This document shows positions 1 through 64,000 of a stretch of 64,000 nt of DNA, piece by piece. The translations under genes were made by a program, and so were the position numbers. The first letter of the stretch is position 1. Every line of letters begins with the position of its first letter. This DNA is from Meiothermus cerbereus DSM 11376 (GTDB taxonomy: Bacteria; Deinococcota; Deinococci; Deinococcales; Thermaceae): contig NZ_JHVI01000011.1 in assembly GCF_000620065.1 (NCBI RefSeq), positions 1 to 64,000 of the forward strand. Reading direction: 5' to 3'. The notes below the pieces were generated by a model. It was not told the origin of the DNA, did no database searches, and was given only the letters and a program-made list of their open reading frames with translations.

Positions 1-22
1 CATCGGCGTATAGGTGTTGGTT

Positions 23-1240
23 AACTCAAAACTTGCACCTCTTGCATAGCCTGCATAAACCTGCTTTTCCTCTCACTTCATCCGGCGGTGGGTGCCAGAG
101 GCCTAGGGCATGAAGTTCCCCCAGTGCCGCCTGAGCTACAAGTCCGGGCAAGAGAAGGCGCAGGGACTCCCTGGCCGCCTCCCGCCAGGTCAGCCCCTCT
201 CCCTCCTGCTCCATCCGCACCCAGTGCGCCAGCAGGTAGGCGAGAAAGCAAAGCACCAGGAAACGATGCACCCCTAAGGGGGTTCTCTGGCCGAATTGCC
301 CCAAAGAAAACTCGCTTTTCATGGCCTTGAAGAAATGCTCGATGCTGAACCTCCGCCTGCCCCACAGGAGCACCGTCCTTCCGCTGGCGGGAAAGGTGGC
401 CACCACATACCGCCATTCCCATTTCCCCTTGGGCAGAGGGTAGCGGTACCAACTGACCCAGACCGGAAAGGCCAGACCCCGTAGGTAAACCTTGCTCCCC
501 TGCCGTCTGAGGTTCAGGAGGCGCTGACCCTCCCGCGTCCTCCGATCCCGCCGCATCCCCACCACCGCCTCCAGGCCCATCCCCTGCACCCCCGTGAGGA
601 AGCAGAGGGTGCCGAAGGCGGCGTCGGCCACCACCCGAATACGAAAGGCCTTCCGCATCCAGGGGGGCAGGGCCGCGAGAAGCCGCAGGGCCAGGAGGGA
701 AAGGCTCTTCTCGCCTTTACCTCGCCAGAGGCGATAGACCCAGGGCACCCGAAGGTCACCGTAGACCAGGTAAAGCACCACCAGATGCAGGCCCCACTTG
801 CCGTGGAAAAAGGAGAGCGGCAGGAGGGGAAAGGTGCCTTGCTTCTCCAGGGTGACCAGGTCCAGGACCACCAAGAGCCTGGGCTTGGGGCCTCGTCTTC
901 TCCTAGCCAGGTGCAGGGTTTTTTCAGCTTCCTGCCTAGCCAGGCGGATGAGGGCGCGGGTGGGCCAGGGGTAGCTATTCAGGAAGCGGGAGAGGGCGGA
1001 GGGGGACTTGGTCTGGCTGTGCTGGGGCCTGGCCTTGCCATGGCCTTGGAGGAGCAGGAAGAGCAGGGCTTTGAGGGAATCCCGCAGGTGGGGGCTTGGC
1101 AGGAGGGCCAGGATGGCTGAGAGTAGGGACTGGGCTGCTGTGTGCATAGCACCCGTCATCAGACGGGAAACCAGCAGCCCCTTTCAAGTGGTCCCGGTGC
1201 ATAAGGAATCCCCAGGGCGCATAACTGCAAGTTTTGAGTT
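23..1240 (-). mobile_element. IS4-family-like insertion sequence
   Basis: A 1218-bp unit bounded by a perfect 15-bp terminal inverted repeat: AACTCAAAACTTGCA at 23-37 and its reverse complement at 1226-1240. The repeat match stops exactly at these points. It contains one transposase gene that nearly fills it, and the gene's stop codon lies inside the left repeat. The right end sits inside a membrane protein gene, which is cut off there. Comparing the 22 bases left of the element with the bases right of it shows no clear target-site duplication, so the left flank may have been rearranged or the duplication may be degenerate. Assignment to IS4 rests on the transposase signature, not on a database hit. 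Confidence 0.85.
26..1159 (-). CDS. IS4-type DDE transposase
   Basis: This 377-residue protein cuts and joins the ends of the surrounding insertion sequence. A DDE triad can be placed at D100 (VVLDLVTLE), D179 (RVVADAAFG) and E274 (FSIEHFFKAMK). The last acidic residue sits in an R-x3-E-x6-K arrangement (R270, E274, K281), which is the signature of IS4-type enzymes. The protein is full length with no frameshift, so the element may still be active. The start may be the ATG at 1159 or the next Met five residues on. The reading frame ends within the left terminal repeat, as is common for compact elements. The C-terminus is cysteine-rich over its last ten residues. Identification as a transposase is firm; the exact IS group is inferred. 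Confidence 0.85.
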   Translation of the reverse strand: MTGAMHTAAQSLLSAILALLPSPHLRDSLKALLFLLLQGHGKARPQHSQTKSPSALSRFLNSYPWPTRALIRLARQEAEKTLHLARRRRGPKPRLLVVLDLVTLEKQGTFPLLPLSFFHGKWGLHLVVLYLVYGDLRVPWVYRLWRGKGEKSLSLLALRLLAALPPWMRKAFRIRVVADAAFGTLCFLTGVQGMGLEAVVGMRRDRRTREGQRLLNLRRQGSKVYLRGLAFPVWVSWYRYPLPKGKWEWRYVVATFPASGRTVLLWGRRRFSIEHFFKAMKSEFSLGQFGQRTPLGVHRFLVLCFLAYLLAHWVRMEQEGEGLTWREAARESLRLLLPGLVAQAALGELHALGLWHPPPDEVRGKAGLCRLCKRCKF

Positions 1241-1633
1241 GAGCAAGTTAAAGGCCATCAGAAAGACCATGGGAAACCACAAAGCGGCAGGTGTGATGCC
1301 GTCGCGCTGATGCAATTTGTAGGCGGCTTCGTAGTACAGGCTGACAATTTCATACACCGCGATCAGGCTCAGGGCCACCTGCCAGACCCAGCGAATGCTT
1401 TGGGGGTTGCGCCAGAGGTAAACTTCCAGGGCCAGGAACCCGCTGGCTATGGGTAGAAGTAGGTACTTGTCGGGAGGCGATAGTTTATCCGCCGCCACCG
1501 ACAGCCCCCAGGCGGCCAGGGCGGCCAGCGCCCCGAGCGGAAGCAACCACAAGGAGATGCGGATGCGCAGGGTCTCGAGGGGGTCGGCAACCTCGATGGT
1601 GCTGTATGGGTCGGGTGAATGTTGGGGTAGCAT
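1184..1633 (-). pseudogene. Multi-pass membrane protein truncated by the IS
   Basis: The frame starts at the ATG at 1633 with a GGAA box upstream. About 131 residues come from the host gene (1241-1633); the last 18 residues before the stop are encoded by the insertion sequence. The host part has a short soluble N-terminus (about 25 residues) followed by four or five hydrophobic segments, such as LWLLPLGALAALAAWGL and VALSLIAVYEIVSLYY, and ends within one. This arrangement resembles the N-terminal membrane sensor region of some diguanylate cyclases and other signalling proteins, but nothing downstream survives in the window to show that. The missing C-terminal part should lie to the left of the window. 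No function can be assigned. Confidence 0.6.
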
Positions 1634-1790
1634 ATGCTGTTTCCAGATACAGGCTCAGCCTGCTGTGGGTAGCTACAGCTTAGCAAAAGGGGTCTTAACG
1701 GAGCCTGAACGCCTCGAGCCGGCTGTTGTGAAGCCACACAGCGCCGGTACTCGACTTGGCGAACCTGTGAGCGCGAGCGGGTTTTTAGGT

Positions 1791-2813
1791 TCAGGGCCTC
1801 AGGTATTCGACCAGGTAATCGGCGCTGGCCCACCCGCTTTCCAGGGCCGCTTCTATTCGGGGCCCACCGCACCAGTCACCGCAAAACACCAGGTTTTCTT
1901 GCGCCAGATAGGGCCAGGGATGGGTCTGGGTAGGGAGGGCGTAGTGCCAGCGGTGCGCCATGGCGGTACGGCACTGCCCAATCCAGTCACCGAAGAGTTC
2001 CTGGGCCGCCTCGATGATTTGTCGGAGGGCCTCGTCGGGGTCTAGCTCGAGGTGGGCCTGGCTCCACTCGGGCGAAGCGTGCAGAACCAGCACCGCTGGC
2101 TCTGGCGCGGCCCGCTTGGTGTGGTCGAGGGCGGCCCAGGCCAGCACCGGATGTTCGATTTCCAGCCCCACCCAGTCCAGGTAGGGCAGCTGACGGGGAA
2201 CCAGGATGGCGGCCCAGCAGGGCGCATAACGCACGGCCTGTAAAGCCATCTGCACCTCGGGTTTGAGCTGCCCCTGGGTCAGTTTGAGGGCCTGGGGTGC
2301 TGGCATGTTGAGCACCAGGGCCCGCCCCGAGCGGGTTGAACCATCCTCGAGCGTCACCGTCCAGCCATCAGTGGCTTTTTGCACCCCCGTTACCAGGGCC
2401 TCGACTTCCAGCGGCAGTGGTTGGTCGTAGGCTTCCCACCCCTGCAAAAAAACCTTGCCCAGGGTGCTCATGCCATCCGGGCAGATATAGCGTGGGTGGC
2501 CGGGCCTGTGTGCTTTGATGCCGTTGGGTTTCAAAACTGGAAAACCCTGGCTCCATTCCCGCACCAGGCCATGCTGAACCAGGTCGGGGAGCAGGATGCG
2601 CAAGGGGGCGTTTTTTGCTGTGAAATACTGGGCGCCGTGGTCAATGGGCACAACCCTGCCGTCTAGCTCGAGCCTACGGGTGGCTGCCCGTCCTGCTACC
2701 CCGCGGGACTTTTCCAAAATATGCACAGTGTGGCCGGCTCGAGCCAGGTCCCGTGCAGCGGCCAGCCCGGCCAGCCCGGCGCCCACCACCAACACATCGG
2801 GGATGCCTGTCAT
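1791..2813 (-). CDS. FAD-dependent amine-oxidase-like oxidoreductase
   Basis: A 340-residue flavoprotein. The N-terminus carries the dinucleotide-binding GxGxxG motif (VVGAGLAGLAAARDL, glycines 11, 13 and 16) followed by an acidic residue ending the second strand (HILEKSRG), and an arginine-rich GRAATRR segment. The C-terminal motif NLVFCGDWCGGPRIEAALESG is the second FAD-contact region seen in monoamine-oxidase/renalase-like proteins. The length fits the small renalase-like bacterial proteins, which have no established substrate. It stands alone between the IS-damaged gene and rnhB. No ribosome binding site or leaderless box is obvious before the ATG. Flavoprotein status is strong; the substrate is unknown. 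Confidence 0.8.
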   Translation of the reverse strand: MTGIPDVLVVGAGLAGLAAARDLARAGHTVHILEKSRGVAGRAATRRLELDGRVVPIDHGAQYFTAKNAPLRILLPDLVQHGLVREWSQGFPVLKPNGIKAHRPGHPRYICPDGMSTLGKVFLQGWEAYDQPLPLEVEALVTGVQKATDGWTVTLEDGSTRSGRALVLNMPAPQALKLTQGQLKPEVQMALQAVRYAPCWAAILVPRQLPYLDWVGLEIEHPVLAWAALDHTKRAAPEPAVLVLHASPEWSQAHLELDPDEALRQIIEAAQELFGDWIGQCRTAMAHRWHYALPTQTHPWPYLAQENLVFCGDWCGGPRIEAALESGWASADYLVEYLRP

Positions 2814-3010
2814 ACCAACCCCAGCCCAGGCGCTTTGCCCTGCTCAGGCCAAAGTTGGCCGGATGTGAACACATCTTCTGCCGCTGCTTCAGAAGAGCGC
2901 CGCAAAAAGCAAAACGAATTTAACGGGTTGCCGGTCATTCTAATTTCAAGAATCGGGCCTGGGGGTTTTTTCGTCAATCTGCCGGTGGTTCTGGTAGGCT
3001 TTGGCTCGAG

Positions 3011-3658
3011 ATGCCCGCGCTGGAGTCCGACTGGTGGAGCATGGGCCTGCGGGTGGCCGGTGTGGACGAGGCTGGCCGAGGCGCGCTGGCCGGGCCGGTG
3101 GTGGCTGCAGCCGTCATTCTGCCGCCCCCGGAAGAGCCAACCCAGTACCCTTTCCAGGACTCCAAAACCCTTAGCGCCAGGCTGCGCGACCAGCTGGCCG
3201 ACCAGATTCAGGCCGTGGCCCTGGCCTGGGGGGTGGGCTGGGCCGGGGTGGCCGAAATAGATCGCCTCGGCATTCTCAAGGCCACCCACCTGGCCGCCGG
3301 GCGGGCTCTGGCGCAGCTGGCCGTACCTGCAGAAGCCCTGCTCACCGATTATTTGCGCCTGGAGCGGGAGTGGCGGCAATATCTGCACAATAACCCACCC
3401 CGGCCCGACTCGCCCGGCCTGCTTCGCTGCCCGCCTAAGGCCGACCAGAACAGCCCCACCGTAGCGGCGGCCAGCATTCTGGCAAAGGTGGCGCGGGATC
3501 GCTACATGGAAGGGCTCGAGCAGCGGTATCCAGGGTATGGCTTTGCCCAGCACAAAGGCTACGGCACCGCACGCCACCTGCAGGCCCTGGACGAGCTTGG
3601 TCCCTGTGAGGAACACCGCCGCACTTTTGCCCCGGTAGCCCAGACAGGGCTTTTTTAG
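3011..3658 (+). CDS. rnhB: Ribonuclease HII
   Basis: This enzyme cleaves the RNA strand of RNA-DNA hybrids and removes single ribonucleotides from DNA. The 215-residue protein shows the RNase HII signature VAGVDEAGRG with metal-binding D19 and E20, then D113 in LLTDYL, and the conserved block VAAASILAKVARDR with D163. The C-terminal YGFAQHKGYGTARH motif is also typical. The ATG at 3011 follows a TAGGCT box (2995-3000) by 10 nt, which suggests a transcript with almost no leader; a second in-frame ATG at 3041 lies just before the conserved core and cannot be excluded. The insertion around residues 117-140 (RLEREWRQYLHNNPP) is slightly longer than in most relatives. Confidence 0.95.
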   Translation: MPALESDWWSMGLRVAGVDEAGRGALAGPVVAAAVILPPPEEPTQYPFQDSKTLSARLRDQLADQIQAVALAWGVGWAGVAEIDRLGILKATHLAAGRALAQLAVPAEALLTDYLRLEREWRQYLHNNPPRPDSPGLLRCPPKADQNSPTVAAASILAKVARDRYMEGLEQRYPGYGFAQHKGYGTARHLQALDELGPCEEHRRTFAPVAQTGLF

Positions 3659-3720
3659 CTTTCTTTAAAGCAGGGCTGCTTGGGGACTGGGCAGAGGTAG
3701 AATGGCTCTTGGAGATAGCT

Positions 3721-4215
3721 ATGCGCACAAAACTATTCCTCGCCTTGCTGGTCGTATTGCTTTCCAGCTGTTTTCCTTCGCGCTCCAGCCTTACGGTGGG
3801 GCTGCGCTTTGGTTTTGAGCTGAGCCCTATCATCACCCGCTTTGAACCTGACCGAGGGCGGGGCGCTAGTTACCGGGTGGGGGAGAGCGTTAGCTTTATC
3901 ATCAGCCTGACTCGAGCCGGCTATGTGGCCCTGGTGGGCCTAGACCCAGACGGGACAGCCTACGAGTTCGACCGGGTTTTTCTGAACCCCGGTACCCACG
4001 TGCTCTCGGGGCCGCCGGGGTTCCGCTATGAGTTGCGCCCGCCCCTGGGCATGCAGCGCGTGCGGGCCATCTATACCGATACCCCGTACCCTTCTGGCTT
4101 TGTTATCCGGGGTACTTATGGCCTTGAACGTTGGGATCAGCAGATCTCCATCTACCTTGAGCGCTCGGGCTCGAGGGTCCGTGATGTGGCCGAGACCTAC
4201 CTTTACATTCATTAG
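3721..4215 (+). CDS. DUF4384 lipoprotein
   Basis: A predicted outer-surface or periplasmic lipoprotein. The start at 3721 is chosen because GGAG at 3711-3714 lies six bases upstream and the N-terminus is then a proper type II signal peptide: MRTKLFLALLVVLLSSC, with the lipobox cysteine at residue 17. An earlier in-frame TTG at 3709 overlaps the GGAG box and is unlikely. The remainder (YRVGESVSFIISLTRAGYVALVGLDPDGTAYEF) matches the beta-rich DUF4384 fold, which is often found in bacterial lipoproteins of unknown role. A TAGAAT box at 3700-3705 is a plausible -10 element. The gene is followed at once by the 125-bp repeat. Confidence 0.75.
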   Translation: MRTKLFLALLVVLLSSCFPSRSSLTVGLRFGFELSPIITRFEPDRGRGASYRVGESVSFIISLTRAGYVALVGLDPDGTAYEFDRVFLNPGTHVLSGPPGFRYELRPPLGMQRVRAIYTDTPYPSGFVIRGTYGLERWDQQISIYLERSGSRVRDVAETYLYIH

Positions 4216-4224
4216 CAGATTTTA

Positions 4225-4349
4225 TACCAGATTCGGTTAGTTCGTCACCGAACGGTGACGAACTAACCCGACCGAAGGGAGTGCTCTAGGATTCAAAAAG
4301 ATAGCCTCTTAGCGCTTTTTGTTTGAAGATTATCTTTTTGAATCCGGTA
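4225..4349 (+). repeat. 125-bp mobile-looking repeat, copy A
   Basis: This 125-bp unit is identical base for base to the copies at 17738-17862 (inverted) and 47283-47407 (same orientation). Each copy is flanked on both sides by TTA, here at 4222-4224 and 4350-4352. Its ends form an imperfect 10-bp terminal inverted repeat, TACC(A/G)GATTC. Inside are two hairpins: a 16-bp stem (GGTTAGTTCGTCACCG, 2-nt loop, then its complement) and a second hairpin with 15-bp arms (GGATTCAAAAAGATA and its complement). It encodes no credible protein. The structure fits a miniature inverted-repeat transposable element; no autonomous partner is visible in the window. Confidence 0.9.
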
Positions 4350-4507
4350 TTAGCCCTCTGTGTGGGCCGGGGAGCTACAGGCCACCCCGCCTTCCCTCCC
4401 AAAATCTCGATAGCCGGGGCACTCACACGGGTCTGGTCTTACTGCAATGCTTTGGCTAGGCCGGGTATGGTATCGCCGGTTACTACGGAACAGTCGTTAA
4501 ATTGCGC
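4350..4507. other. Intergenic region upstream of qor
   Basis: Between the repeat and the qor promoter box there are about 160 bases. They hold no credible open frame and no strong -35 element; I see nothing else in them. Confidence 0.5.
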
Positions 4508-4513
4508 TAAGCT
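4508..4513 (+). promoter_or_regulatory. Leaderless -10 box of qor
   Basis: TAAGCT lies 6 nt before the second in-frame ATG (4520), the spacing expected for a leaderless transcript. This favours 4520 over the ATG at 4514 as the start. Confidence 0.5.
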
Positions 4514-4519
4514 ATGCCC

Positions 4520-5482
4520 ATGAAAGCCATTCGCGTTCACCAACCCGGCGGCCTCGAGGCTTTGCAACTGGAAGAAATCCCCATCCCCACCCCGGGCGAA
4601 GGCCAGGCCCTGGTGCGGCTTCAGGCCATCGGGGTCAACTTTATCGACACCTACAAGCGCTCCGGCCTGTACAGCGTACCCACCCCTTTCATAGTAGGCG
4701 AAGAAGGGGCCGGTCTCGTCGAGGCTGTGGGGCCGGGGGTAACCAGCGTGAAGCCCGGTGACCAGGTGGTGTACTCCAATGTGCAGGGCAGTTATGCCGA
4801 ATACGCTGTAGTACCGGCTGACAAACTGGTGCTCATACCTGCAGGGCTAGACCCCAAAATCGCAGTAGCCGCGATGCTCCAGGGCATGACCGCCCACTAC
4901 CTGGCCTACAGCACCTACCCCCTCAAAGCCGGGGAAACCTGCATTGTGCACGCCGGGGCGGGTGGGGTGGGGTTGCTCTTAATCCAGATGGCCAAGATGA
5001 TTGGGGCCACCGTCATTACCACCGCCTCCACCGAGGAAAAGCGAGCCCTGGCTAAGGAGGCCGGCGCAGATTATGCGCTACCCTACGAGGGCTTCGACCA
5101 GAAAGCCCGTGAAATTACCGGCGGTAAGGGGGTAGACGTGGTCTACGACGGGGTGGGGCAGGCCACCTGGGAAGGCAGCCTCAATAGCCTGCGGATTCGT
5201 GGGATGCTGGCCCTATACGGGCAGAGCAGTGGGCCGGTGGCCCCCTTCAACCCCCAGGTGCTCAACCAAAAAGGCGGCCTTTACCTGACCCGGCCTTCCC
5301 TGTGGCACTACACCCAGACCCGCCAGGAACTGGAATGGCGGGCCGGGGACGTGATGCGCTGGGCGCTGGAGGGCAGGCTCAAAATTCGAATCGGAGCCGA
5401 GTTTCCCCTGGCCCAAGCCGCCCAGGCCCACAAGGCGCTACAGGGGCGCGAGACCACCGGCAAGGTGCTGCTGATTCCTTAG
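4520..5482 (+). CDS. qor: NADPH:quinone oxidoreductase
   Basis: A zinc-independent medium-chain dehydrogenase/reductase that transfers hydride from NADPH to quinones. The N-terminal catalytic fold shows NFIDTYKRSGLY and VGEEGAGLVEAVG, and the nucleotide-binding fold carries HAGAGGVGLLLIQMAK (glycine-rich loop) followed by TTASTEEKR, whose lysine/arginine residues favour NADP. The zinc-ligand cysteines of alcohol dehydrogenases are absent, as expected for Qor. The 320-residue length is normal. There is no Shine-Dalgarno sequence; a leaderless box supports the start at 4520. The gene converges on the TRAP operon, and the stop codons of the two genes interlock within four bases at 5479-5482. Confidence 0.9.
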   Translation: MKAIRVHQPGGLEALQLEEIPIPTPGEGQALVRLQAIGVNFIDTYKRSGLYSVPTPFIVGEEGAGLVEAVGPGVTSVKPGDQVVYSNVQGSYAEYAVVPADKLVLIPAGLDPKIAVAAMLQGMTAHYLAYSTYPLKAGETCIVHAGAGGVGLLLIQMAKMIGATVITTASTEEKRALAKEAGADYALPYEGFDQKAREITGGKGVDVVYDGVGQATWEGSLNSLRIRGMLALYGQSSGPVAPFNPQVLNQKGGLYLTRPSLWHYTQTRQELEWRAGDVMRWALEGRLKIRIGAEFPLAQAAQAHKALQGRETTGKVLLIP

Positions 5483-6903
5483 CCGCCGGGCGTGCCCCTT
5501 AGCGAGGGCAGCCAGCTACTCAGGCTGGGGAATGCAATTACGGCAATAAGCACCAGTATCTGCACGATGATAAAGGGAACGACTCCCCGGTACATGTCGG
5601 TGGTTTTGACCTCCGGCGGGGCCACCCCGCGCAGGTAGAACAGGGCAAAGCCAAACGGCGGGGTCAGGAAGCTGGTCTGGAGGTTCATGGCCAGGATGAT
5701 GCCAAACCAGAGCAGCTTGCCCTGCACAAAGGCCTCGGTAGAGAGGTCGTAGTTGCCGGCCATCTGCATGGCCTCGGCCTGGGCGCGCCAGATGGCCTCC
5801 GCCGCCGGGAGCACCAGCGGCACGATGATGAAGGCAATCTCGAAGAAGTCGATAAAAAAGCCCAATACAAATACCAGAATCATCACAAAGGCGATAAATC
5901 CTACTTCGCCGCCCGGCAGGCCTACCAGGATATCTTTGACCAGCTTGTCGCCCTCGAGGCCCCGAAAAATCAGACTAAACGCGGTCGCGCCAATGAGGAT
6001 GAAAATCACCATGCTGGTAAAGCGGGCCGTCTCCACCACCGCATCGCGGAAAACTTTCCAGGTCAGGCGGCGGTATAAGGCCGCCATGATGAGCGCCGCC
6101 AGCGAGCCCACCGCCCCTGCCTCGGTAGGGGTAGCGATGCCAAAAAAGATGCTTCCCAGCACGAACAAGATCAGCAAGACCGGCGGCACCAGTGCAACAA
6201 TAGCCCTCCGCCCCAGCTCCCAGCCCCTGTAAGGCCGGGCCTCAAGGGGCAGGGCAGGGGCCATTTTGGGCCGCACCAGGGCCACCAGGGCCACCAGCAA
6301 AACCAGACCCCCCGAAAGCATCAGGCCTGGTATTAGGGCGCCCAGGAACAGATCACCCACGCTCACACCCAGCTGGTCGCCCAGCACCACCAGCACAATG
6401 CTGGGCGGGATAATCTGGCCCAGGGTTCCCGAGGCGGCAATCACTCCGGTAGCCAGGGGTTTGCTATAGCCGTACTTGAGCATCACCGGTAGCGAGATCA
6501 GGCCCATGGCCACCACCGTAGCGGCCACGACCCCGGTGGTGGCCGCCAGCAGTGTGCCCACCAGTACTACGGCTATGGCTACGCCGCCCCGTACCGGGCC
6601 AAAAAGCTGCCCTACTGTGTCCAGGAGTTGTTCGGCCAGTTTCGATTTTTCCAGAACAAGCCCCAGAAAAATGAAATAGGGAATGGCCAGCAGGGTGTAG
6701 TTGGACATGATGCCAAAGATGCGCTGGGGTAGGCTGCCCACAAAGCGTAGGTCAAACTCCCCGATGCTAATTCCTATGGCTCCAAAGATGAGGGCGACCC
6801 CCCCCAGGGCAAAGGCTACGGGGTATCCGGTAAAGATGAGCACCAGGGCCCCCAGGAACATCGCGCCGCCCAGAAGCTCAACGCCACCACCTTGTAACAA
6901 CAT
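5479..6903 (-). CDS. dctM: TRAP transporter large permease (DctM type)
   Basis: The large membrane subunit of a tripartite ATP-independent periplasmic transporter, which uses an ion gradient to import organic acids captured by a binding protein. The 474 residues form about 12-13 hydrophobic segments. Family motifs visible include the N-terminal IPYFIFLGLVLEKSKLAEQLL, LVGTLLAATTGVVAATVV and SGTLGQIIPPSIVLVVLGDQ, and the C-terminal LQTSFLTPPFGFALFYLRG. These details place it in the mannitol/chloroaromatic-compound subgroup of TRAP permeases. It follows the small permease gene with no gap (stop 6904-6906, start 6903), so the two are surely co-transcribed and translationally coupled. Confidence 0.92.
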   Translation of the reverse strand: MLLQGGGVELLGGAMFLGALVLIFTGYPVAFALGGVALIFGAIGISIGEFDLRFVGSLPQRIFGIMSNYTLLAIPYFIFLGLVLEKSKLAEQLLDTVGQLFGPVRGGVAIAVVLVGTLLAATTGVVAATVVAMGLISLPVMLKYGYSKPLATGVIAASGTLGQIIPPSIVLVVLGDQLGVSVGDLFLGALIPGLMLSGGLVLLVALVALVRPKMAPALPLEARPYRGWELGRRAIVALVPPVLLILFVLGSIFFGIATPTEAGAVGSLAALIMAALYRRLTWKVFRDAVVETARFTSMVIFILIGATAFSLIFRGLEGDKLVKDILVGLPGGEVGFIAFVMILVFVLGFFIDFFEIAFIIVPLVLPAAEAIWRAQAEAMQMAGNYDLSTEAFVQGKLLWFGIILAMNLQTSFLTPPFGFALFYLRGVAPPEVKTTDMYRGVVPFIIVQILVLIAVIAFPSLSSWLPSLRGTPGG

Positions 6904-7461
6904 TTAGGCAACCTCCCCTCTGGCCTCGTGCGGGAGGCGGGGCAGCACACCTCGTAAAAAGGCAAGGTTCTTGATGAACTCGGAAAACCCTTGCAGGGCC
7001 AGCAAAATAAATGCAGGCAACAGCATCAATTTAAGCGGCCAGCGGGGTAGTCCTCCCGCGTCAGAAGAGACCTCCCGCACCTGCACCGAGAAGGCCACCA
7101 AGGGCAGTGACACATAAAAAAGGATCAGCGCGAAAGGAACCAGAAACAGAATAGAGCCCAGCATGTTAACCCAAGCCCGACCCCGCTCACCCAGGCGGGC
7201 ATAGACCACATCTACCCGAATGTGGCCGTCGTGTTTGAGCACATAACCCACCATCAGCAAAAAGATTAACGAAAAAATATACCACTGGAGCTCGAAGTAA
7301 GTGTTGGAGGCCAAGCGGGTTCCTATGCTTTTGTCCAGACTCCGCCCAATGGCGTTGAAGGCCCCAATCGCCACCATCGGCACCACCAGCCACAACACAA
7401 TCCGGCCCACCCATTCGTTGACCGAGTCTATTAGACTGGATATTGCCAGCAACACCCTCAC
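6904..7461 (-). CDS. dctQ: TRAP transporter small permease (DctQ type)
   Basis: The small membrane subunit of the TRAP transporter, which docks with the large permease. The 185-residue protein has four hydrophobic segments, including VLWLVVPMVAIGAFNAIGR, YIFSLIFLLMVGYVLKHDGH and SILFLVPFALILFYVSLPL. The conserved pattern of an aromatic-rich second segment (FELQWYIFS) followed by HDGHIRVDV is typical of DctQ proteins. The start is a GTG at 7461 preceded by AGGAGGTG. It lies between the binding-protein gene and dctM in the expected order dctP-dctQ-dctM. Confidence 0.9.
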   Translation of the reverse strand: MRVLLAISSLIDSVNEWVGRIVLWLVVPMVAIGAFNAIGRSLDKSIGTRLASNTYFELQWYIFSLIFLLMVGYVLKHDGHIRVDVVYARLGERGRAWVNMLGSILFLVPFALILFYVSLPLVAFSVQVREVSSDAGGLPRWPLKLMLLPAFILLALQGFSEFIKNLAFLRGVLPRLPHEARGEVA

Positions 7462-7581
7462 CTAAGCACCTCCTGAAAGGCAACCCAACCGTTTGCGCGA
7501 CACAGCTCTGATGCTCCAAAATTGACTCGGTCTATCCTAACCACCCCATTCCATGGCGTCAATGACCCCTAAACGAGAGCC

Positions 7582-7599
7582 CCCACCTTCGGGGGTGGG
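7582..7599 (-). terminator. Hairpin between dctP and dctQ
   Basis: CCCACC and GGTGGG form a 6-bp GC stem around a TTCGGG loop in the 165-bp gap between the binding-protein and permease genes. There is no strong U-tract, so it may act as a partial terminator or mRNA stabiliser that raises binding-protein over permease levels, a common need in such operons. The role is inferred. Confidence 0.4.
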
Positions 7600-7626
7600 A
7601 GCCTCCGGGTATAGCCAGTTCAGCCA

Positions 7627-8709
7627 CTAGCGCAGGGTGCGCACAAAATCGTCGTAACGGAACTCGTTCAAAGCAAACCAGCGGCGCGACTCGTCGCGGA
7701 ACTTCTTCCAGCTTTCGTAGATGCCGCGGTAGGTGGCGTCCTTGGCGGCGATTTCGTCAAACAAGGCGGTGGCCTCTTTGTTGGCTGCCTGAAGTACGCT
7801 GGTGGGAAAGGGCCGCAACTGGGCGCCAGCCCGTTGCAGGCGGGCCAGAGCTGGCGCATTCTTGGCATCATATTCGGCCATGGTTTTATCGTTGGCTTCG
7901 CTGGCGGCGCTGATAATGGCCTCCTGGTAGGCCTTGGGCAAGCCGCGCCAGCGATCGAGGTTCACGATGGTCGAGACGGTAGAACCCGGCTCCCACCATC
8001 CGGGATAGTAGTAGAAGCGAGCCGCTTTGTTGAGGCCGAGTTTTTCATCGTCGTAGGGGCCGACAAACTCGGCACCATCGATGGCACCCCGGTCGAGTGC
8101 CAGGAAGATTTCGCCAGCAGGCAGGGTTTGAACGGTGGTGCCCAGGCGGGTCATGACCTGACCCCCCAGCCCAGGAATGCGGAAGCGCAAACCCTTGAGG
8201 TCTTCGGGGCCCTTGATTTCCTTACGGAACCAGCCCCCCATCTGCACACCGGTGTTGCCGGCGGGGAAGGTAATGGCGTTGAAGTCGGCGATTACCCGCT
8301 GCATGGCCTGCAGGCCGCCGCCAAAGTAGAGCCAGGCGTTTTGCTGGCGGGGGTTGAGGCCAAATGGCACCCCGGTGTCGAAAGCCAGCGATGGGCTCTT
8401 CCCTATGTAGTAGTAGTTGGCGGTGTGTCCAATTTCCACGTTACCGGCCTGCACCACATCTAGCACCTGCAACCCTGGGGCCAGTTCGCCTGCAGGGAAG
8501 ACCTGAATCTCAAAACGCCCTTCGGTCAGCTCGGACACCCGCTTGGCCACCGTCTCAGCCGCGCCAAAAAGGGTATCCAGGGAGCGGGGCCAGCTGGTGG
8601 CCATGCGCCAGCGGATCCGCGGGGCGGTCTGGGCGTAAACCGGGCCAAACACCGTACTGGCGGCAACAGCGCCAATTCCTGCCTTCTTTAAGAAGTCACG
8701 TCGCTTCAT
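7627..8709 (-). CDS. dctP: TRAP substrate-binding protein, TAT-exported
   Basis: The periplasmic receptor of the TRAP system. The N-terminus MKRRDFLKKAGIGAVAAS is a twin-arginine signal, so the protein is probably exported folded, often a hint of a bound metal or cofactor. The mature protein has the DctP/TakP pattern: RWRMATSWPRSLDTLFGAA, FPAGELAPGLQVLDVVQAGNVEIGHT, LKGLRFRIPGLGGQVMTRLG and the signature GAIDGAEFVGPYDDEKLG. The close family includes TakP (2-keto acids) and the calcium-lactate-binding protein of Thermus thermophilus, so a hydroxy- or keto-acid salt is the likely ligand. A strong AGGAGG precedes the ATG. It is the first gene of the operon. Confidence 0.92.
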   Translation of the reverse strand: MKRRDFLKKAGIGAVAASTVFGPVYAQTAPRIRWRMATSWPRSLDTLFGAAETVAKRVSELTEGRFEIQVFPAGELAPGLQVLDVVQAGNVEIGHTANYYYIGKSPSLAFDTGVPFGLNPRQQNAWLYFGGGLQAMQRVIADFNAITFPAGNTGVQMGGWFRKEIKGPEDLKGLRFRIPGLGGQVMTRLGTTVQTLPAGEIFLALDRGAIDGAEFVGPYDDEKLGLNKAARFYYYPGWWEPGSTVSTIVNLDRWRGLPKAYQEAIISAASEANDKTMAEYDAKNAPALARLQRAGAQLRPFPTSVLQAANKEATALFDEIAAKDATYRGIYESWKKFRDESRRWFALNEFRYDDFVRTLR

Positions 8710-9015
8710 TAAGCTCCTCCTAAAAGCAACTATTGCACTGATGGGTGCGAAGCGATTATATGCGAGCTATCGCAAGCTATCAACAAGGACATGTGTAACC
8801 TAAGCTGTAATGTGTAGAAAAACTTATATTCCTGCCAAAAAAAGTTATTTTGGTGTAATACATGGCTCCAGATGGTGTAATTATCCTAAGATGACAATTC
8901 CGCCACCAACTAAGCCGCCAAGCAAGGCTGGTTCGCCTGCACAAGCGAATCGGATTGCCCAGCCTTTGCAGGGATCGGTGTGCTGGGCTGAATTCGTTGA
9001 AAATACCTGCAAACG
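8710..9015. other. AT-rich control region upstream of the TRAP operon
   Basis: About 300 bases with lower G+C than the neighbours and no credible gene. The dctP ribosome binding site lies at its left end. On the minus strand a TTGGCA hexamer (8834-8839) could be a -35 element, but no good -10 sits at the right distance. The only notable structure is a pair of direct repeats described separately. Confidence 0.5.
8851..8881. promoter_or_regulatory. Direct repeats, possible operator
   Basis: TGGTGTAAT occurs at 8851-8859 and again at 8873-8881. The 22-base periodicity places both copies on the same face of the helix, as for a cooperative regulator. They lie 140-170 bases upstream of dctP. No regulator gene is adjacent, so function is inferred. 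Confidence 0.35.
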
Positions 9016-9291
9016 TCAACCATAGGCGATGTGCACCGCGGGCCGCCCCAGCGAAAGAATCATGCCGGCCCCGGCCTGGAGGCTTTGCACGGCAGCCTCG
9101 TCAGCGGGGCAATGCCTGGTAATGGCCTGCATGTCCAGCGCATCGCTCACGGTGATGCCCCGAAAACCCAGCCGCTCCCGGAGGTAATGGGTGAGGATTT
9201 TTCTGGACAGGGTGGCGGGGTGCTGCGGATCCAGGGCGGGAAACCGGATGTGGGCGCTCATGATGGCGCGAACGCCGACCTCTATTTTGCG
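9016..9291 (-). pseudogene. Remnant of GH3 beta-N-acetylhexosaminidase
   Basis: An open stretch without its own start codon at the front encodes EVGVRAIMSAHIRFPALDP, then RKILTHYLRERLGFRGITVSDALDMQAI. This is the part of the glycoside hydrolase family 3 barrel that carries the conserved MSAHI and SDALDM segments; the aspartate of SDALDM is the catalytic nucleophile of the family. About 90 residues remain of an enzyme normally 330 residues or longer. The N-terminal half is gone (stop at 9292-9294) and the C-terminal part ends early. Because the next operon acts on amino sugars and mannosides, this is probably the relic of a once-functional member of the same locus. Confidence 0.7.
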
Positions 9292-9334
9292 CTACAGTTT
9301 CGAGTAGATTGAGGAGCAAGCCTGCACCCCATTT

Positions 9335-9823
9335 ATGAAGCGCGTTCTGCTCATACCTGCCGATACCAGACCTGTAACCCTCGAGCTCCCCCACCAGATG
9401 GCGCAGCTAGCTGGTCTGGAGGTGCGCTCTCTGCCGCTGGAGATTCTCAATCAGATGAACCAGCCGGGGAACACTGCGGCCATTGCCGAGTGGTTGTGGC
9501 GGGAAGCCCCGGCGGCGGGGGTGTGTGCCCTTGGCGGCGGCCCGGTTGCGCTGGCCGAGGCCAGCTTTGCCTGCCTGGTGGACGACTGGCTGTACCAGAG
9601 CCGGGTGCGCGGGGAGGTGCAGCAAGCCCTGACCGAGGACCCCAGTCCCTACGATCTGGGCGAGCTTCAGTGGGGGGCCGAACTGGCCATTGAGCAGCGC
9701 CTCAGCCCGCTGGCCCACAGCCTCTGGCAGCAGTATTTTGCCCCCAGCCTGCCAGGGGTCATGGGCTGGCCGCGCCTGTCGAACGGGGTGTTTCCCTTGC
9801 GGCTGGTTCAGGAGGAAGGGTGA
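9335..9823 (+). pseudogene. Internally deleted DUF4127 protein
   Basis: The first ~60 residues (MKRVLLIPADTRPVTLELP, then QMAQLAGLEVRSLPLEILNQMNQPG) match the N-terminus of DUF4127 proteins, which are normally about 500 residues. The frame then continues directly into LVDDWLYQSRVRGEV and a further 75 residues that resemble the C-terminal end of the family. The total is only 162 residues, so the middle is missing while the frame stays open. No Shine-Dalgarno sequence is close to the ATG. The 3' end still couples to the mannosidase gene (TGATG overlap). The protein may be dead or may simply keep the frame open for coupling; I cannot tell which from sequence. Confidence 0.6.
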
Positions 9824-12800
9824 TGCAAGTTTTGCAGCGTTTGTGGGTTCGCTGGAAGGAGCTCTCGGCCTGGCAGGACCTGGAAACCCAGCCCCTGGGG
9901 GGCGTGTTCCAGGCAGCCGACGGCCCCAGGGTGCCGATCCAGCCGGGTGACCCCTGGCCCGACCGCAGCTTTCCGGTTCGTCTATTTTTCGAGGCCATAG
10001 TACCCCAGTCCTGGGCGGGAAAACCTGTCTGGGTACGACTAAGGCCCGGTGGGGAGGGTTTGTTGCTGGCCGAGGGTAGGCCCCTGGGGGGGCTCAACCC
10101 CTACCACAGCGAGTACCCCTTGCTGGAAAAAGCGCAGGGGGGTGAGGGAATACGCCTCGAGGTCGAGGCAGTCCCTAAAGGGCTGTTTGGTAGCCCGGTT
10201 CCACAGCCCCGGCTCGAGGAGGCCACCCTCCTCCTGCCCGACCTTCAGGTGCGCGCTTTGTGCGCCGACCTGGCCTGTGCGCTGGAGGCTGTGCCCCAGC
10301 TCGAGCCCGACCTGGCCCAGCTTTTGCTGGATGTTTTGAGTGAAACCTTTGCCCGTATCAAGCTGCCACGCGGCCCAGCTCGAGCCTACCTAAACCAGCT
10401 CGAGGACTCCGTCTGGGCTCAAGAAACCGCCAAGCTATGGGAGGAATGGCACTTTGTGGGGCCGGGCCTGCCCCTGCAGGACGAGCACCGCCAGAGCCTG
10501 GAGGTGGCCCGCGGCTTTCTTGGGCAGGCCCTGGCCGAGTTGCGGCAGCGTTACCCTGGGGTGGGGCGGCTCTGGATTTCCGGCCATGCCCACATCGATC
10601 TGGCCTGGCTCTGGCCCATCGCCGAAACCCGGCGCAAAATTCGGCGCACCTTTGCCACGGTGTTGCACCTGATGGAGCGTTACCCCGCCTTTTACTTCAA
10701 CCAGTCCAGCGCTCAGGCCTACACCTGGCTCGAGGCCGACGACCCGGCCTTGTTCGAGCAGGTGCGGGCGCGGGTGCAGGAGGGGCGCTGGGAGCTGGTG
10801 GGGGGCATGTGGGTTGAGCCCGACGGCAACCTGCTCTCGGGGGAGTCCTGGGCACGCCAGATGCTCCTGGGGCAACGCTACTTTGAGCAGAAGTTCGGCA
10901 AGAGAGCCAGGGTGGCCTGGCTGCCTGATACCTTTGGTTTTCCCGCCAACCTGCCCCAGCTCTTAAAGCAGGGCGGGCTGCCTTTCTTCTTCACCACCAA
11001 GCTCAACTGGAACGAGACCAACCCCTTCCCCCACGACCTGTGGCAGTGGGAGGGCCTGGATGGCTCGAGGGTGCTGGCCCACAGCTTCTGGAATCCCAAC
11101 GAAAACTACAACGGGCGGCTGGAAGCCCTCGACCTGGCGGGCACCTGGAAGAACTTCAAGGGCAAGCGCTACCACGACACCTCCCTCCTGACCTTTGGTT
11201 ATGGTGACGGAGGCGGCGGCCCCAGCGACCTCATGCTGGAGCGCTACGAACGCTACCGCGCGTTTCCCGGCCTGCCCCAGCTGGCGATGGGCCGCCTCGA
11301 GGCTTTCTACCAGGCCCTGGAACAGGCTGCGCCCGCACTGCCGGTCTGGGTGGGCGAGCTATACCTCGAGCTCCACCGGGCCACCTACACCACCCAGGCC
11401 CGGCTCAAAGAGCTCAACCAGCGCCTCGAGCAAGCCCTGCTGGAGGCCGAGCTGACCTGGACCCTGGCCTCAATTAAGCCGCTCGACCCCCGCCTAACCA
11501 TCGAAGAACCCAGCTATCCGGCGCGTGACCTCGAGGGCCTCTGGAAGGTCTTGCTGCTGCATCAGTTTCACGACATTTTGCCGGGTTCGGCCATCCACAG
11601 CGTGCCCCAGCAGGCCGCCGAAAGCCTCCAGGTGGCCCTGGTTCAGGCCGAGGAGTTGCGCCAGGAAGCCCTGGGCCTGCTCTCCGCCGAGGTGCGCAAG
11701 GTACACCCCCAGGCCCTGGCCCACCTGGTGGTGTGGAACCTAGGCGGCAGCCCGCGCCCCCTGCGGCTGCAGATGGAACGCCCCACCGAGCAGTTTTTCC
11801 GCCTGCTTACCACCACCGGTGATGAGGTGCCTTATCAGGAAGCCGGCCCCCACATCCTGATTGTGGCCGACCAGACCGTGCCGGCCATGGGCTACCTGGC
11901 CCTGGCGGTGGTGGACCACTTGGAGGCCCGCCGAACCCCCAGTGTGCGGGTCAACGGGCAGGCCCGGGTGCTGGAAAACCAGCATCTGCGCCTGGAAGTA
12001 GCCCCCGATGGCACCCTGGCCCGCCTCTATGACAAAGACCACCAGCGGGAGGTGCTGGCCGGGCGCGGCAACCAGCTCTGGGCCTATACCGACATCCCGC
12101 GCTACTGGGAAGCCTGGGATATAGACGCCTCGTATGCACGGGAGGGCCGCGAGATTACAGCCAGCCAGGTCAAGCTCATCGAAGGGGGGCCGCTCAGGGC
12201 GGGTATCTGGGTGGAGCGCAGGTTAGGGGCCTTGAGCCTCGAGCAGACCTACTGGCTTTGGGGGGGTGCCCGTCGGCTCGAGATCGAGACCCGGCTGCGC
12301 TGGCAGGAGCGCCGCACCCTGCTGCGGGCGCTGTTTCCGCTAAACGTGCGAAGCCACGAAGCCTGGTTCGATACCGCTTTTGGGGCGGTTGCCCGGCCCA
12401 CCCACGCCAATACCTCCTGGGATAAAGCCCGCTTTGAGGTGCCAGCCCTGCGCTGGGCCGATCTCAGCGAGGCCAACTATGGGGTGAGCCTGCTGGGTGG
12501 TTCCAAACATGGCTACAGCGTGCAGGGTAACGTGCTGGGCCTCTCCTTGCTGCGCGGTCCGCTCTGGCCCGATCCCCTGGCCGATGTGGGCGAACACAGC
12601 TTTACGTATGCGCTTTACCCCCACCCGGGCGACTGGAGAACCGATACCGTGGCCGAAGCCGAGGACTTTGCCGCGCCCTTGCGGCCCCTGGCCATGCCCG
12701 TTCATGCGGGGGGGCAGCCGGCCAGCCGCCAGTTTTTGCGCCTGTCGCAGGGCAGCCTGCGGGTGGCCGCCTTCAAACGGGCCGAAGGAGGCTTCGGCTA

Positions 12801-12990
12801 CATCCTGCGGCTCTACGAGGCTTACGGCGGGCGGGGGGTGGCCCAGCTTGACCTTGGGGCCCTGGGAATCCGCACAGTACACCGGGTCAATCTGCTGGAA
12901 GACCCGGAAGAGGCCCTTTCTCTGCACAATGGCCACCTGACCCTGGCCTATACGCCCTACCAGGTGATCGGCCTGAAGCTGGAGCCATAG
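9823..12990 (+). CDS. GH38 alpha-mannosidase
   Basis: A retaining exo-alpha-mannosidase of glycoside hydrolase family 38. After an N-terminal domain of about 240 residues the catalytic domain begins with ISGHAHIDLAWLWPIAETRRK, which supplies the zinc-binding histidine and aspartate (H258 and D260, numbering from one codon before this start). WLPDTFGF contains the catalytic nucleophile D370, and HQFHDILPGSAI holds the last zinc-binding histidine. The remaining 450 residues form the beta-rich C-terminal domains. The 1055-residue length is normal for bacterial members. GGAGG at 9811-9815 sets the start at ATG 9823, which overlaps the preceding stop by one base. It heads a tight operon with nagA and a SIS-domain gene; no signal peptide is seen, so it should act in the cytoplasm on imported oligosaccharides. 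Confidence 0.95.
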   Translation: MQVLQRLWVRWKELSAWQDLETQPLGGVFQAADGPRVPIQPGDPWPDRSFPVRLFFEAIVPQSWAGKPVWVRLRPGGEGLLLAEGRPLGGLNPYHSEYPLLEKAQGGEGIRLEVEAVPKGLFGSPVPQPRLEEATLLLPDLQVRALCADLACALEAVPQLEPDLAQLLLDVLSETFARIKLPRGPARAYLNQLEDSVWAQETAKLWEEWHFVGPGLPLQDEHRQSLEVARGFLGQALAELRQRYPGVGRLWISGHAHIDLAWLWPIAETRRKIRRTFATVLHLMERYPAFYFNQSSAQAYTWLEADDPALFEQVRARVQEGRWELVGGMWVEPDGNLLSGESWARQMLLGQRYFEQKFGKRARVAWLPDTFGFPANLPQLLKQGGLPFFFTTKLNWNETNPFPHDLWQWEGLDGSRVLAHSFWNPNENYNGRLEALDLAGTWKNFKGKRYHDTSLLTFGYGDGGGGPSDLMLERYERYRAFPGLPQLAMGRLEAFYQALEQAAPALPVWVGELYLELHRATYTTQARLKELNQRLEQALLEAELTWTLASIKPLDPRLTIEEPSYPARDLEGLWKVLLLHQFHDILPGSAIHSVPQQAAESLQVALVQAEELRQEALGLLSAEVRKVHPQALAHLVVWNLGGSPRPLRLQMERPTEQFFRLLTTTGDEVPYQEAGPHILIVADQTVPAMGYLALAVVDHLEARRTPSVRVNGQARVLENQHLRLEVAPDGTLARLYDKDHQREVLAGRGNQLWAYTDIPRYWEAWDIDASYAREGREITASQVKLIEGGPLRAGIWVERRLGALSLEQTYWLWGGARRLEIETRLRWQERRTLLRALFPLNVRSHEAWFDTAFGAVARPTHANTSWDKARFEVPALRWADLSEANYGVSLLGGSKHGYSVQGNVLGLSLLRGPLWPDPLADVGEHSFTYALYPHPGDWRTDTVAEAEDFAAPLRPLAMPVHAGGQPASRQFLRLSQGSLRVAAFKRAEGGFGYILRLYEAYGGRGVAQLDLGALGIRTVHRVNLLEDPEEALSLHNGHLTLAYTPYQVIGLKLEP

Positions 12991-14085
12991 ATGGCAGAGC
13001 TGCTTGGAACCCTGGTTACCCCCAGCCTAACCTACCCCGGCCGTATCGAGTTTTCGGAGCGCATCGAGGCGGTGCTTCCGCTCGAGACCACTGGAGACTG
13101 GCCGCCACGTTACATTTTGCCGGGGTTTGTTGACCTACATGTGCATGGCGGGGGAGGGGCCGACTGCATGCAAGGAGAGGCGGCGGTGCGACAGATGGCC
13201 CGCTTCCATGCCCAGCATGGCACCACCGCGCTGCTCGCCACTACCGTTACGGCCCCCCTGGCCGACCTCGAGGCCGCCCTGCGGGGCATTGCCGCGGTGG
13301 TGCAAAATCCGGGGCCGGGGGAAGCGCGGGTATGGGGGGTGCATCTAGAAGGCCCCTTTATCAACCCCGAGAAACTGGGCGCGCAGCCGCCCTACACTAT
13401 AGAACCCGACCTAGAGACCATGCGCTATCTACTAAGCCTGGCGCCCATCCGGGTGGTCACGCTGGCCCCCGAGCTGCCGGGGGCCCTGGAACTGATTGCC
13501 TTTCTCAAGGCCCAGGGGGTACGGGTGCAGCAGGGCCATACAGCCGCCACCTATGCCCAGTCTCTGATAGGCCTCGAGGCGGGCGCGCGGGGTTTCACCC
13601 ACTTCTACAACGCCATGACCCCCCTGCACCACCGTGAGCCGGGGGTGGTGGGGCTGGGCCTGGGGCGTGCCCAGTGGGCCGAGCTCATTCCCGACGGGTT
13701 GCACGTCCACCCCGCGGCCATCGGGGTGGCAACCCGGGCCATATCCCAGGCCTACGCGGTAACCGACGCAGTGGCAGCCGCCGGAATGCCAGAGGGGGTG
13801 TACCGGCTGGGGCGGCATCAGGTATACAAAAAAGGCCAGGGGGTCTTCCTGGCCGATGGCAGGCTGGCCGGGAGTGCACTCACCATGGATCAAGCCGCGC
13901 AAAACCTGCGCCGCTGGGGCTATACCCTGCGCGAGGTGATGCAGATGACCTCGAGCTTTGCCGCAACCTACTTAGGGATACAGCATGGACTGAAGCCAGG
14001 CCTGCCCGCCGACCTGGTGGTGCTTGACGAAGCGCTAAACCTTGTGGAGGTGTACGTGCGGGGCCAGAAGGTGGAGACAGTATGA
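12991..14085 (+). CDS. nagA: N-acetylglucosamine-6-phosphate deacetylase
   Basis: An amidohydrolase that removes acetate from GlcNAc-6-phosphate, giving glucosamine-6-phosphate. Visible signatures are PGFVDLHVHGGGGADCM (HxH metal site), WGVHLEGPFINPEKLGA (metal-binding glutamate), QQGHTAATY and GFTHFYNAMTPLHHREPG (metal or substrate histidines) and YAVTDAVAAAGMPEG, with the catalytic aspartate. The 364-residue length is normal. Its ATG follows the mannosidase stop codon directly, and its own stop overlaps the next start (ATGA). Together with the following SIS-domain gene it forms the catabolic route from GlcNAc-6-P to fructose-6-P. Confidence 0.95.
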   Translation: MAELLGTLVTPSLTYPGRIEFSERIEAVLPLETTGDWPPRYILPGFVDLHVHGGGGADCMQGEAAVRQMARFHAQHGTTALLATTVTAPLADLEAALRGIAAVVQNPGPGEARVWGVHLEGPFINPEKLGAQPPYTIEPDLETMRYLLSLAPIRVVTLAPELPGALELIAFLKAQGVRVQQGHTAATYAQSLIGLEAGARGFTHFYNAMTPLHHREPGVVGLGLGRAQWAELIPDGLHVHPAAIGVATRAISQAYAVTDAVAAAGMPEGVYRLGRHQVYKKGQGVFLADGRLAGSALTMDQAAQNLRRWGYTLREVMQMTSSFAATYLGIQHGLKPGLPADLVVLDEALNLVEVYVRGQKVETV

Positions 14086-15125
14086 AGGCAGCCGAAAGCA
14101 AAATGTTCAGGGAGGCCCAGCAGGCGCCGGCGGTGGTAGAGCAGGCCCTGCGCGAGAACAAGAGCGAGATGGAACTACTGGGCACTTTTTTGCGTCGTCA
14201 TACCCCGCCCTTTGTGCTGACGGTGGCCCGGGGTAGCTCCGACCACGCCGCTCTGTATGGCAAATACCTCATTGAAAGCCTGCTGGGCGTGGTCTGTTCC
14301 TCGGCCATTCCCTCGGTACACACGGTCTACGGGCAGCGCCTCGCCCTCGGTCGTGCTTTGCTGATTGCTATCTCCCAGTCGGGTCAGAGCCCCGATCTGA
14401 TCGAAGTTACCCGTCAGGCCCGGCGCGATGGGGCCCTGACCCTGGCCCTGGTCAACCAGGAAAACTCCCCCCTGGCCCAGGTGGCCGAGGTGGTGCTACC
14501 CCTGTGGGCCGGCCCTGAGGAAGCCGTGGCCGCTACCAAGAGTTACCTGGCTACCCTGGCCTCCCTGGCCCAATTGGTGGCCGCCTGGGCCGAAGACAAA
14601 CCCCTCAAAGAAGCCCTGGCCATGCTGCCCGAGGCCCTCTATAAAGCGGCCCATGCCGACTGGCAGGCGGGCCTGGGGGCTTTGGTAGAGGCCGACAACG
14701 GCCTGGTGGTGGGGCGCGGCTATGCCTTTGCTATCGCCCACGAGCTGGCCCTCAAGCTCAAGGAGACCAGTGCTTTTCATGCCGAGGCCATGTCAGGCGC
14801 CGAACTGCTGCATGGCCCGGTGGCCCTGGTGGAGCCCGACTTTCCCCTGCTGGTGCTGGTGCCCAAGGACAAGCCCCTGCCCGGCATGCTGAGCCTGCTG
14901 CAAACCCTGCGTGGCAAAGGCGGACACCTGCTGGTGGCCTCCTCCGAAGCCGAGGCCCTCGAGCTGGCCCACACCCTCCTGCCACTCCCCACCCGGCTTC
15001 ACCCGGTGCTGGACTCGATTCTGCTGGCGCAGGCCTTTTACCCCTTCGCCGCCGAGCTCGCGGTAGCCCGGGGGCGCAACCCCGATGCCCCGCGCAACCT
15101 GTCCAAGGTGACCCGCACGCGCTAA
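14082..15125 (+). CDS. SIS-domain glucosamine-6-phosphate deaminase-like protein
   Basis: Two sugar-isomerase (SIS) domains without the glutaminase domain of GlmS. The N-terminus MFREAQQAPAVVEQALRENK is the typical lead-in; TVARGSSDHAALYGKYLIES and ISQSGQSPDLIEVTRQARRDGA form the first phosphosugar site, and VVGRGYAFAIAHELALKLKETSAFHAEAMSGAELLHGP the second. Proteins of this build next to nagA act as NagB-II deaminases that convert glucosamine-6-P to fructose-6-P and ammonia; a plain isomerase role is the alternative. The ATGA overlap with nagA shows tight coupling. The C-terminus ends in DAPRNLSKVTRTR, close to the GlmS family ending that places a lysine in the active site. Confidence 0.85.
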   Translation: MKAAESKMFREAQQAPAVVEQALRENKSEMELLGTFLRRHTPPFVLTVARGSSDHAALYGKYLIESLLGVVCSSAIPSVHTVYGQRLALGRALLIAISQSGQSPDLIEVTRQARRDGALTLALVNQENSPLAQVAEVVLPLWAGPEEAVAATKSYLATLASLAQLVAAWAEDKPLKEALAMLPEALYKAAHADWQAGLGALVEADNGLVVGRGYAFAIAHELALKLKETSAFHAEAMSGAELLHGPVALVEPDFPLLVLVPKDKPLPGMLSLLQTLRGKGGHLLVASSEAEALELAHTLLPLPTRLHPVLDSILLAQAFYPFAAELAVARGRNPDAPRNLSKVTRTR

Positions 15126-15142
15126 GCGGTCTTGGATTTAGG

Positions 15143-15148
15143 TAGGAT
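15143..15148 (+). promoter_or_regulatory. Leaderless -10 box of the hydroxyacyl-CoA dehydrogenase gene
   Basis: TAGGAT followed by 6 nt and the ATG at 15155; no Shine-Dalgarno sequence with proper spacing. No clear -35 element. Confidence 0.55.
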
Positions 15149-15154
15149 AGGGGC

Positions 15155-16027
15155 ATGGAAATACGCAAGATTGGTGTGATCGGTGCAGGGCAGATGGGCT
15201 CCGGTATTGCTCAGGTGGCAGCTCAGGCCGGCTATGAGGTGGTGCTGCGCGACCTCGAGGTCTCGTTTATCGAGCGCGGCCTGAGCAGTATAAAGCGCTC
15301 CATCGGCAAGCTGCTGGAAAAGGGCAGGCTCGACCAGAACAGCCACGATGCGGCTTTGGCCCGCATTGCCACTACCACCCACCTGGCCGATCTGAAGGAT
15401 TGCGACCTGGTGATCGAGGCCATCGTGGAGCACGAGCCCAGCAAGCTCGAGCTCTTCCGCGAGCTCGACCAGCTGGTTAAGCCCGAGGCCATTCTGGCCT
15501 CCAACACCTCCTCGATTCCCATCACCCGCCTGGCCGCGGCCACCCGCAGGCCGGAACGCTTTATCGGGATGCACTTCATGAACCCGGTTCCCCTGATGGA
15601 GCTGGTGGAGGTGATCCGGGGCTACCTGACCGACGACGCCACCACCCAGGCCGTGCTGGAAACCGCCCGCAAGATGGGCAAGACCCCGGTGGAGGTCAAC
15701 GACTACCCCGGCTTCGTCTCCAACCGTATCCTCTTGCCCATGCTCAATGAGGCCATCCAGTGCGTGATGGAGGGTGTGGCCACGCCGGAGGCCATCGACC
15801 AGGTGATGAAGCTGGGCATGAATCACCCCATGGGGCCGCTCACTTTGGCCGACTTCATCGGGCTGGATACCTGTTTGTCCATTATGGAAGTCTTGCACCG
15901 GGGCCTGGGCGACGATAAATACCGGCCCTCGCCCCTGCTGCGCAAGATGGTGCAGGCCGGGCTGTTGGGGCGCAAGAGCGGGCGGGGTTTCTACCGCTAC
16001 GACGAGAAGGGCAACAAGATCGGATGA
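15155..16027 (+). CDS. 3-hydroxybutyryl-CoA dehydrogenase
   Basis: Oxidises 3-hydroxyacyl-CoA (or reduces acetoacetyl-CoA) with NAD(P). The 290-residue protein starts with the Rossmann motif [22 protein letters not shown] and contains [32 protein letters not shown], with the catalytic histidine of HFMNP, and later [20 protein letters not shown] and [18 protein letters not shown]. Length and motifs match stand-alone Hbd/PaaH-type enzymes. It appears leaderless. The stop overlaps the next start (ATGA), so a two-gene operon with the VOC protein is likely. Whether it serves butyrate-type metabolism, beta-oxidation or aromatic degradation cannot be told from here. Confidence 0.93.
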
Positions 16028-16635
16028 ACCGGCTGGATCACCTGGTGCTGGCCGCCCAGACCCTGCAAGAGGGGGTTGAGTACGTCCAGGACGTCTTGGA
16101 GGTGGTGCTTTCACCGGCTGGGGGCCCACACCCGCTGATGGGGACGCACAACCGCCTGCTGAACCTGGGCAATGGGGCGTATTTAGAGATTATCGCCATT
16201 GATCCCGAGGCCCCCGCACCGGGTCATCCGCGCTGGTTCGCGCTCGATGGTTTCGCCGGAGCGCCCCGCCTCCTGACCTGGGTGGCCCGCACCGGGGCTT
16301 TGGAACGCTACGCCTCGCTGGGGCTTGGCCTGGTGACCCGGGCCAGCAGGGGAGACCTCGAGTGGCTCATCACCCTCCCCGCGGACGGGCGCTTGCACTG
16401 GGGCGGGTTGGTGCCCTACTTGATCCAGTGGGGTTCCCGGCACCCCACCGAGACCTTGCCGGACGCGGGTTGTCGCCTGGGGGAGCTGGTGCTTCGCCAC
16501 CCAGAGCCCCAGGCAGTGGACAAAGTGCTCAAGAGCCTCGAGCTCGATTTGAGCCAGGTGCGCCTCGAGCGTGCCGAATCACCCGATCTGATGGCCCTTG
16601 TTCAGACCCCTGCAGGGCCCAAGCTGCTGCGCTAG
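16024..16635 (+). CDS. Glyoxalase-like (VOC) protein
   Basis: A 203-residue protein with the N-terminal beta-alpha-beta start of vicinal-oxygen-chelate proteins ([24 protein letters not shown]) and the strand motif [21 protein letters not shown]. This is the 'glyoxalase-like domain' subgroup, in which H5 and the glutamate of YLEII could be metal ligands. It is translationally coupled to the hydroxyacyl-CoA dehydrogenase. Substrate and reaction are unknown. Confidence 0.75.
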
Positions 16636-16666
16636 CCGCGCCCAAAAAATCCGCTCTGCGCCAGCT

Positions 16667-17590
16667 TTATCGGTTGCTGGAGGCTGCTTTTTCGACCGGG
16701 GTGCGCCAAAGCCATGAACCCAGCCACTCCCCAAGGCGGCGCAAGGGGCTTTTTGTTGCCTGCCGACGGGCCGAAAGGGTGGCCTCCTCGGGGCCTACAT
16801 CATGGCCGATGGCCTGGGATAGGTAGTAGCGGTGGTCGGAAATCCACAGGTACAAATCGGCCTCGGTGCGGCCCGGAAAGTTTTTCAGAACGCCGTTTTC
16901 GCGAATTTCCAAAATGGTGGGCAGGTAGAGGTTGTCGTACCAGTCGGCAACGGCTTCCTTCCAGCTGACGGCACGCTTCTGGTCGAGGCCCATAAAGTAC
17001 TGATGGGTATGGATATGGTCGAGCAGCACATCGTAGCGGCCAGGCCTGCTAAACAGGATGGGCTCATGGTTGGGGCGCAGCTGGGGTAGCTGGGTTTTCT
17101 CTAAAAACTCCGCATACTCTCCCTTCAGAATCACATCCTTGATGGTGTCGTTGGGGTCAAGGTCTACCGGCACCTCGAGCTCGGTGACATAGGCATCAAT
17201 GAAATGTTGACCCTGGGCTTTGGCCAGCGCAGTGCGGTGGTTGCCGTCCTTGACAAAGTAGGTGTCGCCCACCTTGTAGACATGAATGGGGGGAAACTCG
17301 ATGCCCTCGAGCTGGGCCTGGCGCAGCTTGGTCCAGCGATCCAGGGTAAAGGGTTCTTTGGGCATAAACTCGGCGTCGAAGTCGCCGTAGCGGTCAACCG
17401 AGCCTATGATTTTGTCGACTTCAATGGTCTGGAGCCCCTTGTACGACTCGCTCTTTGGCCGTAGCTCCAAGACCGCGCTATAGGGCAGCAACTGGTTGGG
17501 CTTACCCCGTAAACGGCGCAAAACATCGTGGATGAGCACCCGACGCGACAGCGCCTCGGCTTCTAGCTGGGCTTGCTGCTCTAAATCCAT
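16667..17590 (-). CDS. ParB/sulfiredoxin-fold protein
   Basis: The start at 17590 (MDLEQQAQLEAEALSRR) is preferred: AGGATGAAG lies just upstream, while an upstream extension is low-complexity and unlike protein. The resulting 307-residue protein has a ParB-like core: a strand-helix region EVDKIIGSVDRYGDFDAEF, then EFPPIHVYKVGDTYFVKDGNHRTALAKAQG, where the GNHR segment corresponds to the nucleotide-binding GxRR/GNHR loop of ParB and sulfiredoxin folds. The C-terminal half (YDVLLDHIHTHQYFMGLDQ and onward) is not recognised. It is not next to parA, so a role in chromosome partitioning is doubtful. Repeat copy B lies directly upstream of it. Confidence 0.6.
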   Translation of the reverse strand: MDLEQQAQLEAEALSRRVLIHDVLRRLRGKPNQLLPYSAVLELRPKSESYKGLQTIEVDKIIGSVDRYGDFDAEFMPKEPFTLDRWTKLRQAQLEGIEFPPIHVYKVGDTYFVKDGNHRTALAKAQGQHFIDAYVTELEVPVDLDPNDTIKDVILKGEYAEFLEKTQLPQLRPNHEPILFSRPGRYDVLLDHIHTHQYFMGLDQKRAVSWKEAVADWYDNLYLPTILEIRENGVLKNFPGRTEADLYLWISDHRYYLSQAIGHDVGPEEATLSARRQATKSPLRRLGEWLGSWLWRTPVEKAASSNR

Positions 17591-17737
17591 AGGCTTCATC
17601 CTGATGCGTTCTCCGATAGGCGATGCTTGTGTGTCGTGGCCCGGTTGGGGTATTCCCGGATCGCTTGAAAAAGGGCGGCAGGCTTCGCTTTGCGTGGATT
17701 GGGTTGAAGACAACCCTGCCCGATTATAACCCCCTTA

Positions 17738-17862
17738 TACCGGATTCAAAAAGATAATCTTCAAACAAAAAGCGCTAAGAGGCTATCTTTTTGAATCCTA
17801 GAGCACTCCCTTCGGTCGGGTTAGTTCGTCACCGAACGGTGACGAACTAACCGAATCTGGTA
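17738..17862 (-). repeat. 125-bp mobile-looking repeat, copy B (inverted)
   Basis: Exact reverse complement of copies A and C over 125 bases, flanked by TTA at 17735-17737 and 17863-17865. It lies between the start of the ParB-like gene and the sdrP terminator, so it may have separated the ParB-like gene from its original upstream control region. Structure is described under copy A. Confidence 0.9.
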
Positions 17863-17882
17863 TTAGAGCCCCACAGCCAAAC

Positions 17883-17910
17883 AAACATCCGCCTGTGCTG
17901 GCGGGTGTTT
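17883..17910 (-). terminator. Terminator of sdrP
   Basis: An 11-bp stem with one G-U pair (AAACATCCGCC pairing with GGCGGGTGTTT, loop TGTGCT). Read on the minus strand it comes 17 bases after the sdrP stop and is followed by a T-rich run, so it fits an intrinsic terminator. Confidence 0.65.
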
Positions 17911-17927
17911 CAAGGGCATCTGGAACG

Positions 17928-18536
17928 CTAGGCTGCTTCTTTGGAGAGCCGCTCGAGGCCACTCGGGTTTTCCAGTACGAGTTTGCCATAACCAGAGCGG
18001 ATGTAGCCTTCGCGGGTTAGCTCGCCAATAACCTTAGTTACGGTTTCGCGTACCGAACCTACTGCCGAAGCGATCTCGTCGTGGGTGGCCCTAACCCCTA
18101 TGCGACCATTCTTTTCAGTAAAAGCCACAGGCGTGCGAGACAGATCGAGCAGGGCAGCCGCAATGCGGTTCTTGAGGCGCTGACCAGAGATGCGCTGGAT
18201 GGTCTGGTAGGTTTGGCTCAGGGCCTTTACCAGGCCTTGCACCAGGTCGGTCATTTCCTGTGCGGAAAGTTGGGCTGGCGCCAGGGTATCAACTTTGGTT
18301 TCAGTTACGGCTTCGGCAAAGTAGGTACGTTCGCCACCGGAGATCACTTCTTCACCAAAGTACTCACCAGGACGCACAAATCGCAACGTCAGGGCGTTGC
18401 CTTCGTCATCTACACTCTGGAGCCGAACCAGACCCTCCCGTACCCGGTAGAGTAGATCCTTAGGGCCGGGCTCTCCCGGATAGAGGATGATCTCGCCAGG
18501 ATCAAAAGTTAGGGTATCTAGGATGCTGGTTTGCAT
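17928..18536 (-). CDS. sdrP: CRP/FNR-family regulator SdrP
   Basis: A transcription activator of the CRP/FNR family. The 202-residue length and sequence match Thermus thermophilus SdrP (stationary-phase-dependent regulatory protein), which activates stress and redox genes without needing cAMP. The N-terminal cyclic-nucleotide-type barrel shows PGEIILYPGEPGPKDLLYRVREGLVRL and FVRPGEYFGEEVISGG. It is followed by the long dimer helix and a C-terminal winged helix with ATHDEIASAVGSVRETVTKVIGELTREGYI as the DNA-reading element. There is an AAGGAG box and a good promoter upstream and a terminator downstream, so it is a single-gene unit. Confidence 0.9.
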   Translation of the reverse strand: MQTSILDTLTFDPGEIILYPGEPGPKDLLYRVREGLVRLQSVDDEGNALTLRFVRPGEYFGEEVISGGERTYFAEAVTETKVDTLAPAQLSAQEMTDLVQGLVKALSQTYQTIQRISGQRLKNRIAAALLDLSRTPVAFTEKNGRIGVRATHDEIASAVGSVRETVTKVIGELTREGYIRSGYGKLVLENPSGLERLSKEAA

Positions 18537-18559
18537 AGCTTCATCACTCCTTGATTCCG

Positions 18560-18588
18560 ACTATAGCAGGCTTAAGTGATTTTGTAAA
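18560..18588 (-). promoter_or_regulatory. Promoter of sdrP
   Basis: On the minus strand TTTACA (18583-18588), a 17-base spacer and TATAGT (18560-18565), about 25 bases before the start codon: a near-consensus housekeeping promoter. Confidence 0.7.
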
Positions 18589-18742
18589 CATTTGTGTTTA
18601 TTATTTGCGGTGGGTTATGCCGGATCTGGCCGGTGCTCACATCTAGGTATACGCAAACAAGCTACAGGTTAGATGTGGCGCGATGAAGCAAGGAAGACCG
18701 CTGCTGCGCGTGTTTGCTGAATGGGCGCAGCCCCAATTCCCT

Positions 18743-19651
18743 TCACCACCAGCCCCGGCGCTTCATCCACAGGGCCAGCCCCCCGCCAATGACCGCCAGC
18801 CCACCCCAGAAATACACCCGTCCAGCCGGCCACTGGTACTCGGTAAAGGCTTCGAAGTTGGTTCCATAGATGCCGGCCCAGAGGGTCATGGGCAGAAACA
18901 GCACCGAGATCACCGTAAGGGCCTGTACCACCCGGTTGAGCCGGTTGTTCTGGGCCGAGAGGTGCACCTCCAGCACATTGGATAGCTCGTCGCGGGCTGC
19001 GTCCAGGCCTTCGTATACCCGGCCCATGCGGTCGGTGAGGTCGCGGAATAAATAGGCCTCGGCGCCCAGCAGGGGAAGGCGCTCGAGGTGCAGCAAGGCC
19101 TCGCGGGCCTGCGAGACCAGCCGCCGGGTACGCAGCACCTCGCGGCGGGCGGAAAAAACCCGGCGGGGGGTTTCGGGGGTGTTGTCGCCGTCCAGGGCCT
19201 GCTCTTCCAGGTCTTCGACCCGCTCGGTGAGGGCATCGGTGTATTCAAAAAAGGTCTGTACCCCCTGGTCGAGCAAGCGCTGCCACAGCCTTAAGCACGA
19301 ACCCCCACGAAAGCTGTTCCAGATTTGCTCGAGGTAGTCTACCGGCTCGTTGCGGTAGGTGAGCAGCACCTGGGTCTCGGGGAAGTAGAAGTAGGAGACC
19401 CGCTCGGTGCGGCTATGGGCATTGTCTGGGGTCTCGAGGGTGCGAAAAATCAGGAAAAGGTGCCTGGGGTACTCCTCGAAACGGCTCCAGTGGCCGATCT
19501 CCTGGGCATCGGCCAGGGCCAACGGGTTGAGGGGATACTGGTTTTGAATCAGGGCGATTTCCTCAGGGGTAGGGGTCTCGACGTCCACCCAGACCTGGGC
19601 CTCCATCAGGCCGCAGGTTGCGCCATCGGAAAGTTGCTTAGCCCGAATCAT
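18743..19651 (-). CDS. corA: CorA-family magnesium/divalent-cation channel
   Basis: A pentameric membrane channel for Mg2+ or a related cation. The start at 19651 (MIRAKQLSDGATCG) is supported by a leaderless box; longer in-frame extensions are unlikely. The large cytoplasmic domain has long helices (EDLEEQALDGDN, REVLRTRRLVSQAREALLHLERLP) and ends in two membrane segments, VVQALTVISVLFLPMTLWAGIYG and VYFWGGLAVIGGGLALWM. The signature loop between them reads YGTNFE instead of the canonical YGMNF, with the glycine and asparagine kept but methionine replaced by threonine. That loop is the selectivity filter, so ion preference could differ. The 302-residue length and basic tail (KRRGWW) are normal. 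Confidence 0.88.
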   Translation of the reverse strand: MIRAKQLSDGATCGLMEAQVWVDVETPTPEEIALIQNQYPLNPLALADAQEIGHWSRFEEYPRHLFLIFRTLETPDNAHSRTERVSYFYFPETQVLLTYRNEPVDYLEQIWNSFRGGSCLRLWQRLLDQGVQTFFEYTDALTERVEDLEEQALDGDNTPETPRRVFSARREVLRTRRLVSQAREALLHLERLPLLGAEAYLFRDLTDRMGRVYEGLDAARDELSNVLEVHLSAQNNRLNRVVQALTVISVLFLPMTLWAGIYGTNFEAFTEYQWPAGRVYFWGGLAVIGGGLALWMKRRGWW

Positions 19652-19659
19652 TAGCTCAT

Positions 19660-19665
19660 AGCTTA
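19660..19665 (-). promoter_or_regulatory. Leaderless -10 box of corA
   Basis: TAAGCT on the minus strand, 8 nt before the ATG at 19651. No Shine-Dalgarno sequence at a useful distance. Confidence 0.45.
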
Positions 19666-19740
19666 TTGCGGATGGCCGATGGCTGCAAAAGTGTTGGCAA
19701 CTTGAAAGGCATTCACGCCGCTTATTCCCCCACCCCCGCC

Positions 19741-19760
19741 CCCTCCCCATGGGAGAGGGG
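19741..19760. repeat. Short GC-rich palindrome
   Basis: CCCTCCCCATGGGAGAGGGG in the 257-bp gap between corA and cutA. It resembles short dispersed palindromes seen in many bacterial intergenic regions. It may form a hairpin; nothing else is recognisable in this gap. Confidence 0.4.
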
Positions 19761-19908
19761 ACTTAACTTGGAGGAGAAGGGTTGGAATGAGGGGTCTTTA
19801 GGCAAAAAAGCTTCTTATCTATACGATGCACGATTGCAAAACGAGCTTGCCGACCGGCCATTGACCCACGGCCATTTCGCCAGCAGGACGATGTTTTGCT
19901 GCTTGTGC

Positions 19909-20220
19909 CTAGCGGGTACTCTCGGCGATCCAGTCCAGGTAGTCCTTCGACCCTGCCTCGATTTTATGGGCAATAATCTCGGGCACCTGGTAGGGGTGCA
20001 GCTCTTTGATACGGGCTTCCAGGGCATTGTAGCGCGCTTGCTGGGTTTTGATGAGGAGCAGCAGCTCGCTATTTTCCTGAACCTCACCCTCCCAGCGATA
20101 GACCGAAGTGATGCCCGGCAGCAGGTTTACACAAGCGGCCAGCCCTTCGAGCACCAGGGTTTGGGCGATGCGCTGGGCGGTCTTTTGGTCCGGTACGGTG
20201 CAAAAAACGGTCAGATACAT
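19909..20220 (-). CDS. cutA: CutA1 divalent-cation tolerance protein
   Basis: A small trimeric ferredoxin-like-fold protein named for copper tolerance. The 103 residues match CutA1 in full: N-terminal TVFCTVPDQKTAQRIAQTLVLEGLAACVNLLPGITSVYRWEGEVQ, then LLLIKTQQARYNALEARIKELHPYQVPEIIAHKI, and the C-terminal aromatic YLDWI. The conserved ACVN and YPYQ-like (HPYQVPE) segments are intact. The gene stands alone. A TATAAC box lies 9 nt before the ATG. The true cellular role of CutA1 proteins is still unsettled. Confidence 0.95.
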   Translation of the reverse strand: MYLTVFCTVPDQKTAQRIAQTLVLEGLAACVNLLPGITSVYRWEGEVQENSELLLLIKTQQARYNALEARIKELHPYQVPEIIAHKIEAGSKDYLDWIAESTR

Positions 20221-20353
20221 ACTTACTAGGTTATAAGAAATGTCTTTGATTTGTTCTTTCTTTGGGGCCCCCGCCTAAAGCGTGGGTAGCAACAGCTCGA
20301 AAAACCAGGGTGCTCTGACAATCCCTAACGGAACGATTCAGGCGGGGTTCATA

Positions 20354-21250
20354 TTAGCGAATCCCCAGCGACTTCACCGCCAACCGGGCCGCGGCCAGAT
20401 CCCAAAGGGCGTGGCCCACGCTTTTAAAGAGCACCACACCTGAGGCTGGTTTGGGCTGGTGGAGGGCTGCCGCGAGCGGCTGTACCTCGTCCCAGTCCAC
20501 CCCGGCTTGCAGCAGGTCGCCCGCCTCCGAACGGGCCCCCTCGAGGGTATCCACATATAGCCGGGCCTGCCGCACCACCTCCGGCGCAACCTCGGCCATA
20601 TCGGGGCGGTAGGCTCCCACGGCGGCGATGAAGGCGCTCGAGGGGGCTCGCAGCAGCACCGGGGTTGAGCTGGTAGTGGCGCACACAATCAGGCTCACCT
20701 CGTTCAGGGCGGGCTCGAGGTCCCGGATGGCCTGGGCCAGCATTCGCCGCTGGCGGGCGTACGAGGCCAATGCCTCGGCATGTTCAAAGCTGCGGGAGTA
20801 CACGTACACCTTGTCGGTGCCCAGGCCCACCTGGAAGGCTTCCAGGTGGCTTCTGCCCTGGGTTCCCGCGCCCATAATCAAAAGCGGCCCGGCGGGAAGG
20901 GGGGCCAGGGTCTGGGCGGCCAGCAGCGAGACCGCTGCGGTGCGGCGGGCCGTGACCACCCCACCGTCCAGCAGGGCCAGGCGTTCGCCGGTAGCAGTTC
21001 GCATGACCCAGACCTCGGCCCGGACGCTGGGCTGTTGCGCAGGGTGGACGGTGACCAGCTTGGTAACGGTGATGGAAGGGTCGGCTGCGGGCATCAGCAG
21101 CAGGGTAGCGCCCCCCGGTAGCGGCACCACCAGACGCTCCGGTGCGGTAACGAGACCCTGGGCATGGTCGGCCAGCACCTGGGCAATGGACTCGGCCAGG
21201 GCAGCATACGGCAATAGGGCAGTGGTTTCCTCTGCCGATAGAATGCGCAT
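20354..21250 (-). CDS. Ornithine cyclodeaminase/mu-crystallin family protein
   Basis: A 298-residue NAD(P)-binding enzyme of the ornithine cyclodeaminase/mu-crystallin family. The Rossmann motif is LLIMGAGTQGRSHLEAF with VYVYSRS downstream; the catalytic face includes LLDGGVVTARRTAAVSLLAAQTLAP (conserved arginine of TARRTAA) and CATTSSTPVL, and GAYRPDMAEVAPEVV. The family includes ornithine cyclodeaminase, alanine dehydrogenase and ketimine reductases, and the sequence does not separate these. It starts nine bases after the MOSC gene ends, on the same strand, so it may be the last gene of the sulfite-dehydrogenase operon as well as having its own start signal. Confidence 0.85.
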   Translation of the reverse strand: MRILSAEETTALLPYAALAESIAQVLADHAQGLVTAPERLVVPLPGGATLLLMPAADPSITVTKLVTVHPAQQPSVRAEVWVMRTATGERLALLDGGVVTARRTAAVSLLAAQTLAPLPAGPLLIMGAGTQGRSHLEAFQVGLGTDKVYVYSRSFEHAEALASYARQRRMLAQAIRDLEPALNEVSLIVCATTSSTPVLLRAPSSAFIAAVGAYRPDMAEVAPEVVRQARLYVDTLEGARSEAGDLLQAGVDWDEVQPLAAALHQPKPASGVVLFKSVGHALWDLAAARLAVKSLGIR

Positions 21251-21256
21251 GTGCCC

Positions 21257-21262
21257 AGCCTA
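21257..21262 (-). promoter_or_regulatory. Possible leaderless -10 box of the cyclodeaminase-like gene
   Basis: TAGGCT, 6 nt before the ATG at 21250. Its first three bases are also the stop codon of the upstream MOSC gene, so the match is weaker evidence than the others in this window. Confidence 0.35.
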
Positions 21263-21721
21263 CCCGAAAGTTGTGTTTTGTGCAGACTGGGGCGATAGAA
21301 CCTGAACGCTATCGCCAACCTCTACCACCCCGCCCCGAAGCACCCGGGCATACAGCCCCCGCTTGCCCAAAAGCACCTTGGGCAGCCGCAAATCGAAGAC
21401 CGAGAGCGAGTTGCAAACGGTGCATACCGTGGTCAACTCCAACAAGGCAGGGCCTACTTGTAGCCGAGTTCCTGGGCTAAGGGCGTGGGGGTCGAAGTCT
21501 ACCAGCAAGTTTTCGCCTAGGGCCCCCGGGGGTAGCTCGATGCTGGCTCGAGCGGCCAGCGCGTAAGTCGGGCGCCCGGCCACCAGCACGGCCCGGTCGG
21601 GGTGCTTGCCAAAGTGCCGGTCGCCTTCTACGCCCATGCCTTCCACCAGATGGGCTTTAGCCACCGCTGGTTTGGGTAGGCTTGTACCCGGCCCAGCGTG
21701 GAGCGACAGGACGGTATTCAT
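21260..21721 (-). CDS. MOSC-domain protein
   Basis: The start at 21721 (MNTVLSLHAGPGTSLPK) overlaps the stop of the cytochrome gene as ATGA. The 153-residue protein is a stand-alone MOSC domain (molybdenum cofactor sulfurase C-terminal domain): GMGVEGDRHFGKHPDRAVLVAG, then PPGALGENLLVDFDPHALSPGTRLQVGPALLELT and VCTVCNSLSVFDLRLP, with the conserved cysteine and the RGLYARVLRGGVVEVGD end. MOSC domains are thought to bind sulfur and molybdopterin. Coupling to a molybdenum enzyme operon suggests that it helps cofactor handling for the sulfite-dehydrogenase-like protein. Confidence 0.82.
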   Translation of the reverse strand: MNTVLSLHAGPGTSLPKPAVAKAHLVEGMGVEGDRHFGKHPDRAVLVAGRPTYALAARASIELPPGALGENLLVDFDPHALSPGTRLQVGPALLELTTVCTVCNSLSVFDLRLPKVLLGKRGLYARVLRGGVVEVGDSVQVLSPQSAQNTTFG

Positions 21722-22422
21722 CGCAGACCGAGCTGACCTCGAGCGGCCAGCACCTGCTGGGCGCTCAGGTTCTTGCCGCGCTGGGCCTTCACCTCGGCCT
21801 CGGTAAAAGCGCTCTGGCCTGTGGGCAGGGCATTCCCCCACTGGGTGGCGATGTGGTTGAGCACCGCGGCGATCTCTGCGTCGCTGAGCTGGGGATAGGC
21901 CGGCATCAGGCCGTTGTAGCTGGCCCCTTTGACGCTAATTGCGCCTTGCAGGCCATAGAGCATCACCTGAATCAGCCATTCGCGTCCGCCCTTGGCTGCC
22001 AAAATCTCCGGCACATGCCCGGCCAGAGGCGGAAAGACCCCTGGAATACCTGCACCATTGGCCTGGTGGCAGCCGATGCAGTTGTTGTAGACCGCTGCCC
22101 CACTAACTGCAGCCGCGGCCTGCGCTGGTGTGGGCGCAGGAACACTCGCACCTGGAGCCAACTGTGTTGCCAGGTAGTTGAGGATGGTAGCCCGTTCCTC
22201 CGGGGTGAGCCTGAGCCCGTAGCCCTGCATTTCTGTAATCAGGCTGTCCCAACGTTCGCGGTTTTGCCGTTCACGGGTTACAAAACCGATTTCGTGGCAG
22301 GTCTGGCATTTCTGTAAAACAAGCTCCCGCCCCGGCCCCTCGGGCAGTGCGTTTTGGCCGAGGCCCACCCAAAGGGCAGTTAGCGCTAGAAACATTACCC
22401 ATACCAGGTATTTGGCTTTCAT
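21718..22422 (-). CDS. Diheme cytochrome c
   Basis: A secreted c-type cytochrome. The start at 22422 (MKAKYLVWVMFLALTALWVGLG) has GGAGGAAG upstream and gives a clean Sec signal peptide. Two CxxCH heme sites are visible: CQTCH at residues 39-43 and CIGCH at 115-119. A proline/alanine-rich linker at about 92-106 separates the two heme domains, and GLMPAYPQLSDAEIAAVLNHI contains the axial methionine candidate of the second. It lies directly downstream of the sulfite-dehydrogenase-like gene and is probably its electron acceptor, as in SorAB-type enzymes. The stop overlaps the MOSC gene. Confidence 0.9.
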   Translation of the reverse strand: MKAKYLVWVMFLALTALWVGLGQNALPEGPGRELVLQKCQTCHEIGFVTRERQNRERWDSLITEMQGYGLRLTPEERATILNYLATQLAPGASVPAPTPAQAAAAVSGAAVYNNCIGCHQANGAGIPGVFPPLAGHVPEILAAKGGREWLIQVMLYGLQGAISVKGASYNGLMPAYPQLSDAEIAAVLNHIATQWGNALPTGQSAFTEAEVKAQRGKNLSAQQVLAARGQLGLR

Positions 22423-22575
22423 GTTTGGTCTTCCTCCCTGATGCAAAAGAATATCATGCTTGGCAAGGCGTTTTTGTGCGCCCGACACACCTGTGCTGAA
22501 GCTAAAAAAATCGTTAACACACAACCGGCACCCTGGGGTATGTGGCGCCGGTCAAAAGAGCAGGCTTTGGAGATT

Positions 22576-23829
22576 TCAGGTTACCCTGAACTTGACCCGC
22601 ATAATCCCGTTCCACTCGTAGCCGCGCTCGTTCCACCAGATGTTGCCGTTCATGGGCTGGGTGCGGCCTACCGCGTCGGTAGCGCGGGCCATCACCTCGT
22701 ATTCGCCGGGGGCCAGTAGCTGGGGTGAGACCCACTGATACCAGCCAAACTTGCCGTGGTCACGCTCGATGATGGCCTTGCGCCAGGAGGTGCCGCCGTT
22801 TACCGAGACCTCTACGGTTTCGAGCGGGGCCAGGCCGTCGTTCCAGGCTACCCCACGGATCTCTACCAGACGGCCTTTGACGCTGGCTCCGGCCAGCGGC
22901 GATAGGATGAAGGAGTTGATGTTGGTCATCCAGTTCGAGCGGGAGTTCTCCAGGGTGTAGTTGTAGCGGCTGCCGGGCTGGGTGGGCAGGATGGGCAGGT
23001 TCACCCCGGGCAGCACCGGCACCCGGTAGCGGGGCACCTGTTCGTTGCCGGAGCTTTCGGTAGCGGTGAACTCGAGCTTGGCAATCCACTTAACGTTGGC
23101 CGTGCCAAAGGTACCCGCTGCCACCAGCCGCACCGGCCCGCCGTGTACCGCCGGCAGCGGCTCACCGTTCATGCCCAAAGCCAGCATGGCGCTGCTGTAG
23201 TCCAGCACGCTGATGGGGAAGCTCTTTTCATAAGGTGCAGCCCCGCCCTGGGTGGAGGCGTTCATGGTGATGAAGCGGGCTTTTGGATCGAGTTTTACGC
23301 CTTTGGCCTCGAGCAGGGTCTTGAGCAACACCCCGCGCCAGGTGACATGCCCCACCCCGCCGTAGGTCCAGGGGTTGCCTGAAGGACGGGGGTTGAAGAA
23401 GCTACGGCCATTGCCCGAACACTGCAACACGCTGGTGACTTCGGTCTGGGGCAGTTTGGAAAGCTCGTCCACCGTGATCTTGAAAGGTTTGTCAATGAGG
23501 CCGGTGATCTCTACTTCCCAGCCGGGCTGCACGTTGGGCTCGGTGGTGTTGAGACCGGGCAGGTCGATGTTGTTGCGGATGAAGAGGTTGGCCTTGCTGG
23601 TGATGCGCTCGGAGCCCAACAGTTCCAGGGTAGACTCCATCACCACCGGACGGGACGACAGCACAACCAGCTTGGGGTTTTTGCCGCGTACCACCTGGTC
23701 GGCGGTGGGTTGTTGCTGGGCCATGCCCAGCCCCATCATGCCCACGGCTGCTCCGGCTGCAACGCTTTTCTTCAAGAAGGCGCGGCGGTTCATTTCAGCC
23801 TGAAGTAGTGCTTTTTCTTTTTCGCTCAT
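22576..23829 (-). CDS. Sulfite dehydrogenase-like molybdopterin protein
   Basis: A periplasmic molybdenum enzyme of the sulfite oxidase family. A twin-arginine signal is present (NRRAFLKKSVAAGAAVG, arginines 15-16). The Mo-coordinating cysteine is C137 in VLQCSGNGRSFF. Further conserved stretches are GGVGHVTWRGVLL, MNGEPLPAVHGGPVRLV and GTANVKWIAKLE. The C-terminal dimerisation domain has VEIRGVAWNDGLAPLETVEVSVNGGTSW. It has no heme domain, so electrons should pass to the co-encoded diheme cytochrome. Sulfite is the likely substrate; SoxC-like or other substrates are possible. GGAGGAG precedes the ATG. With the cytochrome and MOSC genes it forms an operon. Confidence 0.88.
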   Translation of the reverse strand: MSEKEKALLQAEMNRRAFLKKSVAAGAAVGMMGLGMAQQQPTADQVVRGKNPKLVVLSSRPVVMESTLELLGSERITSKANLFIRNNIDLPGLNTTEPNVQPGWEVEITGLIDKPFKITVDELSKLPQTEVTSVLQCSGNGRSFFNPRPSGNPWTYGGVGHVTWRGVLLKTLLEAKGVKLDPKARFITMNASTQGGAAPYEKSFPISVLDYSSAMLALGMNGEPLPAVHGGPVRLVAAGTFGTANVKWIAKLEFTATESSGNEQVPRYRVPVLPGVNLPILPTQPGSRYNYTLENSRSNWMTNINSFILSPLAGASVKGRLVEIRGVAWNDGLAPLETVEVSVNGGTSWRKAIIERDHGKFGWYQWVSPQLLAPGEYEVMARATDAVGRTQPMNGNIWWNERGYEWNGIMRVKFRVT

Positions 23830-24065
23830 CTGAGACTCCTCCCCAAAACAAGACCCTACGGGCCAGCTAGCGGGATGCTTGGGCCTATGTGTTTTCTGAC
23901 AGCGTCATGTTACAACGGATTACAAACATACTCAACTAGGGTATAGGTTGCGCCAGGGTAGATTGGCAAAACCAGCGGAGTAGGTCTATGCGTGCCTGGC
24001 GCAATTCCCCCAGCGATCTTTCGGAACAGCAACTTGTACTTCAACCTATGGAGACACTTGCAACA
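23830..24065. other. Gap between the sulfite-dehydrogenase operon and mutL
   Basis: 236 bases between divergently placed ends. It should hold the operon promoter on the minus strand, but I cannot pick a convincing -35/-10 pair. No gene seen. Confidence 0.4.
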
Positions 24066-25697
24066 CTATGTTTTCTCCACCCTAAAGCGCTCTACCGCCC
24101 TCAGCCCGCGCCGCCCAAAGCGCCGGGCCAGCTCGAGCTCGCTCATCACCAGCACCGTGGGCCGCCCGTGGGGGCAGACCCAGGGCAGCGCGCACTCGGC
24201 CAGGGCATCCAGCAGGGCCTGGGCCGAGGCGCCCGTCAGCGGATGCCCGGCCTTGATGGCGGGCAGACAGGCCAGCCGGGCCAGCACGTTGCGCCAGGCT
24301 TCGCTAAAATTGGGCGTTCCCAGGCTGCCCTTCACCACCTCGGGGATGAGCGAAGGGTGCCCCGCCAAAAAAGCCGGAATGGTGCGAATGCGGTACTTGC
24401 CAGGGCCAAAGGGCTCCAGGCATAGCCCGGCCTGCTCGAGCTCCTGCGCCCGCTCGGCAAAGTTCAGCTCCTCGCCCAGCGAGAGCGAGACCAGCTCGGG
24501 GTGGGGGAGCTCGAGGGGAGCTTCCTCGAGGTAGCGGCGCGACAGCTCCTCGTAGAGGATGCGCTCGTGGGCCGCGTGCTGGTCTACCACGTACAGCTCG
24601 TCCCCCGCCTCGGCCAGCAGGTATAGCCCCCGAAAGCTGCCCAGGTAGCGCAAGCGGGGAAAGCTAGCCCGCTGTACAGGCGTGGGGCCGGTGAGGGGGG
24701 TGGGTTCGGGCAGGGCACGGGCCAGGGGATGGGCCGAAAGCAACGCCTGTACCGCCTGGGTAACAAACCCCAGGATGGGCTCGGGCCGAATCAGCTTAAC
24801 CCTCGATTTATCGGGCGAGGTGTTGATCAGAAGATGCTCAGCAGGTACGTCCAGATTCAGCACCCCCAGCGGAAACTGGCCGTGGGGCAAGAGTTCTTTG
24901 TAGGCGGCCAGCACCGCCTGTAGCAAGGACTCGGGCCACTCCACCGGGCGGTCGTTCAGGGCAAGCAACAATCTATCTCGCCGGGGGCGCGATAGCTCTG
25001 GGCGCGAGAGCAGACCCGAAAGCCGGAAAGGGCCGTCCGTTTCCTTCAAGGACAACAACCGATTGGCCACCACCGAGCCCCAGAGCAGCTTGGCCGCCTC
25101 GCCGAACCCACCCCCCGCGTGGGCAATTTTCTCTTCACCATCCACCACCAGCCGCAGGGCGATTTCCGGGCGGTGCAGCAGGTAGCGCGAGACCAGGTGT
25201 ACCACCTTGCGGGCCTCGGCGGCGGGGGCCTCGAGCGCGTTTCGGCGGGCGGGCAGGTGGTTGAACAGGGCGCTCACCTCGACCCGGGTTCCTGCAGGGG
25301 CTGGATGTTCGTGTAGTTCTACCTGGTCTTGAAAGGCCGTCAGGGTGGCGCCCCCGAGCTGCTGGGGGGGCCTCGAGGTCAGCCGTACCTGGGCCGCCTG
25401 CCGGATAGCCCACAGCCCCTCCCCCCGAAAGCCCAGGGTGCGGATGTTGTGCAGGTCGGTGAGCTTGCTGGTGGTGTGGTGCTCCAGGGCCAGGGCCAGC
25501 TCTTCTTTGGGAATGCCGCTTCCGTTGTCGCTGAGCACGATTTTGTCCAGGCCCCCACCCCACAGCTCGATGTACAGCCGGGTTGCCCCGGCGTCCAGGG
25601 CGTTTTCCAGCAGCTCGCGCACCACGTCGGCGGGGCCAGAGACCACCTCACCCGCGGCAATTTCACGGACGAGCTCAGGGGGAAGTTTGCGGATCAT
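24066..25697 (-). CDS. mutL: DNA mismatch repair protein MutL
   Basis: Couples MutS mismatch recognition to strand incision. The N-terminal GHKL ATPase shows VRELLENALDAGATRL, LSDNGSGIPKEEL, HHTTSKL and TLGFRGEGLWAI. The C-terminal domain carries the endonuclease motif DQHAAHERILYEEL (around residues 368-381) and CPHGRP (around 508), so this MutL is the nicking type found in organisms without MutH. At 543 residues it is a compact version with a short linker, as in Thermus. It starts five bases after the mutS stop, so the two are co-transcribed. Confidence 0.96.
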   Translation of the reverse strand: MIRKLPPELVREIAAGEVVSGPADVVRELLENALDAGATRLYIELWGGGLDKIVLSDNGSGIPKEELALALEHHTTSKLTDLHNIRTLGFRGEGLWAIRQAAQVRLTSRPPQQLGGATLTAFQDQVELHEHPAPAGTRVEVSALFNHLPARRNALEAPAAEARKVVHLVSRYLLHRPEIALRLVVDGEEKIAHAGGGFGEAAKLLWGSVVANRLLSLKETDGPFRLSGLLSRPELSRPRRDRLLLALNDRPVEWPESLLQAVLAAYKELLPHGQFPLGVLNLDVPAEHLLINTSPDKSRVKLIRPEPILGFVTQAVQALLSAHPLARALPEPTPLTGPTPVQRASFPRLRYLGSFRGLYLLAEAGDELYVVDQHAAHERILYEELSRRYLEEAPLELPHPELVSLSLGEELNFAERAQELEQAGLCLEPFGPGKYRIRTIPAFLAGHPSLIPEVVKGSLGTPNFSEAWRNVLARLACLPAIKAGHPLTGASAQALLDALAECALPWVCPHGRPTVLVMSELELARRFGRRGLRAVERFRVEKT

Positions 25698-25702
25698 ACC
25701 TT

Positions 25703-28243
25703 TCAGATGCGCTCGGTTTCGGCCAGAGGAGCCAGGCCTTTGAGCCGGTCTTGCAGTTGGCGCAAGAACAAAAGGGCCTCGAGCGGACTGGTGCGGGCCA
25801 GGTCGAGCTGGAGCAGTTCTTCCAGCACGTCTTTGGACAGCCCCTGCTGGTTGGCCTCGAGGCCGGTCAGCACGGCTTTGGCCCGCTGCAAAACCTCCCT
25901 GGGTAGCCCGGCCAGCCGGGCTACTTCCAGCCCATAGCTCTTGCTGGCGGGCCCTGGCAACACCTGGTGGTAAAACACCAGCCCCCCGGCCTCCTCCTTG
26001 GCGGCCACGTGGGCATTGCGGGCAGCAGCCATGCGCTCAGGCAAGGCGGTGAGTTCGAAATAGTGGGTGGCGAAGAGGGTGTAGGCCCCCACCTGGTCGT
26101 GCAGGTATTCGCAGGCCGCCCAGGCCAAAGCCAGGCCATCGTAGGTGCTGGTGCCGCGCCCAATCTCGTCCAGCAGCACCAGGCTTTTGCTCGTTGCACC
26201 TTGCAGGATGCTGGCGAGCTCCTCCATCTCCACCATAAAGGTGCTGCGCCCCCCGGCGATGTCGTCCGAGGCTCCAATGCGGGTGTAGATGCGGTCGAAC
26301 AGGGGCAGGGTGGCCGACTCGGCGGGCACGAAGGAGCCAATCTGGGCCAGCAGGGCAATCAGGGCGGTCTGCCGCAGGTAGGTTGACTTGCCAGCCATGT
26401 TGGGCCCGGTCAGGATCAGAAGCCGGGCCGAGGGGTTCATGGCAAGGTCGTTGGGGATAAATGAATTGCTGCGCTCTACCACCGGATGGCGCCCGGCCAC
26501 AATGTGTAGATGGCCGTCGGGTGAGAAGCGGGGGCGGCTGTAGCCGTACTCCACCGCAGCCTCGGCCAGCGCAGCGTACACGTCCAGTTCGGCCAGCACC
26601 TGGGCCGCCTGGCGCACCTCGTCGGCGGCCTGGGCCACCTGCTGGCGCAGCTCCAGGAACACCGCGTACTCACGCTTGATGGCCTCGGTTTCGGCTTGCA
26701 AGATTTTGCGCTCCTGCTCCTTGAGCTCTGGGGTACTGAAGCGCATGCGGTCTTTGAGGGTTTGCAGGGGCCGCCAGTCTTTGGGCACCAGGCTGTAGTG
26801 GGGGCGGGTGACCTCGAGGTAATACCCAAATACCGCGTTGTAGCCCACCTTCAGATTGGGTATTCCGGTCTTTTCTCGTTCCGCGCTTTCCAGATGGGCA
26901 ATCCAGGCCCGGCCCTCCTCGGCCCGGTGGCGCAGCTCATCCAGCTCGGGGTCGAAGCCTTCTCGGATCAGGCCCCCGTCGGTAATCTTGAGCGGCGGGT
27001 CTTCCACCAGGGCAGCGGCGATGCGTTCAGTAATCGCAACCGAATAGGGTAGACGCTCGGATAGGACTGCGAGCGGCCCCACCCCCGCCAGCAGCTCGGT
27101 CAGTTCGGGCAACAGCGATAAGCTGCGTTGCAAGGCCGAAAGGTCGCGGGGGCTGGCCCGACCGGCCAACAGGCGGGCCGCCAGGCGTTCCAAATCGTGC
27201 ATGCGGTAGAGCACCTTGCGCACCTCGCTTCGCAGTACCCCATCGCGCACCAAGGCCTCCACGGCATCCAGCCGGGCTTGCAGGGGGGCTTCCTCTACCA
27301 GCGGATGCCGCAGCCAGGCCCGCAGCAGGCGCCGTCCGGGCGCGGTGCGGGTTAGGCCCAGCACCCCCATCAGGGTACGTTCCCCGCTTTGGTCGCCCAC
27401 CGAACTGGGCTCGTAAATCTCCAGGGTTCGCAGCGTGGCCTCGCCGAGCTGCATGAAGGCGCTGGGGTCGTAGCGCACAAAACTACGCACCTGGGGGAGC
27501 CCATTCTCCTGCACCCGCAGGGCGTAGGCCAGCACCGCTCCTGCCGAACGCAGCAGCGCGGGGTGCTCCAAACCGGCGGGTAGAGGGTCGAATTGTGCCT
27601 GTAGGGCAGCTTTTCCGGCCTCGCCCTGGAAGCCCTCCTCCGACAGCATGACCGGAAAACGCCGCTGGAACTCCTGCAAAAAACTGGGGTTGTGGTAGAG
27701 CTCCGGAGCCAGCAGCACCTCGGCGGGCCGAAAGCGGAAGAGCTCGTCGTAGAGGGCGCTCTTGCTGAAAAGTACGCTACCGCGAAACTCCCCGGTGGAG
27801 AGATCGAGCAGGGCCAGGCCGTAGCCATCGCCGGTGCTGATGGCAGCCAGGTAGTTGGCCTCCGGCTTCAACAGGTTCTCGCGCATGACCGTGCCGGGGG
27901 TGAGCAACTGTGTAACCTCGCGGCGCACCAGCTTGTCGGCCTCCTCAGCCAGTTCCACCTGGTCGGCCACCGCTACCCGAAAGCCTAGCTTCAGGAGCCG
28001 TTCAAGGTGCACATCCACCGAGCGCACCGGAATACCCGCCATGGGGGTGGTGAAGTCTTTGGCGGTTTTGTGGGTCAGGGTTAGGTTAAGAGCCCTCGAG
28101 AGCCTTTCGGCATCCTCACCAAAAGCCTCGTAAAAGTCGCCCACCTGAAACAGCAACAGATAATCGGGGTAGGCATCCCGCAGTTCGACGTACTGCTCGA
28201 GCAGAGGTGGTAGGGGCCCCGGCCCCTGGCCCTTGAGGGTCAT
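25703..28243 (-). CDS. mutS: DNA mismatch repair protein MutS
   Basis: Recognises mispaired bases. The N-terminal mismatch-reading loop is LLFQVGDFYEAFGEDAE, with the F-Y-E wedge near residue 34. The ATPase domain has Walker A GPNMAGKSTYLRQTAL near residue 612, the IGASDDIAGGRSTFMVEME signature, Walker B LVLLDEIGRGTSTYDG and THYFEL. Three in-frame ATG codons lie within ten bases; the third (28243, MTLKGQGPGPLPP) is chosen because a TATCAT box sits 7 nt before it and its first residues align with Thermus MutS. The 846-residue length is normal. It is the first gene of mutSL. Confidence 0.96.
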   Translation of the reverse strand: MTLKGQGPGPLPPLLEQYVELRDAYPDYLLLFQVGDFYEAFGEDAERLSRALNLTLTHKTAKDFTTPMAGIPVRSVDVHLERLLKLGFRVAVADQVELAEEADKLVRREVTQLLTPGTVMRENLLKPEANYLAAISTGDGYGLALLDLSTGEFRGSVLFSKSALYDELFRFRPAEVLLAPELYHNPSFLQEFQRRFPVMLSEEGFQGEAGKAALQAQFDPLPAGLEHPALLRSAGAVLAYALRVQENGLPQVRSFVRYDPSAFMQLGEATLRTLEIYEPSSVGDQSGERTLMGVLGLTRTAPGRRLLRAWLRHPLVEEAPLQARLDAVEALVRDGVLRSEVRKVLYRMHDLERLAARLLAGRASPRDLSALQRSLSLLPELTELLAGVGPLAVLSERLPYSVAITERIAAALVEDPPLKITDGGLIREGFDPELDELRHRAEEGRAWIAHLESAEREKTGIPNLKVGYNAVFGYYLEVTRPHYSLVPKDWRPLQTLKDRMRFSTPELKEQERKILQAETEAIKREYAVFLELRQQVAQAADEVRQAAQVLAELDVYAALAEAAVEYGYSRPRFSPDGHLHIVAGRHPVVERSNSFIPNDLAMNPSARLLILTGPNMAGKSTYLRQTALIALLAQIGSFVPAESATLPLFDRIYTRIGASDDIAGGRSTFMVEMEELASILQGATSKSLVLLDEIGRGTSTYDGLALAWAACEYLHDQVGAYTLFATHYFELTALPERMAAARNAHVAAKEEAGGLVFYHQVLPGPASKSYGLEVARLAGLPREVLQRAKAVLTGLEANQQGLSKDVLEELLQLDLARTSPLEALLFLRQLQDRLKGLAPLAETERI

Positions 28244-28250
28244 GCTCATC

Positions 28251-28256
28251 ATGATA
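28251..28256 (-). promoter_or_regulatory. Leaderless -10 box of mutS
   Basis: TATCAT on the minus strand, 7 nt before the ATG at 28243. It overlaps the alternative upstream ATG codons, which argues against those starts. Confidence 0.5.
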
Positions 28257-28315
28257 CCCCCAAGCCTCTGGGTTGGAAGGTGAAAACAAGTATCGTGTGC
28301 GACTTATTTTTTTAC

Positions 28316-28828
28316 TTACCGGGCCACTTCCCAGGCCAGATGCTCCAGCTCGGGTTTGATCAGCTTCTCCCAGGCCACCTGTACGGCGTTGGGCGAGCCG
28401 GGCGTGGAGATCACCACCTTCTTGCGGTAGGTTCCCGCAGTGGCCCGCGAGAGCATGGCGGCGGCCCCCACCTCGCTGTAGGAGATCATGCGAAACAGTT
28501 CGCCGAACCCCGGCATGGGCTTCTCGATTTTGCGAACCAGCACGTCGTAGGTGGTGTCGCGGGGGGCAATGCCGGTGCCGCCGTTGAAGAGAATTATTTG
28601 CGCCCCTGCGTTTACCATATCGTCCAGGGCCTGGGCTACCTGGTCGGGCTCGTCCTTGATGATGCGGTAGCCCACAATTTTGTGCCCCAGCGCCTCAATT
28701 TCGGGCCTCAGGTAGTGGTAGTTGGTATCGGTCTCGAGGGTGCGGGTGTCGGAAACGGTTACGATGGCGATGTTGACCGGGCCCCTGGCTTTGGCAATCT
28801 CCTTGTGTTTGTCGGTACTCTCGGACAT
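28316..28828 (-). CDS. moaB: Molybdenum cofactor biosynthesis protein MoaB
   Basis: A MogA/MoaB-fold protein that adenylates molybdopterin before molybdenum insertion. The 170 residues show [36 protein letters not shown] (the GGTG loop and conserved aspartate) and the C-terminal [24 protein letters not shown]. Length and motifs fit the MoaB branch. It is leaderless and separate from mutS (63-bp gap). It can supply the cofactor for the sulfite-dehydrogenase-like enzyme encoded 5 kb away. Confidence 0.93.
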
Positions 28829-28835
28829 GCCTGCA

Positions 28836-28841
28836 ATTCTA
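28836..28841 (-). promoter_or_regulatory. Leaderless -10 box of moaB
   Basis: TAGAAT on the minus strand, 7 nt before the ATG at 28828; no Shine-Dalgarno sequence present. Confidence 0.55.
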
Positions 28842-29233
28842 CGCCTCTACGCCGATGGAGCGCGGTAAAAAGTGGGGGCAGATGGAGCCCGCGTCGTTTG
28901 GTGTATATGAAAGGGGCGGTTCCAGCTACAAAAAAAAGTGCTTTTCCCTGGCGGCTGATGTGTTTCACACTGCCAGTTTCTCAAGTTTTCTAGGAACGCT
29001 TGCTGCTCCATGTGCAGCTCCCGCAGGGGGCCGCTGCATTGACGGCCAGGGCTGGCCCATCACTCCTATCTGCTGGAACCTCCCTGTAAGTGCGGTGAAG
29101 GGGTGGCTGGGAGCCTCTTCCACTGACCAACATCACCCCCGGCAGACCAAAAGGATGTGTGGTTGCTCCCAGCCCGAACTGATCTATACGAAGCGGCGCG
29201 TATGCGCCTGGCCGCAAGGGCGCGCTGTCACCT
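28842..29233. other. Gene-free stretch at the edge of the accessory island
   Basis: About 390 bases between moaB and the PcfJ-like gene. The open frames here have no recognisable protein features. I looked for rnpB, tmRNA, SRP RNA and riboswitch signatures and saw none. It may be the decayed border of the island to the right. Confidence 0.4.
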
Positions 29234-29743
29234 TCAGACCGCAGGCCGGAGAGCGCCGGTTCCGGCCGCTCTGGCCAGCTCCTCGGCGAAGGCGGCCACT
29301 TCCTCGGTCACCCTGGCGTTACCTGGACCCCTTAGCTCCGCCACCTTCCAGGCCCCGCTGACCCATTCCAGGCGCAGGGTGGCCACCCGCTGGTCCGCCC
29401 CGTCGCGGAGGCTGAAGAAGCGCTCCTCATCCAGCAGAACCGACGCCCAGTTCTCCTCCCCGAGGCAGTGCCGCATGGCCTTGCCCTCCTCCTCCAGGGC
29501 CTGGGGGGAGAGGAGTTCCTCCGCTACCAGCTGGCCGCAGGAAAAGGGGCTGGGGAAGAGCGGCCTGGGCCTGTCAAAGACCCGCCGGGCCAGGGCCTCC
29601 AGGCCGAGGTTCTTCCCGAGAGAGGAGAAGCGCCCGGGCTCCCGGCCCGATTTCATGGCCTCGAGGGCGGCCAGGAACCCTTGTGCTGTCGCATTGTTGC
29701 AGTGGAAAACGCCCTGCATAACCTCGGTTCTTACTCCTGCCAT
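29234..29743 (-). CDS. PcfJ-like hypothetical protein
   Basis: A 169-residue protein. The middle, EEEGKAMRHCLGEENWASVLLDEERFFSLRDG, followed by QRVATLRLEWVSGAWKVAELRGPGNARV, follows the PcfJ-domain pattern (G-x2-M-x-HC, then SLRD, then an ATLxLE strand and a xLxGxxN ending). PcfJ-type proteins are often plasmid- or element-borne and have no established biochemical activity. The first 60 residues are not recognised. It lies in an island of toxin-antitoxin genes with no close partner. A later start at the Met of MKSGREPGRF is possible. No signal peptide or membrane segment is seen. Confidence 0.5.
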   Translation of the reverse strand: MAGVRTEVMQGVFHCNNATAQGFLAALEAMKSGREPGRFSSLGKNLGLEALARRVFDRPRPLFPSPFSCGQLVAEELLSPQALEEEGKAMRHCLGEENWASVLLDEERFFSLRDGADQRVATLRLEWVSGAWKVAELRGPGNARVTEEVAAFAEELARAAGTGALRPAV

Positions 29744-29805
29744 CCAGGCTTTGGTGCTCGAGCGGGCCAGGCAGTAGGTTGACCGGAGCGTCCTGGGGCC
29801 TGGGG

Positions 29806-30222
29806 TCAGCCCTCCCAGGGGTTGAGCAGCCGGATAGGCAGGCCCCGGAAGTGGGCGGTGTTGCGGGTAACCAGGATGAGCCCGTGGTGCAAGGCGGTAG
29901 CGGCCAGCAAGGCGTCCAGGGGAGAGAGGGGGCGGCCCTCGTTCAGGGCCTCGCCAGTAAGGGCACCCCAGGTCTCCAGAACCTCGAGGTCCAGCGGCAG
30001 AATCTGCCCAGCGAAGCGGCGCTCGAGGTCTTCGATCCAGCGCTCCAGCACCGGCCTGCGTGGTTCGGGGGCGCGAACGGCCCCCTGCACCAACTCCCCC
30101 AGGGTGAGCGCCGAAAGGTAGGCTTCCTGCAGCGGGAGCCCTTTCAGCCAGGCCACGACCCTGGGGTGGGGCTGGCGCCGGGCGGCCTCAGAGACCACGT
30201 TGGTGTCCAGCAGGTAGCTCAA
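29806..30222 (-). CDS. vapC: VapC-type PIN toxin (1)
   Basis: A PIN-domain ribonuclease, the toxin of a type II pair. The acidic residues of the active site are D6 (YLLDTNVVSE), E43 (LTLGELVQG) and D103 (LSPLDALLAATAL); the fourth position is in LVTRNTAHF, where N121 stands where many relatives have asparagine before an acidic residue. The 138-residue length and the PEPRRPVLERWIEDLERRF segment fit the FitB-like branch. It overlaps the upstream antitoxin gene by four bases (30219-30222), the normal antitoxin-first order. Confidence 0.92.
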   Translation of the reverse strand: MSYLLDTNVVSEAARRQPHPRVVAWLKGLPLQEAYLSALTLGELVQGAVRAPEPRRPVLERWIEDLERRFAGQILPLDLEVLETWGALTGEALNEGRPLSPLDALLAATALHHGLILVTRNTAHFRGLPIRLLNPWEG

Positions 30223-30479
30223 AGGCCAACCTCTCGGTAATCTGCCTGGGAGCGGTCGAAGAGGGCGTCAGCTTCCTCGTCGGAGAGGGGTTCCGCAGGG
30301 CGTAGCGCCTCGAAAAGGGATAGGTTCTGGCCGAGCAGCCGGGTGTAGGTCTCCCAGTCCAGCACCACCACCGCAGGACGACCACGTCGGGTTACGGTCT
30401 GGGCTTCACCCTTCATGGCCAACTCCACCACCTCGGAGAAACGGGCCTTGGCTTCCTGAAGCTGCCAGATGCGTTTCAC
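30219..30479 (-). CDS. Phd/YefM-type antitoxin (1)
   Basis: An 86-residue antitoxin. The N-terminus KRIWQLQEAKARFSEVVELAMKGEAQTVTRRGRPAVVVLD is the Phd/YefM DNA-binding fold; the C-terminal DEEADALFDRSQADYREVGL is the toxin-wrapping tail. It should bind and neutralise the PIN toxin encoded immediately after and repress its own promoter. The overlap with the toxin start shows coupling. Confidence 0.9.
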   Translation of the reverse strand: MKRIWQLQEAKARFSEVVELAMKGEAQTVTRRGRPAVVVLDWETYTRLLGQNLSLFEALRPAEPLSDEEADALFDRSQADYREVGL

Positions 30480-30535
30480 TCAAACAGTCTAGTCTGACTG
30501 GATGATTGGGTCAAGCTCAGGTGCCGCTCCCAGAA

Positions 30536-30616
30536 CTCCCGCTCTCTATATTGCACAAAACTCACCAACTGCCGAAAAGCCCAGCTCCCCGTCATATGGT
30601 TGAACAGGGCGCGAGC
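30536..30616 (-). pseudogene. Possible TnpB-type transposase remnant
   Basis: On the minus strand the 27 residues ARALFNHMTGSWAFRQLVSF followed by VQYRERE resemble the 'WAFxQLxxFxxYK' helix of IS605-family TnpB proteins. Nothing convincing extends it on either side. This is a weak resemblance seen by eye. Confidence 0.25.
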
Positions 30617-30735
30617 CTTCTGTCCTGCAACAGATCGCCCCCGGCTTGCGGCCATGGCAGGTGTCCAATCTGGCCGCGATAGAGCGTTTTGCCGCCAAAC
30701 CCTTCGAACTACTGACGCGGTTGGGGGTGGTGTGA
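30604..30735 (+). pseudogene. C-terminal gene fragment, unidentified
   Basis: From 30604 the frame encodes QQIAPGLRPWQVSNLAAIER followed by FAAKPFELLTRLGVV and a stop. Its composition looks like real protein, but there is no start codon, and an upstream stop lies at 30601-30603. It is probably the last ~43 codons of a gene lost by rearrangement. I do not recognise the parent family. Confidence 0.35.
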
Positions 30736-30854
30736 TTTCACGCACCGGCCCTGCCGAGGAAGCCAGTTTTCCCTCCCTATAACAGTACAGCTTGCTATAC
30801 TCTGCACTTGACCGCTCGATGCCCAGGGCGGCAAAAGCTGCTAAGCGACTACTT

Positions 30855-31439
30855 ATGATCGACCAAGTACACACCCTCACGCTTAATTGGGAGGGGCCTT
30901 TTGCCTGGCCGGGATTCGAGAGTGTGGCTGGGCTGCCTTCACTTCCCCAAAAACCCGGGGTCTACCTTCAGACCTTCGAATACCAGAACGGCTACCTGAT
31001 CTACCTCGCCGGGATCACCCGTCGCCCAGTCTCGGCCCGCTTCAAGGATCACACCCGCAAATACCTCAACGGTGAGTACAACGTGCTGGACATCGACGCG
31101 GCCCGGCGAGGGGTGCGCAAGGAGGTTTGGCACGGCTGGGGGTACGCGCGGGCGCACCGGGAGGAGTTCGAGGCGCGCAAACCGGAGATCCTCGAGGCTG
31201 TACGCCGACAGCTGGCGGGCTTTTGCATCTTTGTCGCGGACGTGGGGACTGGCCCTCGAGTCCTCGAGCGCATCGAGGCTGCGGTCATGAACCATCTGTA
31301 CCGGCAGCCGCCCCCTTTCTGCGATATTCCCGACAAAGGCATGTACCTGGCTCCCCGCCGGCCTTCGGAGGACCCCATCCGGGCCGAGAACGTCTGCAAA
31401 GCCTTTCTCCACGGGCTCCCTGATTGCATGGAGGTATAA
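30855..31439 (+). CDS. GIY-YIG-like protein
   Basis: The start at 30855 (MIDQVHTLTLNWEGPFAWPG) removes an unlikely 21-residue extension. The 194-residue protein has the GIY-YIG pattern: KPGVYLQTFEYQNGYLIYLAGITRRPVSARFKDHTRKYL, with GVY and YLIYLAG as the two motif strands and the following TRRPVSARFKDH as the helix with its conserved arginine. The remainder, ending in a segment with PFCDIPDKGMYLAPRRP, is not recognised. A nuclease role is plausible, but the catalytic glutamate is not certain: ERIEAAVMNHL supplies a candidate. It stands between two toxin-antitoxin pairs, so it belongs to the accessory island. Confidence 0.6.
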   Translation: MIDQVHTLTLNWEGPFAWPGFESVAGLPSLPQKPGVYLQTFEYQNGYLIYLAGITRRPVSARFKDHTRKYLNGEYNVLDIDAARRGVRKEVWHGWGYARAHREEFEARKPEILEAVRRQLAGFCIFVADVGTGPRVLERIEAAVMNHLYRQPPPFCDIPDKGMYLAPRRPSEDPIRAENVCKAFLHGLPDCMEV

Positions 31440-31520
31440 CTAAGTATCGCTATTTGGTGACATTTGTTGACCAATAATGGTCAGGTTTATTAGTATGGAG
31501 TTTCAAGGGGAAATGTCACT

Positions 31521-31802
31521 ATGCCTAAGGCAGCCCACTGGAACAAAAAGCTGGTCAACATCGCTGAAGCCAAGGCCCAGCTCTCCCGCTTGATCGAGCG
31601 GGTCGAGCGGGGGGAGGTCGTCCTCATTGGGCGGTATGGGCGGGTGGTGGCCAGGCTGGTGCCTCCTGAGCAGCCCGTCAAACCCAAGAGGGTACCGGGG
31701 GTCTGGAAGGGGAAGGTCTGGATGGCCCCGGACTTCGACCAGCCCAATGCCGAGATCGCGCAGATGATGGAGGAAAGCCCCCTTGAACCTGCTGCTCGAT
31801 AG
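31521..31802 (+). CDS. Phd/YefM-type antitoxin (2)
   Basis: A 93-residue antitoxin with the same fold as the first but little identity to it: KLVNIAEAKAQLSRLIERVERGEVVLIGRYGRVVARLVP, then a C-terminal tail, VWKGKVWMAPDFDQPNAEIAQMMEE, that should wrap the toxin. The stop overlaps the toxin start by 20 bases, so the two are coupled. Confidence 0.9.
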   Translation: MPKAAHWNKKLVNIAEAKAQLSRLIERVERGEVVLIGRYGRVVARLVPPEQPVKPKRVPGVWKGKVWMAPDFDQPNAEIAQMMEESPLEPAAR

Positions 31803-32157
31803 CCACGTCCTCTTGTGGTGGCTTTCCGACGATAAAAGGCTGAGCCGCAAAGCCCGTGGGCTCATTGAGCACACCGACGAAGTATTCGTGAGTGCGGCCA
31901 CCACCTGGGAGCTGGCGGTGAAGGCTTCGCTGGGGAAGCTACGGATGCCGGAGGGTTTTCTGGAGGTGGTGGAGGCGCAGGGTTTCCTTCATCTCCCCAT
32001 CAGCCCCGAGCATGCCATGGCCGTACAAAGCCTTCCGTGGCATCACCGCGACCCCTTCGACCGCATCCTGCTGGCCCAGGCCATGGTCGAGGGATTGAAG
32101 TTGGTGAGTGCGGATGCTGCGCTAGCTCCGTACGGAAGACTCGTGATCAGGGTTTGA
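31783..32157 (+). CDS. vapC: VapC-type PIN toxin (2)
   Basis: A 124-residue PIN-domain ribonuclease. The start is a TTG at 31783 with GGAGGAA seven bases before it. Active-site acids are D6 (LLLDSHVLLWWL), E43 (ATTWELAVKASLGKL), D93 (DPFDRILLAQAM) and D111 (LVSADAAL). The 'SHVLLWW' and 'HHRDPFDR' blocks are typical of the PIN branch that pairs with Phd-type antitoxins. The complete active site and intact antitoxin suggest a working module. Confidence 0.92.
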   Translation: MNLLLDSHVLLWWLSDDKRLSRKARGLIEHTDEVFVSAATTWELAVKASLGKLRMPEGFLEVVEAQGFLHLPISPEHAMAVQSLPWHHRDPFDRILLAQAMVEGLKLVSADAALAPYGRLVIRV

Positions 32158-32403
32158 AGAGACAGTGCCAACTTTGCTGACGACACCTCAGACTGCAAGT
32201 TCGAGGCTTCACCGCCCCCTCCCCCAGCCTTCGGCTGGGCCGAGCGGTTCTCACGGGACGGTTCACGCCGCCGGTGGCGGCGGCGTACCTACCCCCGAAG
32301 ACCCCGTCCCCCCATCTGGGAGGCAACTGTGCTGGGCAGCAGCTCAATATTTCTGAAGAGCGCTCTAAGGGCGCTTGCCAGAGCTGTCCGGGACGGGCCA
32401 AAA
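32158..32403. other. Structured gene-free stretch after the second vapBC
   Basis: About 245 bases between vapC and the gyrA stop. It contains a strong hairpin, CCCAGCC-TTCG-GGCTGGG near 32223-32241, and several GC-rich runs, but no credible gene. The arrangement loosely recalls the structured end of a transposable element. I could not identify one. Confidence 0.35.
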
Positions 32404-34824
<2,421 letters not shown>

Positions 34825-34893
34825 TCAATAACTCCTATTTTGCTTTCAGCACAAAAAAAGCGCACGTGAACGTGCTTTGTATCCAACACTCTA

Positions 34894-34923
34894 TTATACT
34901 CCAACTCGGGCAATTATGGCAAA
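34894..34923 (-). promoter_or_regulatory. Promoter of gyrA
   Basis: On the minus strand TTGCCA (34918-34923), an 18-base spacer and a perfect TATAAT (34894-34899), about 70 bases before the start. A small hairpin (GCACG, 4-nt loop, CGTGC) lies in the leader. Confidence 0.7.
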
Positions 34924-35241
34924 AACAGAAAATGTGCAGGGCCCGTCAAACAGTTGACGGAGTTGAGAAATTGTTTTGCTTGGTTGGGCTGGGCTAAAGC
35001 GTTGTTTTGGAAGGTGGTTTAGCTCTGGCCACAGCGGAACGCTGCGGATGATGGGGGTGGTGGGATTGTAGCCACCCCTGTTTTGGAGCCAGGCACACGA
35101 TCTGCCAGCCGCGTGGAAGCGCGATAGGGGCTACTTTATACTCAAGCAGACATAGCGGTTCGCGCGAATGCCGGATGGGGCTTCACATTTGCCAACCTGA
35201 GGCTGGTGTTTGCGAGAAACGCAAGCAATGCGGAGGAATCC
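34924..35241. other. Intergenic region between gyrA and glpK
   Basis: About 320 bases between divergent genes. A TATACT hexamer lies at about 35137-35142 on the plus strand without a good -35. The glpK ribosome binding site GGAGGAA is at 35232-35238. No gene or known RNA motif seen. Confidence 0.45.
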
Positions 35242-36732
<1,491 letters not shown>

Positions 36733-36785
36733 CTTTCATACCCGCGTCACACCGGGGTGCTAGGATTGAGGCTGGAGGGTCAATT

Positions 36786-37124
36786 ATGGATTTCAAAGAA
36801 CTGGCCAACAAAGCCCGCGAGGCTGCCGAAAATGCACTCAAGCAGGCCGAAGCTAAATTCAACGAGGTGAAAGCCAACCTCGACAAGGACGGCGATGGAG
36901 TGCCGGATCAGCTCGAGGGGGTCTTGAACCAGGCCAAGCAAGCCACCGAACAGGCCAAAGCCAAGTTCGAGGAGCTGAAGTCTAACCTGGACAAGGATGG
37001 CGACGGCCTTCCCGACCAGATCAAGCACCTGAGCGAGCAGGCCCGGCAGGCCGCCGAGCAGGCCAGGGCCAAGGCCGAAGAGCTGGCCAAGGCCGCCCAG
37101 GAGCGCCTGGGCAAAAAGAGCTAG
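36786..37124 (+). CDS. Helical repeat protein with two calcium-binding-like loops
   Basis: A small (112-residue) highly charged protein of unknown function made of two near-identical halves. Each half has an amphipathic alanine/lysine/glutamate-rich helix (AKFNEVKANL; AKFEELKSNL) followed by the loop DKDGDGVPDQLE or DKDGDGLPDQIK. These loops have the DxDxDG spacing of EF-hand and thrombospondin-type-3 calcium sites. A third helix rich in alanine, glutamine and lysine ends the chain. There is no signal peptide, so it is probably cytoplasmic. GGAGGG and a TAGGAT box (36761-36766) precede the ATG, and a terminator follows, so it is a one-gene unit. Confidence 0.7.
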   Translation: MDFKELANKAREAAENALKQAEAKFNEVKANLDKDGDGVPDQLEGVLNQAKQATEQAKAKFEELKSNLDKDGDGLPDQIKHLSEQARQAAEQARAKAEELAKAAQERLGKKS

Positions 37125-37140
37125 GGGAGTGCTGAACATC

Positions 37141-37169
37141 AGGGGCTGCACGGCCCCTGGTGTTTTTTT
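37141..37169 (+). terminator. Terminator of the helical repeat gene
   Basis: AGGGGC, loop TGCACG, then GCCCCT at 37141-37158, followed after a few bases by seven T. It serves the plus-strand gene; the converging DUF4388 gene ends inside the T run. Confidence 0.75.
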
Positions 37170-37926
37170 ACAAAGAAGGCCAGACCAGCACCTCTTGGCC
37201 CACCCGCAGGTTGTGAAAAAACAGGGCGTCGGAAGAGAGCAGCAACTGCGGGCCGGCGTTGCTTTTGGCCTCGACAGGCAGTTGCAGAATGCGATTTTCT
37301 GCGCGCACCTCAACTTGTGCAAAAGAACCAAAGTGGCTGCGCCAGGCCCGCAGAAGCTGGGAATCTATACGGGCCACGGCAGAACCCTCGAGCCTGGCCA
37401 CTACCAGGCGTACCGTATGGGGGGTGCGGGTGGTAATCTGCACCAGGCCCAGCCGGGCTAAACGGCTTACGTTAAGGTTCACCGCGTCGTTGGAAAGCCC
37501 GCTTGCCAATGCAAGGTCGAAGAGGCTGATGGGCTTGCTCATGTGCTGTAGTAGCTCAAACTCATCGGGCGAGAGGGTGAGGTGGGTGGTGCGGTTGGCA
37601 TCGGTAAGTTGCACCTGATCGAAGGGGCTCAGGTCGAGGCGCATATCCATAAAGCGGATGGCCTCGAGCAGGTAGTTGTCGAGAGAACCTTGCAGGCTCG
37701 ATTGCCTGGCCCGTTCTCCCACCAAAAAGCGAAACTTGCCCTCCTTGAGGGACAGAATCTGGAACAGGCCGTCACGGCCTATCTGGTTTTTGTACTGTGC
37801 GTGAACCGGCTGGCCTTGCTCGAGGTAGACCTCACCCCCCGGAACCTTGAACGCCCCGGTTTGTCGGGCCTGTGAGAGCAGTTGCAAAAGCTCGATGGGG
37901 CCCAAAAGCTCGAACGTGCCGTCCAT
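37168..37926 (-). CDS. DUF4388 (PATAN-like) protein
   Basis: A 252-residue protein. The N-terminal ~75 residues, GTFELLGPIELLQLLSQARQTGAFKV followed by a strand VYLEQGQPVHAQYKNQIGRDGLFQIL, are the DUF4388 domain found in signalling proteins of Deinococcota, cyanobacteria and myxobacteria. It is followed by a winged-helix-like region (TLSPDEFELLQHMSKPISLFDLALASGLSNDAVNLNVSRLARLGLVQI) that could bind DNA or protein. A GAGG box lies eight bases before the ATG. A paralogue is encoded at 40861-41646, with the same domain order. No partner sensor gene is adjacent. Function is unknown; a regulatory role is inferred. Confidence 0.75.
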   Translation of the reverse strand: MDGTFELLGPIELLQLLSQARQTGAFKVPGGEVYLEQGQPVHAQYKNQIGRDGLFQILSLKEGKFRFLVGERARQSSLQGSLDNYLLEAIRFMDMRLDLSPFDQVQLTDANRTTHLTLSPDEFELLQHMSKPISLFDLALASGLSNDAVNLNVSRLARLGLVQITTRTPHTVRLVVARLEGSAVARIDSQLLRAWRSHFGSFAQVEVRAENRILQLPVEAKSNAGPQLLLSSDALFFHNLRVGQEVLVWPSL

Positions 37927-38117
37927 ATCAGTCGCCTCGTATACCTTACAATAAAGCCAATTTTTGCTTGTGCCAGCCAGCTTTTGACCAAACAGGGGTT
38001 GGCCGGAGGGAAAATGCTTTCCAGCTACCGTTTAGCAGTGGCTCACCCACCATAAAAAAGCCGTTCAGGTGTGGTCTGGCATGAGCCATTAGAACCCGTC
38101 CTGAACGACACTTATTC

Positions 38118-38194
38118 TGGTCGAGGCGAGAGGATTTGAACCTCCGACCACACCCACCCCAAGGGTGTGCGCTACCAGGCTGCGCTACGCCTCG
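38118..38194 (-). tRNA. tRNA-Pro (anticodon GGG)
   Basis: A complete cloverleaf on the minus strand, 77 nt including an encoded CCA. The acceptor stem CGAGGCG pairs with CGCCTCG. The anticodon stem CACCC/GGGTG encloses the loop TTGGGGT, giving anticodon GGG, and the T-loop is GGTTCAAATCC. The CGxxx start with discriminator A fits proline. Confidence 0.95.
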
Positions 38195-38231
38195 AAACTT
38201 TTTACCTGGGCCAAAGCCTCAGGCACACACA

Positions 38232-38260
38232 AGTCTAGCGACCTGAGGTCAAAACGTCAA
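38232..38260 (-). promoter_or_regulatory. Promoter of tRNA-Pro
   Basis: On the minus strand TTGACG (38255-38260), 17 bases, TAGACT (38232-38237). It is back to back with the tRNA-Ile promoter. Confidence 0.65.
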
Positions 38261-38269
38261 CACATTGGC

Positions 38270-38298
38270 TTGACCTCTGGCAAAGCCACCGCTATACT
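38270..38298 (+). promoter_or_regulatory. Promoter of tRNA-Ile
   Basis: TTGACC (38270-38275), 17 bases, TATACT (38293-38298), 15 bases before the mature tRNA. Only nine bases separate its -35 from that of tRNA-Pro. Confidence 0.7.
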
Positions 38299-38313
38299 CA
38301 TAACTCGCTGTGG

Positions 38314-38390
38314 GGGCGGTTAGCTCAGCTGGTTAGAGCACACGCCTGATAAGCGTGAGGTCCCGGGTTCGAGTCCCGGATCGCCCACCA
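38314..38390 (+). tRNA. tRNA-Ile (anticodon GAT)
   Basis: A complete 77-nt tRNA with an encoded CCA. The acceptor stem GGGCGGT pairs with ATCGCCC (one G-U). The anticodon stem CACGC/GCGTG encloses CTGATAA, giving anticodon GAT. The T-loop is GGTTCGAGTCC. It is a stand-alone gene, not inside an rRNA operon. Confidence 0.96.
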
Positions 38391-38404
38391 AGTCCAGGAC
38401 GAGA

Positions 38405-38433
38405 AAAACCGGAGTCGCTAAGGCTCCGGTTTT
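38405..38433 (+). terminator. Terminator of tRNA-Ile
   Basis: AAAACCGGAG and CTCCGGTTTT form a 10-bp stem 15 bases after the tRNA, followed by a T-rich stretch. Confidence 0.8.
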
Positions 38434-38497
38434 CGCTTTATATAGGCTATAAGCCCGCTGCTTGGGTTCTTTAGGCCGAACTCGAGCGAGCCCAGTG

Positions 38498-39844
38498 CTA
38501 GTAATACCTGGACGGGTCCACGTAGCGAAAGTTGCCGTTGTTGTCAATAACGATTACCCGGAACCACATCTGATCGCTGGGGATGAGCACGCCCCCGCCG
38601 GTAAAGCCAATCACCTGACCCTGGCTAACCCGCTGGCCCACCGATACCCGGGGCTCAAGCACATTCACATACTGGGTGGCAATCTGGTCGGAGTGGCGGA
38701 TGGTTAGGGTGTAGCCCAGGTTGGCAATAAACAGGCTGTCAATGACCACCCCGTCGGCGGCGGCCACAATGGGGCTGGAGGCCTCGGCCCCCTGGAGGGT
38801 TTGCCAGTCGTTGCCTTGAAAGCCATAGGGCTCGGCGACGCGGCCACCACGTACTGGGAATTGCAAAGCCCCCACCACCTCGCGCGGAACCGCAGGGGTC
38901 TCGCGCTCGCGGCGGGCCGCTTCTTCGCGCTGGCGTTGGGTGAGCAACGCCCGTTCTCGCTGGGCTTGTAGCTCGCGTCTTCGACGCTCTTCCTCGGCCC
39001 GACGGCGCTCCTCGGCGATGCGCCGCAGCTCGGCGGCAATGCGGCTTTGCAGTACCTGCAGCTCGGCCCGGAGCTGGGCCTGGGCTTGCAGGGTTTCGCG
39101 CAGAAGCACCTGTCGGCCAGCCTGCTGCTGCCGCAGGTTGGCGACGGTTAGCAGCACGGCTTGGCGGTTTTGGGCCAGGGCGGCGATGCGCTGCTGCCGT
39201 TCGGCCCGACGCTCGCTAAGGGTATTCACCAGTAGCTCCAGCCGTACCTGCTCTTCGCCGAGCTGGCGCACGGTGTTTTTGATGCGTTCCATAAGGTCGG
39301 TCTGGTGCTGCCCCAGCACCCCTACCCAGCGGCTGCGCACCGACAAGTCGGTGAAGGACTCGGCCCGCAAAAGAGGTAAATAGCGCCCGGCCCGCTCGCG
39401 GTGCAGGCTTTGTAGCAGCGCCGAAAGCCGCTCGCGCAGGCCCTCGAGCTCCTTTTGCAGGCTGGCTATGCGGGCCTCGGCCTGTTTTTTCTGGCCCTCA
39501 AGCAGCTCTATTTGCCGGGTTAGCTCGGCCCGTTCGCGCTCGAGGCGGGTGATTTCGGCCTCGAGGCGGCGCAGTTCTTGGAGCTTTTGCCTGGTAGCGG
39601 CGTCGAGGTTGGCCAGGTCGCGGTTGAGCTGCTCAATGCGCTGTTGCTGGAGCTGAAGGAGCCGACGGTTTTGTTCGGCTTGCTGCTGTAGCTGGTTGAG
39701 GTTGGCCTGGCCCAGGGCCCCGGACTGAAAGGCCAAGGCCAACAGCAAGCCCGTAAGCCAGAAAGCCTGGGCGATATTGCTGTAAATACCCCAGGCCCCT
39801 TGCGGGCTATTTTTTTTAGCCCCCACCGCTGGGCTCTGCTTCAT
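38498..39844 (-). CDS. EnvC-like protein with degenerate LytM (M23) domain
   Basis: A 448-residue exported protein: an N-terminal hydrophobic segment (AFWLTGLLLALAFQSGALGQ), a long coiled coil from about residue 50 to 310 rich in Q, E, R and L, and a C-terminal peptidase-M23 fold starting at VVGALQFPVRGGRVAEPYGF. The zinc-binding residues of active M23 enzymes are not visible: where an HxGxD is expected the sequence reads TLQGAEASSP, and the HLHFE position reads QMWFRV. So it is probably an activator, like EnvC, not a hydrolase itself. It overlaps the ftsX stop by four bases, and FtsX-EnvC partners regulate cell-wall amidases at division. The pairing strongly supports this role. Confidence 0.85.
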   Translation of the reverse strand: MKQSPAVGAKKNSPQGAWGIYSNIAQAFWLTGLLLALAFQSGALGQANLNQLQQQAEQNRRLLQLQQQRIEQLNRDLANLDAATRQKLQELRRLEAEITRLERERAELTRQIELLEGQKKQAEARIASLQKELEGLRERLSALLQSLHRERAGRYLPLLRAESFTDLSVRSRWVGVLGQHQTDLMERIKNTVRQLGEEQVRLELLVNTLSERRAERQQRIAALAQNRQAVLLTVANLRQQQAGRQVLLRETLQAQAQLRAELQVLQSRIAAELRRIAEERRRAEEERRRRELQAQRERALLTQRQREEAARRERETPAVPREVVGALQFPVRGGRVAEPYGFQGNDWQTLQGAEASSPIVAAADGVVIDSLFIANLGYTLTIRHSDQIATQYVNVLEPRVSVGQRVSQGQVIGFTGGGVLIPSDQMWFRVIVIDNNGNFRYVDPSRYY

Positions 39845-40701
39845 AGGTCGGTCTCCCGCAGGTTGGCCCGGCTGGCCAGGTAGGCCCCGGTGGCCCCCAG
39901 CAGAACCGCCAGCACCAGCATGGCCCCGGCGGCTCGAGCCAGGTCGCCATCGGCCAGCACGGGTACGAAGGGCAGCAGGTTTTGCAGGGCCTGGGCCAAA
40001 AAGCGATAGGAAACCACCCCCAGTCCCAGCGCTACCAGGCCCGCAGCCAGGGTGAGCAGGGTTCCCTCGGCCACAAAGGGCCCCTGGATGAAGCGCCGGG
40101 TGGCCCCTACAAGCTGCATCACCCGTAGTTCCTCGCGCCGGTTTTCGATGGAAAGCCGGATCGTGCCCATTACGCTAAAAAGTGTGTCCAGAAGAAGCAA
40201 CAAGACCAGTATGTTTACGGCTACCCGCAAACCCCCCAGCACCCGCACCAGCTGCTCGGTAAGGGCGCCACCATACTCCACGCTGTCTACGCCCTCCAGC
40301 CGGGCTACCCGTCGCCCCACTTCGCGCACCGCCTGGGGGTCGTTCAGCCTGAGCCGGATGGTGTCGGGAAGGGGGTTCTGGATAAACTCGCGGGCCTGGG
40401 CCAGATAGGGATAATCCAGCTGGAGCGTGGCCAGGGCCTCTTCTTTGGTTTGTAGCCGGGCCTCGCTGACCTCAGGCCAGGTTTTAATCTGGTTGAGGAT
40501 ATCGCTGGCCTGGGCGCCGGGCTTGAGAAAAGCAGCCACCTCCAGTTCGCGCTCGAGGGTGGCCACCACCCGATCCAGGTTCCACAGCAGCAACCCCAGC
40601 AAAAACAGGAGCGAAAACGATACCAGGGCGGTAAAAAAGGTAGCCAGGGTACTGGTTAGGTGTTGACGCAACGAACGCAAAGCCTGAGAAAAAGCGTACA
40701 C
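39841..40701 (-). CDS. ftsX: Cell-division protein FtsX
   Basis: A 286-residue membrane protein of the FtsX type: a first membrane segment at residues 20-43, an extracellular domain (about 45-165) that in relatives contacts EnvC or another activator, and three further membrane segments with the conserved NRREELRVMQLVGATRRFIQGPFVAEG cytoplasmic coupling segment. The start is a GTG at 40701, judged leaderless. FtsX normally works with the ATPase FtsE, but no ftsE gene lies beside it; FtsE must be encoded elsewhere. It is co-transcribed with the EnvC-like gene. Confidence 0.92.
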   Translation of the reverse strand: MYAFSQALRSLRQHLTSTLATFFTALVSFSLLFLLGLLLWNLDRVVATLERELEVAAFLKPGAQASDILNQIKTWPEVSEARLQTKEEALATLQLDYPYLAQAREFIQNPLPDTIRLRLNDPQAVREVGRRVARLEGVDSVEYGGALTEQLVRVLGGLRVAVNILVLLLLLDTLFSVMGTIRLSIENRREELRVMQLVGATRRFIQGPFVAEGTLLTLAAGLVALGLGVVSYRFLAQALQNLLPFVPVLADGDLARAAGAMLVLAVLLGATGAYLASRANLRETDL

Positions 40702-40707
40702 GACATT

Positions 40708-40713
40708 AGTGTA
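40708..40713 (-). promoter_or_regulatory. Leaderless -10 box of ftsX
   Basis: TACACT on the minus strand, 6 nt before the GTG at 40701; no Shine-Dalgarno sequence. Confidence 0.5.
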
Positions 40714-40860
40714 TCTGCTGCCACCCGCCGATGGGTGAATCCCGGCTTAGTGCTGTATTTTTTAGGGAGGCCACCGGTTTGAACAAAGACAAAGCCACTT
40801 GCTGTGTAGAATATGCTTGTTGTGCGACCTTGAGCCATTTTTCTTACAGGAGGCCGGAAT

Positions 40861-41646
40861 GTGCTGAGCGGAAACCTGGCAGAGTTCCCCCTTTTAAGGC
40901 TCTTGGAGACCCTGATGGGGGCGGCCAGGGGTGGGGCTTTACTCATCGAGCACCCCAGTTTTGCGGGCGCTATTTATCTGGAGGGGGGTCATCCGGTGCA
41001 TGCCCAGGCTGGTTCACTGCGGGGTTTGGAGGCCCTCGAGCTTCTGGCCGGCCTGCGCTCTGCGCCGTTTCGCTTCGACTCCGAACAGCAGACCCAAGAG
41101 CGCAGCATCGAGCCTGGCCTGAGAACCCACCGGCTCATCCTGCACCAGTTCGAAGCCTGGAAGGAGATAGATCTGCCCGACAACTGGGAGCTGCTGCTAC
41201 AGGCCCGTCCTGCCCAGGGCCATACCCAGCTCAGCCCCCTCGAGGTTAGCGTGCTAACCCAGGCCCAGGGGAAAAGCCTGGCCCAGGCATTGACACATGG
41301 ACGGCTCTCACCCCTCGAGACGGCCCAGGTGCTCAACAAACTTTTGCGTTTGGGCTTGCTCGAGGCCCGGATGCACCTGCAAGTACAACCGGAACCCCTG
41401 GTGGCGCTCACCCTGTACGGCGCAGGGCAGGGGGTGGCCGCCATCGACGAGGAGCTGTTTTTGCGCTGGCAAAGGTTGTTGGGGGGAGGGTTTGTGGTGC
41501 GTGTGCGTAGTAAAACCCAGGAAACCACCCTGCGCCCCGAGCCCCGCCTAAATATGCAGGGCCGGGTGGGGCTTTTCGAACGCGACTTGCGTCAACTGCG
41601 CCTCAGCCGGGGTGTAGCGGTAGAAGTCTGGCCAGAGGCCAGGTAA
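40861..41646 (+). CDS. DUF4388 protein, paralogue
   Basis: A 261-residue paralogue of the protein encoded at 37168-37926. The start is a GTG at 40861 with AGGAGG seven bases upstream. The N-terminal domain reads LSGNLAEFPLLRLLETLMGAARGGALLIEH with the strand AIYLEGGHPVHAQAGSLRGLEALELLAGL; a winged-helix-like middle (TQLSPLEVSVLTQAQGKSLAQALTHGRLSPLETAQVLNKLLRLGLLEA) and a C-terminal region ending in VAVEVWPEAR follow. Both proteins end in a similar V-x-V-W-P motif. It lies 15 bases before the symporter gene and may be co-transcribed with it. A regulatory or scaffolding role is inferred. Confidence 0.72.
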   Translation: MLSGNLAEFPLLRLLETLMGAARGGALLIEHPSFAGAIYLEGGHPVHAQAGSLRGLEALELLAGLRSAPFRFDSEQQTQERSIEPGLRTHRLILHQFEAWKEIDLPDNWELLLQARPAQGHTQLSPLEVSVLTQAQGKSLAQALTHGRLSPLETAQVLNKLLRLGLLEARMHLQVQPEPLVALTLYGAGQGVAAIDEELFLRWQRLLGGGFVVRVRSKTQETTLRPEPRLNMQGRVGLFERDLRQLRLSRGVAVEVWPEAR

Positions 41647-41661
41647 AACAAAGGCGGCCTT

Positions 41662-43041
41662 ATGGATCTACTTGCGCTTAACGACTATATCAACCGAGCG
41701 GTCTATGGCGAATGGATGATGCTGGTTTTCATCCTGGTGGGCCTGTACCTGTCGCTTCGCACCGGCTTTGTGCAGTTTGGTCGGCTGGGCACGGCGCTGC
41801 GCGAAACGCTGGGGGCCATACGCGAACGCTTCCTGAGTTTTGGGGGCCAGATTACGCCTTTTCAGGCCGCCATGGTCGCCGTGTCTGCTACCATCGGAAC
41901 CGGCCATATCATCGGCATGGTGGGCGCGGTAGTGCTGGGCGGTCCAGGTGCGGTGCTGTGGATGTGGATTGCGTATCTGGTGGGCATGGCTACCAAGTTT
42001 GCCGAGGCTGTTCTGGCGGTACACTTTCGGCGCCAGTACACCGATGGCTCGGTTCTGGGCGGCCCCATGGTTTATATCCGCTATGGCCTGGGCCCACGGA
42101 TGGCCTGGTTGGCGGCTTTATTCGCCCTCTTTACCGCCATTGCGGCGTTTGGGATTGGCAACCTTTCACAAGCGGGCGCGGTGGGGGCAGCCCTGGCCCA
42201 GGAATTTGACGTGCCGCCTGCCATTACTGGTTTGCTGGTGGCACTTCTGGTCGGGGTTTTGCTGGCCGGAGGCATTCGCTCGGTGGCGCGCTTCGCGCAG
42301 ATGGTGGTGCCGCTCAAGCTGGTACTGTTTCTGGTGGCGATTCTGCCGCTGCTCTTGATGCACCTTCAGAACCTTCCCGCTGCGCTGGCGCTGATTGTTT
42401 CTTCGGCTTTGAGCTTTCAGGCGGCTGCGGGGGGGGTGGCCGGGGCTGCGGTATCGCTGGGCCTGGCCGAAATCCTTAAAGCCGGCGTGGGGCGGGGTAT
42501 TTTTGCCAACGAAGCCGGGCTAGGCTCAGCGGCCATTGCCCATGCCCAGGCCCAGGTAGACCACCCGGTGCGGCAGGGCTTCTGGGGCCTGACCGAGATG
42601 CTTTTGAGCCTGACGGTTACTACCCTGATGGCCCTGACCTTCATCGCCAGTGGGCTCTGGCAGTCATATTTAGGGGGCGACCGGGTAGAGGCGGCCCGTG
42701 CTTTGTTCGCCGAGCATCCGCTGGGGGTAGCCCTGCTGGGGCTGCTGCTGGCTGTTTTTGCTTTGGGCACTATGGTTTCGTGGGGTTTTTATGGCGAAGA
42801 GGGCGCAGCCTATCTGTTTGGCGAGGGCATCCGCTGGCCTTACCGCCTGACCTTTGCGACCTTTGCTTTTGTGGGGCCACTGGGTGGCCTGGCCGCCCTG
42901 ACCAGCGTGGCCGATACCTTGAATGGCCTGATGGCCATTCCCAACCTGATTGCTCTGCTGGCCCTGGGGGGGCTGGTGGGCCGGCTGGTGCGGGAGTTTT
43001 TCGGCGGGATGCCCTGGCAGCCCCCACAGGAAGAAGATTGA
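41662..43041 (+). CDS. Alanine/glycine:cation symporter (AGCS family)
   Basis: Sodium- or proton-coupled uptake of alanine or glycine. The 459-residue protein has about 10-11 membrane segments. Family signatures are MVAVSATIGTGHIIGMVGAVVLGGPGAVLWMWIAYLVGMATKFAEAVLAVHFR, TDGSVLGGPMVYIRYGLG, GRGIFANEAGLGSAAIAHAQAQ and MVSWGFYGEEGAAYLFG. An AAGG box precedes the ATG, which lies 15 bases after the DUF4388 stop. Length and motifs are standard. Confidence 0.92.
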   Translation: MDLLALNDYINRAVYGEWMMLVFILVGLYLSLRTGFVQFGRLGTALRETLGAIRERFLSFGGQITPFQAAMVAVSATIGTGHIIGMVGAVVLGGPGAVLWMWIAYLVGMATKFAEAVLAVHFRRQYTDGSVLGGPMVYIRYGLGPRMAWLAALFALFTAIAAFGIGNLSQAGAVGAALAQEFDVPPAITGLLVALLVGVLLAGGIRSVARFAQMVVPLKLVLFLVAILPLLLMHLQNLPAALALIVSSALSFQAAAGGVAGAAVSLGLAEILKAGVGRGIFANEAGLGSAAIAHAQAQVDHPVRQGFWGLTEMLLSLTVTTLMALTFIASGLWQSYLGGDRVEAARALFAEHPLGVALLGLLLAVFALGTMVSWGFYGEEGAAYLFGEGIRWPYRLTFATFAFVGPLGGLAALTSVADTLNGLMAIPNLIALLALGGLVGRLVREFFGGMPWQPPQEED

Positions 43042-43110
43042 TACCAGGGGGATGTTTTCTGGGCAGACCATCCTGCGGCTCGGGCTGCATTTAAGGAGCC
43101 AGCTTGCTTG

Positions 43111-43116
43111 TACACT
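43111..43116 (+). promoter_or_regulatory. Leaderless -10 box of ubiX
   Basis: TACACT, 6 nt before the ATG at 43123. Confidence 0.5.
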
Positions 43117-43122
43117 CGGCAC

Positions 43123-43713
43123 ATGAGCGTACCTAAGCGACTGGTGGTGGGGCTTTCGGGGGCTTCGGGGATACCTTATGCCCTGGACTTGCTGCAAACC
43201 TTGCGGCGAATCCCGGGGCTGGAAACCCACCTGGTGATGACCCAGGGGGCCAAAAGGGTTCTGGTAGAGGAAGCAGAGCTAAGCCTGGAGGCGGTGGAGG
43301 CCCTGGCCCACGTGGTGCACCGCAGCAGTGACCTGGGCGCGCCGGTTGCTTCAGGAAGTTTTCGCACCGTCGGCATGGTGGTGGTGCCGTGCAGTGCGAC
43401 CACGCTTTCCAAGGTGGCCTACGGTCTGGCCGACAACCTGCTGACCCGGGCCGCCTACGTCACCCTGAAGGAGCGACGCCCGCTGGTGCTGGTGCCGCGC
43501 GAGACCCCTTTGCCCCTGCCGAGCCTCGAGGCCATGGTCAGGGCGGCCCAGGCGGGGGCCACCATCCTGCCGGCTGCCCCCGGCTTTTACCACAAACCCA
43601 AGGCCATAGACGACCTGCTGGCCTTTATGACCCAGCGCATTCTGGATTTGTTTGGCCTCGAGTACCCCCGGGCGCCCCGCTGGGGTGAGGTGCGGGAGCT
43701 CGAGCTCGACTAG
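43123..43713 (+). CDS. ubiX: Flavin prenyltransferase UbiX
   Basis: Attaches dimethylallyl phosphate to FMN, making the prenyl-FMN cofactor of UbiD-type decarboxylases. The 196-residue protein shows the FMN-binding start KRLVVGLSGASGIPYALDLL, VPCSATTLSKVAYGLADNLLTRAAYVTLKERRPLVLVPRETPLPLPSLEAM and the C-terminal AAPGFYHKPKAIDDLLAFMTQRILD. The start at 43123 is supported by a leaderless box. No ubiD is adjacent. Its stop interlocks with the converging uppP stop within CTAG at 43710-43713. Confidence 0.95.
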   Translation: MSVPKRLVVGLSGASGIPYALDLLQTLRRIPGLETHLVMTQGAKRVLVEEAELSLEAVEALAHVVHRSSDLGAPVASGSFRTVGMVVVPCSATTLSKVAYGLADNLLTRAAYVTLKERRPLVLVPRETPLPLPSLEAMVRAAQAGATILPAAPGFYHKPKAIDDLLAFMTQRILDLFGLEYPRAPRWGEVRELELD

Positions 43714-44486
43714 CGCAGGAAAAACAACCCGTACACCACCCCAATCAGGATGCGGTAGATGGCAAAGGGCACGAAGCTGTTGCGGCTCACAAAACCCAAA
43801 AGCCAGCGCACCGTTAGCAAAGCCGACACAAAGGCCGCCAGGAAACCCACCGCCAGCAGGCCCCAGCTATCGGTGCGGAACTCGCCCATGTTGCGTACCA
43901 GCGAAAATCCGGTGGCCGAAAGCATGGTGGGTACGGCCAGGATGAAGGAAAACTCGGCTGCGGCTCGGCGCGAAAGCCCCAGGGTCATGCCCCCCACGAT
44001 GGTGGCCCCGCTGCGCGAGACCCCCGGCATCATGGCGATGGCCTGAAACAGACCGATGAACACTGCGTGAAGCGCGGGCATCTGGTTGACGTCGTCGTAG
44101 CGTTTGTGGTGCTGCAGCCAGCGATCCACAAAAAGCAAGAGGATGCCCACCCCAACCAGATTAATCACCACGATCAGGTCGTTGCCCAAAAATACGTTTT
44201 CGATAACGTCTGCCAGCAAAAAGCCCAGGATGCCGGTGGGAATGAAGGCCACAATAATGCGCTTCCAGACCTCCATATCCTGCAAGAAACGCTTGAAGTA
44301 CAGGGCCAGAACAGCCAGGATGGCTCCAAGCTGTATAACCACCACAAAGCTCTTGATGAAGGGGTCGTGCTCGATGTCGAGCTGAAGCAGGTGGGCTGCC
44401 AGGGTAAGGTGGCCGGTAGAGGAGATGGGCAAAAACTCGGTTAAGCCCTCCAGGACTCCTAGAATAAGCGCTTCGAAAACCGTCAC
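43710..44486 (-). CDS. uppP: Undecaprenyl-diphosphatase UppP (BacA)
   Basis: Recycles the cell-wall lipid carrier by dephosphorylating undecaprenyl pyrophosphate, giving low-level bacitracin resistance. The 258-residue membrane protein carries both active-site signatures: EGLTEFLPISSTGHLTLAAHLL near the N-terminus and MMPGVSRSGATIVGGMTLGLSR. About eight hydrophobic segments are seen. The start is a GTG at 44486 with a leaderless box, divergent from ispD: the two start codons are only 60 bases apart. Confidence 0.95.
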   Translation of the reverse strand: MTVFEALILGVLEGLTEFLPISSTGHLTLAAHLLQLDIEHDPFIKSFVVVIQLGAILAVLALYFKRFLQDMEVWKRIIVAFIPTGILGFLLADVIENVFLGNDLIVVINLVGVGILLLFVDRWLQHHKRYDDVNQMPALHAVFIGLFQAIAMMPGVSRSGATIVGGMTLGLSRRAAAEFSFILAVPTMLSATGFSLVRNMGEFRTDSWGLLAVGFLAAFVSALLTVRWLLGFVSRNSFVPFAIYRILIGVVYGLFFLR

Positions 44487-44493
44487 GTCCCAG

Positions 44494-44499
44494 AGGATA
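44494..44499 (-). promoter_or_regulatory. Leaderless -10 box of uppP
   Basis: TATCCT on the minus strand, 7 nt before the GTG at 44486. Confidence 0.5.
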
Positions 44500-44510
44500 C
44501 CATGCCAGGT

Positions 44511-44539
44511 TTGAGCGGGCCGCGCAGACGCGGTAGGAT
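44511..44539 (+). promoter_or_regulatory. Leaderless promoter of ispD
   Basis: TTGAGC (44511-44516), 17 bases, TAGGAT (44534-44539), then 7 nt to the GTG at 44547. This is the only leaderless start in the window where I also see a fair -35 element. Confidence 0.6.
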
Positions 44540-44546
44540 TCCAGGC

Positions 44547-45179
44547 GTGAAGGTTTCGGTACTGTTGTCGGCAGCCGGTTCGGGGGAGCGGATTGGGCGG
44601 GGCCCTAAAGCGTTTTTGCAGGTGGGGGGAAAGACCCTGCTGGACTGGGCCCTCGAGGGTTTTTCCTGGGCTGACGAGCTGGTGGTAGCCCTTCCGCCGG
44701 GTTTCCAGAAGGAGGGTCTAAAAACCGTTCTGGGGGGCCAGACCCGCCAGCAAAGCGTGTACAACCTGCTACAGGCCGCTACCGGCGAGGTGGTGCTGGT
44801 GCATGATGTGGCCCGGCCCTTTGTGGTGCGGGCAGCGGTGGAGCGGCTGATGGAGGCGGTGCGGGCCGTGGGGGCGGCCACCCTGGCGGTGCCGGTGCCC
44901 GATACACTGGTGCGGGAAGAAGACCAGCAGTACGGCGAGGTGATCTCGCGCGAACACTACCGGCTGGTTCAAACCCCCCAGGCCTTCCGGCGGGCCATCT
45001 TGTGGCAGGCCCACCAGCAAGCCCGCGCCCAGGGGATTGAGTTTACCGACGATGCCCAGCTGGTTCAGTGGCTGGGCCATCCGGTGGCCCTGGTCGAGGG
45101 CGACCGGCGGATGTTCAAGGTGACCTATCCCGAAGACCTGGCACTGGCAGAAGGGTTGGCGCAGGTATGGAGCTCTTAG
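44547..45179 (+). CDS. ispD: 2-C-methyl-D-erythritol 4-phosphate cytidylyltransferase
   Basis: Third enzyme of the non-mevalonate isoprenoid pathway. Starting at the GTG at 44547, the 210-residue protein begins KVSVLLSAAGSGERIGRGPKAFLQVGGKTLLDWAL, the nucleotidyltransferase CTP loop, and continues with VLVHDVARPFVVRAAVERLMEAV, TLAVPVPDTLV, LVQTPQAFRR and TDDAQLVQWLGHPVALVEGDRRMFKVTYPEDLALAE. A longer N-terminal extension is rejected because a leaderless promoter lies inside it. ispE follows with a 13-base overlap. Confidence 0.95.
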   Translation: MKVSVLLSAAGSGERIGRGPKAFLQVGGKTLLDWALEGFSWADELVVALPPGFQKEGLKTVLGGQTRQQSVYNLLQAATGEVVLVHDVARPFVVRAAVERLMEAVRAVGAATLAVPVPDTLVREEDQQYGEVISREHYRLVQTPQAFRRAILWQAHQQARAQGIEFTDDAQLVQWLGHPVALVEGDRRMFKVTYPEDLALAEGLAQVWSS

Positions 45180-45994
45180 CCCCGGCCAAGGTCAATCTGG
45201 GCCTTTCGGTGTTGGGCCGCCGGCCCGACGGCTACCACGAGCTGCATACCCTGTTCGCGGCCTTGCGGGTGGGCGACCGGCTCTGGGTGGAGGCCATTCC
45301 TGAAGGGATCAAGCTGGAGGTGCGGGGTCAGGGCCTTCCCGCCAACACCGACAACCTGGTGTATAAGGCCGCGCTGGCCTACCTGAGCGCAGCAGGCTGG
45401 CCCGGCGGGGTAAAAGTCGTGCTGGAGAAAAACCTTCCCCTGGCGGCTGGGCTGGGTGGGGGCTCATCCGATGCAGCGGCGGTACTGCGGGCTCTGGCCA
45501 GGCTCTACCCGGCGCCCCTCGAGCTGCCCTCGCTGGCCCTGAAGCTCGGGGCCGACGTGCCGTTTTTCCTGGGGTCTGGTCTGGCCGAGGGGCGGGGTGT
45601 GGGCGAGCGGCTCACCCCTTTGCCGCCGCTGCAGGCTGCGCTGGTGCTGGTCAACCCGGGCATCGCGGTCTCGGCGGCTGAGGCCTATAAAGGCCTTACA
45701 CCCGAGATGTGGCAGCCCGAGCTGGATGTCGCCGGGATACAAGCAGCCATACAGGCGGGGGAGGAACCTCCCTACTGGAATACCCTCGAGCGCCCGGTTT
45801 TCCGCATGCACCCTTATCTGGAGGCCCTCAAGCAAGAGCTCTACCGCCTGGGCCTCAAGGGCGTGCTGATGTCGGGCTCAGGCTCCACCCTGTTTGGTCT
45901 GGCCGGCGATGTGCATGAGGCCCAGCATTTTGCCGAGGTTCTGCGCAGCAAATACCCTTCTTTTTGGGTGGTAGCCAGCGAAACCGTAAGCTAA
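45167..45994 (+). CDS. ispE: 4-diphosphocytidyl-2-C-methyl-D-erythritol kinase
   Basis: The next step of the same pathway, a GHMP-family kinase. The start at 45167 (MELLAPAKVNLGLSVLGRRPDGYHELHTLF) overlaps ispD. The ATP loop is LPLAAGLGGGSSDAAAVLRAL, and the substrate motif GADVPFFLGSGLAEGRGVGE follows; the C-terminal GVLMSGSGSTLFGLAG is the third GHMP motif. 275 residues. ispD and ispE together suggest coordinated isoprenoid supply, next to uppP, which acts on an isoprenoid carrier. Confidence 0.95.
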   Translation: MELLAPAKVNLGLSVLGRRPDGYHELHTLFAALRVGDRLWVEAIPEGIKLEVRGQGLPANTDNLVYKAALAYLSAAGWPGGVKVVLEKNLPLAAGLGGGSSDAAAVLRALARLYPAPLELPSLALKLGADVPFFLGSGLAEGRGVGERLTPLPPLQAALVLVNPGIAVSAAEAYKGLTPEMWQPELDVAGIQAAIQAGEEPPYWNTLERPVFRMHPYLEALKQELYRLGLKGVLMSGSGSTLFGLAGDVHEAQHFAEVLRSKYPSFWVVASETVS

Positions 45995-46030
45995 GTGCTG
46001 TACATTTCTCCCATCAGGCCGTATTATTCA

Positions 46031-46117
46031 GGCGTCATCGGGGGTGCCCGGAAGCGCCGGGCTGAGAAACACCCTTTGAACCTGATGCGGTTTGCACCGC
46101 CGTAGGGAGCATGACGC
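46031..46117 (+). ncRNA. TPP (thi-box) riboswitch
   Basis: A complete thiamine pyrophosphate aptamer. The closing stem is GCGTCAT at 46032-46038 with ATGACGC at 46111-46117. The conserved core CTGAGAAACACCC and ACCTGATGCGGTTTGCACCG with GTAGGGAGCATGA are present. It lies 33 bases upstream of a thiamine-binding-protein gene. TPP binding should lower expression of the transport operon. Confidence 0.97.
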
Positions 46118-46149
46118 GATACCCTCCCGATGACATGGAGGGATTTTTT
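46104..46149 (+). promoter_or_regulatory. Riboswitch expression platform with embedded thiB ribosome binding site
   Basis: GGAGGG (46137-46142), seven bases before the thiB ATG, is its ribosome binding site. It can pair with CCCTCC (46122-46127) in a hairpin followed directly by six T (46144-46149): a terminator stem that also hides the binding site. GGGAG in the aptamer (46105-46109) can alternatively pair with CTCCC (46124-46128), which would prevent that hairpin when TPP is absent. The switching model is inferred from base pairing. Confidence 0.6.
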
Positions 46150-47235
46150 ATGCACAAACCCCGAACAATCGGATGGCTGGCCTGGCTCGGTGTGCTGTTT
46201 GCCCTGTTGGCGATGGGGTTTTTCCCTGCGCTGGCCCAGCAAACCACCCTGACCGTCCTCACCCACAACAGCTTTAGCCTCGATAAGAACTTGATAGCCA
46301 GCTTTGAGCGCGAGAGCGGTATCAAGCTGCGCTTCCTGAAGGGGGGTGATGCCGGCGAGATGCTCAACAAGGCCATTTTGAGCAAGGGCGCGCCCATTGC
46401 CGATGTCATCTATGGCTTCGACAACACCCTGCTCTCGCGTGCACTCCAGGCCGACATCCTGCAGCCGTACCGCTCACCCGAACTGAGCAACCTGCGCCCT
46501 GAACTCCTGCTCGACCAGACCTTCCGGGCCACACCGGTGGATTTTGGCTATGTGGCCCTCAACTACGACCGGGACTACTTCAAGGACAGGCCCCTGCCCC
46601 AGCGCTTCGCTGACCTGGCCTCGCCGGAATTCGCCGGGCTGCTGGTGGTGCAGAACCCGGCTACCAGCTCGCCGGGGCTGGCCTTCCTGCTGGCCACCGT
46701 GGCGGCTTTCGGGGAGGAGGGCTATCTGGACTTCTGGGAAGGCCTGCGCAAGAACGGGGTGCGGGTGGTCAGTGGCTGGAGTGAGGCCTACTACACCCAC
46801 TTCACCCGAGCTGGGGGTGACCGCCCCCTGGTGGTCTCCTACAGCACCAGCCCTGCCGCCGAACTTTACTACAGTGAGGCCAAGCCCAAGCCCAGCGAGC
46901 CCCCCACGGCCAACCTTTTCCTGCCGCGCAGCTCGTTTTTTCAGGTGGAGTATGTGGGCATTCTGAGGGGTACGCGCAACTTGCGGGCGGCCCAGCGTTT
47001 TGTGGACTGGCTGCTTTCCAGGCCCGTTCAAGAAAATATCCCTACCCAGATGTGGGTGTATCCAGCCCGGCGTGAGGCCCGGCTGCCCGAGGTGTTCCGC
47101 TTTGCTCAGGTGCCCCTCGAGCCTGCCCGCCTAACGCCGCAACAAATAACCAACAACCGCGAGCGCTGGATTCGCGAGTGGACACAGGTGGTAGTGCAGG
47201 GTCAGGCCGCAGAGGCGGTACGGGCCCGCCGCTAG
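46150..47235 (+). CDS. thiB: Thiamine ABC transporter substrate-binding protein
   Basis: A 361-residue periplasmic protein that binds thiamine or its phosphates. The ATG at 46150 has GGAGGG seven bases upstream and gives a signal peptide (LAWLGVLFALLAMGFFPALA-Q). Mature-protein signatures of the ThiB/TbpA group are TLTVLTHNSFSLDKNLIASFERESGIKLRFL, GDAGEMLNKAILSKGAPIADVIYGFDNTLLSRAL, DFGYVALNYDRDYF, NPATSSPGLAFLLAT and VVSYSTSPAAELYY. The TPP riboswitch directly upstream confirms thiamine as the likely ligand. The permease gene follows after the 125-bp repeat. Confidence 0.95.
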   Translation: MHKPRTIGWLAWLGVLFALLAMGFFPALAQQTTLTVLTHNSFSLDKNLIASFERESGIKLRFLKGGDAGEMLNKAILSKGAPIADVIYGFDNTLLSRALQADILQPYRSPELSNLRPELLLDQTFRATPVDFGYVALNYDRDYFKDRPLPQRFADLASPEFAGLLVVQNPATSSPGLAFLLATVAAFGEEGYLDFWEGLRKNGVRVVSGWSEAYYTHFTRAGGDRPLVVSYSTSPAAELYYSEAKPKPSEPPTANLFLPRSSFFQVEYVGILRGTRNLRAAQRFVDWLLSRPVQENIPTQMWVYPARREARLPEVFRFAQVPLEPARLTPQQITNNRERWIREWTQVVVQGQAAEAVRARR

Positions 47236-47282
47236 GCTACCGGGCCGTGGGCGGGGCTGGCCCTGGCCTTCCGGTAAACTTA

Positions 47283-47407
47283 TACCAGATTCGGTTAGTT
47301 CGTCACCGAACGGTGACGAACTAACCCGACCGAAGGGAGTGCTCTAGGATTCAAAAAGATAGCCTCTTAGCGCTTTTTGTTTGAAGATTATCTTTTTGAA
47401 TCCGGTA
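47283..47407 (+). repeat. 125-bp mobile-looking repeat, copy C, inside the thiamine operon
   Basis: Identical to copies A and B over 125 bases, flanked by TTA at 47280-47282 and 47408-47410. It sits between thiB and thiP, nine bases before the thiP ATG. Its two hairpins will be transcribed with the operon, so it could lower thiP expression or stabilise the thiB mRNA. Confidence 0.9.
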
Positions 47408-47416
47408 TTAGCAGGT

Positions 47417-48958
47417 ATGGCCAGGGATCCTCGCAGGCCAAGCACAGGCGCGCACTGGCTGGCCCTGCCGGTAGTGGTGTTTATGGCCCTGGCTTTGCTG
47501 TATCCGCTGGGGCGTATCGTGGCCCTGGGCCTGAGCGAGGGTTTTGCCGCCGCCCTGACCGACCCCTACTACCGCGCCAGGCTGGTCTGGAGTCTGGCCT
47601 ATGGCCTGGGCTCCTCGCTTTTGTGCATTCTGGTCGCCCTGCCCCTGGCCTATGCCTTCCGCTACCGCTTCCCTGGCAGGGACTTCTGGCTGGCCTTCTC
47701 GGTGGTTCCTTTCGTGTTGCCCACCCTGGTGGTGGCGATGGGTTTTTTGAGCCTGGTGGGCCCCCGGGGTCTGCTGGGCCTGAACCTCTACGGCACGCCC
47801 TGGATTTTATTCTGGGCCAGCCTGCTCTATAACCTGGGCCTGGTGCTGCGCCCGCTGGTGGCTTTGCTGCCCAAGCTGAGCGGCCCCATGCAGGCCGCCC
47901 GCACCCTGGGGGCCAGTTCGGCCAGGGCCTACCTGCGGGTGGGGATACCCCTCCTGGCCCCAGCCCTTTTGTCCGGCGGAAGCCTGGTGTTTTTGTTTAG
48001 CTTTACCAGTTTTGGCGTACCCCTGTTGCTGGGTGGGCCAGGGTGGGCCACCCTCGAGGTAGCCACCTACCATGCGCTGGCCCAGCGCCTGGCCTTCCCC
48101 GAAGCCAGCGCGCTGGTGCTCATGCAGCTGGTGGTTACTGGGGTGGTGCTGGGGTTTTACCTGCGGCTACAGGCCGGGTGGGCGGTGGGGCTCGAGGGCA
48201 CAGAAACCCCCCGCCCCCTGGCCAGAGGTCGCGCCCTGGGCCTGGCCTTTGGCGTGGGTGGGTTTTTTGTGCTTCTGTACAGCCCCTTGCTGGGCCTGGT
48301 GTGGCGCGCACTGGAGCGCCCCGCGGCCTGGATTTCGGTGTGGCAAAGCCCCGACTTTACCCCAGGCCTCCTGGCGCTGCAAAACACCCTGGCCTTTGCC
48401 GGGCTGGCTTTGCTTTTAGTCTTCCCGCTAGGGACGCTGTACGCCTATGCGGTCTGGCGGGGAGCCCGCTGGCTGGATGGGCTGGGCCTGCTGCCCCTGA
48501 TGGTTTCGCCGGTGGCGGTGGGGCTGGGGTACCTGCTGGTTTACCCCTGGCTCAGGGGCTCCATCTGGCTGCTGATTGCTGCTTACACCCTGCTAAGCTA
48601 CCCCCTGCTAACCCGCACCCTGCTGCCAGCCCTGCGGGGGCTGCCCCGGGGGGTGCTCGAGGCCGCCCGGGTGCTGGGAGCCCCGCCCTGGCGACGCTTT
48701 ATACGGGTGGAGTGGCCCCTGGTGCGACCCTCGACCACGGCTGGCCTGGCCCTGGCGCTGGCCGCCATTATGGGCGAGTTTGGGGCCACCCTAACCCTGC
48801 AACGCCCGGAGTGGGCTACCCTGTCGCTTGCGGTATACGAACGCCTGGGCCGGCCTGGGGCTACCCCTTTTTACGAGGCGGTGGTGCTGGCGGTGGTGCT
48901 TATGGCGCTCTGTACGGCGCTGCTGCTGGGGTTGCAGAAGAGCGCCTGGGCGCGCTAG
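47417..48958 (+). CDS. thiP: Thiamine ABC transporter permease
   Basis: A 513-residue protein with two copies of the binding-protein-dependent permease domain, about 12 membrane segments. Each half has its ATPase-coupling loop: [27 protein letters not shown] in the first and [26 protein letters not shown] in the second, both of the EAA-x3-G type. The ATG at 47417 is chosen; a TTG further up lies in the repeat and would add ten repeat-encoded residues. There is no strong ribosome binding site: only GCAGG immediately before the ATG, part of which sits at the repeat border. The usual ATPase gene thiQ does not follow. The stop interlocks with the converging ABC-2 permease gene. Confidence 0.93.
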
Positions 48959-49929
48959 GCCCGCACCTCCCGCCGCTGGAAGAGCACGTAGGCCAGTGCA
49001 AAAAGTAGCAAGGTGAGGGCGATCAGACCGGTAAGCTGAGGCCAGGCCAGCAGGAAGCTCTGCCCTAGGGGGAGGGGTGCCCCCAGCAAGGCCCCCTCGA
49101 GCTGGCTGATGAGCACCGGCCCCAGGCTGCGCACCCCCGGGTTCAGCAAGGCCTGGATGGCCTCGGCGTACAGGGTGTTGGGCGAGAGGCGCGAGAAAGC
49201 CAGCAAGGCCTCGGTCTGGCGCAGCTCGCTCTGGGGGTCGAAGGGGTCGAAGGGGGCCACGGCCTGGGCCAGAAGCTGGGCGATGATGCCCCAGAACAGG
49301 GCGAAAAAAAGCCAGACTGCAATGGCCGCTAGGGCCGAGGTGGCCGCACTGCGAAAGAGTACCGAGGCCACCAGGGCAATCCCCAGCCAGACTCCGGTAT
49401 AGGCCAGGGTGGCCAGCAAGAAGAGCAAGGCCCGCGCCACCTCCTCGCTGCTGGGTGGTACGCCCAGGAAAATCAGGCCCAGGCCCACCACCAGCAAAAA
49501 CAAGGCCAGCAGAATCAGGGCTAAGGTGGCCAGTCCCGCTAAAAACTTGCCCCACAGCAGGGCGTCGCGGTAGATGGGCTGGGCCAGGATGCGCGAAAGG
49601 GTGTTGCGGCTGTACTCGCCGTTGATGGCGTCGAAACCCAAGGCGATGGCCGCCAAGGGCAGGAAAAAGCTCAAAAAGGCCACGAACGAGGGTAAGGGAT
49701 CCTGAGCGGCGGTAAACACCCGCAGCAACAGGAAGGGGTCTTCGCTGATGGTCTGGCGCAGGGTCTGGGCCCCGGCATAGATGGCACCCACGGCCGAGAG
49801 CAGGATCAGCACCTCCAGGATGCGCATCCGGGTGCTGCTCAGCTGGTCGGCCATCTCCTTGAAGAAGACCGCCCACAGCCCCGTCCAGGGGGAGCCCTCA
49901 CGCTTGGGCCGGCTCGAGCTAGGCTGCAT
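48955..49929 (-). CDS. ABC-2-type membrane permease
   Basis: A 324-residue membrane subunit of an ABC exporter. The start at 49929 ([17 protein letters not shown]) has AGGAGG upstream and overlaps the ATPase gene by 11 bases. Six hydrophobic segments are visible ([60 protein letters not shown] and others). The [35 protein letters not shown] segment is typical of the NosY-like ABC-2 family. It works with the two genes upstream. The substrate is unknown. Confidence 0.88.
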
Positions 49930-50848
49930 GGCGCACCTCCTGGAAGTAGCGCGCATACACTTCGTCCAGGCTGGGCCGCTCCAGCAAGAGGCTCTGGAGG
50001 GCGGCTCCGGCCTCGAGCACAGCCCGAGCCACCTGGGGCCGGATGTCCTGGCGGGCTTCCAGCCGGAGCCCCTGCGCGTCGGCTTGCACCCGACTTACTT
50101 CGGGCAGGGCCTGTAGCTGCTCTGCCAGGCCCTCCAGTGGGGTGGCCTCGAGCCGAATTCGGTAGGCACCCCCTAAAACCCGCTGGGCCAGCTCTTCTAC
50201 CCGCCCTTCCAGCACCAGTTTTCCCTTATGGAAAAGCCCCACCCGGTCGCAGATGGCCTGCACCTGGTGCAGCAGGTGCGAGGAGAGCAGCACCGTAATC
50301 CCCTCGGCCTTCAGGCCCCGAATCATCTGCAAAAACTCCTGCGCCGCCTCGGGGTCCAGGCCCAGGGTGGGCTCGTCCAGGATGACCACCTTGGGCTCTT
50401 TTAACAGCACCTCGGCCAGCCCCAACCGCTGGCGCATGCCCCGGGAAAAGGCACTTACCGGGCGCTGGGCCACCTCGGCCAGGCCCATACGCTCCAGCAC
50501 CTGCTCGATGCGGCGCTGGATCAGGGCTTTGGGCAATCCATTCAGGCGAGCGATGTAGGCCAGGTTCTCCCAGGCCGTCATTTCGCCATAAAAGCCCACC
50601 GAGTCGGGCAGGTAGCCCACCTGCCGTTTGAGCGAGAGCGGTTCGCGGGCCGGGTCGAGGCCCAGCACCCGCACGTTGCCTGCGCTGGGCTCGGTAAGGC
50701 CTAAGAGCATCAGGATGGTGGTGGTTTTGCCCGAGCCGTTGGGGCCCAGAAGGCCATATACTTCGCCCGCCTCGATGCGCAGCTCGAGGTTATCTACCGC
50801 CACCACCTTGCCGTAGCGTTTGGTCAGACCTTGGGTTTCGATGACCAT
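49919..50848 (-). CDS. ABC transporter ATPase
   Basis: The 309-residue nucleotide-binding subunit. The start at 50848 ([21 protein letters not shown]) follows AGGAGG. Walker A is [14 protein letters not shown], the Q-loop [13 protein letters not shown], the signature [14 protein letters not shown], Walker [14 protein letters not shown] and the switch histidine LLSSHLLHQ. About 90 extra residues after the ATPase core are usual in ABC-2 exporters. It is coupled to the permease gene, and eight bases separate it from the NEW3 gene upstream. Confidence 0.95.
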
Positions 50849-50856
50849 AGGGCCTC

Positions 50857-51996
50857 CTAGCGCCGCCCAAAGCGCGAGACGGCAAAGCCCACTGCGCCAA
50901 CTGCTACGGCGATCAAGGCCACCCCGATTAGCCCCCACAGGGTCGAGGTTTGCACCGTCACCCGGTAATCGGCGGAGGCCTGGGCGCTGCCGGCAGAGGC
51001 CCGCAGGGTGAGCATGTAGTCGCCCGCCACCGCCCTGGGTGAGGGTTTGATTTTTGCCGTGACCTCCGACTCGGCGCCTGGGGCCAGCTTCTCCAGCTTG
51101 TCGGGCTCAAACTTCACCTCCCAGCCCGAAGGCTCGCTGGCCGAAAGCTCGAGGTTTTCCGCGGGTGCGCTGCCAGTGTTTTTAACCACCAGCTTGATGG
51201 GGTTCTCCCGGCCCGCATAGGCCCGCCCGGAAAGCCGCCCCTCGGGGGTGGTCAGGCTGAGCTCGACCTGTCCGGTGATGTCCAGGTTGACCACCAGCTC
51301 GGCCTTGGTCTCTCCGGCCAGGGCCCGCAGCGTGACGGCATACACCTTGGCCTCCACCTGCCGCGGCGGGGTAACCTGCACCTCGAGGTCCTTGCTCTCG
51401 CCAGCCTTCAAGGGCAGGCTGTTGACCTCCTGGCCGCCAAAAGCTGTGCTGAAGCTCACCCGGAAGTTTTCGGGGGCATCGGCCTCGAGGTTGGCCAGCA
51501 GATCCTGATCGCTTTCGTTCTTGAGGGTTACGCGGTAGCGGAAGCCAGCGGTTGGGGTGCCCTTGAGCACCGGAAGCTCGGTCTCGAGGGACAGCCGCTT
51601 GGGCAAGACCTGGCCCAGCGTGAGTGTAAGGGGTAGCTCGGCCCGCACCCCGCTGCCTTCGGCCAGCAGCCTGAAGCGGTAGGTGCCGGGCCGCACGTTG
51701 GGCGGTGGCTCTAACCGCAGGGAAAGGCTCTGCTCCCCGTCGGGCAGCACATAAACCGCACTGACCACCCGGCCCCCACCCAGCAGGCTGGCCTTCCAGC
51801 CCTGGGCCAGCTCGGCCACCCGCACCTGTACGGTCTGGGGCGGCAGGTTGTAGCCCTTGAGGGTGATGGGTAGGTTAACGGTTTCGCCCAGCCGCACGCT
51901 CTGCGAAGGGTAGGGCGTGTACAGGGCCAGGCCTCGGAACCCCTGGGCCAGGCCCAGGCTCGTCAGCAACAGCAGCATGGCAAGTAGGCGTGGCAC
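50857..51996 (-). CDS. Membrane-anchored NEW3-domain protein
   Basis: A 379-residue exported protein. Starting at the GTG at 51996 (GGAGGTG upstream), it has a signal peptide ([16 protein letters not shown]), several beta-sandwich repeats of the NEW3/alpha-galactosidase-associated kind, such as [20 protein letters not shown] and [30 protein letters not shown], and a C-terminal membrane anchor ([24 protein letters not shown]). Such proteins are often encoded with ABC-2 exporters and may present or receive the cargo outside the membrane. It heads the three-gene operon. Cargo unknown. Confidence 0.85.
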
Positions 51997-52074
51997 GCTT
52001 CACCTCCAGACGAAGTTTTTCATCTGTGAATCTAGGCAAGAAAGATGAAATATGCATTAGAGTCATAATGATAC

Positions 52075-52103
52075 TTGACAAAGTAACGCTCAAGTTTTAT
52101 ATT
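52075..52103 (+). promoter_or_regulatory. Promoter of hsp20
   Basis: A perfect TTGACA (52075-52080), 17 bases and TATATT (52098-52103), about 50 bases before the start codon: a strong housekeeping-type promoter. No CIRCE element is present. Confidence 0.75.
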
Positions 52104-52155
52104 GACATGCTGTAGGGAAGACAATCCAAAAACCCCTACGTAAGGAGGTTTCAGT

Positions 52156-52623
52156 ATGCTGGACATTGTTCGGAACGTACCTGTTCAGACCATGCCTCTG
52201 CGGAGCTGGAATCTCTCGAGCGTAAATGATGTCTTTAGTGAGTTTGACCGGCTCTGGAACGAGGTAACGGCTTCTTTTGGCAGCCCATTGCCCACCAGTG
52301 CCTATCCCTACGACCTTTACGAAACCGGGGACAGCCTGGTGCTGGAGATGGCGGTGCCGGGCCTGCGTAAGGACGACCTCGAGGTTCGCCTGGAGGGCAA
52401 TCAACTAACCATTCGCGGCACCTACCCGCAAGCCCAGGGCACCGAGGAACGTCGCTACTGGTCGCGGGGTCTGCCGCGTGGCAGCTTTGTGCAAAGCTTT
52501 ACCTTGCCCGCCTCGGTAGAGGTAGACAGGATCCAGGCCATCATCACCGATGGTCTTCTGCGTCTGACCCTGCCCAAAGTTGAGCAGGCCCGGGTACGCA
52601 AGATTGCCATTACCTCTGCCTAG
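52156..52623 (+). CDS. Small heat-shock protein (Hsp20/alpha-crystallin)
   Basis: An ATP-independent holding chaperone. The 155-residue protein has an N-terminal arm (VNDVFSEFDRLWNEVTASFG), then the alpha-crystallin domain from YPYDLYETGDSLVLEMAVPGLRKDDLEVRLEGNQLTIRGTY to the conserved ITDGLLRLTLPK, and a short tail with IAITSA. The canonical A-x-x-x-n-G-v-L-t-i motif is present as [19 protein letters not shown] precedes the ATG. It is a single-gene unit with its own promoter and terminator, divergent from the ABC-2 operon. Confidence 0.93.
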   Translation: MLDIVRNVPVQTMPLRSWNLSSVNDVFSEFDRLWNEVTASFGSPLPTSAYPYDLYETGDSLVLEMAVPGLRKDDLEVRLEGNQLTIRGTYPQAQGTEERRYWSRGLPRGSFVQSFTLPASVEVDRIQAIITDGLLRLTLPKVEQARVRKIAITSA

Positions 52624-52669
52624 AGTGCACTATAGTCATTGAGCCCGTTGCTCAAATCTCCTGCGTCTT

Positions 52670-52697
52670 GCCTCCCGGATGGGAGGCGACGTCTTTT
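52670..52697 (+). terminator. Terminator of hsp20 (GGAT-loop hairpin)
   Basis: GCCTCCC, loop GGAT, GGGAGGC, then GACGTCTTTT. A closely similar hairpin with the same loop and a shared upstream TCATTGAGCCC motif (52636-52646) occurs at 58600-58669. Confidence 0.65.
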
Positions 52698-52779
52698 GAA
52701 GATTGCTGACCCCACATCCTCGAGCAGCTCCACACATGAGCAGTACGGCACCACCTGCCAACCGGCCTGGTGGAGCCGC

Positions 52780-53937
52780 TTATTTTTTGGGGTGCAGCAA
52801 CCCGGCCAGCAGGGTAATCACCAGCGCTAGCCCTGCCACCACCGCAAAAGATGCCCGCAGTGAGGCGGCTTCGGCGATAAGGCCGATGGCGGGTGGCCCG
52901 GCCAGAAAGCCCAGGTAGCCCAGCGTAGCCACCGAGGCCAGGGCCACCCCCGGTTGCACCCCCGGTATCCTTCCGGCGGCGCTGAAAACCAGTGGAAAGA
53001 GCGTGCAGTAGCCCAGCCCCACCATCACAAAGCCCAGCAGGGCAACCTCGGGGCGGCTGGTCGTGAGGGTTGCAACAAAGCCCAGCGCAGCCAGCAGGCC
53101 ACCCGAGCGGGCCAGGGCCACCGGCCCAAACCGATAAATGAGGGCATCGCCGCCCAGGCGACCGACCACCATCGCCAGCGAAAACGCCCCAAAGCCCAGC
53201 GCGGCCACTGCTTCGCTGGAGCCAACTTCTTGCTTCATGAATACTGCGCTCCAGTCGGCGACTGCGCCTTCGCCCAGGCCGGTGCAAAACACAATTAGCC
53301 CCAGGCCTAAAAGCACCCCTCTGGGCCAGACAAAGCGCGGCCCACCCGCAAGCGGTCGAACCTCGAGCAAATGCCGAATTGCCCACAACATCAGCAGCCC
53401 CGAGCCCAGGGCCATCCACACAAAAAAAGGCAGCGGGGCCATCCCAATAGCGACAGCCGCCCCCCCTAGCGCTGCGCCTACCAGGCCCCCCAGGCTAAAC
53501 AGCGCGTGAAAGCTGGACATAATGGGCCGGGTATAACGTTTTTCGGCCTCCACAGCCTGGGCATTCATGGCGATGTCCGTGGCGGCATTGGTAAAGCCAA
53601 AGACAAACAGGGCCAGGGCCAGTGTCCAGCCACTGGGGGCCAGGGCCAGCAGGGGCAGCGTGGTGCAGTTTCCCAGGGCAGCCCCTGCGAGTACCGGACG
53701 GCTACCCCAGCGGGCAATCAGCCAGCCGGTCAGGGGCATGGCCAGCACCAACCCAATGGGGGCTCCTGCCAGCACTAGGCCCAGCTCGCCGGCGCTAAGG
53801 CCCAGGTGCTGCTTGATGGCGGGAATGCGCGAAACCCAGGCGGCCAGCACCAGGCCGCAAATAAAAAAAGTCAGGTAGATGGCGGCCCGGGCCAGGGGTA
53901 GGGTATCGGGCTTAGATGGCGTGGTGCTCACCGGCAT
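52780..53937 (-). CDS. MFS transporter
   Basis: A 385-residue major-facilitator protein with 12 membrane segments. The first loop carries ISWSRIPAIKQHLGLS-like residues (AAWVSRIPAIKQHLGLSAGELGLVLAG) and the A-like motif GWLIARWGSRPV. FGFTNAATDIAMNAQAVEAEKRYTRPIMSSFHALFSLGGLVGA resembles the YbjJ/fucose-permease-like group, whose substrates are mostly unknown. A short AAAGGA precedes the ATG. It does not group with neighbouring genes. Confidence 0.85.
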   Translation of the reverse strand: MPVSTTPSKPDTLPLARAAIYLTFFICGLVLAAWVSRIPAIKQHLGLSAGELGLVLAGAPIGLVLAMPLTGWLIARWGSRPVLAGAALGNCTTLPLLALAPSGWTLALALFVFGFTNAATDIAMNAQAVEAEKRYTRPIMSSFHALFSLGGLVGAALGGAAVAIGMAPLPFFVWMALGSGLLMLWAIRHLLEVRPLAGGPRFVWPRGVLLGLGLIVFCTGLGEGAVADWSAVFMKQEVGSSEAVAALGFGAFSLAMVVGRLGGDALIYRFGPVALARSGGLLAALGFVATLTTSRPEVALLGFVMVGLGYCTLFPLVFSAAGRIPGVQPGVALASVATLGYLGFLAGPPAIGLIAEAASLRASFAVVAGLALVITLLAGLLHPKK

Positions 53938-54009
53938 TCCTTTCGCGTACCAGCGCTGGGTGTGGGTGCTGCTAGCGGTCTTCGCTACCTGCTTTGGCGG
54001 CCTTACAGC

Positions 54010-54522
54010 CTATGGCCCCGCGGTGCGGGTCAGTTTTTCGATGAGGGCGCGATGCTGTGGGAATTGGCGGGCCAGTTCCTCGCGCCGGGCCAGTTCAAAG
54101 TCGGCAAAGTCGAAGGCGGGGGCCATGGTGCAGCCCACCAGCGCAAAGGTCTCGGGGGTATCCAAGCTGGCGGCAAACCAGCAACCGGCAGGAACCACAG
54201 CCTGGAAGCAGTGCCCCTGGCTGGGATCGGGGCCCAGGCGCAGGCGCGAGAGCGCTCCTTGCGGCGATATAAGCCACAGGCTGAGGGAGGCGCCGGTGTA
54301 AAAATGCCAGACTTCGTCGCTTTGCAGCCGGTGAAAGGCCGAGAAGTCGGGGTGTTCCAGCAAAAAGTAGATGGCGCTGGAAAAAGGCCGCTGGCCGCTG
54401 TAGCGCGGAGGCAGGTGAGGATGTGCAATGGACTCGGGGGAGAGGTAGGTCTGGCGGTAGAAGCCACCCTCGAGGTGCGGCGCTAGCCCCAGGTGTTCCA
54501 CCCAGAATTTGGCCTCAGACAT
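54010..54522 (-). CDS. DUF985 cupin protein
   Basis: A cupin-fold protein of the DUF985 family. The start at 54522 (MSEAKFWVEHLGLAPHLEGGFYRQTY) has AGGAGG six bases upstream. Cupin motifs are SAIYFLLEHPDFSAFHRLQSDEVWHFYTGASLSLW (histidines and glutamate of the metal site) and AVVPAGCWFAASL, GCTMAPAFDFADFELA. 170 residues. DUF985 proteins have no proven activity; a sugar-phosphate or small-molecule enzyme role is inferred for the family. Confidence 0.88.
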   Translation of the reverse strand: MSEAKFWVEHLGLAPHLEGGFYRQTYLSPESIAHPHLPPRYSGQRPFSSAIYFLLEHPDFSAFHRLQSDEVWHFYTGASLSLWLISPQGALSRLRLGPDPSQGHCFQAVVPAGCWFAASLDTPETFALVGCTMAPAFDFADFELARREELARQFPQHRALIEKLTRTAGP

Positions 54523-54573
54523 GAGCAACCTCCTGCGCTGCGGGGCATGTTTCGAGGGTTGTGCTGCCGAGTT

Positions 54574-55089
54574 TTAGCGGCGGCGCCTGCCGCGCAACAA
54601 GCGGCCCGAGTCGGGCCAGATTCCATCGGCGATGAGGTGCAGCCATTGCGAGGCATAATACCCCAGCACCAGCGCCCAGAGGATTTCCTGGGAGGGTGCT
54701 TTGAGCTGGGCTTGCAGGTTGATGTTTAGCCCCAGATAGCTCGAGATGGCCGTGAACAGCCAGTACACCACCACGCCCATTGCGCCCAGATACAGAATCC
54801 GGGTCAGGGGGCCCACCACCCAGGTATGTGAGAGCCCCCGGTGGGCAAACATCCAGCCGTAGGGCACCCAGAACCAGCCCAGCCAGCCCCAGCGCCCTTT
54901 GGCCCGTACCTGTTGCTCGGCCAGATCCAGGTCGGGGGTGATGAGAAAAGTGCCCAGCAAATAACTGCCCATAAAGGCTACCAGGGTGGGCTGGGAAACC
55001 TCGAGGTCTTGCTGGTAAACCCAGTAGGCGGCGGTTGCCAGCCCCAGCGCGCTTAGGTTAATGGCTTCGTGAACGCGACCCGACGGCAC
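54574..55089 (-). CDS. DUF2227 putative metal-binding membrane protein
   Basis: A 171-residue membrane protein. The start is a GTG at 55089 with a leaderless box. MPSGRVHEAINLSALGL, FLITPDLDLAEQQVRAKGRWGWLGWFWVPYGWMFAHRGLSHTWVVGPLTRILYLG and YYASQWLHLIADGIW carry conserved histidines and aspartates (H7, D53/D55, HRGLSHT, H and D of WLHLIADG) that resemble a metal-dependent hydrolase site, as in YdjM/DUF2227 proteins. Three or four hydrophobic segments. The activity is not established. The last residues are arginine-rich (RGRRRR). Confidence 0.78.
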   Translation of the reverse strand: MPSGRVHEAINLSALGLATAAYWVYQQDLEVSQPTLVAFMGSYLLGTFLITPDLDLAEQQVRAKGRWGWLGWFWVPYGWMFAHRGLSHTWVVGPLTRILYLGAMGVVVYWLFTAISSYLGLNINLQAQLKAPSQEILWALVLGYYASQWLHLIADGIWPDSGRLLRGRRRR

Positions 55090-55095
55090 GCCTGT

Positions 55096-55101
55096 AGTTT
55101 A
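55096..55101 (-). promoter_or_regulatory. Leaderless -10 box of the DUF2227 gene
   Basis: TAAACT on the minus strand, 6 nt before the GTG at 55089. Confidence 0.45.
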
Positions 55102-55353
55102 CGGGCCAGGGCTTATGGGAGGGGTTGCTGGTAACCAATTTCGGATCCGCCCGGTCAGGCCGCAGCAGCGGGGCTGGGCGGGGTGTCAATTTTGCCTCAA
55201 TCAGAACCAATGGGGTGCTTGCGGGCAAAAAACAAAAAAATCTGCAACAAGCCCGGGCCCAACTTCTTCAAAAAGCGCTGTTTTGGACGGAATTTGAATC
55301 TAAATCAGGGCCTGCGGGGGTTCCCATCTCATCTATGGGCCTTTGTTTTCTGG

Positions 55354-55359
55354 TACACT
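55354..55359 (+). promoter_or_regulatory. Leaderless -10 box of tetR-carD
   Basis: TACACT, 8 nt before the GTG at 55368. No palindromic operator is evident in the 30 bases around it. Confidence 0.5.
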
Positions 55360-55367
55360 TTGTAGCC

Positions 55368-55931
55368 GTGACCGTGGAGGCTCGGACTGCCCCCAAACGC
55401 GAAGCGATCCTCGAGGCAACCATCCGAGTTTTAAGGAATCGGGGGTTGTCGGGCCTAAAAGTCGAGGAAGTAGCCAGGGAAGCCGAAGTCGGCAAAGGCA
55501 CGGTTTATCTTTATTTCCGGGATAAACAAGACCTGCTGAAGGCGTTGGTGGAACACCATACTTTCTCCTACTACCAAAAAGTAGAGGAAGAGGTGAACCG
55601 GGATGGCTCTTTCCGCGAACGTCTGGCCGAGGTGCTGCGGCTTCGCGTGGCCTGGGTTGAGGAGTGGCGCGGTTTGTGGGCAGCAGTGGCCCGGGAGGCC
55701 CAGCCCGAGGACACCACCGGGTGGCTTAGGGGCATGCACGAGCACTACCAGCGCTTGCTGGAAAAGCTTGTACAGGAAGGCAAGGCCAGGGGTGAGGTGC
55801 GGCTCGAGCTCGACACCTGCCTGACTGCCGCCAGCATTGCCGCCCTGGCCTGTAACCCGCAGCTCGAGTTTCCACGGGAAGCCTACCTCGAGCACCTGCT
55901 CGAGGTGTTACTGAAAGGAGTGGCGTTGTGA
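55368..55931 (+). CDS. TetR-family transcriptional regulator
   Basis: A one-component repressor. The GTG at 55368 gives VTVEARTAPKREAILEATIRVLRNRGLSGLKVEEVAREAEVGKGTVYLYFRDKQDLLKALV, the complete TetR helix-turn-helix with the typical GKGTVYLYFRDKQ end. The C-terminal ~120 residues are the ligand/dimer domain; the ligand is unknown. Longer upstream frames are rejected because they cross the promoter. The stop overlaps the carD start (GTGA at 55928-55931), so this regulator and CarD are made from one transcript. Confidence 0.9.
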   Translation: MTVEARTAPKREAILEATIRVLRNRGLSGLKVEEVAREAEVGKGTVYLYFRDKQDLLKALVEHHTFSYYQKVEEEVNRDGSFRERLAEVLRLRVAWVEEWRGLWAAVAREAQPEDTTGWLRGMHEHYQRLLEKLVQEGKARGEVRLELDTCLTAASIAALACNPQLEFPREAYLEHLLEVLLKGVAL

Positions 55932-56422
55932 GCGAATACCGTCCAGGAGACAAGGTTGTTTTGCCGCCGTATGGTGTAGGTGTGGTGGCGGGGATCGCCC
56001 AGCGTTCGATTGCTGGTTCAGACAAATCCTATTATCAGGTGGACTTCCCCGGAACCCGCTCGAAGGCCTACGTGCCCGTAGAAGCACCGCAGACCACCCG
56101 TTTGCGTCGGGCCTTGTCGCCGGATCAGGTGGGCGAGATCCTGGCTCTGCTGCAGGAAGGCCGCCTGCCCTTGCCGCGCCAGTGGGCTGCCCGCCATCGC
56201 AAGACCACCGAGATTCTGGCCGATGGAGACCCCTTCCGTATTGCAACCCTGGCCGGTCAGCTGCGGGCCTGGGAGTTCGAGAAGGGCCTCCCCGATCTCG
56301 ACCGCCAGGCCCTGCGCCGGGCCATGCACCTTTTGGCTGAAGAAATTTCCCAGGTGCTTGAAATTACCCTCGAGGAGGCCCGCAAGCTCTTCGAAGAGTC
56401 GGTGGGCGAGAGCCTCAACTGA
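55928..56422 (+). CDS. carD: CarD transcription regulator
   Basis: An RNA-polymerase-binding protein that stabilises promoter opening. The 164-residue protein has the N-terminal RID Tudor-like domain (YRPGDKVVLPPYGVGVVAGIAQRSIAG, SYYQVDFPGTRSKAYVPV) that binds the beta subunit, then an alpha-helical domain (ALRRAMHLLAEEISQVLEITLEEARKLFEESVG) which contacts upstream promoter DNA. The length equals that of Thermus CarD. The start is a GTG overlapping the TetR gene; GAAAGGAG lies just upstream. A strong terminator follows. Its place behind a TetR-type gene is unusual for a global regulator. Confidence 0.95.
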   Translation: MSEYRPGDKVVLPPYGVGVVAGIAQRSIAGSDKSYYQVDFPGTRSKAYVPVEAPQTTRLRRALSPDQVGEILALLQEGRLPLPRQWAARHRKTTEILADGDPFRIATLAGQLRAWEFEKGLPDLDRQALRRAMHLLAEEISQVLEITLEEARKLFEESVGESLN

Positions 56423-56444
56423 AATCATCGCAATATCTTTAGCT

Positions 56445-56478
56445 GCCGGTAGGGCTTTTGGGCCCTACCGGTTTTTTT
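56445..56478 (+). terminator. Terminator of tetR-carD
   Basis: CCGGTAGGGC (56445-56454) pairs with GCCCTACCGG (56462-56471), a 10-bp stem followed by seven T. The strongest intrinsic terminator in the window. Confidence 0.9.
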
Positions 56479-56507
56479 GTGAAGTACCGGCGCGGTGCCT
56501 GCCGTGC

Positions 56508-57737
56508 TCACGCACCGAATTTTTGCAGCTTGCCCGCGTGCGCCAGAAGCAAGGGCATCAGCTCCACCCCGCGCAGGTGGCCCAGGCTGCCTTTAGCGGC
56601 CTCGTCTTCGGTGAAGCGTTGGGCCGGGTCGTTGCGCAGCAATGGGGCGTGCAGCAAGAGCGGTACCGGATGCCAGGAGTGGGCTTTCATCCGGCTGGGG
56701 GTGGAGTGGTCGCCGGTGATGGCCAGCACATCGGGCTTCAGGGCCAGCAGTTGCGGCAGCAGGTGGTCAAAAAGCTCTATTTTGTGTACTTTCTCGCCGA
56801 AGTTGCCATCCTCGCCGGTGGAGTCGGTCTTTTTGAAGTGCAGGTAGAAGAAATCGAAGCGCTCCCAGTTTTGCTCTAGGGCTTTCACCTTGCCCTCCGG
56901 GGCGTCTTCCACCCCCTCCACCGGCAGCACCTCCATGCCCACCAGGCTGGCCAGCCCTTTGTACATAGGGTAGCTGGCAATGCAGGCCGGTGTGAGGTGG
57001 TACACCTCAGACATCAAGGGAAAGCGGGGGCGCTCGGAGATGCCCCGGAACAAAGCGCCATTAATCTGGGGCTCGTCGGCCAGCACCTCGCGGATGCGCT
57101 CGGACAGCCGGTTGAGCACCTGGGCAGTGCGCTGGCTCTTGTGGTCGCTTTTGTCTTTGGGCTCGGCCTGTAAGGGAGGCACCCCGGTTTTCTGGGGGTC
57201 GGTGTCGGTCACCTGCTCGCCCAGCCCCTCCCCCCGCAAAATCACCACAAAGCGGTGCTCGCTTTCGGTATAGAAACGCACCTGCACGCCCTCGATCTCC
57301 TGGATGGCAGCTTTTAGCTTGCCCACCACCCGCACATTCTCGGCATCGCTGGGGCGGCCTGCCCGGCGGTCTGCTACCCGGCCCTGGGCGTCCAGGGTGG
57401 CAAAGTTGCCGCGCACCCCCACGTCGCCGTCTTGGAAGTCGGCCCCAATCCCGATGGCCGAGAGCGCCCCGCGCCCCACCAGGTACTGGAAGGGGTTGTA
57501 GCCAAAGAGCGAAAGGTGGCCGGGGCCGGAGCCAGGGGCCAGGCCGGGGTAGACCGGGGTCAAGAGCCCCAAGGCACTCTTCCCGGCTAGGGCATCGAGG
57601 TTGGGGGTGTGGGCCGCAGCCAGCTCGGTGGGGCCGCCCTGTTCCAGGGGCAGCCCGCCCACACCGTCCAGAACGACCAGCAGGATTTTGGAAGGAGTTT
57701 TTTGCACCAACTCGGCGATGATGGGAAGCATGTCCAT
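56508..57737 (-). CDS. apgM: Archaeal-type 2,3-bisphosphoglycerate-independent phosphoglycerate mutase
   Basis: Interconverts 3- and 2-phosphoglycerate in glycolysis. The 409-residue protein is of the ApgM (archaeal) class, an alkaline-phosphatase-fold metalloenzyme: [36 protein letters not shown] (first metal aspartate), [23 protein letters not shown] (nucleophile serine in GHLSLFGY) and [17 protein letters not shown] with [24 protein letters not shown] holding the remaining metal ligands. Thermus species use this class. It is leaderless from the ATG at 57737 and converges on carD. Confidence 0.95.
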
Positions 57738-57743
57738 GCGCCT

Positions 57744-57749
57744 ATTCTA
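57744..57749 (-). promoter_or_regulatory. Leaderless -10 box of apgM
   Basis: TAGAAT on the minus strand, 6 nt before the ATG at 57737. Confidence 0.55.
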
Positions 57750-58039
57750 CCGATACATTCCATTGGTACCGCCGTGGGCATGCGCCACATTATCTGGTGA
57801 CAAAATAACCAGGTCTGGCATAACGGGTGTTCCCTGAGCCTGTCGAAGGGAGCATCATGTGATGGATGCCCGTGGGGTCAGCCGTCTGCAGAACGGTAGC
57901 TGCGACATTGGGGCAGTGGAACGCCAGCCTTAGAAACCTGCTTCCGTCCCCCTGCGCTCCCAGGAAGCGCAGTTTTTTGTGGGTTCAAACCGAAAGGGTT
58001 TTCGTGGCCGGTCGAACAAGCCAGGCGATGTGTTGCCAG
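57750..58039. other. Intergenic region between apgM and the GNAT gene
   Basis: About 290 bases with no credible gene. The only structured element is the short repeat at 57831-57851. Otherwise I see nothing. Confidence 0.45.
57831..57851. repeat. Short dispersed-type palindrome
   Basis: TCCCTGAGCCTGTCGAAGGG (57831-57850) plus one A. This sequence resembles the widespread 'CCTTCGACAGGCTCAGG' intergenic repeat found in many bacteria. TCCCT and AGGGA can pair. Only one copy was seen in this window. Confidence 0.5.
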
Positions 58040-58570
58040 CTAGTAATAGATGGGGGGCCGGCTCGACATCCACTCCTCGGGCAGCAGGCTGTACATGTAG
58101 AAGTCCCAGGGCTCCCCGCGAATCCAGCGCCAGCGGCGCAAAAGCCCCTCGCGCTGGAAGCCCAGCTTTTCCAGCGCCCGCTGCGAGCGGGGGTTGTGCA
58201 CATGCACAATGGCCTGAATACGGCGCAGATCCCAGGGCCCAAAAGCAAAATCGAACAGCACCACCTTGGCCTCGGTGTTGAGGCCGGTTCCCCAGTAGGG
58301 CCGCCCCAGCCAGGTCTCGGTCTCGCCTAGCTTGTTGGGCCAGTCCAGGTGCAGCCCAATCACGCCCGCTGGGCTGCCCCCGACCTCGATGATGAAAAAA
58401 CCCTCCTTGGTCTGCAAATGCTCCAGGTACTGGTAGGTTTCGCCCAGGTGCTGGTGGGGGTTCCAGTACACAAAGGGGGCCAGCTCAGGGTCGGACATCA
58501 GAGCAAACAGGGCCTCGGCGTCCTCTGGGCGTGGGGGGCGGAGTAGCAGGCGGGGGCCGCGCAGTTCCAT
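58040..58570 (-). CDS. GNAT-family N-acetyltransferase (RimJ/RimL-like)
   Basis: A 176-residue acetyl-CoA-dependent N-acetyltransferase. The start ELRGPRLLLRPPRPEDAEALFALMSDPELAPFVYW is the standard RimJ/RimL beginning; GGSPAGVIGLHLDW, TETWLGRPYWGTGLNTEAKVVLFDFAFGPWDLRRIQAIVHVHNPRSQRALEKLGFQREGLLRRW contains the acetyl-CoA pyrophosphate loop and the typical last two motifs. The substrate (protein N-terminus, amino acid or antibiotic) cannot be told. It is leaderless and stands alone. Confidence 0.92.
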   Translation of the reverse strand: MELRGPRLLLRPPRPEDAEALFALMSDPELAPFVYWNPHQHLGETYQYLEHLQTKEGFFIIEVGGSPAGVIGLHLDWPNKLGETETWLGRPYWGTGLNTEAKVVLFDFAFGPWDLRRIQAIVHVHNPRSQRALEKLGFQREGLLRRWRWIRGEPWDFYMYSLLPEEWMSSRPPIYY

Positions 58571-58578
58571 GTGCTTTT

Positions 58579-58584
58579 AGCATA
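58579..58584 (-). promoter_or_regulatory. Leaderless -10 box of the GNAT gene
   Basis: TATGCT on the minus strand, 8 nt before the ATG at 58570. Confidence 0.45.
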
Positions 58585-58645
58585 GAGCACTCTTCATAAT
58601 CATTGAGCCCCCTACCAACTTGATGGCTATGCTCTGCACAGCACA

Positions 58646-58669
58646 GTGGCCTCCCGGATGGGAGGCCAC
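58646..58669. repeat. Hairpin related to the hsp20 terminator
   Basis: GTGGCCTCCC, loop GGAT, GGGAGGCCAC, followed by GTCTGTGAAG. The CCTCCCGGATGGGAGG core, the following ACGTCT and the upstream TCATTGAGCCC (58600-58610) are shared with 52636-52697. It may be a small intergenic repeat family. Confidence 0.5.
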
Positions 58670-58690
58670 GTCTGTGAAGGGTGCGATACG

Positions 58691-58716
58691 AAAAAAGACC
58701 CGCCGAAGCGGGTCTT
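58691..58716 (-). terminator. Terminator of the subtilase gene
   Basis: On the minus strand AAGACCCGC, loop TTCG, GCGGGTCTT and a run of T (58691-58696). It lies 20 bases after the stop codon. Confidence 0.85.
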
Positions 58717-58735
58717 CTGTTGCAGGTTGCTGGTT

Positions 58736-61360
58736 TTACGGACGGGCCAGGGTGATTACAGGCGAGGTCCAGCTTTCCCAGTGGGCCGGGTTGTTCTCGT
58801 TGCCCAGGGCCTTGAGGGCACGAATGCGCACCACATAGCTGCCATTGGGCACGGTCTTGAACAGCGAGTTGTCGCCGTTGCCGTTGTCCATGTTGCTGTG
58901 GATGCGGGTGCCATCCCAGGCGAAGGCGAAGAAGCCTGTGGCGGTGGAGTTGCGCCCGACGTACTCGAGGTCCACAAACTTGTTGAAGACCGGGTGCACG
59001 GGGCGGTTGTTGGAGGCGTTCAGCACCTCAAACTGCAGCTTGGCCACAGGGTGATCCAGGTGAACCAGGAAGTAGGGGATGTCGCCGCCTTGCAGGGTAA
59101 AGGTGCTGGCGCCGGTCTGGCGGACGTAGTTGGTGCCCACCAGGCGGGCCAGCCAGGGGAAGCCGAACGTTGTGGGCGCAAGGGCCTGGATGCCCTGGTA
59201 ATCGCCCTTGAAGCCTGCGTAGGGCACCCGGGCTACCGTTGCACCTTCGCTGTTGCGTACCACCACGTACCCGCCAAACTGGGCCAGGTTGGCCAGACCG
59301 GTGTTGGGGGTAATGGTCACGTTCACGCTGGCCGAGCTTCCCGGGGCTACCGTGACGCTGGGGCTGCTGAAGGACACCAGGGAGGGTGCGTTGAAGTAGC
59401 TCACGGTGAAGGTGCCCGTAGTGGCAGGGGCAGCCACATGGCTGAAGGTGTAGGTTTCGCTGTCGTTGCCCAGGTTGCGGATGGTAAGCGTGCGGGTGAC
59501 CGAGCCGCTTTCGACCTCGCCCAGCGACAGCTTGCCGGGGGTGACGCGGGTGGTGCTGTTGATGGCGTCCACAATCTGCACCATGCCCGCCCCCTGACGG
59601 TGCACGATGTCCAGCAGACCGGTGGTTGGAGCTACAGAAAGACGCTTGGGGTCGGAGGTGTTTTGCAGGATGGTGCGCATCTCCGAGGCCGGGGTGCCGG
59701 GCTTGGCCTGGAGGTAAAGGGCCACCACACCGGCCACGTGCGGGCTCGACATCGAGGTGCCGCTCAGGGTCGCAAAGGCTCCCTTCTCCAGCGGATAGGT
59801 GGAGTAGATCAGACCGCCGGGGGCGCCCAGGTCGGGCTTGAGGGTCAGGTCGGGCGAAAGGCCGATGGAGCTGAAGCTGCTAATCAGGTTGCCGGTGGGG
59901 TTGGGGAAGGAGCCCGACTGGTTGGTCCAGGTGAGCGTGACCGGGCCGGTGGCCAGGCGGTTGTTGATCAGCACGCCTTCGGTATCGGAGATGGCAACCA
60001 CCGGAATGGTGATGGCAGGGGTGCCAGCTACTGTTGGCGAGAAGCGTCCAGGTGCGTTGTTGTATAGCACCACGGCGGCAGCTCCGGCCTGCTGCGCGTT
60101 GAAGGCTTTTTGATAGAAGGTGCAGCCGCCGCGCCGGATCAGCGCTGCCTGGCCTGCCAGGCTGCCCGCAGGCAGTGGGTTGCAGGCATCGCTGGTTGCG
60201 GCGGGGGTGCCGGTGCGGGCCATGGGGAGGCTGCCAGAGGTGGGCGGTGTGGGCGCTCCGGTGGCTGGCCCGTAGCCGATGGCCTGGTTATCGGGGGAGA
60301 TGGTAAAGAAGTTCAGGAAGACCGCCACATTGTCGTAGGAGGCCACCCCGATCACGTCTTCACCCACGCCCGGCGCACCCAGCGAGTAAGCACCGTTGGC
60401 TCCGCTGTTGCCAGCCGAGGCCACCACCACCACGCCCTTCTTGACCAGGCGGTTGGAAACCACCGCGGTGGGGTACTGGGGCCACTGGAAGGCAGCGCCC
60501 AGGCTCATGTTCACCACATCCATGCCGTCTTTGTAGGCTTTTTCCAGGGCCGCGATGATCACATCGGCGCTGGACGAGCCCTCACAGCCAAACACCCGGT
60601 AGGCGCCCAGGGTAACCTCGGGGGCTACGCCCTTAACCGTACCGTTGGCACCGGTGATTCCGGCCACGTGGGTGCCGTGCCCGTTGCAGTCGTCGCCGCC
60701 GGGGCGGGTGCCGGGGCCGGGTTGGGGGATGGGGGTGCTGTTGTTGGGGTCGGCTGCGTTGTAGGCATCGCCCACGAAGTCGAAGCCGTAGCGGATGCGC
60801 CCGGCAAAGTCGGGGTGCTCGAGGTCAATGCCGGTGTCGATGATGCCGACCTTGACACCCCGCCCGTTCAGGCCCAGGGTATTCTGTGCGATGTTGACCT
60901 GGGTCTGGGTGATGGCGGTGAACATGTCGGTCTCGCTGCCCCCGTCTACGGGCTGCGGCGCACTGACGGTGAGCACCGGCCAGACTGCCTTCACGCCGGG
61001 AATACCCCGCAGCTTGGCGGCCTCGCTGGCGCTGGCCTCTACCGAGAGGCCGTTCCAGAGTTCGCTATACTCGAAGCGCTCGCGGAACTTCACACCATTG
61101 GCCTGGGCCAGGGCGCGGAAGTTGTCTTTGTCGGCCTTGACCGAGGCATCGCTGCCCCCTTCGATTTTGGGCCTACCCGAGAGCTCCACCAGCCAGGCGG
61201 TGGGGGTCTCGTCCACCATCTCGGCTGCGCCAGTGTTCAGGGCGCTTACACTGGTGGCGATCTCCTGCACAGGCTCAAACTGGGGCTGTACACGCTGGGG
61301 GCCGGAACAAGCAGCTAAAAAAGCAGCCAATCCGATCCCTACAATCATCAATCTACGCAC
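58736..61360 (-). CDS. Secreted subtilisin-like (S8) lipoprotein protease
   Basis: A large extracytoplasmic serine protease, 874 residues. The N-terminus is a lipoprotein signal, MRRLMIVGIGLAAFLAAC, with the lipobox cysteine at 18. A propeptide follows to about residue 150. The catalytic triad is D175 (VGIIDTGIDLEHPDF), H228 (NGHGTHVAGI) and S536 (SGTSMSSPHVAGV). A protease-associated (PA) domain is inserted before the serine (GQAALIRRGGCTFYQKAFNAQQAGAAAVVLYNNAP). After the catalytic domain come Fn3/CARDB-like sandwich domains (SGSVTRTLTIRNLGNDSETY; ITPNTGLANLAQFGGYVVVRNSEG). The start is a GTG at 61360 preceded by AAGGAGG. Scavenging of extracellular protein is the likely role. Confidence 0.93.
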   Translation of the reverse strand: MRRLMIVGIGLAAFLAACSGPQRVQPQFEPVQEIATSVSALNTGAAEMVDETPTAWLVELSGRPKIEGGSDASVKADKDNFRALAQANGVKFRERFEYSELWNGLSVEASASEAAKLRGIPGVKAVWPVLTVSAPQPVDGGSETDMFTAITQTQVNIAQNTLGLNGRGVKVGIIDTGIDLEHPDFAGRIRYGFDFVGDAYNAADPNNSTPIPQPGPGTRPGGDDCNGHGTHVAGITGANGTVKGVAPEVTLGAYRVFGCEGSSSADVIIAALEKAYKDGMDVVNMSLGAAFQWPQYPTAVVSNRLVKKGVVVVASAGNSGANGAYSLGAPGVGEDVIGVASYDNVAVFLNFFTISPDNQAIGYGPATGAPTPPTSGSLPMARTGTPAATSDACNPLPAGSLAGQAALIRRGGCTFYQKAFNAQQAGAAAVVLYNNAPGRFSPTVAGTPAITIPVVAISDTEGVLINNRLATGPVTLTWTNQSGSFPNPTGNLISSFSSIGLSPDLTLKPDLGAPGGLIYSTYPLEKGAFATLSGTSMSSPHVAGVVALYLQAKPGTPASEMRTILQNTSDPKRLSVAPTTGLLDIVHRQGAGMVQIVDAINSTTRVTPGKLSLGEVESGSVTRTLTIRNLGNDSETYTFSHVAAPATTGTFTVSYFNAPSLVSFSSPSVTVAPGSSASVNVTITPNTGLANLAQFGGYVVVRNSEGATVARVPYAGFKGDYQGIQALAPTTFGFPWLARLVGTNYVRQTGASTFTLQGGDIPYFLVHLDHPVAKLQFEVLNASNNRPVHPVFNKFVDLEYVGRNSTATGFFAFAWDGTRIHSNMDNGNGDNSLFKTVPNGSYVVRIRALKALGNENNPAHWESWTSPVITLARP

Positions 61361-61407
61361 GTAGACCTCCTTGGGATATTTATCTAGACCTGATGCGGTC
61401 AGGGGCT

Positions 61408-61437
61408 ATCAAACTGCAAGACAACTTTTTGTGTCAA
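61408..61437 (-). promoter_or_regulatory. Possible promoter of the subtilase gene
   Basis: On the minus strand a perfect TTGACA (61432-61437) is followed after 18 bases by TTTGAT (61408-61413). The -10 match is poor. Confidence 0.35.
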
Positions 61438-63033
<1,596 letters not shown>

Positions 63034-63036
63034 GCG

Positions 63037-63798
63037 ATGCCAAAGTCCAGGGGACAACCGCCCAAGGCCAAGCGCCCAGCCTCCAAAGCCAGCCAGGGCG
63101 CAAAGCCAACGGCCCAAGGTCGGGATAAGCCACAGGGAGGGCCGGGCCTGCCCCGCGAATCTTTGAAAGCCAAAAAGGCACGGGCCGCACGGGTGCTGGC
63201 CGTGATGGAAGCGCTCTATCCCCAGGCCGCCACCGAGCTAGAGCACCGCAACCCCTTTGAGCTGCTGATTGCGACTGTGCTCTCGGCCCAGGCCACCGAC
63301 GCCTCGGTGAACCGGGCCACACCGGCTCTTTTTGCGCGCTACCCCGACGCTTTGGCCCTGGCCCAGGCCAGCCCTGAAGAGGTCGAGCCGTACATCAAAA
63401 CCATCGGCCTGTACCGCTCCAAGGCCAAGAATATCGTTTTGCTGGCCCGCCGACTGGTCGAGCAGCACGGCGGGCAGGTGCCCTTAGACAAGGCCAGCCT
63501 ACGCGAGCTGCCGGGGGTGGGCTGGAAAACCGCCACCGTGGTGCTGGGGGCGGCCTTCGGGGTGCCGGGCATTGCGGTGGATACCCACCTGACCCGGCTG
63601 GCTCGGCGGCTGGGGTTGTCGGAGCAAAAAGACCCCGAGAAGATTGGGAAAGACCTCGAGCGCCTATTCCCCAAAGACAAATGGATTTTTGTTCACCACG
63701 CGCTGATTTTGTTTGGCCGCTACCGCTGCACGGCCCGCAAGCCCCAGTGCGAGGGCTGCCCACTTGGGGCCGAGTGCTTGAGTAAGGGTGCTTGGTAA
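63037..63798 (+). CDS. nth: Endonuclease III (DNA glycosylase/AP lyase)
   Basis: Removes oxidised pyrimidines and cleaves abasic sites. The helix-hairpin-helix holds the catalytic lysine K164 (LPGVGWKTATVVL), and the aspartate is D182 (AVDTHLTRLARRLG). The [4Fe-4S] cysteines are C231, C238, C241 and C247, with the C-x6-C-x2-C-x5-C spacing of Nth. At 253 residues it is longer than typical (about 210-220) because of a lysine-, proline- and glutamine-rich N-terminal tail of about 45 residues; a later start is possible, but the only good ATG is three bases after proS. The tail may help DNA binding. Co-transcribed with proS. Confidence 0.95.
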   Translation: MPKSRGQPPKAKRPASKASQGAKPTAQGRDKPQGGPGLPRESLKAKKARAARVLAVMEALYPQAATELEHRNPFELLIATVLSAQATDASVNRATPALFARYPDALALAQASPEEVEPYIKTIGLYRSKAKNIVLLARRLVEQHGGQVPLDKASLRELPGVGWKTATVVLGAAFGVPGIAVDTHLTRLARRLGLSEQKDPEKIGKDLERLFPKDKWIFVHHALILFGRYRCTARKPQCEGCPLGAECLSKGAW

Positions 63799-63801
63799 GG
63801 G

Positions 63802-63993
63802 TCAGTCCTCCCAGCGCTGAATACGCTGGGGTAGCCTGCGCCAGCGGCCCCGGTGCAACCGGGCCTGAAGTCGCCGCCACCCATAGGCCAAAGCGCCGAC
63901 CATACCGGCTCCTATGGCCAGCACCCACAAGGTGGTGATGAGCCAGAACACCAAAAACAGCCCCACCGTTCCGGCCAGTACCAGCAAAAGCAC
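63802..63993 (-). CDS. Small membrane protein, possibly partial
   Basis: At least 63 residues with one long or two short hydrophobic segments (LLLVLAGTVGLFLVFWLITTLWVLAIGAGMVGALAY) followed by a very basic tail (WRRLQARLHRGRWRRLPQRIQRWED). The GTG at 63993 is close to the window edge, and the frame stays open to the edge, so the true start may lie beyond it. It converges on nth, ending three bases after the nth stop. Not recognised. Confidence 0.5.
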   Translation of the reverse strand: MLLLVLAGTVGLFLVFWLITTLWVLAIGAGMVGALAYGWRRLQARLHRGRWRRLPQRIQRWED

Positions 63994-64000
63994 CCCAACC

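What the first reader, a model, noticed from the sequence alone, without database searches (positions are those of the whole stretch)
4225..4349. Three identical 125-bp elements flanked by TTA: a probable active MITE family
Copies at 4225-4349, 17738-17862 (inverted) and 47283-47407 are identical over all 125 bases, and every copy has TTA immediately on both sides in direct orientation. Ends form a 10-bp imperfect inverted repeat TACC(A/G)GATTC; inside are a 16-bp-stem hairpin and a second hairpin with 15-bp arms. Perfect identity means recent spread or strong selection. The 3-bp TTA duplication resembles the TNA target of some IS5-group elements, but no parent transposase is in the window.
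Basis: partly seen in the sequence, partly recalled or inferred. Interest (0 to 1): 0.75.

Follow-up and report, generated by a model that had tools for sequence, protein, structure and literature searches.

The report
Mobile hairpin repeat of Meiothermus bacteria
The three repeats are copies of a small transposon without genes of its own, present in about 85 copies in this Meiothermus-like genome and in most of its relatives except Thermus; it inserts at a three-base TNA target, mostly at gene ends, and its mover enzyme was not found.

Summary
The 125-bp elements are real, but copy 2 is not identical: it differs at 2 bases (hairpin loop AA to TT). They belong to a MITE-like family with about 85 copies in this Thermaceae genome (170 TNATACCRGATTC ends). 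Size classes are 125 and 156 bp here, up to 310 bp in relatives through added modules. Of 70 own copies compared, 65 carry identical 3-bp TNA duplications (TTA, TAA, TGA, TCA). Three element-free paralogous sites in the same genome hold a single TNA, which shows a true target-site duplication. The family occurs in Meiothermus, Calidithermus and Allomeiothermus, not in Thermus or the other Deinococci searched. Surviving insertions lie at gene 3' ends: 14 of 67 duplicate a gene's own stop codon, and only 2 lie between divergent genes. Both hairpins are kept by compensatory changes (14 of 34 pairs). Arm sequence follows the genome, not the size class, so copies exchange sequence; near-identity therefore does not prove a very recent burst. 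No autonomous parent with these ends was found; the mover is inferred to be a DDE (IS5/IS1031-like) transposase. Current activity is not shown. Verdict: an apparently undescribed member of a known kind (mosaic MITE, ERIC/BOX-like).

The parts
4225..4349 (+). MITE copy 1, 125 bp, 9 bp after the stop of the ORF ending at 4215
4222..4224 (.). target-site duplication TTA, left of copy 1
4350..4352 (.). target-site duplication TTA, right of copy 1
4235..4268 (+). hairpin 1 of copy 1 (15-bp stem, loop GAAC)
4289..4345 (+). hairpin 2 of copy 1 (15-bp stem, variable loop)
17738..17862 (-). MITE copy 2, 125 bp, inverted; loop of hairpin 1 is GTTC (2 differences from copies 1 and 3)
17735..17737 (.). 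target-site duplication TTA (TAA in element orientation), left of copy 2
17863..17865 (.). target-site duplication TTA, right of copy 2
17819..17852 (-). hairpin 1 of copy 2
17742..17798 (-). hairpin 2 of copy 2
47283..47407 (+). MITE copy 3, 125 bp, between a thiB-like gene (end 47235) and a ThiP-like permease gene, downstream of a TPP riboswitch
47280..47282 (.). target-site duplication TTA, left of copy 3
47408..47410 (.). target-site duplication TTA, right of copy 3
47293..47326 (+). hairpin 1 of copy 3
47347..47403 (+). hairpin 2 of copy 3

Best explanation
The element is a miniature, non-autonomous DNA transposon (MITE). SHOWN: 10-bp imperfect terminal inverted repeats TACC(A/G)GATTC; insertion at TNA with duplication of those three bases; a palindromic preference around the target, roughly T-S-TNA-S-A; dispersal at about 85 sites; a two-hairpin body conserved across three Thermaceae genera; extra modules in longer members. 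INFERRED: a transposase supplied in trans, most likely of the DDE class and IS5/IS1031-like because of the 3-bp TNA duplication, binds the ends and moves the element. Its own full-length element was not found in the genomes examined, so it may be rare, diverged at its ends, or lost. Survivors collect at gene 3' ends. One simple reason is that TNA includes the stop codons TAA and TGA, so an insertion into a stop codon duplicates it and leaves the protein unchanged. Once in place, copies exchange sequence by recombination or gene conversion, which keeps all size classes of a genome alike.
For: About 85 copies by TIR count, 0 in control; 40 full-length copies of at least 95% identity were scored. 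65 of 70 copies have identical TNA on both sides. Clean empty sites: TGA site of L028 versus L278; TGA site of L029/L297 versus L304; TCA site of L258 versus L278/L290, each with one triplet. Family in 19 relatives of three genera, absent from Thermus and from other families searched. 14 stop-codon insertions, and 2 divergent against about 30% expected of non-coding TNA sites, p=7e-8. 14 of 34 pairs with changes on both sides, 98.1% of cells paired, 0 of 500 shuffles. Same haplotypes on both sides of the 31-bp size difference; arm identity 0.91 within a genome across size classes versus 0.83 between genomes within a size class.
Against: No autonomous element with these ends was found in the genomes searched, so the mobiliser is unidentified. 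No strain pair showing a fresh insertion: the one within-species comparison found the same copy in both M. taiwanensis strains. IS5-type ISs with TNA duplications in the genus have different ends, GARACTGTYGTAAAAG.
Confidence: 0.93

Rival explanations
1. The near-identity of copies reflects concerted evolution (gene conversion among old insertions) and not a recent or ongoing transposition burst; the family may be transpositionally dead in this genome. (This rival concerns the age and activity of the MITEs, not their nature, so it is compatible with the best explanation.)
For: 125- and 156-bp copies share the same SNP haplotypes on both sides of the size difference. Within each genome the arms agree across size classes. 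A few copies have mismatched TNA flanks (5 of 70), as expected if copies recombined or decayed.
Against: 18 copies are identical to the letter, and several elements sit in other repeats of the same genome beside still-empty paralogues, which also fits recent transposition.
Confidence: 0.35
2. A functional RNA element (3'-UTR stabiliser, processing site or attenuator) that is kept by selection for its two hairpins, with mobility only a means of dispersal.
For: Strong covariation in both stems; position at gene 3' ends and, for copy 3, inside a thiamine-transporter gene cluster.
Against: Tandem insertions occur in both orientations (22 same, 14 opposite). Quasi-palindrome correction or a need of the transposition process could also keep stems paired. 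No Rfam family matches. Avoidance of promoters and genes explains the positions without any function.
Confidence: 0.12
3. A REPIN/REP-type element moved by a Y1 (HUH) transposase.
For: High copy number, intergenic hairpins, 3'-end location.
Against: A 3-bp target duplication with matched N (65 of 70) and empty sites with one triplet are not expected of Y1 transposition, which makes no duplication (established knowledge); the element has terminal inverted repeats.
Confidence: 0.02

Closest known systems
ERIC / RU-1 (enterobacteria, 127 bp)
   Same: Size, palindromic hairpin structure, intergenic dispersal, unknown mobiliser; tips TATACCC...GGGTATA resemble TACC...GGTA (PMC2759123).
   Different: ERIC duplicates TA; this family duplicates TNA with N free. 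No sequence similarity beyond the TACC tip noticed (by eye only); different phylum.
BOX elements of Streptococcus pneumoniae
   Same: Fixed end modules with a variable number of internal modules, hairpins, enrichment between convergent genes (PMC3049150).
   Different: Different sequences; here the short 125-bp form without internal modules is a main class, and the target is TNA.
Small noncoding repeats (SNRs) of Deinococcus radiodurans
   Same: Same phylum, hundreds of mosaic repeats (295 copies, at least 9 types; PMC1978522).
   Different: No member of this family was found outside Thermaceae in a class-wide search of 111 genomes; SNR target duplications were not compared here.
IS5-family insertion sequences with TNA target (IS1031 type)
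   Same: 3-bp TNA target duplication; IS5-type ISs with TNA duplication exist in the same genus.
   Different: Ends of those ISs are GARACTGTYGTAAAAG, not TACCRGATTC.

Membership tests
MITE | short, multi-copy element without a transposase gene | tested here: met
   125/156 bp, about 85 copies
MITE | terminal inverted repeats | tested here: met
   TACC(A/G)GATTC at both ends
MITE | target-site duplication | tested here: met
   65/70 identical TNA; single TNA at three empty paralogous sites
MITE | derivation from, or cross-mobilisation by, a known autonomous element with like ends | tested here: inconclusive
   no element with these ends and a transposase found in the genomes examined
IS5/IS1031-derived element | ends like a TNA-targeting IS of the family | tested here: not met
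   the TNA-targeting ISs seen have GARACTGTYGTAAAAG ends
IS5/IS1031-derived element | 3-bp TNA target duplication | tested here: met
REPIN/RAYT | no target duplication, Y1 transposase | tested here: not met
   3-bp duplication present; presence of a Y1 transposase was not searched for
BOX-like modular repeat | fixed ends with variable number of internal modules | tested here: met
   lengths 125, 156, 195, 234, 272, 310 by internal modules, one module in 1-3 tandem copies
BOX-like modular repeat | sequence homology to boxA/boxB/boxC | not tested
   the likeness is in architecture only
ERIC | TA duplication and ERIC core sequence | tested here: not met
   TNA duplication; only the TACC tip is shared with the ERIC sequence printed in PMC2759123

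The most novel reading that the evidence does not exclude
A mosaic MITE family of Thermaceae whose stop-codon-compatible TNA target lets it colonise gene ends without harm, and whose covarying two-hairpin body acts as a shared 3'-end RNA element for dozens of genes while the copies evolve in concert.
Probability: 0.12. Interest if true: 0.65.

Novelty: new member of a known kind. Interest (0 to 1): 0.42.

Why it matters
It is, as far as the held literature shows, an undescribed and abundant mobile repeat of Meiothermus and its sister genera. Its TNA target coincides with the stop codons TAA and TGA, giving a simple account of how a transposon can fill a compact genome with little damage. Covarying stems and concerted evolution across size classes make it a good natural test of how bacterial mosaic repeats (ERIC, BOX, SNR) are moved and kept uniform. 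Several contigs of the draft end close to copies, so it may also break short-read assemblies.

Tried and rejected
Parent transposase: PF01609 loci of eight genomes (only the best 30 loci were read), PF13359 in eleven genomes, none found, non-MITE continuations of the TIR, long TIR pairs in 1.8 Mb of loci. L077 looked like a parent (transposase between two TIRs 1.17 kb apart) but is an IS5-type IS (GAGGCTGTCGTAAAAG ends, TGA duplication) inserted into a compound copy. L308 and its orthologues carry the TIR motif, probably by chance, at the start of hslV. L154 is two partial copies around ordinary genes. Orthologous empty sites for the three window copies were not resolvable: intergenic flanks of relatives are too diverged, so paralogous empty sites were used. 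No match in phages or viral contigs.

Full report
WHAT WAS CHECKED. The three copies are at the stated coordinates. Copies 1 and 3 are identical over 125 bases; copy 2, read on the minus strand, differs at bases 27-28 (AA to TT), which inverts the loop of the first hairpin. TTA stands on both sides of all three. The window is part of a Thermaceae genome: a gene next to copy 2 matches the Thermus-type CRP/FNR and LdrP models, the nearest DNA matches are Meiothermus, Calidithermus and Allomeiothermus records, and the genome has 3.03 Mb in 54 contigs.

FAMILY SIZE AND DUPLICATION. The pattern TNATACCRGATTC occurs 85 + 85 times in the own genome and never for the reversed control, so there are about 85 copies. 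Stretches around most copies were taken. Two size classes dominate, 125 and 156 bp (43 and 26 copies). Of 70 copies compared, 65 have the same TNA on both sides (TTA 25, TAA 22, TGA 10, TCA 8), and the surrounding bases show a palindromic preference, T-S-TNA-S-A. Three insertions lie inside other dispersed repeats of the same genome whose element-free copies were found; each empty site has one TNA. This is a true 3-bp target-site duplication.

DISTRIBUTION. The family is in 19 relatives of three genera and absent from Thermus and other families; named records are Meiothermus hypogaeus, M. taiwanensis, M. granaticius, Calidithermus chliarophilus, C. roseus and Allomeiothermus silvanus. Copy number varies widely: G016 (one contig) has 5 exact ends in all, G002 has 144 and 130 on the two strands. 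No match in viral contigs or phages.

ARCHITECTURE. In relatives lengths of 125, 156, 195, 234, 272 and 310 bp recur. The extra length is made of internal modules between fixed ends; one of about 38 bp (TTATCCGCGTAGCGGAGGGCGATACCGCCCCTTGGAAG) is present one to three times in tandem, and another also seems to occur on its own (short matches to query 155-197). On a 30-sequence alignment both stems are kept: 98.1% of cells paired, 14 of 34 pairs with changes on both sides, no shuffle of 500 reaching any of the five measures, and sliding the partners destroys the signal. Selection on structure is one reading; templated correction of quasi-palindromes is another, and sequence alone does not decide.

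CONCERTED EVOLUTION. In the own genome the same linked variants occur in both size classes on both sides of the 31-bp difference. Across five genomes, right-arm identity is 0.91-0.92 within a genome whether or not the size class is the same, and 0.81-0.83 between genomes. Copies in a genome therefore exchange sequence, and near-identity cannot by itself date the insertions.

WHERE THEY SIT. With a simple codon-based gene caller of my own (checked only by eye), 2 of 67 copies lie inside predicted genes against 79% of TNA sites. In 14 of 67 the duplicated TNA is the native stop codon of a predicted gene, 17 more lie between convergent genes, and only 2 between divergent genes, against 30% of non-coding TNA sites (p=7e-8). 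The background sites come from the same stretches, more than 600 bp from the insertion. Purifying selection against hits in genes and promoters explains this; TNA including TAA and TGA makes stop codons safe targets. Copy 3 lies between a thiB-like and a ThiP-like gene behind a TPP riboswitch.

THE MISSING PARENT. No transposase gene flanked by these ends was found. The search was not exhaustive: listings were capped and only some transposase families were tried. IS5-type ISs in the same genus do make TNA duplications, but with other ends. The assignment of the mover to a DDE transposase of IS5/IS1031 type rests on the duplication only and is an inference from established knowledge of that family.

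CONCLUSION. A MITE family, not found in the held literature, of a known kind: mosaic short interspersed repeats such as ERIC (PMC2759123), BOX (PMC3049150) and the D. radiodurans SNRs (PMC1978522). Activity today is not shown; the only within-species comparison available found the same copy in both M. taiwanensis strains.

Noticed in passing
window 23947-24034; also L028, L253, L258, L278, L290: A second dispersed intergenic repeat of about 80 bp with inverted ends TTGCGCCAGG/CCTGGCGCAA; MITE copies have inserted into two of its copies at neighbouring TNA sites.
   Followed up: partly
L001, L011, L248, L287, L298, L304: A third dispersed repeat (GGGGCCCCCGCCTGAAGCGCGGGTAG...) that is also a MITE target in the same genome.
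   Followed up: no
window 1-1240: An insertion sequence with ends ACTCAAAACTTGCA and a DDE transposase (PF01609), at the contig start; a PF01609 match at the same coordinates opens contig C23.
   Followed up: partly
L077:1130-2040 (G002): An IS5-type IS with a split (frameshifted) transposase, inserted into a compound MITE copy with a TGA duplication.
   Followed up: yes
window 17738-17862 and other 125- and 156-bp copies of the genome: The hairpin-1 loop occurs in two inverted states (GAAC and GTTC) among otherwise equal copies, as if the palindrome centre flips.
   Followed up: partly
G004:C129:20002-20044, G020:C4:21667-21709, G023:C1:2065385-2065471: The internal module GGGCCATCGGCCCCCGGCTAGCGCCGG seems to occur alone or in tandem apart from the 125-bp body, as a possible independent nested repeat.
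   Followed up: no
L336:28906-30091 (M. taiwanensis WR-220 plasmid): A 1.2-kb insertion with a short (about 8 bp) duplication right beside a MITE, absent from strain DSM 14542 (L101).
   Followed up: no
window 46030-46126: TPP riboswitch upstream of the thiB-like gene; MITE copy 3 sits between the next two genes.
   Followed up: no
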